DNA of 49,438 bases from Parcubacteria group bacterium (lineage in GTDB: Bacteria > Patescibacteriota > Minisyncoccia > Portnoybacterales > UBA2143), in assembly GCA_002685955.1 (NCBI GenBank), contig NYYU01000051.1:1-49438 (forward strand). The letters run 5' to 3'. The notes beneath the pieces were generated by a model. It worked only from the letters and a program-made list of their open reading frames with translations. It did not search any database and was not told the origin of the DNA. Below, piece after piece: positions 1-49,438 of the stretch (positions are counted from its first letter, which is position 1; each line of letters starts with the position of its first letter). A program made the translations under genes and the position numbers.

Positions 1-96
1 CAGGCAGTTTAGCTTTTTTCATATAACTTAATCCTTACTTATATTATACAACAATTTCTAAAAAGATAAAAAAATGTTTTTGGGGATAACCTTAAG

Positions 97-1554
97 CTAT
101 TTTTTAGTCCAATCTTTTAGAATCTTGCTTATTTTAGGATCTTGCAGCTTTTCAAATAAAAAATCTAAGATAGCCATATTTATTTTACACCTTTGATTGG
201 TTGGCATTTGACCAAAAATATTCCCTTGTTCTGAATAATTGTAAATCGGACAGACTCCACAATATGGCTTATAAGCGCAGTTAATACAATGAGGTTGATT
301 ATCAAGACAGGAAGCAGTACAAAGCGTCCTGGTCACCGGGCTGCCCACTATCTCCTGATAACTATTTTCTTTAACATTGCCTAACCGAAAGCTTTCATCT
401 CCCATCATTGAGAGCATCCTTCCTTCATCGCAGGTATAAACATCCCCATTATAATTATAGGCTAATTGGCCAATGCCGGCTCCGCAAGGCGAACGATAAT
501 CTAAATGATTGGGGTCAGAATCAGTTAAAATCTTGCCTAAAAAAGTAAAAGCCATTTTTTCTTTAAATTTTTTCCCTTTAAGATTTATTTGGATGATATA
601 ATCAAGCGCTTTTTTATAAAAATTAATATATTCTTCTGTTGCATATCCAATTTTTTTCTGATTTCCTATAGAAAAACCAAAAGGATTGAGATAATGCAAA
701 TAAAAACTGTCAAAGCCTAATTTAATATATTCATCAACAATCTCCTTGTATTTAGGTAAAGAAAAACGACTGATGGTCACCCGGCCAGCTATTTTGTAAA
801 TATATCCCTTTCTCTTTAATTGAGGATAAAGTTTATTAAATTTCTTAATCCACTTAACTATATTTTTATAATTATTATAACTACTCCCGGCACCTCTAAT
901 CGGTCTATTGATATTATGTAGCTTTTCCGGCCCATCCAATGAAGCACACATGCTAACTTTTTTATCAAGCAAATATTTAAATCTTTCTTGAGTCATTAAA
1001 TCAAAATTGGAAACTAAACGAAGCTCTAACTCTTTATTGGTTTCTTTATTCTTTTTTTGAGCATACTCAATAATGAATTTAATAACGGGCCAATTAACTA
1101 ATGGTTCACCCCCTTGGAATTCTATGGCTACAAAAGGACTGGTTGTTTCAAATATTTTATCAACTACCTTAGAAGCTGTTTCCTGATCCATATCCAAATT
1201 TTTCTTACTCATATCTTGAGCGCTAGCATGGCAATAAACACATTTATGATTACATCTCAAAGTAACTACAACAATATGTAAATTAGGTCCATCAGATAAA
1301 AAAATGTTCTTAGAACGATATTTTTCTATTAATTCAGTCAGATTTAATTCATTTTTAACAAAATTATTCTCTTTGAGAGATAAATAAGGTTCTTTGTCTT
1401 TCTCTAACCCATTGTTTAGAAAATCCTTAAATTCTTTTTCAGTTAAAAATAAATACTGGCCAATATCATTGGTTAATAAATACTTGTTTTTAAATTTCTT
1501 AAAACGAAAAAAACCAAGCTGATTATATTTAATTTTTTCTAAATCTAAAGACAT
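97..1554 (-). CDS. hxsB-like: Radical SAM/SPASM protein, HxsB-like (His-Xaa-Ser system maturase family)
   Basis: CxxxCxxC motif in TLRCNHKCVYCHAS; Cys-rich SPASM-like C-terminus (CxxxC..CINCAYKPYCGVCPIYN); N-terminal FRFKKFKNKYLLTNDIGQYLFL resembles HxsB; next to HxsD-like ORFs. Confidence 0.8.
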   Translation of the reverse strand: MSLDLEKIKYNQLGFFRFKKFKNKYLLTNDIGQYLFLTEKEFKDFLNNGLEKDKEPYLSLKENNFVKNELNLTELIEKYRSKNIFLSDGPNLHIVVVTLRCNHKCVYCHASAQDMSKKNLDMDQETASKVVDKIFETTSPFVAIEFQGGEPLVNWPVIKFIIEYAQKKNKETNKELELRLVSNFDLMTQERFKYLLDKKVSMCASLDGPEKLHNINRPIRGAGSSYNNYKNIVKWIKKFNKLYPQLKRKGYIYKIAGRVTISRFSLPKYKEIVDEYIKLGFDSFYLHYLNPFGFSIGNQKKIGYATEEYINFYKKALDYIIQINLKGKKFKEKMAFTFLGKILTDSDPNHLDYRSPCGAGIGQLAYNYNGDVYTCDEGRMLSMMGDESFRLGNVKENSYQEIVGSPVTRTLCTASCLDNQPHCINCAYKPYCGVCPIYNYSEQGNIFGQMPTNQRCKINMAILDFLFEKLQDPKISKILKDWTKK

Positions 1555-1556
1555 GG

Positions 1557-1757
1557 TTATTTCATCAAAGAAAGGACGTAATTACAAAATTCATCTTTAA
1601 TTATTCCTTTTAAATCTCTATCAATATTTTTTAATTCCACTTGGATATAATCTCTTTTCTTTTTTAAACTAAAATCAGCCAACTCTTGATATTCTTTGAT
1701 GGCTGCTTTAATTGCCTTAAGCTGATACAAATTCTTATTAAAATTAATATTTATCAT
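1557..1757 (-). CDS. Small HxsD-like protein (66 aa)
   Basis: YQLKAIKAAIKEYQELADFSL...IIKDEFCNYVLSLMK pattern; overlaps the stop of the upstream ORF by 1 nt and sits 2 nt from the radical SAM gene. Confidence 0.55.
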   Translation of the reverse strand: MININFNKNLYQLKAIKAAIKEYQELADFSLKKKRDYIQVELKNIDRDLKGIIKDEFCNYVLSLMK

Positions 1758-2167
1758 TATTTCCCTTTTTTCTTATCCTCCTGGTATTTTTCCTCCCAGG
1801 GCACGGCAATACCTAAAGGATCATCTTCATACTTAACTTCATCTTCTTCACATTCCTCTACGGTCAGAGCCGAAGATAAGGCCTGACTAATAATATATTC
1901 TCTTATCTTCTTATTATACTTAGCCAGATTTATCCTCACGGTATAATTTAAAAATTCATTTAAAAATTCTCCTCTTAGCTCTTCTAATTTTTTGGAACTT
2001 AATCTTTTCTTGCTTTTTAAAGATACTTGAATTTTATTTTTGTTTTTACTGTCTAAAAATAAATAAGCCTTATCAAGAAAAACATAAGCTGCGCCGTAAA
2101 TCGCCTCCAAAGAGTTTTTTTGGAGATCAAAAACCAGTTTTATAGTATTATCCTTTATTTTTACCAT
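1757..2167 (-). CDS. HxsD-like protein (136 aa)
   Basis: SLEAIYGAAYVFLDKAYLFL...FLNEFLNYTVRINLAKYNKKIREYIISQALSSA resembles the LLNDYxLRxRIA signature of HxsD proteins; acidic C-terminal tail. Confidence 0.6.
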   Translation of the reverse strand: MVKIKDNTIKLVFDLQKNSLEAIYGAAYVFLDKAYLFLDSKNKNKIQVSLKSKKRLSSKKLEELRGEFLNEFLNYTVRINLAKYNKKIREYIISQALSSALTVEECEEDEVKYEDDPLGIAVPWEEKYQEDKKKGK

Positions 2168-2170
2168 AAA

Positions 2171-2650
2171 TTATTCGGTGGCTGACGTAATCACAACTGT
2201 TACCACATTGCTTTCAGTACAGCCCACATTATTACAAGCTTGGATTTGAATATCATATGTTCCGGCTATATTAAACGGGATAGATAAAGGTTCAAAAACA
2301 TCAAACCATTCCATCCAATCACTTTCAGAATCAGTATGTCTTACCCGACCATCATAAGAAGAAACATCATTAGCTGACAAAATAAGATCTACACCTTCTT
2401 TTTCCGTAGCAGTTGCGACCGAAGCTGATAAAGCTACTTCACTAGGAACTGAAGTAAATACTTCCTCCTCAACTAAAAATTCTTCATCAACTTGAGACGG
2501 TTGGTCCTGTTGAGATTCCTGGCTCTCTTCGGATTCCTGTCCCTGTTCATCTACTAAATCAGGTTTTTGATAAGAGAAATAATAACCGACGGCTATTAAC
2601 CCTATAACAAGAATACCTATAGTAATAAAAGTTGATAATTTTTTGTCCAT
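2171..2650 (-). CDS. Membrane-anchored protein with acidic/Gln/Ser linker and Ig-like C-terminal domain
   Basis: Start chosen at MDKKLSTF behind AGGAGG SD (cacctcc on + strand); one N-terminal TM; GTYDIQIQACNNVGCTESNVVTVVI Ig-like ending. Confidence 0.65.
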   Translation of the reverse strand: MDKKLSTFITIGILVIGLIAVGYYFSYQKPDLVDEQGQESEESQESQQDQPSQVDEEFLVEEEVFTSVPSEVALSASVATATEKEGVDLILSANDVSSYDGRVRHTDSESDWMEWFDVFEPLSIPFNIAGTYDIQIQACNNVGCTESNVVTVVITSATE

Positions 2651-2685
2651 ATTTTTCACCTCCTTTTTTAAATTATTTCTTATTA

Positions 2686-3459
2686 TTATAATCCATATAA
2701 AAAATTTATACAACAAGTTATCAACCAATGACCATAAAGCAAAACTAAAATAGTACTACCAGCTAAAAAAGGCCCAAAAGGTATTTGAGATTTAAGGCCT
2801 TTTTTACCAGCTATAATTAATCCAATGCCAATAATTGCCCCGGAAAAAAAAGATAAAAATAAAGCTAATAAAATATTAGGCCAGCCCAGAATTAATCCCA
2901 TTAAAAATGCTAACTTAACATCGCCCAAGCCCATCCACTTGCCTTGAGATATAAGAACTAGCGCTAAAAAAAATAATGACGCCCCCAAAGCGGACAAAAT
3001 CGTAGTTCGTAGTTCGTAGCTCGTATTTTGTATGAAAATACCAGATACCAAATACCAGATACCAGCTACTAATATCGCAGGATAGATTATTCTGTCTGGA
3101 ATAATATAGTGTTTTAAATCATAAACAAAAATAATTATTAAGAAACTAATAATTAGAAAATAATAGATTGTATTGAAAATTGAAAATTGAAAATTGAAAA
3201 TTTGTAGAAATATCAACCCTGTTGATGTTTCTATTATTGGGTATTGCCAAGATATTTTTTTATGACAATAGCGGCATTTGCCTTTTTGAATCAAAAAACT
3301 TAAAACCGGAATTAAATCATACCATTTTAAAACAGCCCTGCATTTAGGGCAATGAGAACGGCTCTTAGTGATCGGCTCTTTAGTTTTTAAACGACAGATA
3401 GCTACATTAAGAAAACTGCCTACGCAAAGACCAAAGACAAAAATCAAAATATAAAGCAT
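2686..3459 (-). CDS. pilD: Prepilin peptidase (A24 family)
   Basis: GSFLNV, CPKC...CRYC zinc motif, GxGDVKL (MGLGDVKLAFLMG) motif; start taken at MLYILIFVFGL rather than the tracked upstream start. Confidence 0.9.
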   Translation of the reverse strand: MLYILIFVFGLCVGSFLNVAICRLKTKEPITKSRSHCPKCRAVLKWYDLIPVLSFLIQKGKCRYCHKKISWQYPIIETSTGLIFLQIFNFQFSIFNTIYYFLIISFLIIIFVYDLKHYIIPDRIIYPAILVAGIWYLVSGIFIQNTSYELRTTILSALGASLFFLALVLISQGKWMGLGDVKLAFLMGLILGWPNILLALFLSFFSGAIIGIGLIIAGKKGLKSQIPFGPFLAGSTILVLLYGHWLITCCINFLYGL

Positions 3460-3469
3460 AATCAACTTA

Positions 3470-3539
3470 AAACAGTCTGACAGCCCCAAACCCAGCAGTA
3501 ATAATAAATCTGCCAAGCTATTCGGGTACCAGACTGTTT
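3470..3539 (-). promoter_or_regulatory. Candidate structured 5'-UTR RNA element upstream of pilD
   Basis: Perfect 10-bp closing inverted repeat AAACAGTCTG/CAGACTGTTT 70 nt end to end, with internal CTTGGCAG...CTGCTGGG hairpin (G-U pairs). Confidence 0.4.
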
Positions 3540-3552
3540 GATAATCAAATGA

Positions 3553-4038
3553 TTAAGGGGCAATACAGTAAACCGGGTCTGTGCAAGTAAGCCCGTAAGT
3601 AGCAGCGTCAACATCATCATCCAAACCATTATTATTTGAATCTTCTAAAGTAGCGCCCAATACATAATTTTGGGCCGCATTAGCTGATGCCCCATCTGGG
3701 TGATAAACATAGGTATTACTGCCTGGGTCTGTTGGCACGGAAGTCATATAGCCTGGCGATGCTTCTAGTTCAGTATCTAATACAGACCAGTCATCGTCAT
3801 TAGCGGTCGTGTCAGCTGGATAGCCAGTATTGTCATCATAATACATTTCTAAGGCCAAGGCCACTTGTCTTATATCGCTGAGTCGACGAGTGTCCCGAGC
3901 TTTCTGCCTAGCCGTATTTAAAGAAACTAAAACAATCGTTGCTAGAATACCGATAATGGCGATAACCACTAATAATTCAATCAAGGTAAAACCTTTTTGT
4001 CCTTTTCTTCTACTGAAAAATTTTAACATTTTTCTCAC
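3553..4038 (-). CDS. Type IV pilin-like protein
   Basis: Prepilin motif GFTLIELLVVIAIIGILATIVLV; C-terminal Cys pair. Confidence 0.92.
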   Translation of the reverse strand: MRKMLKFFSRRKGQKGFTLIELLVVIAIIGILATIVLVSLNTARQKARDTRRLSDIRQVALALEMYYDDNTGYPADTTANDDDWSVLDTELEASPGYMTSVPTDPGSNTYVYHPDGASANAAQNYVLGATLEDSNNNGLDDDVDAATYGLTCTDPVYCIAP

Positions 4039-4098
4039 CTCCTTCCTTTAATAGATAAATTTTAATACTTTGTATCTCCGACCTTTAATTTTAACATA

Positions 4099-5304
4099 TT
4101 AAAAAGCTCCGGCCAAATTGTAAATAGGCATGTAGACGGCAAAGACTAAAATACTCACGGCAATACCCAGAATAACAATCATCAATGGTTCAAGTATCTG
4201 ACTCAAATTATTAACTATATTATCTACTTCTTTGTTATAGAAAATGCTTAACTTTTCTAAAATCTCATCCAGCTTGCCGGTGCTCTCGCCGGTTTTAATC
4301 ATTTGATAAAACAAAGGAGGAAACTCCTTATGTTTCTCCAAAGAAGATGTAATGCTTCTGCCTGTTTTTACCTCATCTCTAGTCTGAAAAACAATCTGTT
4401 GAAAAACATAATTGCCAATAACTCGGCCTGAAATATCCAGCGCCTGAATAATTGACACTCCTCCCTTAATCATTACATTTAAGTTATCGGCAAAACGAGC
4501 TAAATAGGTTTTTTGAAGAATTTTGCCAAAAATAGGCAGTTTTAATTTAAGCGTATCCCATTGAGCTTTACCTTGCTTAGTTTTTAAATACTGCCAAAGA
4601 CCAAACCCGCCCATGGCCGCTATTATCAACATCAGCCAGCCCCAATTAACAAGCAAATTGCTAGTTCCAATAAGCAATCTCGTGGGCCAAGGCAAATCTT
4701 GTCCGGCCTCTGTAAGAATTTCTGCCAAGCTGGGCATAACCATAACCATAATCAAAATACCAACAATTAAGAATGTTCCCAAGATAAAAGCTGGATAAAC
4801 CATCGCTCCTCTAACTTTTGAAATAAGATAATATTCCTTTTCAAGATGGTCGGCCAGATAAAGCAAAGTTTCTCGCAAGCGACCGGCCACTTCGCCGGAT
4901 TTAATTAAATTTACAGTAAAAATAGAAAAGGCCTTAGGGTGCTTACTCAAAGCTTTAGAAAAAGATGTTCCTCCATCAACATCATTAGCTATCCCAGAAA
5001 TAACTTCTGAAAAATAATCGTTTTCACTCTGTTTAGCAAGAGATCTTAAGGATTGGACTAAGGGAACACCCGCTCCAACCAAGACTGCCATTTGGCGAAA
5101 AAAAACAAAAAGTTCTTTTCTTTTTATCCGTTCAAAAAATTTAATATTCCCAGTTAAAAACGATTTCTTATCAATCGGCTTTAACTTAACCACAAACAAT
5201 CTCCGATCCTGGAGCGTTTTTAGAGCAATCTCTTCACTAGGCGCTTCTATTTTCCCAGTTTGGATCTCTCCTTTATTGGTTCGAGCTAAATAATTATATT
5301 TCAT
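4099..5304 (-). CDS. pilC: Type II secretion/type IV pilus inner membrane protein
   Basis: Typical PilC/GspF sequence (FFRQMAVLVGAGVPLVQSL; two repeated domains). Confidence 0.95.
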   Translation of the reverse strand: MKYNYLARTNKGEIQTGKIEAPSEEIALKTLQDRRLFVVKLKPIDKKSFLTGNIKFFERIKRKELFVFFRQMAVLVGAGVPLVQSLRSLAKQSENDYFSEVISGIANDVDGGTSFSKALSKHPKAFSIFTVNLIKSGEVAGRLRETLLYLADHLEKEYYLISKVRGAMVYPAFILGTFLIVGILIMVMVMPSLAEILTEAGQDLPWPTRLLIGTSNLLVNWGWLMLIIAAMGGFGLWQYLKTKQGKAQWDTLKLKLPIFGKILQKTYLARFADNLNVMIKGGVSIIQALDISGRVIGNYVFQQIVFQTRDEVKTGRSITSSLEKHKEFPPLFYQMIKTGESTGKLDEILEKLSIFYNKEVDNIVNNLSQILEPLMIVILGIAVSILVFAVYMPIYNLAGAF

Positions 5305-6371
5305 TTTTTAAGTAATCCCTTAAGCTCGGAGAAATTGGCTGTGTGCATTTCAGCATCTGCTAAAGAAATCATCTTTTGCCTAACTAAATCAGCCAAAGAA
5401 CGATTTAGAGAAATCATTCCTTCTTCTGAACTTGTTTCAATAACCATATTTATTTGATGGACCTTGCCTTCACGGATTAAATTCCTAATAGCCGAATTAG
5501 CAATCATCAATTCAACCGCGTTAATTACTCCGCCTTTTAAGCAAGGGATTAAACGACGAGAAAGAATGCCTAGAATATTTGCTGATAATTGCATGCGAAT
5601 TTGGCCTTGCTGGTGAGGCGGAAAGCTATCAATAATTCGATCAATAGTTTGGGCGGCCGTATTAGTATGTAAAGTAGTCAAAACTAAATGACCAGTTTCA
5701 GCCGCCGTGACCGCGCTACCGATTGTTTCTGGGTCACGCATCTCGCCAATCATAATTACATCCGGATCTTGGCGAAAAATTTCTCGCAAACCCCGATGAA
5801 ATCCCTGAATATCAGAACCTACTTCTCTTTGGTCAATAATACACTTTCCTTGAGGAAAAAGATATTCTACCGGATCTTCAATGGTCACAATATGATCTTG
5901 GCGCGTATGATTAATTTCATTAATGATCGCCGCTAAAGCAGTAGACTTTCCCTGTCCAGCCGGTCCGACCATTAAAAAGAATCCTTGAGCCGCCTTGGCA
6001 ATTTCATGACAAATATCCGGCAAATTTAATTCTTTAATGGTTCTAATTTTGGTTGGAATTAAGCGTAAAGCAATGCTAATTTTACCAAGCTGTTGATAAA
6101 TATTAACTCGAAAACGAGCTTTATCTTTATAACTAAAAGATAAATCAATATCCTTTTTGCTAAGAAATTGTTCTTTCTGTTCATTAGAAAGAATAGAAAA
6201 GGCTAATTCCTGAATATCCTGACCATTTAAAGGAGACTCACTGTCTATCGGCGTAAGCTGTCCCGTAATTCTAATAATGGGCGGTCGATCAGCAGAAAAA
6301 TGAACATCGGTCGCATCTTTTTCTACGGCCAAATCCAAAATCTTTTCGAGTTCTTTTGGAAAACTATCCAT
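5301..6371 (-). CDS. pilT: Pilus retraction ATPase
   Basis: GPAGQGKSTALAA Walker A, IEDPVEYLF, GEMRDPET, LTTLHTNTA. Confidence 0.93.
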   Translation of the reverse strand: MDSFPKELEKILDLAVEKDATDVHFSADRPPIIRITGQLTPIDSESPLNGQDIQELAFSILSNEQKEQFLSKKDIDLSFSYKDKARFRVNIYQQLGKISIALRLIPTKIRTIKELNLPDICHEIAKAAQGFFLMVGPAGQGKSTALAAIINEINHTRQDHIVTIEDPVEYLFPQGKCIIDQREVGSDIQGFHRGLREIFRQDPDVIMIGEMRDPETIGSAVTAAETGHLVLTTLHTNTAAQTIDRIIDSFPPHQQGQIRMQLSANILGILSRRLIPCLKGGVINAVELMIANSAIRNLIREGKVHQINMVIETSSEEGMISLNRSLADLVRQKMISLADAEMHTANFSELKGLLKK

Positions 6372-6392
6372 AATTTTATAAGTTATTTAATC

Positions 6393-6827
6393 TTAAGGAC
6401 TGGCTGTATTCAGCCCTTGAGACTTGCCTAAAACTGAATTAGTCTCTAAATAGTATTCTAACAGATAATCGCTGCCATCATCAGAAGTATAGTAATATTT
6501 ATAGGTTACTCCTTCAACTGCAGCATTAGTCGGATCAACCGGCACACCCTTCATTACCCCATCGCCGATCAAAGCGCTTGACATTAAATCACTGCCGGTT
6601 ATCTCAGTTTGGACGCCAAGTGAATCAGGGTATGCTTGATTGTTAGTTTCGTACATGGCCAATCCATTCTGAATCGCCTGTATGTCAGCTACCCGGCTGG
6701 AATCCCTAGATTTAGATCTAACATTAGAAATATTAACTAAAACAAGCACGGCCAATAGGCCAATAATAAAGACGACTATTAAGAGCTCCAATAAAGTAAA
6801 GCCTGAATTATTTTTTATTTTTATCAT
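6393..6827 (-). CDS. Type IV pilin-like protein
   Basis: GFTLLELLIVVFIIGLLAVLVLVNI. Confidence 0.92.
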   Translation of the reverse strand: MIKIKNNSGFTLLELLIVVFIIGLLAVLVLVNISNVRSKSRDSSRVADIQAIQNGLAMYETNNQAYPDSLGVQTEITGSDLMSSALIGDGVMKGVPVDPTNAAVEGVTYKYYYTSDDGSDYLLEYYLETNSVLGKSQGLNTASP

Positions 6828-6839
6828 ATTTTTATCATA

Positions 6840-8423
6840 TTACTCCTCAATTACTTTAACCATTTCTTCAAAAGAAATAGACCCTTGAAGAACTTTGAAA
6901 ATACCATCTTGTTTTATAGTAATCATCCCTTGCCGCTGAGCCTCTTCTTTTATTTTAGACTCACTTAATCCCTGATTGATAATCGCTTCTAATTGAGGAG
7001 TCATTATTAATATTTCAAAAAGGGCCATTCGACCTTTGGTTCCTTTATTGCCGCAAAACTTGCAACCTTTAGCTCGATAAATTTTATATGGCTTTTGCCA
7101 GGTAAAACCTTTTCTCTGGTCAGAATCTAAACTGCTTATTTCCTGTTCAATCATCTCGGCTGCTTTAGTTGAAGCGGCTACTTCTTTTTTGCACTTTTGG
7201 CAAAGCCGCCTGATAAGACGCTGGGCAATGGCTAGATTCAAAGAAGTAGGCAAAAGGAACGGGCCCACCCCCATATCAATCAAACGGGGGATGACCCCAA
7301 TGGCATTATTAGTATGCAAAGTAGAAAGAAGAATATGTCCAGTTAAAGCCGCGTGGATAACTAAACCAGCTGTTTCTTCATCTCTAATTTCGCCCACCAT
7401 GATAATATCAGGGTCTTGCCTTAAAATATGCCTTAAACCAGAAGCAAAAGTATAATCTATGCCTGGCTTAATCTGTGACTGGTTTAATCCTTTTATGAAA
7501 TACTCAATCGGGTCTTCTAAACTGATAATATTTACCTTTTCTTGATTGAGCTTATTTAAAATAGCATAAAGCGTGGTCGTTTTGCCTGACCCAGTCGGAC
7601 CAGTCAATAAAATCATGCCAAATGGATTTTGAATCCCTTTTTCTAAAATGTCCAAATTATAGCCTTGAAGACCTAATCCAGCAAAACTCTTTAAGCCAAC
7701 CGTGGGATCTAGAATTCTTAAAGCCACCTTTTCTCCACCGGGCGTGGGCAGGGTAGAAATGCGAAAATCAATCTTATTATTCCCAACCACTGTATGGAAT
7801 CGTCCATCCTGAGGCACTCTTGTTTCATCAATTTTCAACTTAGAAAGTATTTTAATTCTTGAAACAATGGCCGCCTGGGTCTCTTTAGGCAAAACAAGAC
7901 TGGTATAAAGAACGCCATCAACTCTGAAACGAACCCTAACTTCATTTTCAGCCGGTTCAATATGAATATCAGAAGCTCCGCCCTCTATAGCGTGTTTAAG
8001 AATTACAGCCACTATTTTGGTTATGGGAGCATCACTGACAATCTTATCTGTTATCCCCTCTACCTTCCCCTCGACTAGTTTGACCTTCTCTTCTATTTTT
8101 ATTTCCGTTTCTAATTGTTTAAGCGCTTTTTTTACCTCGCCTCGTAAGGATCGATATTGTTTTAAAACATCTCTAAAATGCTCTTGGCTGATAGCAAATA
8201 TCTTCAATTCCAAATAATTCCTTCGGGTAATAAATCTTAAAGCTTCTTTTGCCTTAAGGTCGTCTGGGTTGATCATGCCTACTTCTAAAATCTTGCCCTG
8301 CCGACTAATCGGAACGAATTTATAAAAAGTAGCGGCCTCTTCGGGAATTTCTTTTAAAACCTCTACTAGAATTTTTCTACCAGTTAAATCAATAGAAGGA
8401 ACTTTTAAGTCTTGGTTAGCCAT
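6840..8423 (-). CDS. pilB: Pilus assembly ATPase PilB/GspE
   Basis: GPTGSGKTTTLYA, LEDPIEYF, GEIRDEETAGL, CxxC zinc motifs; internal start MANQDLKV avoids overlap with upstream ORF. Confidence 0.93.
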   Translation of the reverse strand: MANQDLKVPSIDLTGRKILVEVLKEIPEEAATFYKFVPISRQGKILEVGMINPDDLKAKEALRFITRRNYLELKIFAISQEHFRDVLKQYRSLRGEVKKALKQLETEIKIEEKVKLVEGKVEGITDKIVSDAPITKIVAVILKHAIEGGASDIHIEPAENEVRVRFRVDGVLYTSLVLPKETQAAIVSRIKILSKLKIDETRVPQDGRFHTVVGNNKIDFRISTLPTPGGEKVALRILDPTVGLKSFAGLGLQGYNLDILEKGIQNPFGMILLTGPTGSGKTTTLYAILNKLNQEKVNIISLEDPIEYFIKGLNQSQIKPGIDYTFASGLRHILRQDPDIIMVGEIRDEETAGLVIHAALTGHILLSTLHTNNAIGVIPRLIDMGVGPFLLPTSLNLAIAQRLIRRLCQKCKKEVAASTKAAEMIEQEISSLDSDQRKGFTWQKPYKIYRAKGCKFCGNKGTKGRMALFEILIMTPQLEAIINQGLSESKIKEEAQRQGMITIKQDGIFKVLQGSISFEEMVKVIEE

Positions 8424-8424
8424 A

Positions 8425-8769
8425 TCAATATGGTAAAAATGGATTAGCTCGGCCTTTAATCTCTGTTTCCAAGGGCCATTCCCCATATACTCTTAAAACC
8501 TGAAATTGGGGGTCGTTAAAAAACCCCGCGTCAAAATTGATCTTTTCTATTATTTCTTGTGTTCCTACATTAGTTACCTCTTGTGTCTCATCCATTTCTG
8601 AATCAGCTATTGACTCAATAACCGGACTAGATGGAGTAGCGCGAAAAAAACTGAAATAAACGACGATTAAAGTTGCCAAAATAACCCCGATCAAGATAAA
8701 GAATAATTTTCGCTGTTTTTGCTCTTGAGGAGAGAGGATTGATTGTTTGGAAAAAAATTTAAAATCCAT
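8425..8769 (-). CDS. Small membrane protein in PilP-like position
   Basis: Single TM; C-terminal GRANPFLPY; located between pilO and pilB. Confidence 0.55.
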   Translation of the reverse strand: MDFKFFSKQSILSPQEQKQRKLFFILIGVILATLIVVYFSFFRATPSSPVIESIADSEMDETQEVTNVGTQEIIEKINFDAGFFNDPQFQVLRVYGEWPLETEIKGRANPFLPY

Positions 8770-8775
8770 AATTAA

Positions 8776-9369
8776 CTATTGGTAATAGACAACTACATTT
8801 AAGGAAAAATCAAAAATATCGCCTGCTAAAACACCAAAGCCTTCGCTATATCCATAAGGGGAAAAACTGATTGAATAAACATCCATAGATCTAATATTGT
8901 TTTCTAAAGCAACTAAATAATTCTTAAATGCGCTATAAGAACCGCTAATCGACAAATTAACTGATGAACTCTTCAAAAATGGATTTGTCTTTTTAGACTG
9001 ATTTGTTTTCTGAGAAGTTTTTTGCTGAGGGCTTTTTGCCTCTTCGTCTGTTTGACTAAAACCTATTGATTCTAAAAGCAGACCATTACTAGCCGCTAAG
9101 ACCTCAAATTGGACTAATAAATATGGCAGATCTTCTTCTTGGGGTATAGCTAAAGCAATCTTACTCGCCTCTTGTTCTATTTGCTGATACTTTTCTTTAA
9201 GCTGCTGAGTTTCAGCCAAGAGCTCTTCTAGACCAACGACTTTTTGCTCCAATTGAGTTACCTCAGGACGCAAAAGCTTGATTGAAGACCAAGTAGGCGC
9301 CATAAAAAAGAATATCAAGGCAACGCCTGCTGCTAAACTTATTAAACTGATAATAATCTTTCGATCCAT
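8776..9369 (-). CDS. pilO: PilO-like pilus assembly protein
   Basis: N-terminal TM, coiled-coil, position in pilMNO order. Confidence 0.7.
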   Translation of the reverse strand: MDRKIIISLISLAAGVALIFFFMAPTWSSIKLLRPEVTQLEQKVVGLEELLAETQQLKEKYQQIEQEASKIALAIPQEEDLPYLLVQFEVLAASNGLLLESIGFSQTDEEAKSPQQKTSQKTNQSKKTNPFLKSSSVNLSISGSYSAFKNYLVALENNIRSMDVYSISFSPYGYSEGFGVLAGDIFDFSLNVVVYYQ

Positions 9370-9376
9370 ATTTAAT

Positions 9377-9967
9377 TTATGGCTTTAAAAAACTAAGATC
9401 TAATTCTAATCCTATGGTTGATTTAACCCGACCATCAACATCCATGCCAACCTCTGAGAAAATTACTTCTTTGACCCGATCATCTTCTTTAAAAACAACT
9501 AATTGTTTAGCCATAGTCTTATAATCCACCGCCTCCACATCTAAAGACAAACTAGACTGAGATAAATCAGCCCCAAAGCTGACAATCTGAACTTGAGCCA
9601 GGGTCAATTGTTCAATCATAGCAAAAAGCTCAGAAGAACGGATATGGTTCTTTAAAAGATTTTTCAAATTTTCGATTCCTTTATTTAACTCGGTAAAATT
9701 AGCTTCCAAGTCTAAATCTCTCTGGCTTCCTAAATCTTCAAGCTTTACAGTTAAGGATTTTTTTTCTTTAATCAAACTATCCTGATACCCCCACAAACCA
9801 AGACAAGCCACAATAATTATGATTAACAAAATGATTGATGAAGCCATCCAAAAACCTGCCTTAGGAGCAAGTTTAGTTATCTGGGAAAAACTATCCCTTG
9901 ACATTTTAACTTGCTGCCCAGCGCCTTGTTTCTGCTCATATTTTTTTGGCATCAACTTAATATCCAT
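9377..9967 (-). CDS. pilN: PilN-like pilus assembly protein
   Basis: N-terminal cytosolic motif plus TM plus coiled-coil; position between pilM and pilO. Confidence 0.7.
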   Translation of the reverse strand: MDIKLMPKKYEQKQGAGQQVKMSRDSFSQITKLAPKAGFWMASSIILLIIIIVACLGLWGYQDSLIKEKKSLTVKLEDLGSQRDLDLEANFTELNKGIENLKNLLKNHIRSSELFAMIEQLTLAQVQIVSFGADLSQSSLSLDVEAVDYKTMAKQLVVFKEDDRVKEVIFSEVGMDVDGRVKSTIGLELDLSFLKP

Positions 9968-9979
9968 ATAAAGATTAAA

Positions 9980-11044
9980 TTATTGAATTTCGCCCATGCC
10001 CAAGCCAACCGCCGCCGCCAAGCAAGGACCTAATTCCTTAACAACCGATTTAAGTAAAGAAGGATAAGCTACCCGGGCAAAAGGATCGCCTAAAGAAACC
10101 TCCACGCCTAACTTATCTGTAAAATAATCAACCAAACCGAGCGTTTGGCTAACTCCTCCTACTAAAATATATCTTTCAATTTTACGATTGCGCTTATTCT
10201 GATACGAATCAGTAATTTTTTTAATTTCGGTGATAATTGTATTTAAAATTGAATAAAGCATATCCTTTATTTCAGTGTTTTCAATTTCAGCCAGCCCAGT
10301 TGTTAAAAGAGTATGTTTAAGTTTTTCCGACTCTTGAGGGTAAAGCTTCATTCGCTGAGAAATCATCTTGATTATCTTTAAACCGCCTGTTTCTAGATTG
10401 TGAGTCGCTTTAATAAATCCTCCATCAACTATACTAATGTTAACGGAACGAGCTCCGGCATCTACTAAAGTGATTGCGCTTTTATCATTGCCTACTAAAG
10501 CGCGAGCTAAACTAAATGTTTCCGCCTCCATCCTCCAAAGATTCAATCCAGCTAATTTGATTATCTGCTTATAACGATTAATAATCTCTTTAGGAACAGC
10601 GATAATCAAAATTTGTTGACTAGATCCTTTATCTGATTTACCAACAATACTCCAATCCAAAATCACTTCAGAAATAGGCACCGGCACATATTTTCTGGCT
10701 TCAAAAGGAACAGTTGCCGCAACTTCTTTTTCAGACATGTTAGGCAAATCAATCAAAGTAAAAAAACTAGAATAAACAGGGATAGAAACACAAGCTTCCC
10801 GAGATTTAATCTTAGCCTCCTTAATAACTTTCTTAACTATCCCAGCTACTTCTTTAGCCGGAACTTTCAAAAGCTCTAAATAAGCCTGGTAATTTCTACT
10901 TTTAAGATATTCGGCCAAGGGGAAAATTCCATAATTCTTTAATTTGTGCCTCCCATTTTCTTTTTCTAATTGAACTAATTTAATCGCTGAAGCGCCGATA
11001 TCAATACCTAAAAGGCTGTTTGATTTTTTTTTAAACAGAGACAT
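9980..11044 (-). CDS. pilM: Type IV pilus assembly protein PilM
   Basis: LLGIDIGASAIKLVQL; actin-like ATPase motifs. Confidence 0.93.
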   Translation of the reverse strand: MSLFKKKSNSLLGIDIGASAIKLVQLEKENGRHKLKNYGIFPLAEYLKSRNYQAYLELLKVPAKEVAGIVKKVIKEAKIKSREACVSIPVYSSFFTLIDLPNMSEKEVAATVPFEARKYVPVPISEVILDWSIVGKSDKGSSQQILIIAVPKEIINRYKQIIKLAGLNLWRMEAETFSLARALVGNDKSAITLVDAGARSVNISIVDGGFIKATHNLETGGLKIIKMISQRMKLYPQESEKLKHTLLTTGLAEIENTEIKDMLYSILNTIITEIKKITDSYQNKRNRKIERYILVGGVSQTLGLVDYFTDKLGVEVSLGDPFARVAYPSLLKSVVKELGPCLAAAVGLGMGEIQ

Positions 11045-11133
11045 TTTTATTATTATATAAACATCATCTCATTTGTCTTGTCTTGCTTTCAGTTAGTAGT
11101 ATAGCATAAAATTAAGAAGGAAAGAAACTACTT

Positions 11134-11754
11134 ATGTGGAAAACTATTTTAGACCTAATCTTCCCAATTAATTGCCTTGGCTGTGGCCAACCGGGCGATT
11201 TTATCTGTTTTAATTGTTTTGAAAAAATTCCTTTAAATACTGAACCGCCCTTAAATAATTTACTAATCGTCAGTTATTATCAATCTCCTTTAATTAAACA
11301 ATTAATTCATCGTTATAAATATGATTTTGTCAAAAGTTTGGTTAGGCCATTAGGCACATTAATGGCTAAAAAATTAACCCAGCAGAATATTAAAGACCTT
11401 ATTCTTGTACCTATACCACTTCATCCTAAACGACTCCGTTGGCGCGGATTTAATCAAGCCCAAGAATTATCTCTAGTTATTAGTAAAAAGTTAAATATAC
11501 CAATAATCAATAACCTACTCATTAGAAAAAAACATACCCTGCCTCAAGCCAAAATAGATAACCTGAAACAAAGAAGGGTTAATATTAAAGATTCTTTTCA
11601 AATCAATTCTAGTTTTAAAGATAATCTTAAAAACAAAAACATCATCTTAATTGATGATATTTCTACTACCGGTGCAACTATAGAAGAGTGCACTAAAATA
11701 TTAAAATCATTAAAACCTAAAGCTGTTTATGGATTAGTTATTGCCAAAGGATAA
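11134..11754 (+). CDS. comF: ComF family phosphoribosyltransferase
   Basis: CxxC N-terminal ribbon; IILIDDISTTGATIEEC PRPP motif; RWRGFNQAQEL. Confidence 0.9.
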   Translation: MWKTILDLIFPINCLGCGQPGDFICFNCFEKIPLNTEPPLNNLLIVSYYQSPLIKQLIHRYKYDFVKSLVRPLGTLMAKKLTQQNIKDLILVPIPLHPKRLRWRGFNQAQELSLVISKKLNIPIINNLLIRKKHTLPQAKIDNLKQRRVNIKDSFQINSSFKDNLKNKNIILIDDISTTGATIEECTKILKSLKPKAVYGLVIAKG

Positions 11755-11797
11755 ATCCTTGAATAAATAGACAAAATAGGGTATGCTAAAAATTACT

Positions 11798-11884
11798 GGA
11801 AGAGTCGGATAATGGTTATTCCAACGGATTGCTAATCCGTGACCCTTTTGGGTCTTGCGGGTTCGAATCCCGCCTCTTCCGCCA
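11798..11884 (+). tRNA. tRNA-Ser(GCU), CCA encoded
   Basis: Acceptor ggaagag/ctcttcc; loop ttGCTaa; long variable arm; TTCGAATC. Confidence 0.93.
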
Positions 11885-11890
11885 GTCAAT

Positions 11891-11980
11891 GGAGAGATGC
11901 GAGAGCGGCTTAATCGGATGGTCTTGAAAACCATTGTGGCAGCGATGTCACCGTGGGTTCGAATCCCACTCTCTCCGCCA
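11891..11980 (+). tRNA. tRNA-Ser(UGA), CCA encoded
   Basis: Acceptor ggagaga/tctctcc; anticodon loop ctTGAaa; long variable arm. Confidence 0.93.
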
Positions 11981-11992
11981 ATTCAAAACAAG

Positions 11993-12469
11993 ATGGACAA
12001 AAATAAAACAACTAATCAAATTTCCTGGAGGGCTCCAGAATTCCCCCATTACGAAAAAGATGTAATCTGGTTCACTATTTTAAGCGTTATTGCGGCCGGT
12101 TTATTTCTTTGGGCCTTATTTACTAAAAATCTTATCTTTGCCTTGCTGATTGCTATCAGTTTTTTCTCAATAATGACCTATGCCTTAAAAAAACCAGCTA
12201 AAGTTGATCTAGCTATTACCCCCAGAGGAGTAAAAATCAATAAAACTATTTACGATTTTGATAGTTTAAAATCATTTTGGATTTTTTATGAACTACCTGA
12301 AATAAAAGAGGTTAGTTTGCGGAGTAAGAAAAAAATTATGCCATATATTAAAATACCCTTAGGCGAACAAAATCCAGTTGAGATTAGACGAATACTAATT
12401 AAATATTTGCCCGAAAGAAAGCATAGAGAATCCTTAATTGATAATTTAGCTCGAGCCCTGCGCTTTTAA
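11993..12469 (+). CDS. Conserved two-TM membrane protein of unknown function
   Basis: Start at MDKNKTTNQISWRAPEF; the tracked upstream extension is tRNA sequence. Confidence 0.7.
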   Translation: MDKNKTTNQISWRAPEFPHYEKDVIWFTILSVIAAGLFLWALFTKNLIFALLIAISFFSIMTYALKKPAKVDLAITPRGVKINKTIYDFDSLKSFWIFYELPEIKEVSLRSKKKIMPYIKIPLGEQNPVEIRRILIKYLPERKHRESLIDNLARALRF

Positions 12470-12474
12470 TATAA

Positions 12475-12547
12475 GCGCCCATAGCTCAGTGGATAGAGCG
12501 CTTCCTTGCGGAGGAAGAGGTCGTAGGTCCGAATCCTACTGGGCGTA
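12475..12547 (+). tRNA. tRNA-Arg(GCG)
   Basis: cttcc-ttGCGga-ggaag anticodon arm; acceptor gcgccca/tgggcgt. Confidence 0.88.
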
Positions 12548-12550
12548 CTA

Positions 12551-14605
12551 ATGTTATCTTTATTATCAAAAATAGAATCTATTAAGAAAGTAGGTCCCGC
12601 TTATTTGAAAAAGCTTCATAAGCTTAATATCAAAATAGTTCAGGACCTGTTTTTTCATTTCCCTCACCGTTATGATGATTTTAGCCAAATTATTCCGATT
12701 GACCAATTAAAAACAGGTCAGACTGCAACAATTCAAGGCAAAGTGGTTGAAATCAAATCAAGCCATACCTGGCAGAAAAAAATGAGTCTAACCGAAGCGA
12801 TTATTGAAGACAAAACCGGCAGTATTAAAGCTATTTGGTTTAACCAGCCCTATTTAACTCAAACTTTAATTAAAGGCAAAAAAATTAATCTAGCTGGCAA
12901 GCTTACTTTTGTTAAAAAAACCCTTTGCTTTTCTAATCCAGTCCAAGAAGTCATCAATCAAAATACAGATCCAACACACACTGGGCGTTTAGTTCCAATT
13001 TACCCTGAAACAGCTGGCTTAACCTCTCGCTATCTCCGCTACTTGATTAAACCCCTGCTTTATTTAACTAATCAAATAACTGATTTTTTACCTGATTTAA
13101 TTAAAAAGAAATTTAACTTAACAGATTTATCTCAAGCAATTAAACAAATCCATTTTCCAGCTCATTCCCAATCAATCAAAACAGCCCGCCAGCGATTAGC
13201 TTTTGATGAGCTTTTTTTAATTCAATTAACCACCCTCCAACAAAAACAAAAATTGAATCAAGAAAAAGCATCCCAGATTCCTTTTGACCAAAAGCTGATT
13301 AAATCCTTTGTCCAAAATCTGCCTTTTAAATTAACTGATGACCAGCGATTAGCCGCTTGGGAGATTTTTCAGGATTTGAGCAAAAATCAACCAATGAATC
13401 GCCTGCTTAATGGAGATGTTGGTTCGGGCAAAACGATTATTGCCATTATGAATATTCTCCAAACAGCTCAAGCTGGTTATCAGACAGCTTTAATGGCTCC
13501 AACTGAAATCCTGGCTAAACAGCACTTTGAGACATTCAAACAAGTACTCAAAAAATACAAACTAAATATCGCCTTATTAATCGGTTCAAGTAAGAATAAA
13601 GTTCAGCTTAAGAAAAAAATTAGTCAGGGTAAAATCAATATTATTATCGGCACTCATGCTTTGATTCAAGAAAGTTTGTCTTTTAATAATTTGGCTTTGG
13701 TGATTATTGATGAACAACATCGTTTTGGCGTGGCCCAGCGAGCAGCTCTGCAAAAAAGGATTTATCAAATAAAGGATGGGCTAGCTACAATTCCTCACCT
13801 CTTATCAATGACGGCTACGCCTATCCCTCGCACCCTTACTTTGACTATTTACGGAGACCTTGATATTTCACTAATCAAACAACTTCCCAAGGGCCGACAA
13901 AAAATCATAACTAAGATTGTTACCCCAGCCGATCGCAATAAAACTTACAATTTTGTCAAAAAACAAATTAAACAGAAAAAACAGGCCTTTGTTATCTGCC
14001 CGCTGATTGATCAATCAGACAAGCTGGGAGTCAAATCAGTTACCCAAGAATATGAAAAGTTATCAAAAGAAATCTTTCCCAAATTCAAAGTTGATATGAT
14101 TCATGGAAAATTAAAACCAATAGAAAAAGAACAGATTATGAAAAAGTTTAAAAGCCAAAAAACTGACCTTTTAATCTCTACTTCAGTGGTAGAAGTCGGA
14201 GTTGATATTCCCAATGCCACGGTCATGATTATTGAAGGCGCGGATCGATTTGGCTTAGCCCAACTTCATCAATTCCGAGGCAGGATTGGTCGAAGCGCTG
14301 ACCAATCATATTGCTTCTTATTTACTGACTCGCCGGCTAAAAAAACTCATCAACGGCTTAAAGCTGTTTTAACCGCTAAAGATGGGTTTGAACTAGCTGA
14401 AGAGGATTTGAAAATTAGAGGACCAGGCGATTTCACCGGTTCCCGTCAATGGGGCTTGCCGGATTTAACCATGGCCTCACTTAGTGATTTAGATTTAATT
14501 AAAAAAAGCCGCCAAGCGGCTCAAATGGTGATTGCTCATAACTTAGTCATTCCAGAACTCAAATCCAAACTAAAAGAATTTGAAAAAATTATTCATTTAG
14601 AATAA
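12551..14605 (+). CDS. recG: ATP-dependent DNA helicase RecG
   Basis: GDVGSGKT, DEQHRFG, SMTATPIPRTL, LHQFRGRIGR. Confidence 0.96.
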   Translation: MLSLLSKIESIKKVGPAYLKKLHKLNIKIVQDLFFHFPHRYDDFSQIIPIDQLKTGQTATIQGKVVEIKSSHTWQKKMSLTEAIIEDKTGSIKAIWFNQPYLTQTLIKGKKINLAGKLTFVKKTLCFSNPVQEVINQNTDPTHTGRLVPIYPETAGLTSRYLRYLIKPLLYLTNQITDFLPDLIKKKFNLTDLSQAIKQIHFPAHSQSIKTARQRLAFDELFLIQLTTLQQKQKLNQEKASQIPFDQKLIKSFVQNLPFKLTDDQRLAAWEIFQDLSKNQPMNRLLNGDVGSGKTIIAIMNILQTAQAGYQTALMAPTEILAKQHFETFKQVLKKYKLNIALLIGSSKNKVQLKKKISQGKINIIIGTHALIQESLSFNNLALVIIDEQHRFGVAQRAALQKRIYQIKDGLATIPHLLSMTATPIPRTLTLTIYGDLDISLIKQLPKGRQKIITKIVTPADRNKTYNFVKKQIKQKKQAFVICPLIDQSDKLGVKSVTQEYEKLSKEIFPKFKVDMIHGKLKPIEKEQIMKKFKSQKTDLLISTSVVEVGVDIPNATVMIIEGADRFGLAQLHQFRGRIGRSADQSYCFLFTDSPAKKTHQRLKAVLTAKDGFELAEEDLKIRGPGDFTGSRQWGLPDLTMASLSDLDLIKKSRQAAQMVIAHNLVIPELKSKLKEFEKIIHLE

Positions 14606-14690
14606 TTGACAAAAATACGTTTAAAGGTTAATATTCATGTATAGGATAGAATTTTAACAATTAAAGAGAGATAAAAAGGAGGGTTATAAC

Positions 14691-15092
14691 ATGACTGAAA
14701 GAATGAGTGTGATAGTTAAGCAAGGAATCACGAAAATGCTGACAAGTAAAAGACAAGAATGTGAACAAGAAGTAATCGTGGCCAGAGAAGCTCTAAAAGA
14801 CAATCTAAAAAGCGGCAAGACTATCCGCAACGACGATCTTGCAGATTGCTGCATCCAGGCAAGTTGGGTGAAAAATCAAAGTAGGCTCAAATGTTTAGAA
14901 AAATGCCTCAAAAAATTTGATGAGGCCATTGGAAGAGTCTATGATGGTACTTATGGCATCTGCATCAGTTGCCAAGAGGAAATCCCTACCGAACGCCTCC
15001 GGGCAGTTCCTTTTGCTGACCGTTGCGTCAGCTGTAAAAACGAAAAAAATTCAAACGCTTCGTTTAATGACCGAGCGCACGCAGTTCTCTAG
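14691..15092 (+). CDS. DksA/TraR C4-type zinc finger family protein
   Basis: DGTYGICISCQEEIPTERLRAVPFADRCVSCK. Confidence 0.88.
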   Translation: MTERMSVIVKQGITKMLTSKRQECEQEVIVAREALKDNLKSGKTIRNDDLADCCIQASWVKNQSRLKCLEKCLKKFDEAIGRVYDGTYGICISCQEEIPTERLRAVPFADRCVSCKNEKNSNASFNDRAHAVL

Positions 15093-15126
15093 AGGCGCGC
15101 GTTCGTTAAACGAGGACAACCTCGTT

Positions 15127-15156
15127 GGGAGATAGCGCAAGTTATCTCCCATTTTT
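15127..15156 (+). terminator. Rho-independent terminator after the DksA-like gene
   Basis: GGGAGATA-gcgcaagt-TATCTCCC followed by aTTTTT. Confidence 0.8.
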
Positions 15157-16707
15157 ATTTCTTCGTTTTTTATGTTTAGGCGTGACCCAAAAGCCCATAT
15201 ATTTACCCAGCATCAATCGAGTTTGAGATTCTAATCCTGGGATAGCGCCAAAAATTAAAATAGTAAAAGGCACCAAAATCCATTGGACCATCATACTTAA
15301 ATATTTAAAAAAACCAAACTGTTTAGGTCTTTGAGGCAAAAGTAAAGTGCTATAAATAGCTGAACCAATCAACCCAACCATAGCCAAAGTCATTAAAGTC
15401 CTAGTCAGCCGAGGTAGATTGTATGACAAAAGGGTAATATTAAATCTTTGACCGCCTAAAAATAAAGGCAGCCAGCCAAGTAAGAAAATAAGGATGGCGT
15501 TAGTGGCCCAAGACCAAAATCCTTCTATTTGAATCCAAATCCAATGCCATTTCATTTTAAAAGCAATTTTCTTGTTTTTCCAAAATCCAAAAGATAAATA
15601 TGGAATGTTTTCAACTCCCCAACCCCAACGTTTCTGCTGATTATATACATTAACGGCTGTTCTAAAAAAATTAGGGGCTAAATTAGCGTCCATAGAAACA
15701 GGATAATTCAATGGGATAACCTTATAATCTCCATCATAGTATAAAAGATTTTGCCAAAAAATCCTTGAATCCTCAGAAACCATATTAACCGGCCAGAAAT
15801 CTACTTCAACTAAGGCCTGCCAACTAATTGATTGCGAGGAAAAAGAAGAAAGTCGTTCTAATCTAGTTTGCTGCATCATTTGCCAAAAAGTCCCAGAAGT
15901 GGCCACCACTCGCGAAATAGCTGGCGCCTGCCAAATATTATTATTATAAATTGGAATAGGCTGATAGCTGGTTCTGGTTGGTTTTTTAACAGTTAAATAA
16001 TGGTAAGTTAAACAAGAAAAATACTGGGGATAAACCCGAGTATCAATATCAAAACAAGAAACAACAATATTTTCATAAGGAATCTTTAAAGGATCAATAA
16101 TTTCTTTTTTAACTTGGCGGGCAATCCAGGTAATATTAGAACCCTTACCTGGCATTTCTCCAACAATATCTTGAGGGTGAGTAGTAATTATTAATTTATA
16201 GAATTTGTCTTGATATTGCTTTTTAATTTTTTGAGCTAAATTCCGAGCTGGCTGACCGGCCCGTTCTTCAATACCTAAAGCAATAATCATCTTATCCTTA
16301 GGATAATCTGAATTAATAATTGCCTCTAAAGTTAATCTAACCACCCCCACTGGTTCTTTGTAAATCGGAGCAACAATTAAATGATAAATATCCTGCCAAT
16401 CTTTATGCTTAACTAATTTGACTTTCCCCAGCCAATCAATCTTCAGCTGCTTTTTCATATTCTTATAGGAAGACCTTAAATAGAATGAAAGATAAATTGT
16501 TTTAAGCAGCCAGTAAATATCAAAAGTAATGATAAAAAAGGCCACCCAGACCGGCTTATACCAAGATAAAAAAATAACGCTTAAAAGCGTCAACCAAGCC
16601 AAAGCGCCTGGAACAATCTCAAAAGCCCGATAAAGCATTCTTTCTTTCAAATTCTTTAAATCAGGCGCCTTGCCTATTTTTAAATAATACTTATCAGCTG
16701 GGATCAT
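15142..16707 (-). CDS. Membrane glycosyltransferase family 2-like protein
   Basis: Multiple TMs; GT2 motifs (APIYKEP, CFDIDTRVYPQYF, SEDSRIFWQ). Confidence 0.75.
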   Translation of the reverse strand: MIPADKYYLKIGKAPDLKNLKERMLYRAFEIVPGALAWLTLLSVIFLSWYKPVWVAFFIITFDIYWLLKTIYLSFYLRSSYKNMKKQLKIDWLGKVKLVKHKDWQDIYHLIVAPIYKEPVGVVRLTLEAIINSDYPKDKMIIALGIEERAGQPARNLAQKIKKQYQDKFYKLIITTHPQDIVGEMPGKGSNITWIARQVKKEIIDPLKIPYENIVVSCFDIDTRVYPQYFSCLTYHYLTVKKPTRTSYQPIPIYNNNIWQAPAISRVVATSGTFWQMMQQTRLERLSSFSSQSISWQALVEVDFWPVNMVSEDSRIFWQNLLYYDGDYKVIPLNYPVSMDANLAPNFFRTAVNVYNQQKRWGWGVENIPYLSFGFWKNKKIAFKMKWHWIWIQIEGFWSWATNAILIFLLGWLPLFLGGQRFNITLLSYNLPRLTRTLMTLAMVGLIGSAIYSTLLLPQRPKQFGFFKYLSMMVQWILVPFTILIFGAIPGLESQTRLMLGKYMGFWVTPKHKKRRNKNGR

Positions 16708-16722
16708 AAAATTAAAACTTAT

Positions 16723-17385
16723 CTATCCAAGATGCGCATAATCATTCCAAACCCATAACCGCCACGACAGGCCGTCTATATTATCATCATTATCATCTAA
16801 AATAAGAATAGTAAGGCCTGTATTCTCCATCCCAACTCTCTCTTGAAACTGTTTAAAGCTTTTATCGCTAATCGTATCACCAAGAACCACAATAGCAACC
16901 ATTGTTCGAAGGAAGAATCCATGCGTTACTACCAATAGCTCTTTTTCAGAACGTTTAGAAAGATATTCAAGTGCCCGCTTCGCTCGTGTAATTATATCAT
17001 TAAAATTCTCTCCATCTTTTGCCCGAAAACCCGGGGTAAAAAGACTTTTCATCCATTCCATGTAAAGCTGTTTCGCTTTTTCATCAGTATACGGTCTTCC
17101 CATAGTCTCGGTAGGCTTTATTCTTTCTATAAATAAATCAGAAAACTCTAAAGACTTTTTTACTTTCTTTGTAATAATTTCTGCTGTTTCTTTGGCACGA
17201 GAAAGAGGACTAGCGATAATGGCCTCAAAAGACAAATGCGAAGCTCGCTCTGCTATATACTGCGCCTGTTTTCTTCCTTTGCTAGTTAAAGGTGAATCAA
17301 GTGACTGAAATACAGGCTTTGTATTCCCCTCGCTTTCTCCATGACGCACAAAATATATTGTTTTTATTGCTGTCTTTTTTATCAT
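16723..17385 (-). CDS. Histidine phosphatase (phosphoglycerate mutase-like) family
   Basis: YFVRHGESEGN; ASPLSRAKETAEI; VVTHGFFLRTM. Confidence 0.93.
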   Translation of the reverse strand: MIKKTAIKTIYFVRHGESEGNTKPVFQSLDSPLTSKGRKQAQYIAERASHLSFEAIIASPLSRAKETAEIITKKVKKSLEFSDLFIERIKPTETMGRPYTDEKAKQLYMEWMKSLFTPGFRAKDGENFNDIITRAKRALEYLSKRSEKELLVVTHGFFLRTMVAIVVLGDTISDKSFKQFQERVGMENTGLTILILDDNDDNIDGLSWRLWVWNDYAHLG

Positions 17386-17484
17386 TATTTTTTTCTTCTT
17401 GCTTCAAGTTCTGTTTGCATATTTTCTATTCCTAACCACTAAAAACTAACAAAGGAAGATATATTTATATACCATTCTAAGGTA

Positions 17485-17565
17485 TTGACACCTTATATCG
17501 AAAACGACTATAATAGGAACATAAAGAGTCGATATATGTGCGGTTAGCCATGGTCGGCTTTTTTA
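17485..17565 (+). promoter_or_regulatory. Strong sigma70-like promoter with a short T-run-terminated transcript candidate
   Basis: TTGACA (17485-17490), 18-nt spacer, TATAAT (17509-17514), then about 45 nt to TTTTTT. Confidence 0.45.
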
Positions 17566-17572
17566 TTTAAAT

Positions 17573-18316
17573 TTAAACAAGTACCTCAAAGATTCCTGGA
17601 TTATTCTTATCGGTCATTTTTCTATTTATAAGTCTATTCATTATAACCTGCACTCTCGTAGGTTTCTTCTTTGCGCCAATTTTTATTTCATAAACCATAT
17701 CTGCCATCATCGCTAAGCTATCTGCCATTTGTACATCAACATCTAAGTTTGACTTATTCACTAAACTTAAAGACGTAATTTTATTTCTATAATCCGAACC
17801 AGTAATACCCTCTGATGGTATGCCTATTGATTGTAATCTATTATGTGCTTCTATTAGATATCTATCTTGATATGGATCTGATTCTACTACAATTTTTCCA
17901 TTATTCTTGCTTAAGTGCTTTTTTGTAAACTCTTCTATTATTTTCCTATAAGATCGTCTTAGTATAGCAATATCATTCCATCCTATTTTTTTGGCCTTAT
18001 TTTTGTCGGCTATAACAAAAGCTAATGACAAAAATTTTGCATTTAGAATAACGATAAATTCCGACCAAAATTTTAATTCTTTAGTTGAATCTGTACGTAA
18101 ACTTGCAAATGGTCCCTTTTTTCGCAACATGTCTCTACAGTGAAATACTATCTCTTCGTCATCAAAATATTTTTTCTTTAATTTACGGATCGATCTATCC
18201 AATTTTGGTTTTAATTTTTCAGGTAAAATAAAACCAGACAGGACAAAATTCTTAGACGGATGGGCAAAACTAGCCTTACCTGTTTCATCTAACGCTAAAA
18301 CCTTATAGTCTTTCAT
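17573..18316 (-). CDS. DUF3800-like protein
   Basis: LALDETGKASF start, VESDPYQDRYLIEAHN, VDVQMADSLAMM pattern typical of the DUF3800 family. Confidence 0.75.
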   Translation of the reverse strand: MKDYKVLALDETGKASFAHPSKNFVLSGFILPEKLKPKLDRSIRKLKKKYFDDEEIVFHCRDMLRKKGPFASLRTDSTKELKFWSEFIVILNAKFLSLAFVIADKNKAKKIGWNDIAILRRSYRKIIEEFTKKHLSKNNGKIVVESDPYQDRYLIEAHNRLQSIGIPSEGITGSDYRNKITSLSLVNKSNLDVDVQMADSLAMMADMVYEIKIGAKKKPTRVQVIMNRLINRKMTDKNNPGIFEVLV

Positions 18317-18366
18317 AATTTTATATTTTCATGACAGATTATCGACATTCGATATTGATAAACTAG

Positions 18367-18438
18367 CAGCCCCAAGGAGAATCGAACTCCTGTTACCAGG
18401 ATGAAAACCTGGCGTCCTAACCACTAGACGATGGGGCC
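18367..18438 (-). tRNA. tRNA-Glu(UUC)
   Basis: Reverse complement ggccccaTCGTCTAGTGGTTAGGAC...ttTTCat...GTTCGATTC; acceptor stem paired. Confidence 0.93.
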
Positions 18439-18440
18439 GT

Positions 18441-18470
18441 ATTCGTAGCTCGTAGCTCGTAGCTCGTGTA
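18441..18470. repeat. Short tandem repeat (TCGTAGC)n
   Basis: attcgtagctcgtagctcgtagctcgtgta, starting 2 nt from the tRNA-Glu 5' end; same word family at 3001-3025. Confidence 0.8.
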
Positions 18471-18522
18471 AAATACTAACAGGAAAATTGAAAAAAATCA
18501 ATGTTTGTTGTATGGTAATAAT

Positions 18523-19548
18523 ATGATTATTTTAGGGATTGAAACATCTTGCGATGATACAGGCATTGCTTTGTTAAAGTGCGGTCCGCCATGTCGGGTT
18601 TTGTCTAATGTGGTTTCTTCTCAAATTAAAATTCACGCGCCTTATGGCGGCGTGGTACCCAATTTGGCTGCCCGGGCTCATTTAAAAAATATTAAGCCAT
18701 GTTTAGAGCAAGCCCTAAAACAAGCTCATCATCCTAAGATTGATTTAATTGCGGTAACTCATGGGCCTGGATTAATCCCCTCCCTATTAGTCGGAGTAAA
18801 TTTTGCCAAAGCCCTAGCCTATAACCTCCAAAAACCAATTATCGGCATTAACCACATTGAAGGACATATATACGCTAATTGGTTAACTAATTCTCAAATA
18901 AGTTTTCCCGCGCTTTGTTTGGTAGTATCAGGCGGACACACTCAATTGGTTTTAATGAAAAATCATGGCCAATACCAACTGCTGGGCCAAACCCGAGATG
19001 ATGCGGCGGGCGAAGCTTTTGATAAAGTTGCTAAACTCTTAGGGCTGGGCTATCCGGGCGGACCGATTATTTCCCAAAGAACAAAAAAAGGAGATTCAAC
19101 CAGATTTGACCTGCCCAGGCCAATGATTAATAGAAATAATTTTGATTTTTCTTTTTCAGGCTTGAAAACAGCTGTGCTTTACAAAATCAAAAATCAAGCA
19201 ATAAAGCTGGATCAGAAAAATGTAAATGACCTGGCCGCCTCTTTCCAACAAGCCGCCATTGATGTTTTAATTGCTAAAACAATCAAAGCGGCTAAAAAAC
19301 ATAAAATTAAAACAGTTCTTTTATCAGGTGGCGTAGCGGCCAATACTGAATTAAGAAAACAACTTAAACAAGAAATAAAAAAAGAAATACCAAATGCCAA
19401 ATACCAAATGCCAGCTATTAATTTCTGTACTGATAATGGAGCAATGATTGCTATAACCGCCAGCTACAAGAAAAGACCGGCTTTTAAACAAAGCTGGTTT
19501 AAAATTCAAACTGACGCAAACTTACAACTAAGCCAAAAGATTTCTTGA
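18523..19548 (+). CDS. tsaD: tRNA N6-threonylcarbamoyladenosine protein TsaD
   Basis: GIETSCDDTG, HIEGH, SGGHTQL, GGVAANTELR, FCTDNGAMIA. Confidence 0.97.
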   Translation: MIILGIETSCDDTGIALLKCGPPCRVLSNVVSSQIKIHAPYGGVVPNLAARAHLKNIKPCLEQALKQAHHPKIDLIAVTHGPGLIPSLLVGVNFAKALAYNLQKPIIGINHIEGHIYANWLTNSQISFPALCLVVSGGHTQLVLMKNHGQYQLLGQTRDDAAGEAFDKVAKLLGLGYPGGPIISQRTKKGDSTRFDLPRPMINRNNFDFSFSGLKTAVLYKIKNQAIKLDQKNVNDLAASFQQAAIDVLIAKTIKAAKKHKIKTVLLSGGVAANTELRKQLKQEIKKEIPNAKYQMPAINFCTDNGAMIAITASYKKRPAFKQSWFKIQTDANLQLSQKIS

Positions 19549-19580
19549 AAAAAAGTGGCTAATAAAGTAAGATACTAATA

Positions 19581-21644
19581 ATGTCAATTGAATTAGATAA
19601 AACCTACGATCCTAAACAGAATGAAGATAAAATATACCGGACTTGGGAAAAGTCGGGCTATTTTAATCCTGATAAATTACCTCAAGACCATAAAAAACCT
19701 TATTCAATTACCATGGCCCCACCCAATGTCACCGGCTCCCTCCATATGGGCCATGCCTTAGAAAACACTCTTATAGATATTTTAATCAGACAGAAAAGAA
19801 TGGCTGGGTATAAAACACTCTGGGTGCCTGGCACTGATCATGCTGGCATTGCTACCCAAAATGTCGTAGAAAAAGAGTTAAAAAAACAAGGATTAACCCG
19901 CCATGATTTAGGCCGAGAAAAGTTTTTAAAAAAAGTCTGGGCTTGGCGAGAAAAATATGGCGATATTATTTTGGAACAATTAAAAAAATTAGGTTGTTCT
20001 TGTGATTGGACCAGAACAGCCTTTACCATGAACCCTGATTATCAAGAAACAGTTAAAAAAGTCTTTCTCCATTATTATGAAAAAAAATGGATTTATCAAG
20101 GAGAAAGAGTGATTAATTGGTGCCCGCGCTGCCAAACCAGCTTATCTGATTTAGAACTAGAGCATAAAGAAGAAAAAAGCCATCTCTGGCATATTAAGTA
20201 TCCCTTAGTTCAGCCTAAAAATAATCTTAAACATATCACAGTGGCGACCACCCGGCCCGAAACAATGTTAGGCGATACGGCCGTAGCGGTTCATCCCCAG
20301 GATAAAAAGTATAAAGAATTAATTGGTCAAAAAATAATTTTACCCCTGGTTAATCGAGAAATACCAATTGTGGCTGATCAGGTAGTTGACCCAGAATTTG
20401 GCACTGGGGCAGTTAAGGTTACCCCAGCCCATTCAATGGTTGACGCTGAAATCGCTCAAAGACATAATTTACCCTTTATTAAAATCATTAGCGACAGAGG
20501 ACGAATGACCAAACAAGCTAGCCAAAGATTTGCCAGTTTAAATATCCTAGATGCCCGTCAAAAAGTTATTGAACAATTAAAAAAACAAGGACTTTTAGAA
20601 AAAATTGAGGATTATTCCCATCAAGTGCCTCATTGTGACCGTTGCCATACAGCGATTGAACCTTTAATTAGTAAACAATGGTTCTTAAAAATGGATAAAT
20701 TAGCCCAAAAAGCCATTAAAGCGGTTAAAGACGGCCAGATTAAATTTCATCCCCAACGCTGGGAAAAAGTATATTTTGACTGGCTTAATAATATTAAAGA
20801 CTGGTGTATTTCCCGCCAACTCTGGTGGGGCCATAAGATTCCAATTAAGGGAACTGATGATGTTTTAGATACTTGGTTTTCTTCAGCTCTTTGGCCTTTG
20901 GCCACTCTGGGCTGGCCTGAAAAAACAAAAGATTTAGAAAAATTCTATCCAACTAGCCTTATTGCCAGCGCCCGCGATATTCTCCATCTTTGGATAACCC
21001 GAATGGTTTTCTCTGGATTAGAATTCACTAAAAAAGTACCGTTTAAAGATGTTCTTATCCATGCGACCATTCTAACCAAACAAGGCAAAAGAATGAGTAA
21101 ATCTTTAGGCACCGGCATTGATCCTCTGGAATTAATTAGTCAGTATGGGTCTGATGCTACTCGCTTTGGGCTAGTTTACCAATCACTAGGCGGTCAAGCT
21201 ATTCACTTTTCCGAAGAAAACATACTCATGGGCAAAAAGTTCGCTAATAAAATCTGGAATGCCAGTCGATTTGTCTTAGGACAAACTAAAGATGTTAATA
21301 AGCTAGCCACTCGTTTACCAAACAAACTCACTCCAGCAGACAAACTTATTCTTAAACAATTAAAAACAACTATTGAAAAAGTAAATAAGGATTTAGATAA
21401 TTTTCGTTTTGGTCAAGCAGCCCATTTACTTTACGATTTTTTCTGGCATGATTTTTGTGATAAATATCTAGAAACAGCCAAAAAACAAAATAATCCTGAA
21501 ACCAAACAGATATTAATTCATGTTCTTCTAAATTCTTTAAAACTGCTTCATCCTTTTATGCCTTTTGTTACCGAGGCAATTTATCAAAAAACACCTTTTA
21601 AAGAAAAAGAATTAATAATGATTGAAAACTGGCCTAAGGCTTAA
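19581..21644 (+). CDS. valS: Valyl-tRNA synthetase (shortened)
   Basis: HMGH and KRMSKS motifs; PPNVTGSLHMGHAL; 687 aa. Confidence 0.95.
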   Translation: MSIELDKTYDPKQNEDKIYRTWEKSGYFNPDKLPQDHKKPYSITMAPPNVTGSLHMGHALENTLIDILIRQKRMAGYKTLWVPGTDHAGIATQNVVEKELKKQGLTRHDLGREKFLKKVWAWREKYGDIILEQLKKLGCSCDWTRTAFTMNPDYQETVKKVFLHYYEKKWIYQGERVINWCPRCQTSLSDLELEHKEEKSHLWHIKYPLVQPKNNLKHITVATTRPETMLGDTAVAVHPQDKKYKELIGQKIILPLVNREIPIVADQVVDPEFGTGAVKVTPAHSMVDAEIAQRHNLPFIKIISDRGRMTKQASQRFASLNILDARQKVIEQLKKQGLLEKIEDYSHQVPHCDRCHTAIEPLISKQWFLKMDKLAQKAIKAVKDGQIKFHPQRWEKVYFDWLNNIKDWCISRQLWWGHKIPIKGTDDVLDTWFSSALWPLATLGWPEKTKDLEKFYPTSLIASARDILHLWITRMVFSGLEFTKKVPFKDVLIHATILTKQGKRMSKSLGTGIDPLELISQYGSDATRFGLVYQSLGGQAIHFSEENILMGKKFANKIWNASRFVLGQTKDVNKLATRLPNKLTPADKLILKQLKTTIEKVNKDLDNFRFGQAAHLLYDFFWHDFCDKYLETAKKQNNPETKQILIHVLLNSLKLLHPFMPFVTEAIYQKTPFKEKELIMIENWPKA

Positions 21645-21650
21645 ATCTAG

Positions 21651-22406
21651 ATGCAATACCTTTTTTACATTATTCTCGGTCTTTTACCCAGTTTTATCTG
21701 GCTGTCTTTTTACCTAAGAAAGGACAAGCACCCCGAACCTAATTCAATGGTTTTAAAGATTTTTATCTGGGGAATACTTTTAGCTCCTTTGGCCATTATC
21801 CTAGAACTACTCTTGATTTGGCTGCTTGATCCCAGCGTCCCCTTATCATCTCTTTTTTCTCATATCTCCGAAGACAATTTCATTAAAATTATTCTAATTA
21901 ATGCTTTAATCCCTGCTTTGGTTGAAGAATATTTAAAATATTCCGTGGTTAGAGTAAGAATTCTCAGAAATTCTGAATTTGACGAACCAGTCGATGCTAT
22001 GATATACTGTATTATAGCTGGTCTAGGTTTTGCAGCCATTGAAAATTTATTAATCATTTTTAAGATTTATTCAGATTTTGGTCAATTATTAAGCACGATT
22101 GGCTTGCGCTTTTTAGGGGCGACCCTAGTCCATGCTTTATCTTCTGGAATCGTTGGTTATTGGCTTGCCCTCAGCTTGCTTTATACCAAACAAAGAAGAA
22201 GATTAATTCTCTTTGGTCTGACGGTTGCTATTATCTTTCATGCCTGCTATAATTACCTTATCATTGTCTTGCTAAACCAAACAGCCAATCAGACAACGCT
22301 CTTCATCCTTATTGTCGCCGTCCTATTAGTAACGGTCGCTCTCCTGGTTTCCTCTTATTTTCGTAAACTTAAAAAACAACAATCTATTTGCAAAATTAAT
22401 GAATAA
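21651..22406 (+). CDS. PrsW family intramembrane protease
   Basis: PALVEEYLKY, EPVDAMIYCIIAGLGFAAIEN, HALSSGIVGYWL. Confidence 0.85.
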   Translation: MQYLFYIILGLLPSFIWLSFYLRKDKHPEPNSMVLKIFIWGILLAPLAIILELLLIWLLDPSVPLSSLFSHISEDNFIKIILINALIPALVEEYLKYSVVRVRILRNSEFDEPVDAMIYCIIAGLGFAAIENLLIIFKIYSDFGQLLSTIGLRFLGATLVHALSSGIVGYWLALSLLYTKQRRRLILFGLTVAIIFHACYNYLIIVLLNQTANQTTLFILIVAVLLVTVALLVSSYFRKLKKQQSICKINE

Positions 22407-22414
22407 ACAAATAT

Positions 22415-22966
22415 ATGAACAAGAAACAAACATTTTTTGAAAAATTAACTGGCGCTAGCTGGCCTGAAGTTAAAAAAGGTAAATCTATAAAACAGAAGAA
22501 AGGAAAACCAACAACCATCCAAAAAGATTTTTCTGTAGAAAAAGAAAAAAAAGTTTTGTTGCCTAAAAAAACCGCCAAAGTAAAAACTATGCCTAAAAAA
22601 GAACCAAAAGAATCAGAGGATTGGCTAAATGAATCTGAAGGACAATTAACAATTGATGTTTATCAAACGTCAAATGAGGTGGTTATTAAATCAACTATTG
22701 CTGGAGTCAGCCCTGAAGATATTGATATCACCATGACCAATGACATGATCACCATCAAAGGGACAAGACAGAAAGATGAAGATGTTAAAGAAGAAGATTA
22801 CTATTATCAAGAATGTTATTGGGGACCTTTTTCCCGTTCAATCATTCTGCCGGTTGATGTTGAGGTTGATCAGGCTCAAGCCTCAATGAAAAACGGAATT
22901 CTAACCATCAAACTACCTAAAATTGAAAAAATTAAAACTAAAAGAATTGAGATTACTAGCGAGTGA
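22415..22966 (+). CDS. Hsp20/alpha-crystallin family protein
   Basis: GVSPEDIDITMTNDMITIKGTR; ASMKNGILTIKLPK. Confidence 0.92.
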   Translation: MNKKQTFFEKLTGASWPEVKKGKSIKQKKGKPTTIQKDFSVEKEKKVLLPKKTAKVKTMPKKEPKESEDWLNESEGQLTIDVYQTSNEVVIKSTIAGVSPEDIDITMTNDMITIKGTRQKDEDVKEEDYYYQECYWGPFSRSIILPVDVEVDQAQASMKNGILTIKLPKIEKIKTKRIEITSE

Positions 22967-22984
22967 ATATAAGATATTAGATAG

Positions 22985-23017
22985 AACAGCCGATTTTCTA
23001 GATTGGCTGTTTTTTGT
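22985..23017 (+). terminator. Rho-independent terminator after the hsp20 gene
   Basis: acagccgattttctagattggctgttttttg. Confidence 0.7.
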
Positions 23018-23059
23018 TGCCTATTAGTGATATGATAGAATTATGCCCCGTTAGAAATT

Positions 23060-24646
23060 ATGAAAAAATCTGTAAGTATCACTGGATTAATTATTTTAAT
23101 TAGCCTGATTTATTTCAGTTTGATTTTCCAAATAATTGATTACAAAAAAATTGCCTGGCAGACTGAATTAAACTCAAGATGCGATCAATTTGCCAATCAA
23201 GAGATACTCCTTATTCTCCAAGAGAGAAACTGGCCCATTAAATTAATTGACTTAGGATTTCAAATTAACAGCCAAAAGACAAAAGGGCAATTAGCCGCTT
23301 TGATTAATTACTATAACTTCAAGCCTGTTTACCAAATAGATCAGAAAAAGTTTCAAGATCAAATTAATCAAATTTTCAAAGATGTTGAAAAACCAGCTCA
23401 AAACGCTTCTTTAGTTTTTAACCAAGAGATTGATAGTTTTTCTCTTAAACATTCAACTATAGGCGCCACAGTTGACAGAGAACAATTAATAGCTGATTTA
23501 TCAAAACAGGTTGAAATTTTTTCTAATCAATCGATCAATTTAACCCTTATCCTGGACCAACCAGCGATAGAAGATGATGAAATTAATTTGGCTCAACAAA
23601 AAGCAGAACAGATTTTAGCCGGTCAACCGTATCAATTAATTTTAGGAACAAAAGTTTGGCAGGTTGATGAGGCTCGTTTAATTGACTGGCTTAAATTTGA
23701 ACCAATTAAACAAAATAATTCTGATAACCAAATTCTCGGTATTTCCTTGGATAAAAATCAAGTTAAAGAATACTTAGAGGAAATAACATCAACCATCAAT
23801 CAATATCCGATTGACGCCCATTTAGAAACCCAAGACAATCGAGCCATTATTTTTGTTCCAGAAAAACAAGGCTATGGCATAGATATAGATAAAACAGTTG
23901 ATCAATTAATTGAAAATATTCTTGCTCAACCTCCGGTCAAAAAAACAATTATTACCGCTCAAAAATTACCGCCTAAAATATCCCTTGAACAAACCAACGA
24001 TTTAGGCATCAACAGGCTCATTGCTCAAGGTATTTCTAATTTTGCTGGTTCGCCTAAAAATAGAATTCATAATATCAAGACCGGGTTAGCTAAATTTAAT
24101 GGATTGATTCTTAGGCCGGGTGAAGAATTTTCTTTTAATACACTTTTAGGAGGCAGCGAAGCAGAACAAGGCTTTTTACCAGAATTAGTTATTAAAAAGA
24201 ATAAACTTGTGCCTGAATATGGCGGCGGGCTTTGCCAGATTTCAACAACTTTTTTTAGAGCCGCCGTTAATTCTGGCTTAAAAATCACCGAACGATATGC
24301 CCATTCCATCCCCATTGAGTATTATAGCCCCCAGGGCTTTGATGCGACTGTTTATGATCCAAAACCTGATCTGCGTTTTATTAATGATTGGCCCGGCCAC
24401 CTTTTAATCCAAGCTTTTGTTAACGGCCATCAAGCAATAATTAATTTTTATGGAGCTAGTGATGGCCGCCAGGTGAAAATAAAGGGTCCTTATATTCTAG
24501 AAAAAAATGAAGACGGCTCCATGAAAGCCGTCTTGACTCAAGAGATTTATAAAGATGGAGAACTTTCTTCTGAAGAGATTTTTTATTCTAATTATAAATC
24601 ACCTGACTTGTATCCCGTAGAAAATGGAGAAAACGAAGAAGAATAG
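23060..24646 (+). CDS. VanW family protein
   Basis: LRPGEEFSFNTLLG...GGGLCQISTTFFRAAVNSGL...RYAHSIPIEYY. Confidence 0.92.
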   Translation: MKKSVSITGLIILISLIYFSLIFQIIDYKKIAWQTELNSRCDQFANQEILLILQERNWPIKLIDLGFQINSQKTKGQLAALINYYNFKPVYQIDQKKFQDQINQIFKDVEKPAQNASLVFNQEIDSFSLKHSTIGATVDREQLIADLSKQVEIFSNQSINLTLILDQPAIEDDEINLAQQKAEQILAGQPYQLILGTKVWQVDEARLIDWLKFEPIKQNNSDNQILGISLDKNQVKEYLEEITSTINQYPIDAHLETQDNRAIIFVPEKQGYGIDIDKTVDQLIENILAQPPVKKTIITAQKLPPKISLEQTNDLGINRLIAQGISNFAGSPKNRIHNIKTGLAKFNGLILRPGEEFSFNTLLGGSEAEQGFLPELVIKKNKLVPEYGGGLCQISTTFFRAAVNSGLKITERYAHSIPIEYYSPQGFDATVYDPKPDLRFINDWPGHLLIQAFVNGHQAIINFYGASDGRQVKIKGPYILEKNEDGSMKAVLTQEIYKDGELSSEEIFYSNYKSPDLYPVENGENEEE

Positions 24647-24668
24647 ATAAACCTAACCAACAAAAATA

Positions 24669-24703
24669 AAATATTCTTCAGTCAATACTGAAGAATATTT
24701 TAG
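24669..24703 (+). terminator. Hairpin terminator between vanW and tRNA-Leu
   Basis: AATATTCTTCAGT-caat-ACTGAAGAATATTTT. Confidence 0.65.
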
Positions 24704-24715
24704 TTCTAAGTATAG

Positions 24716-24799
24716 TGCGGACGGTGGGAGTTGAACCCACACGAGATCACTCTCACCAGGTCCTAAACCTGGCGCGTCTGCCAATTCCGCCACGTCCGC
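24716..24799 (-). tRNA. tRNA-Leu(UAG)
   Basis: Reverse complement GCGGACGTGGCGGAATTGGCAGACGC...ttTAGga...GGGTTCAACTCCCACCGTCCGC-A. Confidence 0.93.
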
Positions 24800-24923
24800 A
24801 TAATTTTATTCTAATTCTCTTTTTTAGCTTAGTCAAGCTTGACTTTTTAATATTTATCATATATAATATAGGAAGGAAATTAAGATCTTTTAAAATAAAA
24901 TAAAAACAGAAAAGGAGGACAAG

Positions 24924-26042
24924 ATGAGTACTTTAATAGGCATGATTGTTGTATCTACAGGACTGTTCGGAATACATAAAATCTTCTTTTTAGGAGAACA
25001 TTTCTGGGGCTGGATATTTTTGGTATCAAGCCTATTGGCAGGTGTATTTACCTTTAGGTTTATCCCAGTTGTTCACATAGGGATAATAGCCATATTTGGA
25101 CAACGGATAAGGAAATTCAAAAAGAATGGAATCGTTCGCAGATTATTCAATGAAAGCAAGGGTGAAGGGCTCACTTTTTTTATCCCCGGCGTCTATAATG
25201 CTATGCCGATAAATGTTACAAAGAAAAATAAAGACATAAATCCCATCTCTATCAAGACTCCAGACTTGGCAGACCTTAAAGTACCCATCTCTGTCACTTG
25301 GGCTCCAGATGGAGATAATCTCTTTGAATATCTTGAAAGCGGAGAAGAAAAGGGTGTTTGGAAAATCCTTGAGCAAATCGTTATAGAAAGAGTTAGAGGC
25401 TGGGCGATGAATACTCATGAAGGTCCAGCTACCTTTCAACAAGCTTTAGCTGCGCGCGAAGAAGCCACTGAAGTTCTTTTTAAAGCAGTAGCAGGAAAAG
25501 AGCTAAAAGAAGTTAGTTCCAAGGTGCCAACACCAATCCTTTTCAAATATTTCAACGAACCACAAATCCCCCCAACCAAAGAAGAGATGGAATCGTGGCA
25601 CAAAGATTGGGCGAAAGTTGAACAAATTCTTCGGAATGAAGATAAAGCACTTATCGAAAAGGAAATCAGAATTAGGAGAGAACAAGTAAAAGAAATCCAA
25701 AGAGGTAATGGGAATCAGACAATAGAATCTTTGGGCATCATCTTAAAACGCCTCAATATTGGCGATATTACCCTCAAAGAAGGAAGCCAACTTGAAGCGG
25801 CAGCTGAAAAAGAAGTCAAAGAAAAAAGAGAACAAGCTGCTGAAGAAGTTGAATTGGAACATGTCGGAAAAAGGATCGAAATACTTATGAATGAACCGTA
25901 TAATTTCACCAAAGAGCAAGCTCGAGATATTGTCCAGGTAGAAAGAGAAAAAGTAACTAAACAAATTAAAGATATCCAAGGGTTTGATCCTGAAAAGATT
26001 GGCCAGGGGATAGGTCTAATCATTAAAGAATTAAAAAAATAA
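24924..26042 (+). CDS. Membrane-anchored SPFH/band 7-like protein
   Basis: N-terminal TM pair, then FGQRIRKF...EGLTFFIPGVYN and Glu/Lys-rich C-terminal coiled coil. Confidence 0.55.
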   Translation: MSTLIGMIVVSTGLFGIHKIFFLGEHFWGWIFLVSSLLAGVFTFRFIPVVHIGIIAIFGQRIRKFKKNGIVRRLFNESKGEGLTFFIPGVYNAMPINVTKKNKDINPISIKTPDLADLKVPISVTWAPDGDNLFEYLESGEEKGVWKILEQIVIERVRGWAMNTHEGPATFQQALAAREEATEVLFKAVAGKELKEVSSKVPTPILFKYFNEPQIPPTKEEMESWHKDWAKVEQILRNEDKALIEKEIRIRREQVKEIQRGNGNQTIESLGIILKRLNIGDITLKEGSQLEAAAEKEVKEKREQAAEEVELEHVGKRIEILMNEPYNFTKEQARDIVQVEREKVTKQIKDIQGFDPEKIGQGIGLIIKELKK

Positions 26043-26045
26043 ACT

Positions 26046-26086
26046 AAAAAGCCGGGTAGGTAAAAGAACCTTACCTGGCTTTTTTA
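26046..26086 (+). terminator. Rho-independent terminator
   Basis: aaaaagccgggtaggtaaaagaaccttacctggctttttta. Confidence 0.8.
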
Positions 26087-26122
26087 TTTTAATAATAAAC
26101 AAAGATTATAATATATCAGTGA

Positions 26123-26491
26123 TTATAATATATCCGTCGTTGTCCCAAATCCAAAATACGTAGATACCAGATTAATCAAAGTATAAACTCCTCCAATAAT
26201 AAGGATGCCGACTAAACCATACATTAATCTTTCTCGGGCTACGCGTGTTTTTTCTTCATCTCCACCGGCCGTCATCCAACCTATTCCACCCCAAACTAAA
26301 TATATCACACCTAAACCAAAGGCTATGCCAAAAGCATATTGAAATATCGTAATTATGTCATCATAAATACTATCAACATCAGCACTACCGGGGGCTGGAA
26401 TAGAAGGTGCTGCAAAAACAACACATGGCAAGACTAATAGAGTAAAAGCTAAACAATATAGTGTCTTTTTTATTTTTCTCATTTTATTCAC
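26123..26491 (-). CDS. TrbC/VirB2-like pilin-type membrane protein
   Basis: Signal peptide; YLVWGGIGWMTAGGDEEKTRVARERLMYGLVGILIIGGVYTLI. Confidence 0.75.
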   Translation of the reverse strand: MNKMRKIKKTLYCLAFTLLVLPCVVFAAPSIPAPGSADVDSIYDDIITIFQYAFGIAFGLGVIYLVWGGIGWMTAGGDEEKTRVARERLMYGLVGILIIGGVYTLINLVSTYFGFGTTTDIL

Positions 26492-26525
26492 CCCCTTTCT
26501 TTAATAATTATATTTAATAAACATC

Positions 26526-27134
26526 CTATGGTAAATTAACCTTAACTCCAAAATAAGTAGCTACCACAGTAATCACAGTATAAACTCCTCCGATAATAAG
26601 AATACCAATTAAACCGTACAACAACTTTTGTCGAGCCACCTTTGTTTTTTCTTCATCTCCACCAGCCGTCATCCAAGATAACCCTCCCCAAACAAAATAC
26701 ATCACAGCTAAAGCAAAAATTATCCCAAAGAAATACTTAGATAAATCAACCAAATTAGTATAAAGATTATCAACTGGAACAGTGCTACTCCCTTTCACTC
26801 CAAGAAGACCTCCAAGAATAGCTACCCAGCCCTGTCCAATAAGTATAACAACCAAACCAACAAAAGTCCAAGCTAGGTTTTTTTTGGCTTGAGCAAGCTG
26901 TTCTTCATTCCCTCCAGCTTTAACAAACATAAAACCAGCCCAAATAACCATAATCACCACAACCACCGTCAAAATGTTAACTACCCAAGTAACAAGGGCG
27001 CTAACTAAAGTTGCAAAATCGTCTGTTGGATCAAGTGGATTATCTATACTGGCTGCCTTAACTTCAAACATCGGCAAACATACCAAAATTAGGATAATCA
27101 ACCAATAAAAATTTTTGTATTTATTTCTCAACAT
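26526..27134 (-). CDS. Double-module TrbC/VirB2-like membrane protein
   Basis: Two GG(N/D)E-containing two-TM modules in tandem (FVKAGGNEEQLAQAKKNL... and WMTAGGDEEKTKVARQKL...). Confidence 0.7.
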   Translation of the reverse strand: MLRNKYKNFYWLIILILVCLPMFEVKAASIDNPLDPTDDFATLVSALVTWVVNILTVVVVIMVIWAGFMFVKAGGNEEQLAQAKKNLAWTFVGLVVILIGQGWVAILGGLLGVKGSSTVPVDNLYTNLVDLSKYFFGIIFALAVMYFVWGGLSWMTAGGDEEKTKVARQKLLYGLIGILIIGGVYTVITVVATYFGVKVNLP

Positions 27135-27146
27135 AAAATTTTAAAA

Positions 27147-27554
27147 CTATAAATCGTACATTATCTGTGAACAAATAGGAATTTCATTCCAAATAGTCTT
27201 AAATGTCCCACTAGCTATAGTTTTAAATAAAGTATCAATTAAAAGCCAACTAACAAAAACAATCAGCAAGCCAACAACCGTGTTATAAAAAATACTTTTA
27301 GCCAAAGCAACTCTTTGTTCATTACCCCCCGAAAACAGGAAAATGCCACCAGCTACAACAAATAAAAGACCAGCTATAGGTAGAACTAACTGAATAGTAA
27401 TGAACTTAATAATCTTATCACCTAATTCCCAAAGATGACAAAGTGTACATGGATCACTTCCAATGCAAGGCACTATAGCAGCATTAACTAAACTGAATCC
27501 AAGTAACCCACCCAAAATCAGAAAACCAATTATAATTTTTTGAAAGTTCCACAT
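27147..27554 (-). CDS. TrbC/VirB2-like membrane protein with Cys-rich ectodomain start
   Basis: CIGSDPCTLCHLW; IFLFSGGNEQRVALAKSIFYNTVVGLLIVFVSWLLI. Confidence 0.7.
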   Translation of the reverse strand: MWNFQKIIIGFLILGGLLGFSLVNAAIVPCIGSDPCTLCHLWELGDKIIKFITIQLVLPIAGLLFVVAGGIFLFSGGNEQRVALAKSIFYNTVVGLLIVFVSWLLIDTLFKTIASGTFKTIWNEIPICSQIMYDL

Positions 27555-27557
27555 TTT

Positions 27558-28862
27558 TTATTCCATTAATAAAGTTGTTTGCTTGGCTGCCTTATTAATC
27601 GCCTCACTAATAGTTGCATTACCTAACACTACTGATTCTACCATATCAGCTAGAATCGTTTCAATAGCTGAGCTATCTTTCTGATACCAAGAACGACTAG
27701 TTAATGATTGTTCAGCAAAAACACCTAAATCTGAATCGCTTTTCTGCCAAAGAATTAAATCGCGGCGAGCGGCCGGTCTTTTAGCTAATTCCAAATATTT
27801 CTGACTATTCTCTTTATTAGTCAACCAAGTAACAAATTGCCAAGCTGCTCTAGCTGATTCAGAATTATGCGAAACAGCCAGACCCCAATAATTAGCATAA
27901 TCAATCTCAATAACAGTTGAGGTGGCGATTTGAGGCATAGAAGTTATTCCAAAGTTTAAATAAGGCGCTTTGGCTCGAATAGTTGGCAAATGATAAGAAT
28001 AATTAAACATCATCGCCGCCTTGCCTTCATAAAAAGCATCAATCGAATAATGCATTCGCGTGTTCCAAGTATAAACTGACTTTAAAGGATCAGCAAAATC
28101 AGTGTAAAATTCTAAAGCTCTTTGTCCCGGAGAAAAATCTTCTCCATTAAGGTTAATTGACTGATCAAAAACAACCCTAGCCTTATCCTCATTAACCTCA
28201 ACCATTTGGGCGCCGGACTGAATCATTAAAAGAGACAAGATATCAATAGAACGATTAATATTACGAGCCGTGCCCAAGGCCGCGCCGGCTTGAATAATAT
28301 TCCACCGTTCATCTTTAATGGTTAGCTTTTCTACATCAGCTAAAACTTCTCTCCAAGTTTGAGGCGGCTGAGGAATGCCAGCTGTATTAAACAAGTCTTT
28401 GTTATAATAAAGAGCAAGCGTATCAACACTCAAAGGAAGGGCAACCACCTGACCATCAGTTACAAAATCATCATAAACTACATCAACAAAATCATCTTGA
28501 ACAATTTTAGATGTAGTTAATTCCAAAGGAGCTGCATAAATCTTATCTTCATATCTTGAAGGCCAAGTATGATGAAGCATAAAAATGTCAGGCCCTCGCC
28601 CACTAGCCATTGCTTCTAACAAATCTTTTTCATATTCTGAAGAGGTTTTTTTATGATATTCAATTTTAATATGAGGATAAGCTGCAGTAAAGTTATCGAT
28701 CAACTCTTTATAAACATCTGAATCATCAAAAACTCCCCAGAACTCTAAATTAGCTTCTGGGGGAGCCTCAGGCTTACAGCCAAATGAAATAGCCGCCAAG
28801 CTAAAAATAAAAACAGGCACGACTAGTGTATAAAGATTAATTTTTCTAATCTTAACCTCCAT
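27558..28862 (-). CDS. Extracellular solute-binding lipoprotein (sugar ABC-type)
   Basis: Lipobox-like AAISFGC; LEFWGVFDDSDVYKELIDNF; GRGPDIFMLHHTW; YEGKAAMMFNYSY. Confidence 0.88.
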   Translation of the reverse strand: MEVKIRKINLYTLVVPVFIFSLAAISFGCKPEAPPEANLEFWGVFDDSDVYKELIDNFTAAYPHIKIEYHKKTSSEYEKDLLEAMASGRGPDIFMLHHTWPSRYEDKIYAAPLELTTSKIVQDDFVDVVYDDFVTDGQVVALPLSVDTLALYYNKDLFNTAGIPQPPQTWREVLADVEKLTIKDERWNIIQAGAALGTARNINRSIDILSLLMIQSGAQMVEVNEDKARVVFDQSINLNGEDFSPGQRALEFYTDFADPLKSVYTWNTRMHYSIDAFYEGKAAMMFNYSYHLPTIRAKAPYLNFGITSMPQIATSTVIEIDYANYWGLAVSHNSESARAAWQFVTWLTNKENSQKYLELAKRPAARRDLILWQKSDSDLGVFAEQSLTSRSWYQKDSSAIETILADMVESVVLGNATISEAINKAAKQTTLLME

Positions 28863-28873
28863 AATGTATATCT

Positions 28874-29410
28874 TTAAAACTTTTTGAAAACCATTCCATA
28901 ATGTTGATTATCTATCTCCAACTCTACATCTAAGGTCCAACCTTGTCTTTCCACTAATTTCTGAGCTTCTTCTTTAGAAATCAACCAACCCTCTTTAGGT
29001 GCTAAAGAAGCACCAACAATCCATTCAATTAAAATCATTTTGCCTTCTGTTTTTAAAATCCGATCCGCTTCTTTGATAATTTCTTCTTTTTTTTCTGATT
29101 GAAATAAGATATTACGTAATAAGACTAAATCAACTGATTGATCATCTAATTTTGAATTACCTGGAATCTCAAGGTTAGCATGGACTGTTTTAATGTTAGA
29201 AATTTTTTTCAATTCAGCCTGGCTATTAACTACTTCTAAAGCTTCTTTAATTACATCAAAAGCATATACTTTGCCTTGGGGCGCCATCTTAGCTAAAGGC
29301 ATACTAAAATGCCCGTGACCACAACCAAAATCAGCCATAATCATATTATCACGAATCTCTATTTGTTTTAAAATTTCTTCTGGCTTAAGCAAGCCATTGA
29401 CTTCCTCCAT
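28874..29410 (-). CDS. Class I SAM-dependent methyltransferase
   Basis: MADFGCGHGHFSMPLAKMAP; DLVLLRNILFQS. Confidence 0.88.
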   Translation of the reverse strand: MEEVNGLLKPEEILKQIEIRDNMIMADFGCGHGHFSMPLAKMAPQGKVYAFDVIKEALEVVNSQAELKKISNIKTVHANLEIPGNSKLDDQSVDLVLLRNILFQSEKKEEIIKEADRILKTEGKMILIEWIVGASLAPKEGWLISKEEAQKLVERQGWTLDVELEIDNQHYGMVFKKF

Positions 29411-29423
29411 AAATTTGAGTTAT

Positions 29424-31865
29424 TTATATACAAGCCACCGAAGCTACTTTATCCCCCTTAGCTACATTCATAATTTTCACTCCTTGAGTGGCTCGGCCTA
29501 AACAAGAAATACTCTTAAGTTTAGTTTTAATTGCTTGACCTTTTTGAGAAATGACAATTAAATCTTCTTGCTCTGGTCTTAAAATCTGACTAGCTACAAT
29601 ATTACCTGTCCGACCAGTAAGATTGGCTGTTTTAATTCCTGAACCGCCTCTTTTTTGAACTTTGTAATATTTTAAATCAGTTCTCTTGCCAAATCCGTTT
29701 TCAGTTACTACTAACAATTTTAAGCCTTTCTGGTCTACTTCGTTCTCTATAATACTCATTCTAACTAATTTATCGCTTTCTTTCAAATTTATTCCCCTTA
29801 CTCCAGCTGCAGATCGAGACATTGATCTAACATCACTCTCTTTGAAACGAATACTTTGGCCATTAACCGTGACTAATATGATTTGGTCTTGACCAGAAGT
29901 TAATCTAGCCCACTTTAATTTATCCTCTTTGCCTAATTTAATAGCAATGAGGCCATTGCGACGCACATTATTGAATTCCTCTATTTTTGTTCTTTTAATT
30001 ATACCATTTTCTGTAGCCATTACCAAGAATTTAGCTTGTTTTGACTTGCTAACATTAAGAACGGTTGTAATGTGCTCTTTAGGACCGAGTTGTAAAATAT
30101 TAACAATCGCCTGACCTCGGGCTACCCGACTAGCTTCAGGTAGTTCATAGGCCTTAGCTTGGAAAACTCGACCTCGATCAGTAAAAAATAGGACGTTATC
30201 ATGGGTAGTAGCTGGGACAAACCAACCAACCGCATCTTCTTCCCGAGGAGTAATAGCAATAACTCCTTTACCACCTCTTCTCTGAGATTTATAGGATTGG
30301 GGGCTAACTCTTTTAATATAGCCACCCTGAGTTAACATAATGATGCATTCTTCTTGAGGAATTAATTCTTCTCCCGTCAATTGCCCTAAGGGTCGACTAA
30401 AAACTTTGGTTCGTCGTTGATCTGCATATTTTTGCTTTAATTCTTTAAGTTCTTTTTTAACAACAGTTAGAATTCTTCTAGAGCTTTTTAATAAGGCTTC
30501 TAATTCTTTGATTAATGCTTTCTTTTGCTTTAATTCTTCTTTAATCTTTTTCTGTTCTAAACCAGCCAATGTCTGTAATCTCATTTCTAGAATAGCCGTT
30601 ACTTGACGATCAGTTAATTTGAATTTCTTCATCAAATTCTGATGAGCCTGTTCCCGAGTAGCTGATTTCTTTATGGTGCTAATAACTGCATCAATGTGAT
30701 CAAGTGCTTTATTCAAGCCCATTAGAATATGGGCTCTTTCTTTAGCTTGTTTTAATTCAAACTTAGTTCGCCGGGTAATAATCTGCTGACGATGATCAAT
30801 ATATTCCTCTAAAATACTTTTTAAGGATAAAACCTGTGGTTGCAATCCATCAACTAAAGCAAGCATGTTTAAATGAAAAGTCTTCTGTAAGTCAGTTAGT
30901 TTAAAAAGCAAATTAAGAACTCTTTGAGGAACCGCATCTGCTTTAAGCTCAATAACTACTCTAACCCCATAACTACAATCTCTGTCTGTTTCATCTCGAA
31001 TGTCTCTAATTCCCTGAATTCTCTTATCTTTAACCAGGTCGGCTATTTTGGCAATCAAATTAGCTTTATTGACCCCATAGGTCATCTCATTAATGATAAT
31101 CTGGAATTTACCTGTTTTTTGTTCAACTATCTCTGCTTTAGCCCGAGTAACAATTGGCCCTCGGCCAGTACTATAGGCCTGAATCATGCCTTTACGGTCA
31201 TAGATTTCCCCGCCGGTTGGAAAATCTGGTCCTTTAATAAATTTGAAAAGATCTTTAACGCTTGCCTTTTTATTATCAATTAAATAAATTATCCCATCAA
31301 TTAATTCACCTAAATTATGGGGGGGGATATTTGTAGCCATACCAACCGCAATACCCATAACTCCATTTAAAAGCAATTGAGGCAACCTGGTTGGCAGAAC
31401 CACTGGCTCTTTTCGGGTCCCATCATAATTATCCATCCAGTCAACAGTTTCTTTATCAATATCAGCTAACATTTCCTCAGCAATTTTAGCTAATTTTGCC
31501 TCAGAATATCTCATAGCAGCTGCGTTATCCCCGTCGATGGAACCAAAATTTCCTTGCCCGTTAACTAAAGGATATCGCAAAGAGAAATCTTGAGCCATTC
31601 GTACCATAGCATCATAAACAGACGTATCGCCATGAGGATGGTATTTCCCTAAAGTTTCACCAACGATGGTGGCTGATTTACGAAACTTAGCTGAACTACT
31701 TAAGCCCAGCTTATGCATGGCATATAAAATACGGCGATGGACCGGTTTAAGTCCATCACGTACATCGGGCAGAGCCCGGGCGACAATCACACTCATGGCA
31801 TAATCCAAATAAGACTCCTTCATTTCCTTGGTGATTGGTTGTTTTTTGATATTCCCTATTTCCAT
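29424..31865 (-). CDS. gyrA: DNA gyrase subunit A
   Basis: [38 protein letters not shown]-terminal beta-pinwheel repeats. Confidence 0.97.
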
Positions 31866-31876
31866 ATATATCTATT

Positions 31877-32236
31877 TTAACGACTAAGCGGCAGCTTAAC
31901 TGGTTCAATAATGTCCTCTTCAACTTCCTGAACTTCTTCTTGATTATTCAACTCTTCAAATTCCTTTTCTAAATCCTCTTCAAAAAATGAACTAATACTA
32001 GCTTTAAAAGCTTGCATCAAAGAAGGAACATCTTTTCTAACCTGTCTTAAAGATTGGGAAAGGCCCCCAGCTTCTTTTGATCCCTGGTCAGCAACTGGCG
32101 AGGAGGATTTAAGAGAAAAAACCCAAAGAGAAACAATCAAAAACATACAAATAAAAACGGACAGCCAGAGAACCTGGATGCGGACATAACGAGGCTTGTT
32201 TTGAAGTTTTTGGATAAAATCAATTAAAGACATGAA
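31877..32236 (-). CDS. Hypothetical single-TM protein with acidic C-terminus
   Basis: ORF with internal start MSLIDFIQKL; the upstream part overlaps intergenic repeats. Confidence 0.5.
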   Translation of the reverse strand, partial: FMSLIDFIQKLQNKPRYVRIQVLWLSVFICMFLIVSLWVFSLKSSSPVADQGSKEAGGLSQSLRQVRKDVPSLMQAFKASISSFFEEDLEKEFEELNNQEEVQEVEEDIIEPVKLPLSR

Positions 32237-32242
32237 TTTAAT

Positions 32243-32330
32243 TCTCAATATCCAATAACCAATATTCAATTATTGATTATTAATTTATTGGGTGTTGAAT
32301 GGGTGTTGAGTATTGATTATTGATTATTAC
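32243..32330. repeat. Degenerate short-word repeat tract (CCAATA / TTGATTATT / GGGTGTTGA words)
   Basis: ccaataaccaatattcaattattgattattaatttattgggtgttgaatgggtgttgagtattgattattgattatta. Confidence 0.7.
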
Positions 32331-32332
32331 AA

Positions 32333-32977
32333 TTATGGTTTCATAACCACTACTTCCATTTCTTTCCCAACTAAATCTTTCTTTTTCACGACTAATTTAT
32401 CAATAGCTGAAATGCCATTTAAACCCATCTCCTTTAAAAATTCTTTTAAATCAACCAGATCAACTTTTAAACCAGGCAGCTTGTAATGCATGGGGATAAT
32501 TAAATTTGGTTCAAGTTGTTTAGCAATCTTAGCCGCTAATCGAGCACCAATAGTATACTTATCACCAACTGGAATCATCAAAATATCAACTTGACCAATT
32601 TTTTCTAACTGTTTGTCAGTTAACTTATCCTGACCCAAATCTCCTAAATGACAAATTCTGATTTTGTCCATTGCTATCAAATAAATATTATTCAATCCTC
32701 TTTCTTGCCCCTGTTTTGAATCATGAAAACTGGAACAGCCGGTAATCCTAACGCCCTTAATTTCATATTCGCCTGGGCTGTTGACCACAAAAGGGTCGCC
32801 TCCAATTGTCTTAATATTATCATGATCAAAATGATCATGAGAAACAGTAACAATATCCGCATTGCCTCGAGGCGGTTTAAGTCCGATCTTTTTATCAAAT
32901 GGGTCGGTAATTATGGTTAAATGACCGCCTTGATTTACAATTTTAAAACAAGAATGGCCTTGCCAAGTAATAATCAT
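32333..32977 (-). CDS. MBL-fold metallohydrolase
   Basis: TWQGHSCF start; VTVSHDHFDHDN; GDLGQ; IPMHYK. Confidence 0.9.
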   Translation of the reverse strand: MIITWQGHSCFKIVNQGGHLTIITDPFDKKIGLKPPRGNADIVTVSHDHFDHDNIKTIGGDPFVVNSPGEYEIKGVRITGCSSFHDSKQGQERGLNNIYLIAMDKIRICHLGDLGQDKLTDKQLEKIGQVDILMIPVGDKYTIGARLAAKIAKQLEPNLIIPMHYKLPGLKVDLVDLKEFLKEMGLNGISAIDKLVVKKKDLVGKEMEVVVMKP

Positions 32978-33040
32978 AATTATATAATAGCATACTCAAC
33001 ACCCCTTGCCAAGCTAATAATCTTAAGTTATACTGCCTTT

Positions 33041-34114
33041 ATGACTAATGGAAATAAATTGATGAAAAAATTAATAGCTGATGAATCAAAGACTCCTCGT
33101 CTTCCGCAAACTGGAGATCTAATTGAAGGTCGTATCATTAAAATAGGCAAAACTGCCCTTATTTTAGAATTAGGAGCTATGGGTACGGGTATTGTCTATG
33201 GCGCAGAATTAAGAGAAAATAGCTCTCTTTCAAAATCATTAGAGGTTGGCCAAAAGATCTCCGCTCTAGTTATAAATCCGGAAAATGAAGATGGTTATGT
33301 TGAGCTTTCTTTAAAAGAAGCTAATTACAAAAAAACCTGGGCGGAATTAGAAGAAAGCAAACAAAACGATCAAACCATCGCCGTCCGAGTAACTGAAGCT
33401 AATCGAGGCGGTTTAGTCATTGAATTCTCTGGTCTGATTGGTTTTTTGCCGGTTTCTCAACTATCTCCCCAGAATTATCCCCGAGTTAGGGGCGGCGATA
33501 AAAGCAAAATTCTGAGTCATCTTAATCAATTCGTTAACAAGGAAATACAAGTTAAAATTATTAGCTTAGATAAAAAAACAGATAAATTAGTAGTTTCAGA
33601 AAAGGCCGCTCAAGAAAAAGAAATGAAAAAGAATCTAAAGAATTATAAAAAAGGAGATATAGTTGAAGGTATTGTTACTGCTTTGACTAATTTTGGCGCT
33701 TTTATTAAATTTGACGACAACCTAGAAGGGTTAGCCCATATTTCTGAACTGGACTGGCAAATAATTGATCATCCCAAACAGGTTCTTCAAGAAAATGAAA
33801 AAGTTAAAGTCCAGATTATCGACATCCAGAAAGAGCAAATCTCGCTTTCCCTTAAGGCTTTAAAAAAAGATCCCTGGCAAAACATTGAAGACCAGTTGCA
33901 AATTGGCCAAACAGTTAAAGGCAAAGTAACTAAATTTAGTCCGATTGGCGCCTTGATTCAGATAAATAAGGGCATCCACGGATTGATCCATCTTTCAGAA
34001 TTCTCTAAACAAAATCAACAAATAGAGGATATTCTTAAAATAGATCAATCTTACGACTTTAAGATTATCTCCTTAGTACCAAAGGCTCATAAGATGTCTT
34101 TGGGATTAAAATGA
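33041..34114 (+). CDS. rpsA: S1 RNA-binding domain protein (30S ribosomal protein S1-like), about four S1 repeats
   Basis: Repeated GxxVxGxV...GxxGxxHxSE motifs; start at MTNGNKL. Confidence 0.88.
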   Translation: MTNGNKLMKKLIADESKTPRLPQTGDLIEGRIIKIGKTALILELGAMGTGIVYGAELRENSSLSKSLEVGQKISALVINPENEDGYVELSLKEANYKKTWAELEESKQNDQTIAVRVTEANRGGLVIEFSGLIGFLPVSQLSPQNYPRVRGGDKSKILSHLNQFVNKEIQVKIISLDKKTDKLVVSEKAAQEKEMKKNLKNYKKGDIVEGIVTALTNFGAFIKFDDNLEGLAHISELDWQIIDHPKQVLQENEKVKVQIIDIQKEQISLSLKALKKDPWQNIEDQLQIGQTVKGKVTKFSPIGALIQINKGIHGLIHLSEFSKQNQQIEDILKIDQSYDFKIISLVPKAHKMSLGLK

Positions 34115-34119
34115 AATAA

Positions 34120-35943
34120 ATGAAATATTTGTTTAAAAATCTACTCATCGCTTTTTTGATTTTCCTAACTATTGCCGGTTTTTTCACTTTGGTGAACAGT
34201 CCAGCTGAAAAAGCAAAAGAGGTTTCCTTAAGTCAGTTAGTTGAACAAATTAATCAAGAACAAATCTCAACCATTACTATTCGAGGCGACCGGTTAGAAA
34301 TAGACCTAAAAGACGGCTCTCAAGAAAAAGCCACTAAAGAAAAAGAGGCCTCTTTGACTGAATCATTGAAAAACTACGGCCTTGAGACAGAAAAGCTTAA
34401 ATTAATTAATTTGGAAATAAAAGGAGAAAGCGGTCTAGCTTTTTGGGTTGGGTCCATCCTTCCTTTTCTTTTGCCTTTAGTTATTATTGGATTTTTCTTC
34501 TGGTTTATGCTGCGGGGAGCTCAACGAGGCCAAACCCAAGCTTTTAGCTTTGGTCGTTCCAAGGCTCGTTTAATTAATCCTCAAGATAAAAAAGAGAAGA
34601 TCACTTTTAAAGATGTAGCTGGGCTTAAAGAAGCTAAAGAAGAATTGCAGGAAATAGTTGAATTTTTAAAAACTCCTAAAAAGTTTGTTAATTTAGGGGC
34701 TAAAATTCCTAAAGGAGTCCTCTTAGTCGGAGCGCCCGGCACTGGGAAAACACTTTTAGCTCGAGCGGTTGCCACCGAAGCCAATGTTCCTTTTTTCAGC
34801 GTTTCTGGTTCAGAATTCGTAGAAATGTTTGTCGGAGTTGGGTCTAGCCGAGTTAGAGATTTGTTCCAAACAGCTAAAAAACAAGCGCCTTGTTTAATTT
34901 TTATTGATGAGTTAGACGCTATTGGCCGCCAACGAGGCGCCGGCATTGGCGGCGGCCATGACGAGAGAGAACAAACTCTTAATCAAATCTTAGTGGAGAT
35001 GGATGGCTTTGATCCTAATACTGGCATTATCTTAATTTCAGCTACTAACCGACCAGATGTTTTAGACCCGGCTCTTTTAAGACCGGGCCGTTTTGATCGC
35101 AGAGTTATTCTAGATTCGCCTGATTTAAAAGACCGCAGACAAGTTCTTAAGATTCACACCCGCAATAAGCCTTTAGATGAAAAAGTTAATCTCAAGGAAA
35201 TCGCTGAAAGAACACCGGGATTTACTGGAGCTGATTTAGCTAATTTAGTTAATGAAGCAGCTATTTTAACCGCCCGCCGAAACAAGAAAAAAATCGGGCA
35301 GGAAGAATTAAGAGAATGCATTGAAAAAGTTCTTCTGGGTCCAGAAAGAAAAAGTCATGTTCTTTCCAAGGAAGAAAAACGAATTGCCGCTTTTCATGAG
35401 GCCGGTCACGCTTTAACCGCCGCTTCCCTGTCTAATATTGACCCAGTTCAAAAAATCTCAATCATTTCCCGCGGTTCAGCTGCCGGCTATGTTCTTAAAT
35501 TGCCGGTTAAAGATAAACATCTTCATAGTCGTTCTGAATTCATAGATGAATTAGTTGTTTTATTGGGCGGCTATATGGCGGAAAAAATAGTCTTTAATGA
35601 ATTAACTACCAGCGCATCCAATGATCTGCAAAAATCAACTGACCTGGCTCGACGTCTAGTAACCAAGTATGGCATGAGCGAAAAGCTAGGACCAAGAACT
35701 TTTGGCGGTAAAGAAGATTTAGTTTTTCTAGGTCGAGAAATCGCTACAGAAAAAGATTATTCTGAAGAAACGGCCGCTCAAATTGACAGAGAAGTAACTA
35801 AACTTATTGATGATGCTTCTCATACTGCTAAGAAAATCCTTACTAAGAAAAGAAAAAAACTAGATCAAATTGCTAAAGAATTAATCCTCAAAGAAACTAT
35901 TGAAAGAAAACAGTTTGAAAGACTAATGAAAAAGAAAGTTTAG
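34120..35943 (+). CDS. ftsH: ATP-dependent zinc metalloprotease FtsH
   Basis: [31 protein letters not shown]. Confidence 0.98.
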
Positions 35944-35958
35944 TGTATTAATTAGGAA

Positions 35959-36016
35959 TATCCGCCAAAGGCGGATACTGAATTTTTTAACTAAATTAGA
36001 AATTTAGAAAAAATTC
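35959..36016 (-). repeat. tRNA-adjacent bipartite palindromic element, copy A
   Basis: TATCCGCC-aaa-GGCGGATA plus AT hairpin GAATTTTTT/AAAAAATTC with inner CTAAAT-N5-ATTTAG; 4 nt from tRNA-Ile. Confidence 0.8.
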
Positions 36017-36020
36017 GTAC

Positions 36021-36095
36021 GGGCGTGTAGCTCAACGGTAGAGCGTCTAGCTTATATCTAGATGGCCGGGGGTTCGACTCCCTCCACGCCCACCA
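36021..36095 (+). tRNA. tRNA-Ile(UAU), CCA encoded
   Basis: Cloverleaf gggcgtg/cacgccc; anticodon arm tctag-ctTATat-ctaga. Confidence 0.88.
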
Positions 36096-36103
36096 GACAC
36101 TAA

Positions 36104-36177
36104 GGGCGATTAGCTCAGCTGGTTAGAGCGCTACCTCGACACGGTAGAGGTCATCCGTTCGAGTCGGATATCGCCCA
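36104..36177 (+). tRNA. tRNA-Val(GAC) with C33
   Basis: gggcgat/atcgccc; anticodon arm ctacc-tcGACac-ggtag. Confidence 0.88.
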
Positions 36178-36182
36178 CACGG

Positions 36183-36237
36183 TTTTTGTCTAAATTTTTA
36201 ATTTAGTAACAAAAATCAGTGCCCGCCTCTGGCGGGC
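36183..36237 (+). repeat. tRNA-adjacent bipartite palindromic element, copy B
   Basis: TTTTTGT-CTAAAT-tttta-ATTTAG-TA-ACAAAAA then GCCCGCC-tct-GGCGGGC; 5 nt after tRNA-Val. Confidence 0.8.
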
Positions 36238-36281
36238 TTTCACCTTGCTTTTTGGCCTAATTCCTGTTATTCTATGATCAA

Positions 36282-36353
36282 GGGCCAGTAGCTCAGTGGT
36301 AGAGCACCTGTTTTGCAATCAGGAGGTCAAGGGTCCAATTCCCTTCTGGTCCA
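36282..36353 (+). tRNA. tRNA-Ala(UGC)
   Basis: gggccag/ctggtcc with G3:U70; loop ttTGCaa. Confidence 0.92.
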
Positions 36354-36354
36354 C

Positions 36355-37044
36355 ATGGAAAAAATTATCTACCAAGATAATGATATTATTATTATTAACA
36401 AACCAGCCGGATTAACTATTCATCCGACCAAGCCAGAACAAAACAATACTTTAGTTGATCAATTAATTAAACATTATCCAGCCATAAAAAAGATTGGCGA
36501 TGACCCCTTAAGGCCTGGTATTGTCCATCGCTTAGATAAAGACACTTCTGGTTTAATTATTATCGCTAAAAGCAATAAAGCATTTAATTATTTAAAAAAA
36601 CAATTCCAGGCAAGAAAAGTAATCAAAAAATACATGGCTTTAGTTCATGGCAAAGTTAAAGATAATCAAGGAACGATTACTAAATCAATTAGTTTTTCTA
36701 AAAAGGATTACAAGAAAAGAAGCGCTCTTTTAGATGAAAAATCAAAATCAGCTTGGACTGAATACAAGATTGTAAAAAGATTTGATAATTATACTCTTTT
36801 AGAAGTTTATCTTAAAACAGGCCGAACTCATCAAATCAGAATCCATTTAAAATCAATTGGCCATCCGATTGTTGGAGATAAACAATATAAATTTAAAAGA
36901 CAAAAAACACCCCAAGGACTATCTCGGCAGTTCTTACATGCTCAATACTTGAAATTTAGAAAATCAGATGGTAAAATAGCAGAATTCAAATCAGAGTTGC
37001 CAGAAGATTTAAAAAATATTTTACTTAAAATAAATCATGGATAA
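36355..37044 (+). CDS. RluA-family 23S rRNA pseudouridine synthase
   Basis: [45 protein letters not shown]. Confidence 0.95.
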
Positions 37045-37402
37045 AATTCAAAAATTTACCAAAAAACAATTAAAAACAGATCTACCGGAGATCAGGCCTG
37101 GTTATACAGTCAAAGTCCATCAAAAGATCAAAGAAGGCGATAAACAAAGAATTCAGGTCTTTGAAGGTTTAGTTATCGCTCAAAAACACGGTTTGGGAAT
37201 TAATGGTACTATTACTGTCCGCAGAGTCACTCAAGGCATTGGCGTAGAAAGAATCTTTCCTATTCACGCGCCTTTTATTGAAAAAATAGAGGTGGTTAAA
37301 AAGCATAAAGTCAGACGAGCTAAACTCTACTATATCCGCCATAAATCAGCCAAACAAGCCCGACTCAAAGAAATTAAAACAAAATCTGATTCTAAGAAAT
37401 AA
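37037..37402 (+). CDS. rplS: 50S ribosomal protein L19
   Basis: [53 protein letters not shown]. Confidence 0.97.
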
Positions 37403-37490
37403 GCCCAGGTGGCGGAACTTGGTAGACGCGCTGCCTTGAGGGGGCAGTGACCGTACGGTCGTGCGGGTTCAAATCCCGCCCTGGGCACCA
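37403..37490 (+). tRNA. tRNA-Leu(GAG), CCA encoded
   Basis: gcccagg/ctgggc; loop ttGAGgg; long variable arm. Confidence 0.92.
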
Positions 37491-37491
37491 C

Positions 37492-37521
37492 AAAAAGACA
37501 CCTTAAAGGTGTCTTTTTGTA
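37492..37521 (+). terminator. Rho-independent terminator after tRNA-Leu
   Basis: aaaaagacaccttaaaggtgtcttttt. Confidence 0.85.
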
Positions 37522-37542
37522 TTATCCAAAAAAATTTAACAA

Positions 37543-38163
37543 CTAGGGCCAGGGATTGCCATCAACAAAGATTTGTTTAATTATTGCATTGCCGTTTTCA
37601 TCCAGGATCACTTTGGCTAATACATCTTTGTTCCAAAAATTAAAATCTCTTCCGGCTCCTTCGGGAATAAAGTATTCTTCAATGCCATAAACTATATTCA
37701 AATCATCTTCAAAGTTATCTTCGGGAATCTGCCTGACGCCCTTAATCAAAAATGATTCAGGTTTTGGTTGATCTGCTCCGCTCTTGATTGCTCCCTTTAT
37801 AAACACACTATTATTACTTGGCTTATTCTTCAAAACCTCGCTAACCCGCCACGACCCTCCGTAGCCACTCCTTAAAACTACATAAACCGTTTGGCCGTTT
37901 TGAACACTCGCATCTCGCAATTGATAAGAACTAATATTAGAAATATCATATTGAAAAGTAACATAATCACCTCGCAATGGATCCCTAGGATCAACTGGCT
38001 CAATTCTTAAAATAACTTCGGTGCCGCCGGTTAAGACGGCCAGCTTAAAAATAATCATGATTAAAATGATCAATACTTGAATTCCAATCGCTATAATAAA
38101 TTTACTCTGTTTGGTTAACATAATTTTGAAATAACCCTTCGTCTGCCTTTTTCCATAAACCAA
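37543..38163 (-). CDS. GDYXXLXY-domain protein
   Basis: DPRDPLRGDYVTFQYDIS signature. Confidence 0.85.
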   Translation of the reverse strand: MVYGKRQTKGYFKIMLTKQSKFIIAIGIQVLIILIMIIFKLAVLTGGTEVILRIEPVDPRDPLRGDYVTFQYDISNISSYQLRDASVQNGQTVYVVLRSGYGGSWRVSEVLKNKPSNNSVFIKGAIKSGADQPKPESFLIKGVRQIPEDNFEDDLNIVYGIEEYFIPEGAGRDFNFWNKDVLAKVILDENGNAIIKQIFVDGNPWP

Positions 38164-39167
38164 CCAACAACAAATAACAATATACCTGCTCCAATGAAGA
38201 AGATGCTTTTATCAAGAGATTGAAAAAACCAATCAAAATACTTAACCAATATTAATAAGAAGAGAAATATCGCGCCCAGATTAATCAATCTTTTTTCTCG
38301 CCTGATATACCCAGAAAAAATTAAACCCAATATTGCAAAGAAAATTACAATATTATAAACTACAGCCCAGAAAACCCCTGCGCTTGTAAGCTGGCGCTTT
38401 TTAACAAACATCTCAGCTCCGCTAGTAAAAAGAATAGAGCAGAACAATATCGCTAGCAAAATAACCGCCATAACCTGATATCCGGAAATTAACTTACGAC
38501 TTAATGTATAAAATAATGTTCCTATTAAGACCACGGCAAACAAAATCAATGATATACTAATCCTCCATTCTCCATAAAATTTAACATTACCATCAAGTTC
38601 ATCTAAGAATTCTAAACCAGACTGGGTTGAAAGAAAGAATAAAGCTCCGATAACAGTGATTATCCCAAATATTAAATAGACCATTGCAAACCGCTTGTAT
38701 TTTTCTTTTATTTCATGTAAATGTCCTAATACGTACAAAATCAAGAAAATTAACATCAAACCCACAAACACTGATGACATGCTAATATCCTTGCCGGCTG
38801 CCCAAAAAGCTGTTTGAGCGCCCCACCAGCCAGCAATTCCAATTAAGCTTAAACCAAGTGGCAGAACACTCTTGTAATAATAAGCGATAATCAAACCAAG
38901 TATGGAAGCAATATATAAAATAATTCGCCAAGATACAGGGCTTCCAAAATCATAATTAAAAGCTAAAAGAGTAGCGCTCAGAAAAACAATAGATAACAGA
39001 AAGAAAAACTGGCTGACCGCATCTTCCTTAGATAGAAAAATCTGTGAAAAACGATCTTCATCCTCTTCAACAACTCCTCTTTTTCTTCTAACCAACCGTC
39101 TAACAAAAGCAAAAATGCCAAAGATGACTAAACCAGCTATTATTAGAGGAAATAAAAAAGAAAGCAT
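38115..39167 (-). CDS. Polytopic membrane protein associated with GDYXXLXY/DUF2157 genes
   Basis: Multiple TMs; positioned between the GDYXXLXY and DUF2157-like genes. Confidence 0.6.
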   Translation of the reverse strand: MLSFLFPLIIAGLVIFGIFAFVRRLVRRKRGVVEEDEDRFSQIFLSKEDAVSQFFFLLSIVFLSATLLAFNYDFGSPVSWRIILYIASILGLIIAYYYKSVLPLGLSLIGIAGWWGAQTAFWAAGKDISMSSVFVGLMLIFLILYVLGHLHEIKEKYKRFAMVYLIFGIITVIGALFFLSTQSGLEFLDELDGNVKFYGEWRISISLILFAVVLIGTLFYTLSRKLISGYQVMAVILLAILFCSILFTSGAEMFVKKRQLTSAGVFWAVVYNIVIFFAILGLIFSGYIRREKRLINLGAIFLFLLILVKYFDWFFQSLDKSIFFIGAGILLFVVGWFMEKGRRRVISKLC

Positions 39168-39171
39168 ATGA

Positions 39172-39864
39172 TTAATATAAATCTTTAAATTTTTCTGGTA
39201 TTCTTTTATATATTAAAGCTCCAGAAATAAAGGTAATAATGGTAGCGGCTAAAAGTAAGAATGACGAAGTTAGTAAAAATGAATTAGCGATAGAACTGGT
39301 GAAAATATCAAATGGGTGAGCGATAATAGCAATCAAACCTAAGGGAATGGCTAAAGCAAAAAGAGAAAACTCATCAATGGCAAAAGTTATAAGAATGACT
39401 CCGATCATCCATAAAATAAATCCGTCGGGCCAATTAGCCCTGATATGGAATATCTGAGCCACTAAAAAGATTCCGGCTCCATAGATTATAGCGCCTAATA
39501 AAATCAAGGCTGTGCCTGTTTTTATCAATCCTCTTTTTTCTTTCAAATACCAACCGGCCGAATATGAAACAATCATAGACGCAACAATAATCACCACCTT
39601 TAGCCATTTATCCATAACCTGCCAATTAGCCGCCACAAAAGAAAAAATACCGGCCCCGATTAAAATAGCGCCGATGACAACGATAATTTTAATAACTCTT
39701 TTCTGAGCTTCTTCTTTTTTATCTTCTCTGGTAGCCAAAACAAAAGCTTGTTGAATATTCTCAAGCGATTGGCCCTCACTTAATAATGTTCGGTAAATAG
39801 CTTCTTTTGTTTCGCCTTGAGATAAAGAAGTTTGAATACGATTAATAATTTTCTGGTCAATCAT
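39172..39864 (-). CDS. DUF2157-like membrane protein
   Basis: GAGIFSFVAANWQVMDKWLKV characteristic region. Confidence 0.8.
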   Translation of the reverse strand: MIDQKIINRIQTSLSQGETKEAIYRTLLSEGQSLENIQQAFVLATREDKKEEAQKRVIKIIVVIGAILIGAGIFSFVAANWQVMDKWLKVVIIVASMIVSYSAGWYLKEKRGLIKTGTALILLGAIIYGAGIFLVAQIFHIRANWPDGFILWMIGVILITFAIDEFSLFALAIPLGLIAIIAHPFDIFTSSIANSFLLTSSFLLLAATIITFISGALIYKRIPEKFKDLY

Positions 39865-39889
39865 ATCTTTAGTATAACATATCCCTCAA

Positions 39890-40778
39890 TTAATAACTAA
39901 CCCGTTCTTGTCTTATTCCTTTAAGTAAATTAACAACCACCGACGCTAAAGCGGCTAAAATAAAGACCCATTGAATAGAAAAATACAAAGAAACAATAAC
40001 AACTAAAACAACCATCAAGGTTTTACCAAAATTAATAGCCATCTCTTTTAAAACAGTAAACTCATCAACATAATGCCCTTGGTCAGCCGCTGCTCCATAA
40101 GCCATATAGGCAATAACTATTTTCCTTCGTTTTTTTGAAAAAAACTGGCGCTAGGCTTCTTGCCAGCTCCAGGAAAATTTTTCTCTAGTTCGAGGAATAG
40201 TTAAATAGAAAATTCCAGAAACGGAGAAAAGAATCATGGCCAGTACAAAAAGCGCGTCAAAATTAAAGCGACTAACAATAAAACCGGCGATTAAAGGAGC
40301 AAATATTTTCATGACGGAACGGGTTGCTTCAATAATGCTTATTTGTCTGCCTCGATCTTTTTTAGTAGTGAATTTGGCAAAATCAACATGATAAGGCAGC
40401 CAATAAGCTAAACGGTAGAAAGCCAAGGTTAATAATGAAAAAGGAATTAAATACTTTAAATTGCCTTGATCAATAAAATAGAAAATTACGTAAAAAAGAA
40501 CGCCTAAAATAACACTAGTCCGTAAAGCTTTTCTAAATCCGAATTTATTTAAAAACCTGGCGCCAATCGTAAGAGTTATCGCGTATAGGAAATATCCTAA
40601 ACCATAATAGATAACTACTGCTTGAAAATTCTGATTAAAAAGTTCATATAAAAAAAATCGGCAAGAAAATGCCTAAGAGAGCGGCCGTGAGCATTATAAT
40701 AGTCTTACTCATATACAAAGAAGCAAAACCACGCGATAACGGTCTATCAAAGTATTTTTTTTCTAATTTTTTCCACAT
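39890..40778 (-). pseudogene. Decayed MFS transporter
   Basis: Three fragments: MWKKLEKKYFDRPLSRGF...IFFI (stop after a T8 run), ...LAYWLPYHVDFAKFTTKKDRGRQ...WSWQEA (TAG), then in frame RQFFSKKRRKIVIAYMAYGA... Confidence 0.75.
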
Positions 40779-40845
40779 AATCTACTATAAACTATACCAC
40801 AACTCTAGCTTTTCCCAAAAATTTCTGATATGATGGCAAGTGATT

Positions 40846-40902
40846 GTCCTCCTAAGGCGGACGCTAAAATTCTTTATAAAATTAAGGATTTTAGAGAATT
40901 TT
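40846..40902 (-). repeat. tRNA-adjacent bipartite palindromic element, copy C
   Basis: GTCCTCC-taa-GGCGGAC plus AAAATTCT...AGAATTTT with inner TAAAAT-N5-ATTTTA; 2 nt from tRNA-Val. Confidence 0.75.
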
Positions 40903-40904
40903 GC

Positions 40905-40976
40905 GGGCGGTTAGCTCAGTGGTAGAGCGTCTCGTTTACACCGAGAGGGTCGGGGGTTCGAGTCCCTCACCGCCCA
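40905..40976 (+). tRNA. tRNA-Val(UAC)
   Basis: gggcggt/accgccc; loop ttTACac. Confidence 0.93.
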
Positions 40977-40988
40977 CTGAATATATAT

Positions 40989-41072
40989 GGTGGGATGTGC
41001 CGAATTGGTAAGGCACTGGTTTCGAAAACCAGCGGGCGTAAGCCTATGCGAGTTCGAATCTCGCTCCCACCG
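40989..41072 (+). tRNA. tRNA-Ser(CGA)
   Basis: ggtggga/tcccacc; loop ttCGAaa; long variable arm. Confidence 0.92.
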
Positions 41073-41092
41073 CATAATAACTAATTAATTAA

Positions 41093-41159
41093 GGGTTCGG
41101 CAGGGTATACACCCTGCCGCCCGGGTGAATACCCGGGCGAATCCCACCCTCTCCGCCAT
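41093..41159 (+). repeat. tRNA-Ser-like 3' fragment split by a double-hairpin insertion
   Basis: gggttcg | CGGCAGGGT-atac-ACCCTGCCG / GCCCGGGT-gaat-ACCCGGGC | gaatcccaccctctccgcca. Confidence 0.7.
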
Positions 41160-41640
41160 GCTTACCATTTTAACTCAAAACCCTGTTTATCTTATTTTTC
41201 TAGGCATTTTAGCTATCCTAATCATCTGGAATATCTTTATCTACTATCATCTTTGGAGAATCAGAAAAAAACTCAAAATCTTTTTTAACGGCAAAAAAGC
41301 GTCTGACTTAGAAGGCGTGCTTTTTGAAGAAATCAAACGGCTTAAAAAAGCAGAAAATAATATTGAACAGCTTATTAAATCATCAAAGGCCTTAAAAAAA
41401 GTATCTGATCATAGCATTCAAAAAGTTGGCGTAGTTCGTTTTAATCCCTTTAAAGAAACAGGCGGCGATCAAAGTTTTGTTATTGCTTTGCTTGATTCAC
41501 ATAATAATGGCTTAATCATTTCCAGTCTTTTCACCCGCCAAGGAACCAGAATTTATAGCAAGCCGATTAAAGATGGAAAATCAAAATATGCCCTTTCCAA
41601 AGAAGAGCTCCAAGCTTTGAAAAAAGCCGGCCTTGAATAA
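41158..41640 (+). CDS. DUF4446-like protein with N-terminal TM
   Basis: VGVVRFNPFKETGGDQSFVIALLDSHNNGLIISSLFTRQGTRIYSKPI; start MLTILTQNP. Confidence 0.8.
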   Translation: MLTILTQNPVYLIFLGILAILIIWNIFIYYHLWRIRKKLKIFFNGKKASDLEGVLFEEIKRLKKAENNIEQLIKSSKALKKVSDHSIQKVGVVRFNPFKETGGDQSFVIALLDSHNNGLIISSLFTRQGTRIYSKPIKDGKSKYALSKEELQALKKAGLE

Positions 41641-41671
41641 AATGTAAACAACCAAATAAATAGAAAAAAAC

Positions 41672-41696
41672 CGGCCTGTTTTACAGCCGGTTTAAT
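41672..41696 (+). terminator. Hairpin terminator
   Basis: aaaccggcctgttttacagccggttta. Confidence 0.65.
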
Positions 41697-41892
41697 CTAA
41701 GACATCTAAAACCTCAACCTCGACGAAAATCAACTCAGGATATTTTTTTTGGACCTTTGAAGCCATTATTCTTCCTATAGTGTCTATACTCCAGCTTCCA
41801 ACGATTGTAATATCGCCATTTTCCTTTTGTTCAATCGCTAAAATACATTTTGAATATTTAGCGAATTCTTCACGTAGCTGTTGAAATTCCAT
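41692..41892 (-). CDS. Hypothetical small protein (66 aa)
   Basis: ORF with SD-like aaggaagggggc upstream of ATG. Confidence 0.5.
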   Translation of the reverse strand: MEFQQLREEFAKYSKCILAIEQKENGDITIVGSWSIDTIGRIMASKVQKKYPELIFVEVEVLDVLD

Positions 41893-42029
41893 ATTTGCCC
41901 CCTTCCTTTAACAATTCCTTAAAGCGTTTTGTCAAAGAACAATCTTACTTAATAATACATAAAATATGATTTAATCACAACATTCATTTGACCAAAACTC
42001 TAAAAAATGCTATTTTAAGCCATATAATA

Positions 42030-43538
42030 ATGTCTAAAATAAAGAAACGAAAACAGGATAATTTTCAAACTAAACCACCGGTTGTGGTCATTTTAGGCCA
42101 CGTTGACCATGGAAAAAGTTCAATCCTTGAAGCAATCAAAGACCTAAAAATCACTGAAAAAGAATCAGGCGGTATTACTCAACACATTGGCGCTTACCAA
42201 GTAGAACATCAGGATAAAAAAATAACTTTTATTGACACCCCGGGCCATGAAGCATTTTCAGCCATGCGTTCCCGAGGCGCTAAAGTAGCTGACATTGCCA
42301 TTCTTGTCGTCGCAGCCGAAGAAGGAATTAAGCCACAAACTAAAGAAGCAATCACAATTATTAAAAAAATTGGTTTGCCGGTAATCGTTGCTTTAAACAA
42401 AATTGACAAAAAAGAAGCCCAACCAGAAAGAGTCAAAGAAGAATTAGCTAAAAATGGTCTGATTGTTGAATCAACAGGCGGTCAAATTCCTTCGGTTAAT
42501 CTTTCAGCTAAAAATGGCCAAGGTATTGATGAACTTTTAGAAATGCTCGTTTTGGTAGCTGAAATAAATGAATTAAAAAGCCCCATTGACCAGCCGGCCT
42601 CTGGAGTAATTGTTGAATCACACCGCGATAATCAACGTGGAGCAACGGCTACTCTGTTGGTCAAACAAGGAACGCTCAGAGACAAAGATATTATTGGCAC
42701 TGATTCAACCATAGGTCGGGTTAAAACAATTGAAGATTTTCAATCTCAACCTATTGAAAAGGCGACTGCCTCTACTCCCGTAATTATCACCGGCCTTAAT
42801 CAAGTTCCTCAAGTAGGTGAGAAATTCTCTGTTTTTGAAACCTTAGAACAAGCCCAAATCAGGGTTGATAAAAAAACAGCCAAAAGAAAAGGTGAAAAAG
42901 AAATTTTTGTTGTTGAGCCGGATAAAAAAATCCTTAATATTATTCTCAAAGCTGACGTTCGCGGTTCTCTAGAAGCAATTAAAGAATCGTTTAAAAGTAT
43001 TCCAGCCGAAGAAGTTGTTTTAAGAATTCTAAAAGCTGAAATTGGTGATATAACTGAATCAGATATTAAGCTGGCTGAATCAGCTCGAGCTAAAATAGTT
43101 GGCTTTCGGGTTAAAGCTAGTTCTACTATCCAAGAATTAGCCCAGCAAAAAAAAGTAAAAGTTGCTCTCTTTGAAATAATCTATGAACTTATTCAAGGAA
43201 CCAGAGAACTGCTTTCTAAACTTCTAAAACCGGAAATAATCAAAAATGTTTTAGGACAACTTAAAGTCCTAGCCTTATTCCGATCAGAGAAAGATAGACA
43301 GATTATTGGAGGCAAGGTAATTAATGGCCAGATTAAACAAAGCGCGTCACTTAATGTTGTTAGGGCTGATGAAAAAATAGGGCAAGGTAAGATAATAAAA
43401 CTGCAGCGTGATAAAAAAGATGCTGAAGAGGTAAATAAAAATCAGGAATGCGGCATCCTATTTAAAGGCACAACCACTATTGAAAAAGGAGATATTTTAG
43501 AAGCATATGAAGAAGAAAAGAAGAAACGAGAAATATAA
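42030..43538 (+). CDS. infB: Translation initiation factor IF-2 (lacking N-terminal domain)
   Basis: VVVILGHVDHGKSSILEAI; IDTPGHEAF; NKIDK; start at MSKIKKRKQDNF. Confidence 0.96.
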   Translation: MSKIKKRKQDNFQTKPPVVVILGHVDHGKSSILEAIKDLKITEKESGGITQHIGAYQVEHQDKKITFIDTPGHEAFSAMRSRGAKVADIAILVVAAEEGIKPQTKEAITIIKKIGLPVIVALNKIDKKEAQPERVKEELAKNGLIVESTGGQIPSVNLSAKNGQGIDELLEMLVLVAEINELKSPIDQPASGVIVESHRDNQRGATATLLVKQGTLRDKDIIGTDSTIGRVKTIEDFQSQPIEKATASTPVIITGLNQVPQVGEKFSVFETLEQAQIRVDKKTAKRKGEKEIFVVEPDKKILNIILKADVRGSLEAIKESFKSIPAEEVVLRILKAEIGDITESDIKLAESARAKIVGFRVKASSTIQELAQQKKVKVALFEIIYELIQGTRELLSKLLKPEIIKNVLGQLKVLALFRSEKDRQIIGGKVINGQIKQSASLNVVRADEKIGQGKIIKLQRDKKDAEEVNKNQECGILFKGTTTIEKGDILEAYEEEKKKREI

Positions 43539-43541
43539 TGT

Positions 43542-43874
43542 ATGTCTCAAAGAATTCAAAAAATCAATGAACTATTGCGTCATGAGGTAAGCCAATTACT
43601 TCTCAAAGAAATAGATTTTGATGGAATTTTAGTAACTATTATCAGCGTTGATACCGCGCCAAATCTGAGCCAGGCAAAAATTAAAATCACAACCATACCA
43701 ACACAAAGAAGCGAACGAGCTCTCAGGTTTATAAATAAAGATATTTATCAAATTCAACAGCAACTTAACAAAAGATTAAATCTGAAATTTGTACCTAAGC
43801 TTATATTTGAAATTGATAAACTTGAAGAAAAAGCCCAGAGAATTGAAAAAATTCTTACTAACCCAAAATCTTGA
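43542..43874 (+). CDS. rbfA: Ribosome-binding factor A
   Basis: MSQRIQKINELLRHEVSQLL...PKLIFEIDKLEEKAQRIEKIL; directly downstream of infB. Confidence 0.93.
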   Translation: MSQRIQKINELLRHEVSQLLLKEIDFDGILVTIISVDTAPNLSQAKIKITTIPTQRSERALRFINKDIYQIQQQLNKRLNLKFVPKLIFEIDKLEEKAQRIEKILTNPKS

Positions 43875-43910
43875 AGATTTAAGGATATAATGGTATAGTT
43901 TTTTTCAGAG

Positions 43911-43984
43911 GGTCACGTGGCCGAGTGGTTAGGCAACGGTCTGCAAAACCGTTTACACCGGTTCGAATCCGGTCGTGACCTCCA
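43911..43984 (+). tRNA. tRNA-Cys(GCA), CCA encoded
   Basis: ggtcacg/cgtgacc; loop ctGCAaa; U73. Confidence 0.94.
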
Positions 43985-44067
43985 GCCGTGGTGGTGGAAT
44001 TGGTATACACGCACGACTTAAAATCGTGTCCCTTTATGGGATGTGGGTTCGAGTCCCACCCGCGGCA
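43985..44067 (+). tRNA. tRNA-Leu(UAA)
   Basis: gccgtgg/ccgcggc; loop ctTAAaa; long variable arm. Confidence 0.93.
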
Positions 44068-44071
44068 CAAA

Positions 44072-44104
44072 TAAAAAGACCCCGTTACAACGGGATCTTT
44101 TTAA
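44072..44104 (+). terminator. Rho-independent terminator after tRNA-Leu
   Basis: aaaaagaccccgttacaacgggatctttttaa. Confidence 0.8.
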
Positions 44105-44592
44105 GTTGAGAGCACTTCTACTTTTATATACTTGATTCCAAACTGTTTGGCTTGCTCGCGAGTAGTAAACCAAATGTCGATTTTGTGGCTATTGCGCAGG
44201 GCCATTCGGTCCTCAACCACGAAAATTTTATCTCCATACATATCAGGGAAACGAACTCTGGTACCAAACCGTAAGAAGTTAGAAGCCACGATACCGTCAC
44301 GGACATGAGATCCTGAAGCGGTAATAAATGGCGTTGAGTCGGTCTGATCTATAGTAGAAGAATAAGCCGTTACCACAACCCATCGACTATAATTAACCTC
44401 GGCCATATCGGGGTTAGACGATTGAATCAAGGCCTGTCCCTGAATGGTAGCTAATTGATCACCTGGAAATAAGATTATTTCCTGAGTTGAATCTAAGTTA
44501 TCAAAGATATCTCCGTAACCAGGCAAGAGTAAGTTTGAGATCAAACTAACTAAAGCAAAAGAAGCTGAAACCTTAGAATTTGTAGTATACAT
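44101..44592 (-). CDS. 3D-domain secreted protein
   Basis: WVVVTAYSSTIDQTD...GIVASNFLRFGTRVRFPDMYGDKIFVVEDR...KIDIWF. Confidence 0.85.
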   Translation of the reverse strand: MYTTNSKVSASFALVSLISNLLLPGYGDIFDNLDSTQEIILFPGDQLATIQGQALIQSSNPDMAEVNYSRWVVVTAYSSTIDQTDSTPFITASGSHVRDGIVASNFLRFGTRVRFPDMYGDKIFVVEDRMALRNSHKIDIWFTTREQAKQFGIKYIKVEVLST

Positions 44593-44753
44593 ATTATTTA
44601 TTTAGTTAAGCAAATAAAAAATCCCCAATTGGGATTATCCATATACTAGCATACTACAATTAATTTGTCAAGGATTTTGGGTAATGTCCATAGACATATG
44701 GCGGTTTTTCTCCTAAGCAATTAAGCTTGGGGGTATGTCTACAAACATGCCTA

Positions 44754-44864
44754 AAACAATTAAAGAAGAAGATTAAAGTCTGGAATGAACAATACAATGA
44801 TTTAGAACATTGCGGACTGAATGGAAAAACTCCAAATGAAATGTTAAAATTAATTAATCATTAA
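44754..44864 (+). pseudogene. C-terminal remnant of an integrase-core (rve) IS transposase
   Basis: Frame translation KQLKKKIKVWNEQYNDLEHCGLNGKTPNEMLKLINH*; typical IS481/IS3-type C-terminus. Confidence 0.65.
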
Positions 44865-44911
44865 ACCGACAAATGTCTGTGTTTAAAACATTTGACGATT
44901 TTTAACAATGG

Positions 44912-44983
44912 AGCGGGTAGAGGGAGTCGAACCCTCGTCCTTTGATTGGCAACCAAATATAATAACCGCTATACGATACCCGC
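44912..44983 (-). tRNA. tRNA-Gly(GCC), CCA encoded
   Basis: Reverse complement GCGGGTA/TACCCGC; loop ttGCCaa; U73. Confidence 0.92.
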
Positions 44984-45038
44984 CTTCGCCAGCCATAGCT
45001 GGCTTCGGCGGGGCGAAGCCCGCTGAAACCAGCGAAGG
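44983..45038. repeat. Cruciform element between tRNA-Gly and tRNA-Phe
   Basis: Outer CCTTCGC/GCGAAGG enclosing CCAGC-cata-GCTGG, GCTTCG...CGAAGC and CGCTG-aaac-CAGCG arms (some mutually exclusive at the bases). Confidence 0.75.
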
Positions 45039-45046
45039 ATGGATTG

Positions 45047-45118
45047 TGCCGAGGGGCGGATTTGAACCGCCGACACCACGATTTTCAGTCGTGTGCTCTA
45101 CCCCTGAGCTACCTCGGC
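45047..45118 (-). tRNA. tRNA-Phe(GAA)
   Basis: Reverse complement GCCGAGG/CCTCGGC; loop ctGAAaa. Confidence 0.93.
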
Positions 45119-45131
45119 ATATATTCAATTG

Positions 45132-45205
45132 TGGACCCAAAGGGATTTGAACCCTTGACCTTCTGACTGCCAGTCAGACGCGCTAACCAACTGCGCCATG
45201 GGCCC
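45132..45205 (-). tRNA. tRNA-Ala(GGC)
   Basis: Reverse complement GGGCCCA/TGGGTCC with G3:U70; loop ctGGCag. Confidence 0.92.
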
Positions 45206-45207
45206 GC

Positions 45208-45267
45208 AAATTTTCTCTAAATCTCTGATTTAGTAAGAAAATTTAGTGCTCGCCTCAGGCGAGCACT
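45208..45267 (+). repeat. tRNA-adjacent bipartite palindromic element, copy D
   Basis: AAATTTTCT-CTAAAT-ctctg-ATTTAG-TA-AGAAAATTT then AGTGCTCGCC-tca-GGCGAGCACT; 2 nt from the tRNA-Ala 5' end. Confidence 0.82.
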
Positions 45268-45327
45268 GACTTCTATTATAACAAAAACAAGTTTTTGATA
45301 GAAGTCGTGCGTCCGCCTCCGGCGGAC
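45268..45327 (+). repeat. Bipartite palindromic element, copy E (tandem to D)
   Basis: GACTTCTAT...ATAGAAGTC with inner AAAAAC-aa-GTTTTT, then GTCCGCC-tcc-GGCGGAC. Confidence 0.75.
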
Positions 45328-45578
45328 CACCCACCTGAAGCAAGTAATATCTCATCTAATAATTTCCGACCTCGTCCAGATTTTAAAAACTTTTCCCTTT
45401 TTTCTACTATTAATTTATCAAAATACTCTTCAAAGTATATTAATTCTAATGGTCTTCGTTTGCAAGTTGATTTTACCTTTCCTCTATTATGCTCTTCTAA
45501 TCTTCTTTCTATATCTTTAGTATATCCAATATATCGTCTGTTATCTTTTTTACTTTTAAGAACATATAATTTATACAT
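45276..45578 (-). CDS. GIY-YIG nuclease family protein
   Basis: MYKLYVLKSKKDNRRYIGYTKDIERRLEEHNRGKVKSTCKRRPLELIYFEEYFDKLIVEKREKFLKSGRGRK; C-terminal tail reads through copy E. Confidence 0.88.
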   Translation of the reverse strand: MYKLYVLKSKKDNRRYIGYTKDIERRLEEHNRGKVKSTCKRRPLELIYFEEYFDKLIVEKREKFLKSGRGRKLLDEILLASGGWSAGGGRTTSIKNLFLL

Positions 45579-45587
45579 TTGTTTGTA

Positions 45588-45648
45588 GCCCGCCTGAGGC
45601 GGGCATAATATTTGTTGACCAATCGCTCTGCTCTTGGACAAATATTAT
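45588..45648 (-). repeat. tRNA-adjacent bipartite palindromic element, copy F (inverted relative to E)
   Basis: GCCCGCC-tga-GGCGGGC then ATAATATTTGT...ACAAATATTAT (11 bp) with inner CCAA...TTGG; 1 nt from the tRNA-Arg 3' end. Confidence 0.8.
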
Positions 45649-45649
45649 G

Positions 45650-45721
45650 TGCCCCTGATAGGAGTCGAACCTATATTTACGGCTTAGGAGTCCGTAGTTC
45701 TATCCGTTGAACTACAGGGGC
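45650..45721 (-). tRNA. tRNA-Arg(CCU)
   Basis: Reverse complement GCCCCTG/CAGGGGC; loop ctCCTaa (A31/G39 mismatch). Confidence 0.9.
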
Positions 45722-45818
45722 AGTTTTCCCCACCCCTCCATACTATAATATTTGACTAATCTTAGTCAATAAAATATACTTAAACTAACATAGTTATAAA
45801 AAATTTTAATATAAAGTT

Positions 45819-46886
45819 ATGCAAAAGTCACCTATTGTTCAAGCTGTTAAAAAAATAACTCCGGCCGTAGTCAGTATTATTATCAGTAAAAACCTGCCTA
45901 AGATTGAGAAATACCACATCCAACCTTTTGATGAGTTTTTAGGTCCTTATGGACCACCCATTACCCAATATCGCCAAAAAGGCAAACAAAAAGTTAATAT
46001 CGGCGGAGGTAGCGGTTTTCTTGTTTCATCTGAAGGAATCATTATCACCAATCGCCATGTGATTATGTCGCCTAATGTTGACTACACCATTGTTACGTCT
46101 GATGAAAAAAAATATCAGGCGGAAATCTTAGCTCGTGACCTAGTTAATGATGTAGCGATTATTAAAGTAAAGAATGCTAAAGGCAAGAAATTTCCAGTTC
46201 TAGAATTAGGCAACTCTGACGAAATAGATCTAGGACAAGAAGTAATCGCCATTGGCAATGCCTTAGGCGCCTTCCGTAATACTGTTTCAACTGGAGTTGT
46301 TTCAGGATTGAGCCGCTTTATTACTGCCCAAGACGGCATTTCTGGCCGGTCAGCTGAACTAAGGGGCCTGGTTCAAACTGATGCGGCTATTAATCCAGGT
46401 AATTCTGGCGGGCCATTGGTCGGTCTTGATGGGAAAGTAATCGCGGTTAATGTAGCTATTGTTTTAGGCGCTCAAAATATTGGTTTTGCTATCCCGATTA
46501 ATAATGCTAAAAAAGATCTTGATGACTTAAAAAAACACGGACGTATTATTCAGCCCTTCCTAGGAGTCCGTTACATCTTAATTAACAAAAAGCTCCAAGA
46601 GTACTTTGCTCAGAAATATGGTATTCGCCTACCAGTTGATCATGGCGCTCTAGTTATCCGCGAACCAGGAGCTGGCGATATAGCGGTTGTCCCAAATAGT
46701 CCAGCAGCTAAAGCTGGTTTAATGGAACGCGATATTATCCTAGAATTTAATAAAACAAAAGTTACTGAAAAGAATCCGCTTCAAGAATTGATTCATAAAT
46801 GCAAACCAAATGATTTGATTAAAATTAAAATTTTAAGAGGAGATAAAATAGGATTAACCACGGTAAAATTGGAAGAGAGAAAATAG
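45819..46886 (+). CDS. HtrA/DegP-like trypsin-fold serine protease with PDZ domain
   Basis: NRHVI; NDVAIIKV; INPGNSGGPL; C-terminal PDZ. Confidence 0.92.
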   Translation: MQKSPIVQAVKKITPAVVSIIISKNLPKIEKYHIQPFDEFLGPYGPPITQYRQKGKQKVNIGGGSGFLVSSEGIIITNRHVIMSPNVDYTIVTSDEKKYQAEILARDLVNDVAIIKVKNAKGKKFPVLELGNSDEIDLGQEVIAIGNALGAFRNTVSTGVVSGLSRFITAQDGISGRSAELRGLVQTDAAINPGNSGGPLVGLDGKVIAVNVAIVLGAQNIGFAIPINNAKKDLDDLKKHGRIIQPFLGVRYILINKKLQEYFAQKYGIRLPVDHGALVIREPGAGDIAVVPNSPAAKAGLMERDIILEFNKTKVTEKNPLQELIHKCKPNDLIKIKILRGDKIGLTTVKLEERK

Positions 46887-46920
46887 ATTTGTTAAATAGC
46901 AACGACTCTCTGCCTGAGAC

Positions 46921-46952
46921 AAAAACTCCTTGAATTCCATCAGGGAGTTTTT
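46921..46952 (+). terminator. Rho-independent terminator
   Basis: aaaaactccttgaattccatcagggagttttt. Confidence 0.8.
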
Positions 46953-46973
46953 GGTTAAACTTTGTAATCAAAA

Positions 46974-47603
46974 CTAAATATTTGCCCCGGTAATAAGACG
47001 AAAAATCAAACTAACCAATGGCATAATTAGACCAAAAGCAAAAAAGATAAACATGAGTAAAAAAAACATTCCGTATTGCTCTAATAACACTCTGACTCGA
47101 TCATATTTAGACGACAAAAAAGCAAAAAGGACTTTAGAACCATCCAAAGGAGGCAAAGGAACTAAATTGAAAATAGCTAGAAGAATGTTTAAAAAAACAA
47201 TTAAGCTAAAAATCTGGGCTAAACCACTGCTAATTAAAAATCCCACTGGCGTCAAGCGTAAAGCCAATCCAAAAACCAAAGCAACTAAAAGATTAGCCGA
47301 TGGACCGGCCACCGCTACCTTAGCTACCCCGTATTTCTGATCACGGAGATTATATGGATTAAAAGGAACTGGCTTAGCCCATCCAAAGATAGCCGACCCG
47401 CCAGAAAAGACATATATCATTAAAGGAATGACAAAGGACCCCCAAAAATCTAAATGCTTGATAGGATTAAGGGTTAATCGGCCATAATCTTTAGCGGTTG
47501 AATCACCTAAACGAAAAGCCATCCAGCCATGAGCAAATTCATGAATGACTACTGACATTAAAAGAATAGCCAATTGAAAAATTAAAATAATAGAATTCTC
47601 CAT
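46974..47603 (-). CDS. Site-2 protease family (M50) membrane protease
   Basis: VVIHEFAHGWMAFRLGD; NLVPLPPLDGSKVLF. Confidence 0.92.
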   Translation of the reverse strand: MENSIILIFQLAILLMSVVIHEFAHGWMAFRLGDSTAKDYGRLTLNPIKHLDFWGSFVIPLMIYVFSGGSAIFGWAKPVPFNPYNLRDQKYGVAKVAVAGPSANLLVALVFGLALRLTPVGFLISSGLAQIFSLIVFLNILLAIFNLVPLPPLDGSKVLFAFLSSKYDRVRVLLEQYGMFFLLMFIFFAFGLIMPLVSLIFRLITGANI

Positions 47604-47648
47604 GAGACTTGATAAATTAAGCTAAATAAGATATGCTATGGGTAAATT

Positions 47649-47837
47649 ATGTCTAAACGTTGCTCTGTTTGCGGTAAAAAGTCAATGATAGCGGTTACCA
47701 GGAAGAAGCTTCGCGGTAAGTATAACCCAACTGGTAAAAAAAGAAAATACCCTAATCTTCAATGGGTCCGTCTTAATGATGGCCAACGGGTTAAAGCCTG
47801 CGCTAAATGCATTAAAGCAATGAATAAAACTAAGTAA
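47649..47837 (+). CDS. rpmB: 50S ribosomal protein L28
   Basis: CSVCGKKSM...KYPNLQWVRLNDGQRVKACAKCIKAM. Confidence 0.94.
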   Translation: MSKRCSVCGKKSMIAVTRKKLRGKYNPTGKKRKYPNLQWVRLNDGQRVKACAKCIKAMNKTK

Positions 47838-47880
47838 CGTGGCGTGGCCTAGTGGTTTAGGCACACGCATGGGGTGCGTG
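47838..47880 (+). pseudogene. 5' half of tRNA-Pro(GGG), T-arm missing
   Basis: cgtggcgtgGCCTagtggtttAGGCaCACGCatGGGgtGCGTG: D-arm and anticodon arm intact, then A-run/hairpin/T-run instead of a T-arm. Confidence 0.65.
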
Positions 47881-47884
47881 GGAT

Positions 47885-47914
47885 AAAAAACGCCTTAACT
47901 GGGCTGTTTTTTTG
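47885..47914 (+). terminator. Terminator-like hairpin directly after the tRNA-Pro fragment
   Basis: AAAAAACGCCttaactgGGCtGTTTTTT; overlaps a longer imperfect inverted repeat to 47932. Confidence 0.55.
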
Positions 47915-47940
47915 TTTTTACCCAGCTAAGACGTCTTGAC

Positions 47941-48066
47941 TCATTTCCGCCACTTTTTCTTTTTAAAGCGACTATGTCGAGGCTCACCGCAATTCCAACA
48001 ATAACCTCGATTCCTCTTGTTCATAACCCTGCATTTCTTACATTCCCATCCATTGCGTTTCCCCAA
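47941..48066 (-). CDS. 41-aa RanBP2-type zinc finger miniprotein (TTG start)
   Basis: MGKRNGWECKKCRVMNKRNRGYCWNCGEPRHSRFKKKKWRK*: W-x-C-x2-C-x3-N-x6-C-x2-C; AGGAGG SD 5 nt upstream of TTG; below the ORF-track length cutoff. Confidence 0.75.
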   Translation of the reverse strand: MGKRNGWECKKCRVMNKRNRGYCWNCGEPRHSRFKKKKWRK

Positions 48067-48090
48067 AGCTTCCTCCTTTCATGTTTGAAA

Positions 48091-48702
48091 TTATTCCTTT
48101 ATCCCGTCCAGATTAACATCATATAAGATCGCCTCTGGAATCAAGCGATATTTGACAATTTCATTCGGCTTAAACCAAACCCTAATCTCTTTGGCCGCTT
48201 CTTGGGGACTGCCAGAAGCATGAACTAAATTTCTAATTGCCCGAGCATCAGTATCAGCTAAGGGATAGGAATCAAGCGTCAAATCGCCTCTAATCGTCCC
48301 AACATCAGAAGACAACGGTTCAGTCCCACCGGTAATCTTTCTAACTATTCCTACGGCTTCATTGCCTTGCCAAACCATGGCTATTATTGGCCCCGATGAT
48401 AAAAATTTCTTTAGTTTTTCTAAAACCCACTTACCGCCTTGGATCGGATTACTAAAAGGAGCTTTTTGCCCTTTTTCCTTATATGATTCAATCGTCTTGC
48501 CGCCAACTGATTCCAGCCACCTGTCATCAATTAAATAATGTTTTTCAACTAATTTAGGAGTTGGAATAAAAAATTTCAAGGCAACAAGCTTTAAACCAGT
48601 TCGCTCATAGCGTTTAACAATTTCACCTATTAAAGAACGCTGGACACCGTCTGGCTTAATTAGAACCAGACTTTTTTCCTTAGATTTGTGGTTTTTATTC
48701 AT
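48091..48702 (-). CDS. ndk: Nucleoside diphosphate kinase with insertion (203 aa)
   Basis: LVLIKPDGVQRSLIGEI; GTIRGDLTLDSY; NLVHASGSPQEA. Confidence 0.94.
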   Translation of the reverse strand: MNKNHKSKEKSLVLIKPDGVQRSLIGEIVKRYERTGLKLVALKFFIPTPKLVEKHYLIDDRWLESVGGKTIESYKEKGQKAPFSNPIQGGKWVLEKLKKFLSSGPIIAMVWQGNEAVGIVRKITGGTEPLSSDVGTIRGDLTLDSYPLADTDARAIRNLVHASGSPQEAAKEIRVWFKPNEIVKYRLIPEAILYDVNLDGIKE

Positions 48703-49438
48703 AATTATCAGTCACTATATCAAATAAAATCCCATCTGTCAAAATTTCAATATCGCCATTCCTGTCTGTCCGATAAGTTAAAACCTCTTTTAACCGTTCT
48801 AGAATATCTCCATGAGGATGTTTATAACGATTATCTTGACCAACCGAAATAACTGCTATTTGAGGATTAACTGCTTTGAGAAAATTATAACTGGTAGAAC
48901 TCTTACTGCCATGATGAGCTATTTTTAGAATATCTGATTCTAATAATTGGTTCTGGCTAACCAAGCGCTGTTCAACTTCCTTCTCAATATCGCCCGTTAA
49001 AAGAAATTCTGATTGATTATATACCAAACGGACAACCACCGAACTGTTATTAACATTTTGAGCTAATGATTGGATTAAAGATTGATCAGGCCAAAGAATT
49101 TCTAAAACTACACCTGATTCTAAAATAATTCTCTGTCCAGCCTGAGCTATAGTCAAAGGTATATTCTTCTCCTTAATTATATTCCGCCATTTTTGATAAG
49201 TTGCGGTTTTTTCTTCAGCGCCGCTGGTCATGATATGCCCAACCTCGTAATAATTAAGCGTTTCTATCAATCCGGCAACATGGTCAGCATGAGGATGAGT
49301 TAAAATAACTAAATCAATTCTCCTATCATAAAAATGCATAGTCTGACTTAGTTTTTCCAAAATACTTTTATCTGGTCCGCCGTCAATCAAAACCTGTCGA
49401 CCGCTGGGCGTCTCAATAAAAATACTGTCTCCTTGACC
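48695..49438 (-). CDS. ComEC/Rec2-type MBL-fold hydrolase, partial (runs off window end)
   Basis: GQGDSIFIETPSGRQVLIDGGP continues upstream of the tracked Met; LTHPHADHVAGL; KIAHHGSKSSTS. Confidence 0.9.
   Translation of the reverse strand, partial: GQGDSIFIETPSGRQVLIDGGPDKSILEKLSQTMHFYDRRIDLVILTHPHADHVAGLIETLNYYEVGHIMTSGAEEKTATYQKWRNIIKEKNIPLTIAQAGQRIILESGVVLEILWPDQSLIQSLAQNVNNSSVVVRLVYNQSEFLLTGDIEKEVEQRLVSQNQLLESDILKIAHHGSKSSTSYNFLKAVNPQIAVISVGQDNRYKHPHGDILERLKEVLTYRTDRNGDIEILTDGILFDIVTDNYE

Follow-up and report, generated by a model that had tools for sequence, protein, structure and literature searches.

A stretch of 49,438 nucleotides from a Parcubacteria group bacterium (contig NYYU01000051.1; here called the window) contains six copies of a bipartite palindromic element, each combining an AT-rich hairpin with a GC-rich palindrome, and raises the question of what such DNA does at the ends of tRNA genes. 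The copies probably represent a modular palindromic, mobile-looking DNA family whose units insert into conserved genes or next to them while leaving these genes whole.

All six AT hairpins and GC palindromes described in the initial annotation were recovered at their coordinates (Table 1) and each copy folds as noted there, with z values of -4.0 to -7.7 against dinucleotide shuffles. The architecture is less uniform than had been proposed, as copy F has a CCAA...TTGG inner stem and a bulge of 3 nt and the GC palindrome of copy C contains a mismatch. The variation in the stems is compensatory: in a 30-sequence alignment, 95.2% of cells were paired and 97 were double-change cells, with 0/500 shuffles as high, and this covariation bears out that structure is kept over sequence. 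ARAGORN placed tRNA genes at 36021-36095 (Ile), 36104-36178 (Val-GAC), 40905-40977 (Val-UAC), 45131-45205 (Ala-GGC, minus strand) and 45649-45721 (Arg-CCU, minus strand). Five of the six copies adjoin one of these genes, as initially reported, but the reported gap of 1-5 nt shrinks to 0-2 nt once the conserved closing pair (RC...A-GY) is included. Under random intergenic placement the chance of such adjacency is 0.86% per element, giving P(>=5/6) = 2.8e-10.

Covariance models of the AT hairpin (R1 and R2) were searched in the window's own genome and in relatives. The R2 match to copy A (35971-36018, minus strand) has the top score in the genome (66.5 bits). Copy E had been read as a simple tandem of copy D; however, it has its GC palindrome in common with D and its AT hairpin reads better in the opposite orientation, and D-E is therefore an AT-GC-AT unit.

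Table 1. Positions of the palindromic modules and of the nuclease gene in the window.
Feature	Position	Strand	Details
Copy A GC palindrome	35959..35977		TATCCGCC-AAA-GGCGGATA
Copy A AT hairpin	35977..36018	-	2-nt bulge and closing pair; base 2 nt from tRNA-Ile 5' end
Copy B AT hairpin	36179..36220	+	0 nt from tRNA-Val(GAC) 3' end; R1 80.8 bits, R2 65.8 bits
Copy B GC palindrome	36221..36237		GCCCGCC-TCT-GGCGGGC
Copy C GC palindrome, imperfect	40846..40862		GTCCTCCTAAGGCGGAC
Copy C AT hairpin	40863..40904	-	0 nt from tRNA-Val(UAC) 5' end; R1 74.3 bits
Copy D AT hairpin	45206..45247	+	0 nt from tRNA-Ala(GGC) 5' end; R1 79.6 bits
GC palindrome common to AT hairpins D and E	45245..45267		AGTGCTCGCC-TCA-GGCGAGCACT
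Copy E AT hairpin	45265..45308	-	opposite to D; R1 48.7 bits on - vs 46.0 on +; R2 48.8 bits on -
GIY-YIG nuclease ORF	45276-45578	-	PF01541 E=5.3e-14; between GC palindromes E and F
GC palindrome E	45311..45327		GTCCGCC-TCC-GGCGGAC; 3' end of GIY-YIG ORF runs through
Copy F GC palindrome	45588..45604		GCCCGCC-TGA-GGCGGGC; ~10 nt upstream of GIY-YIG start codon
Copy F AT hairpin	45605..45648	-	0 nt from tRNA-Arg(CCU) 3' end; R1 59.2 bits

Further copies were found elsewhere in this Portnoybacteria-like genome, where the four best R1 copies reached E<1e-12 in the genome-wide search, and in related genomes. The hairpin was present in 46 of 188 genomes of the same class (E<=1e-6), while a sample of 192 genomes across the phylum (E<=1e-7) yielded a match in one genome besides the window's own; the family is thus nearly restricted to one class of Patescibacteria and is found almost nowhere else in the phylum. 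The view that it is unnamed held up, as the window hairpins match no family described in Rfam, where only tRNAs exceeded gathering scores, and no description of such an architecture in Patescibacteria was found in the set of open-access papers searched.

The AT hairpin module comprises an outer stem of ~9 bp, a 2-nt bulge on one strand and a 6 bp inner stem; it closes with an R-C/G-Y pair and a bulged base, after which the GC palindrome follows. The usual full form reads gene1-stop, hairpin 2, central palindrome, hairpin 1, ATG-gene2, and such complete units can span the entire gap from the stop codon of one gene to the ATG of the next. Among ATG-type copies, hairpin 2 begins with AAAGGGCTTT or close variants in 22/35, and the upstream stop codon lies at the base of hairpin 2 in 15 of these 22. 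Solo copies consisting of one hairpin and a palindrome are probably reduced derivatives.

The AT end docks at tRNA 5' or 3' ends, at start codons (often at 0 distance), at Shine-Dalgarno sequences and at stop codons. The 98 unique order-level matches included 30 at an ATG, 13 at Shine-Dalgarno starts and 16 at tRNA ends (11 at the 3' and 5 at the 5' end), with 31 left unclassified by the boundary rule; a similar pattern was seen for 50 additional matches outside the model-building set, 17 of them, again about a third, unclassified. Therefore, the tRNA-end targeting suggested initially is real as one type of docking among several, and targeting of tRNAs only is ruled out because so many matches dock at protein-gene starts. 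At L035, one copy lies within P3 of an RNase P RNA; as the only such locus in the set scanned with R2, it does not make rnpB a common site. The terminal base pair of the hairpin uses the gene's own edge base: this base, the first outside the model, pairs with the element in 126/145 matches (68 expected), and the next pair beyond it forms in only 11/145.

The initial annotation had overlooked the GIY-YIG ORF between copies E and F. At this locus (L176) the inverted-repeat score was 12, compared with a null maximum of 9. Inverted repeats flank 19/28 GIY-YIG ORFs and 9/83 control ORFs (p=3e-7), and 20/29 GIY-YIG ORFs in a second sample. A GIY-YIG gene occupies the centre of the units at L165, L178, L237 and L296, and the GIY-YIG proteins of L237 and L178, which come from two families, are 80% identical. 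The same unit thus exists with and without the gene, as in MITEs, which have a longer, gene-carrying relative. The majority of solo copies lack a nuclease gene of their own, which also holds for most copies in the window, and the majority of GIY-YIG genes lack an adjacent AT hairpin. A GIY-YIG gene is not an obligatory neighbour, since R1 and R2 matches adjoin only a minority of GIY-YIG loci. The ~98 bp X centre in G022 was considered as a visible GIY-YIG deletion and rejected, as it matched no GIY-YIG locus.

The MITE/REP-like character proposed at the outset is supported by variable presence at matching sites, repeated units and the cargo gene. Copies A, B and C are missing at the matching sites of L054, and copies A and C at those of L055/L048. 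Likewise, the rplE-rpsN gap is occupied in G002 and empty in G008, both of the same genus, and units recur within the spc operon in both G022 and G030. The family thus shows the presence/absence variation typical of MITEs and, as a short, intergenic, multi-copy palindromic repeat, resembles REP sequences.

In one subfamily, the element has a full gene on one side and, on the other, a second, partial copy of that gene's end that has diverged synonymously. Across the element, the duplicated ends of topA and rplK differ synonymously at 7/9 and 9/11 codons, respectively, each with 0 non-synonymous differences, and a gene end encoding FDHYEEVPNN shows 11/20 synonymous and 2 non-synonymous differences. 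Further duplications involve tpiA, rpmG, partial tRNA-Ser and partial tRNA-Glu, and L373 has an N-terminal duplication around its GIY-YIG gene. These duplications are found mainly in the CCCGA subfamily, and none was detected at the window copies; an unsystematic look for short exact target-site duplications gave no clear case.

Under the mobile-DNA explanation, units would insert in or at tRNAs, ribosomal-protein genes, tpiA, topA and rnpB with the gene staying intact, and the central palindrome can carry a GIY-YIG gene. In the subfamily with duplications, the element would bring a replacement gene terminus, with the full gene on one side and the partial diverged copy on the other; the match between hairpin base and gene edge would follow from this. 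The sequence comparisons suggest active mobility, with GIY-YIG cutting as a possible driver, and may point to the same origin for the window's own copies. Homing driven by GIY-YIG proteins is plausible. Against the mobile reading, the shape of the hairpin is strongly conserved from family to family, which may equally reflect a function. As a tentative and rather doubtful extension, GIY-YIG units in palindromes might cut conserved gene ends and tRNA genes, insert, and deliver a synonymously diverged, non-target terminus that restores the gene (home-and-rescue), while the hairpin edges would fold the insertion away at the gene boundary.

An unlikely alternative is that the hairpins act in cis as RNA, serving as processing sites, insulators or stabilisers at RNA and gene boundaries, where they would, for example, define pre-tRNA ends or insulate start codons. 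The precise placement against tRNA ends and start codons and a helix that ends sharply at the gene edge would fit such a role, as would the strong covariation that keeps the paired structure, and copy C lies in a tRNA leader, a transcribed position between the promoter region and tRNA-Val(UAC). However, in transcript sense G.U cells are no commoner than A.C cells (13 vs 15 of ~1,626; tRNA stems have 5.0% G.U), which argues against an RNA function, with the caveat that the covariance model slightly prefers G.T to A.C on the hit strand. Moreover, 5' and 3' copies flip orientation relative to transcription, and one of the two would thus be transcribed as the complement; relatives lack copies at the matching tRNA loci, and some units contain a nuclease gene. 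Taking into consideration that G.U is not enriched and that the element occurs in both orientations and is variably present among related genomes, the RNA insulator or processing hairpin suggested initially was not supported.

Movement by a Y1 (HUH) transposase with a preference for bulged hairpins, which would make the copies REP/REPIN- or IS200/IS605-like elements, is highly improbable. While the bulged hairpin and second palindrome resemble the end hairpins of REP or IS200/IS605 and Y1 genes occur in 10/15 genomes tested, the only trace of Y1 in the window's own genome is a fragment that scores below the cut-off and contains a stop codon. A general Y1 partner was rejected, as five element-bearing genomes (G005, G014, G017, G022, G049) have no Y1 match and only 1/19 Y1 loci (L143) has a convincing hairpin, with ~750 nt between it and the Y1 match. 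Less probable still are ordinary intrinsic terminators or chance palindromes in an AT-rich genome: several GC palindromes followed by T-rich AT-stem sequence score as terminator-like, but these "tails" are arms of the AT hairpin, three copies (A, C and D) are located 5' of a tRNA gene, and neither the E-values of the best R1 copies nor the class-wide primary-sequence conservation and covariation fit this reading. Least probable of all are attC-like single-strand recombination sites of integron cassettes, which likewise have one-strand asymmetric bulges and stems that vary in sequence and are conserved in structure; an integron integrase exceeded the cut-off in 0/15 genomes, the window's own genome had no match even at E<=1e-3, and no cassette arrays were seen.

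If the family is mobile, Patescibacteria, a group with tiny genomes regarded as streamlined, would own a widespread mobile element, and the palindromes that separate genes in their ribosomal-protein and tRNA operons would be explained. It would also provide a context for the GIY-YIG genes of CPR rRNA genes, described as spreading outside homing (PMC11270868), and offer a testable natural case of a selfish element that replaces a gene end. For gene calling, annotated C-termini and GIY-YIG tails can extend into hairpins of the family.

Rickettsia palindromic elements (RPE) have been reported in M1 RNA and tmRNA genes (PMC2229807), and the former location resembles that of the RNase P RNA copy found here. 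RPE, ERIC, NEMIS/Correia, RUP and YPAL are likewise short stem-loop repeats, both intergenic and in genes. Unlike these, by their description, the Patescibacteria family has two- or three-hairpin units, gene-edge docking, nuclease cargo and gene-end duplication and, in contrast to RPE and similar small mobile repeats, is class-wide. It shares bulged palindromes, high copy number in some genomes and genome-specific variants with REP/BIME/REPIN and RAYT systems, but lacks a consistent Y1 transposase partner. Double-hairpin elements of fungal mitochondria, as far as PMC5910586 describes them (citing Paquin et al. 2000), consist of two tandem hairpins and are proposed to be mobile; compared on that description, they occur in other organisms, whereas GIY-YIG cargo and docking at ATG or tRNA belong to the bacterial family. 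CPR rRNA genes contain GIY-YIG genes outside group I/II introns, and many short insertions, as yet uncharacterised, lie where their stem-loops begin or at the top of them (PMC11270868); the study covered rRNA genes only and found GIY-YIG in no homing context. The GIY-YIG genes described here, by contrast, lie in palindromes that adjoin tRNA and ribosomal-protein genes. In the Allomyces mitochondrial atp6 element, an endonuclease element replaces the gene end, and synthetic home-and-rescue designs combine insertion into a conserved gene with a replacement terminus that keeps this gene working. To our knowledge, gene-end replacement elements have not previously been linked to short bacterial hairpin elements. 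In both of these systems a conserved gene is invaded and a replacement terminus is supplied, and the hairpin family, judged from its sequences alone, would do the same.

The six copies (A-F) of an AT hairpin joined to a GC palindrome belong to a new element family, modular and palindromic, with GIY-YIG genes as cargo, and their interpretation as mobile-like DNA is well supported. The elements were found where the initial annotation had placed them in the window, and folding gave z-scores of -4.0 to -7.7. The proposed tRNA adjacency also held: once the closing pair is included, the distance between the AT end (the hairpin base facing the gene) and a tRNA end is 0-2 nt in five copies. If copies were scattered at random over the 5,185 intergenic bases of the window, at least 5 of 6 would fall at tRNA ends with a probability of 2.8e-10. 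Copies D and E, initially described as a tandem, do not form a simple one; E is opposite in orientation to D and the GC palindrome of D is common to both. In addition, a GIY-YIG ORF, initially overlooked, occupies the gap between E and F. Therefore, the order from tRNA-Ala to tRNA-Arg is hairpin D, palindrome, hairpin E, palindrome, GIY-YIG gene, palindrome and hairpin F, which fills the whole interval.

The draft genome (919 kb; the window is contig 51) was placed near Candidatus Portnoybacteria by its FtsH, which is 75-81% identical to the nearest named contigs. A covariance model built from the six copies identified further copies in this genome, beside mraZ, nusG, rplK, rpsM, rpsN and trmD (names assigned from the start of translation). 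A second model, of 30 AT hairpins from several genomes, matched 17 of 23 genomes in the order, at least 46 of 188 in the class (E<=1e-6) but, among the candidates scored in a phylum sample of 192, just one genome besides the window's own (E<=1e-7); these counts are lower bounds because the larger searches scored no more than about 30 candidates per genome. Compensatory variation was evident in the 30-hairpin alignment, where 95.2% of cells are paired and 12 of 17 pairs show double changes (97 double-change cells versus about 6 one-sided changes); TTT and AAA are invariant or nearly so, and certain other positions show all four Watson-Crick pairs. In copies with known transcription direction, transcript-sense G.U (13) was as rare as A.C (15) among about 1,626 cells, a count to be read with the model's mild bias to G.T on the matched strand, whereas tRNA stems had 64 G.U in 1,282 pairs. 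Thus, with this caveat, the hairpins are not conserved in the manner usual for RNA helices.

Of 98 unique order matches, 30 have their AT end against an ATG, almost always at distance 0; in 13 the AT end adjoins a Shine-Dalgarno start, in 11 the 3' end of a tRNA and in 5 the 5' end of one, and 31 are unclassified. This pattern recurred in 50 further matches outside the model set (7 ATG, 8 Shine-Dalgarno starts, 11 other starts, 4 tRNA ends, 3 stops and 17 unclassified). Immediately outside the model, 139 of 148 matches have a pyrimidine. Pairing of this first outer base with the element is seen in 126 of 145 (68 expected), compared with 11 of 145 for the second; thus, the gene's edge base, such as the A of ATG, is the exact terminus of the element helix. 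Four genomes (G089, G111, G074 and G069; loci L282, L294, L297 and L300) are occupied at the same protein-gene site (...TTGC[CT]TTTGTATG[CT]|GCCAT...), which suggests site-specific insertion.

Presence varies among relatives. Copy A is missing between ftsH and tRNA-Ile at loci L054 and L055, an ordinary terminator occupies the position of copy B in L054, and both L054 and genome G004 lack copy C in their tRNA-Val(UAC) leader. Within one genus, rplE-rpsN is occupied in G002 and empty in G008. In the CCCGA subfamily, a complete gene on one side of the element is accompanied by a partial copy of its end on the other. Synonymous differences affect 7 of 9 codons in the duplicated topA start and 9 of 11 in the rplK end, with no non-synonymous ones; the gene end FDHYEEVPNN[VI]AEL[IN]KEGKK has synonymous differences in 11 of 20 codons, and two non-synonymous ones. 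The tpiA start and rpmG end are also duplicated, and a partial tRNA-Ser or tRNA-Glu adjoins the full tRNA. Comparison of left and right flanks of 141 matches placed 13 pairs by DNA and 13 by protein above the 99% null, mostly from this subfamily, a few being merely two similar tRNAs; for GIY-YIG genes, 9 of 53 were above null, including an N-terminal duplication at L373. In our reading, in which we infer the direction of change from sequence, the element would insert within a gene and deliver a replacement terminus. The nuclease may drive such movement, with gene-end rescue.

One unit recurs at successive gene junctions in the spc operons of G022 and G030, running from TAAAGGGCTTT... as hairpin 2 through palindrome arms ACCCCGTTAGAT / ATCTAACGGGGT to hairpin 1, which ends in GGC against the ATG. 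Hairpin 2 is present in 22 of 35 ATG-type copies, and 15 of these have an upstream stop codon at its base. A GIY-YIG gene forms the unit centre in four genomes of four families (L165, L178, L237 and L296), and the L237 and L178 proteins, from different families, are 80% identical. The mraZ site holds this gene in G002 (L165) versus a plain palindrome in the window's genome (L011); likewise, the tRNA-Ala/tRNA-Arg site of G007 has both tRNAs with hairpins but lacks the gene found in the window. Inverted repeats flank 19 of 28 GIY-YIG ORFs compared to 9 of 83 control ORFs, and 20 of 29 in a second sample overlapping the first by a few loci. The window's order of tRNA, AT hairpin, GC palindrome and GIY-YIG recurs in another family (L285). 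Other palindromic spacer families, such as CACGAATTTCACGAAT, AAATGTAAAATTAAAA and CAGTTTGTCAGTT, occur in many relatives at the rplE-rpsN, rpsN-rpsH and rpsH-rplF junctions (L248-L267), often filling the stop-to-start gap. Two tRNA-Thr genes lie inside palindromic arms, as if tRNA genes could also be cargo.

Locations of additional features
Feature	Location	Description
Different palindromic repeat	window:44984-45045	CGCCTTCGCCAGCCATAGCTGGCTTCGGCGGGGCGAAGCC, separating tRNA-Gly from tRNA-Phe
Strong GC hairpins	window:41098-41137	CGGCAGGGTATACACCCTGCCG and CCCGGGTGAATACCCGGG side by side, directly past tRNA-Ser(CGA)
Another GIY-YIG gene	G000:C32:8017-8229 (L346, window's genome)	about 40 nt upstream of rnpB
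Interrupted tRNA-Val-like sequence	L055:3090-3560	broken at T loop by a possibly frameshifted GIY-YIG gene; next come a complete tRNA-Val gene and another tRNA fragment, with palindrome CCCCGCAGTACTGCGGGG in place of its anticodon arm
Complete tRNA-Thr in loop between arms	L226:1196-1400	CCCCGTTAGA...TCTAACGGGG
Complete tRNA-Thr in loop between arms	L304:640-840	GGTAAAATTTGCC...GGCAAATTTTGGC
Otherwise complete RNase P RNA (RF00010, 166 bits)	L035:1474-1937	one copy as P3-region insertion

An Rfam search of the hairpins gave no match, in agreement with the initial statement that no named family of this architecture was known. Y1 transposases were not found in several genomes bearing the element, and no integron integrases were found over the cut-off. 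RPEs have been reported as insertions in RNase P RNA (PMC2229807), a location shared by one copy here, in the P3 region. GIY-YIG genes as well as uncharacterised short insertions are present in CPR rRNA genes (PMC11270868), and these may be related.
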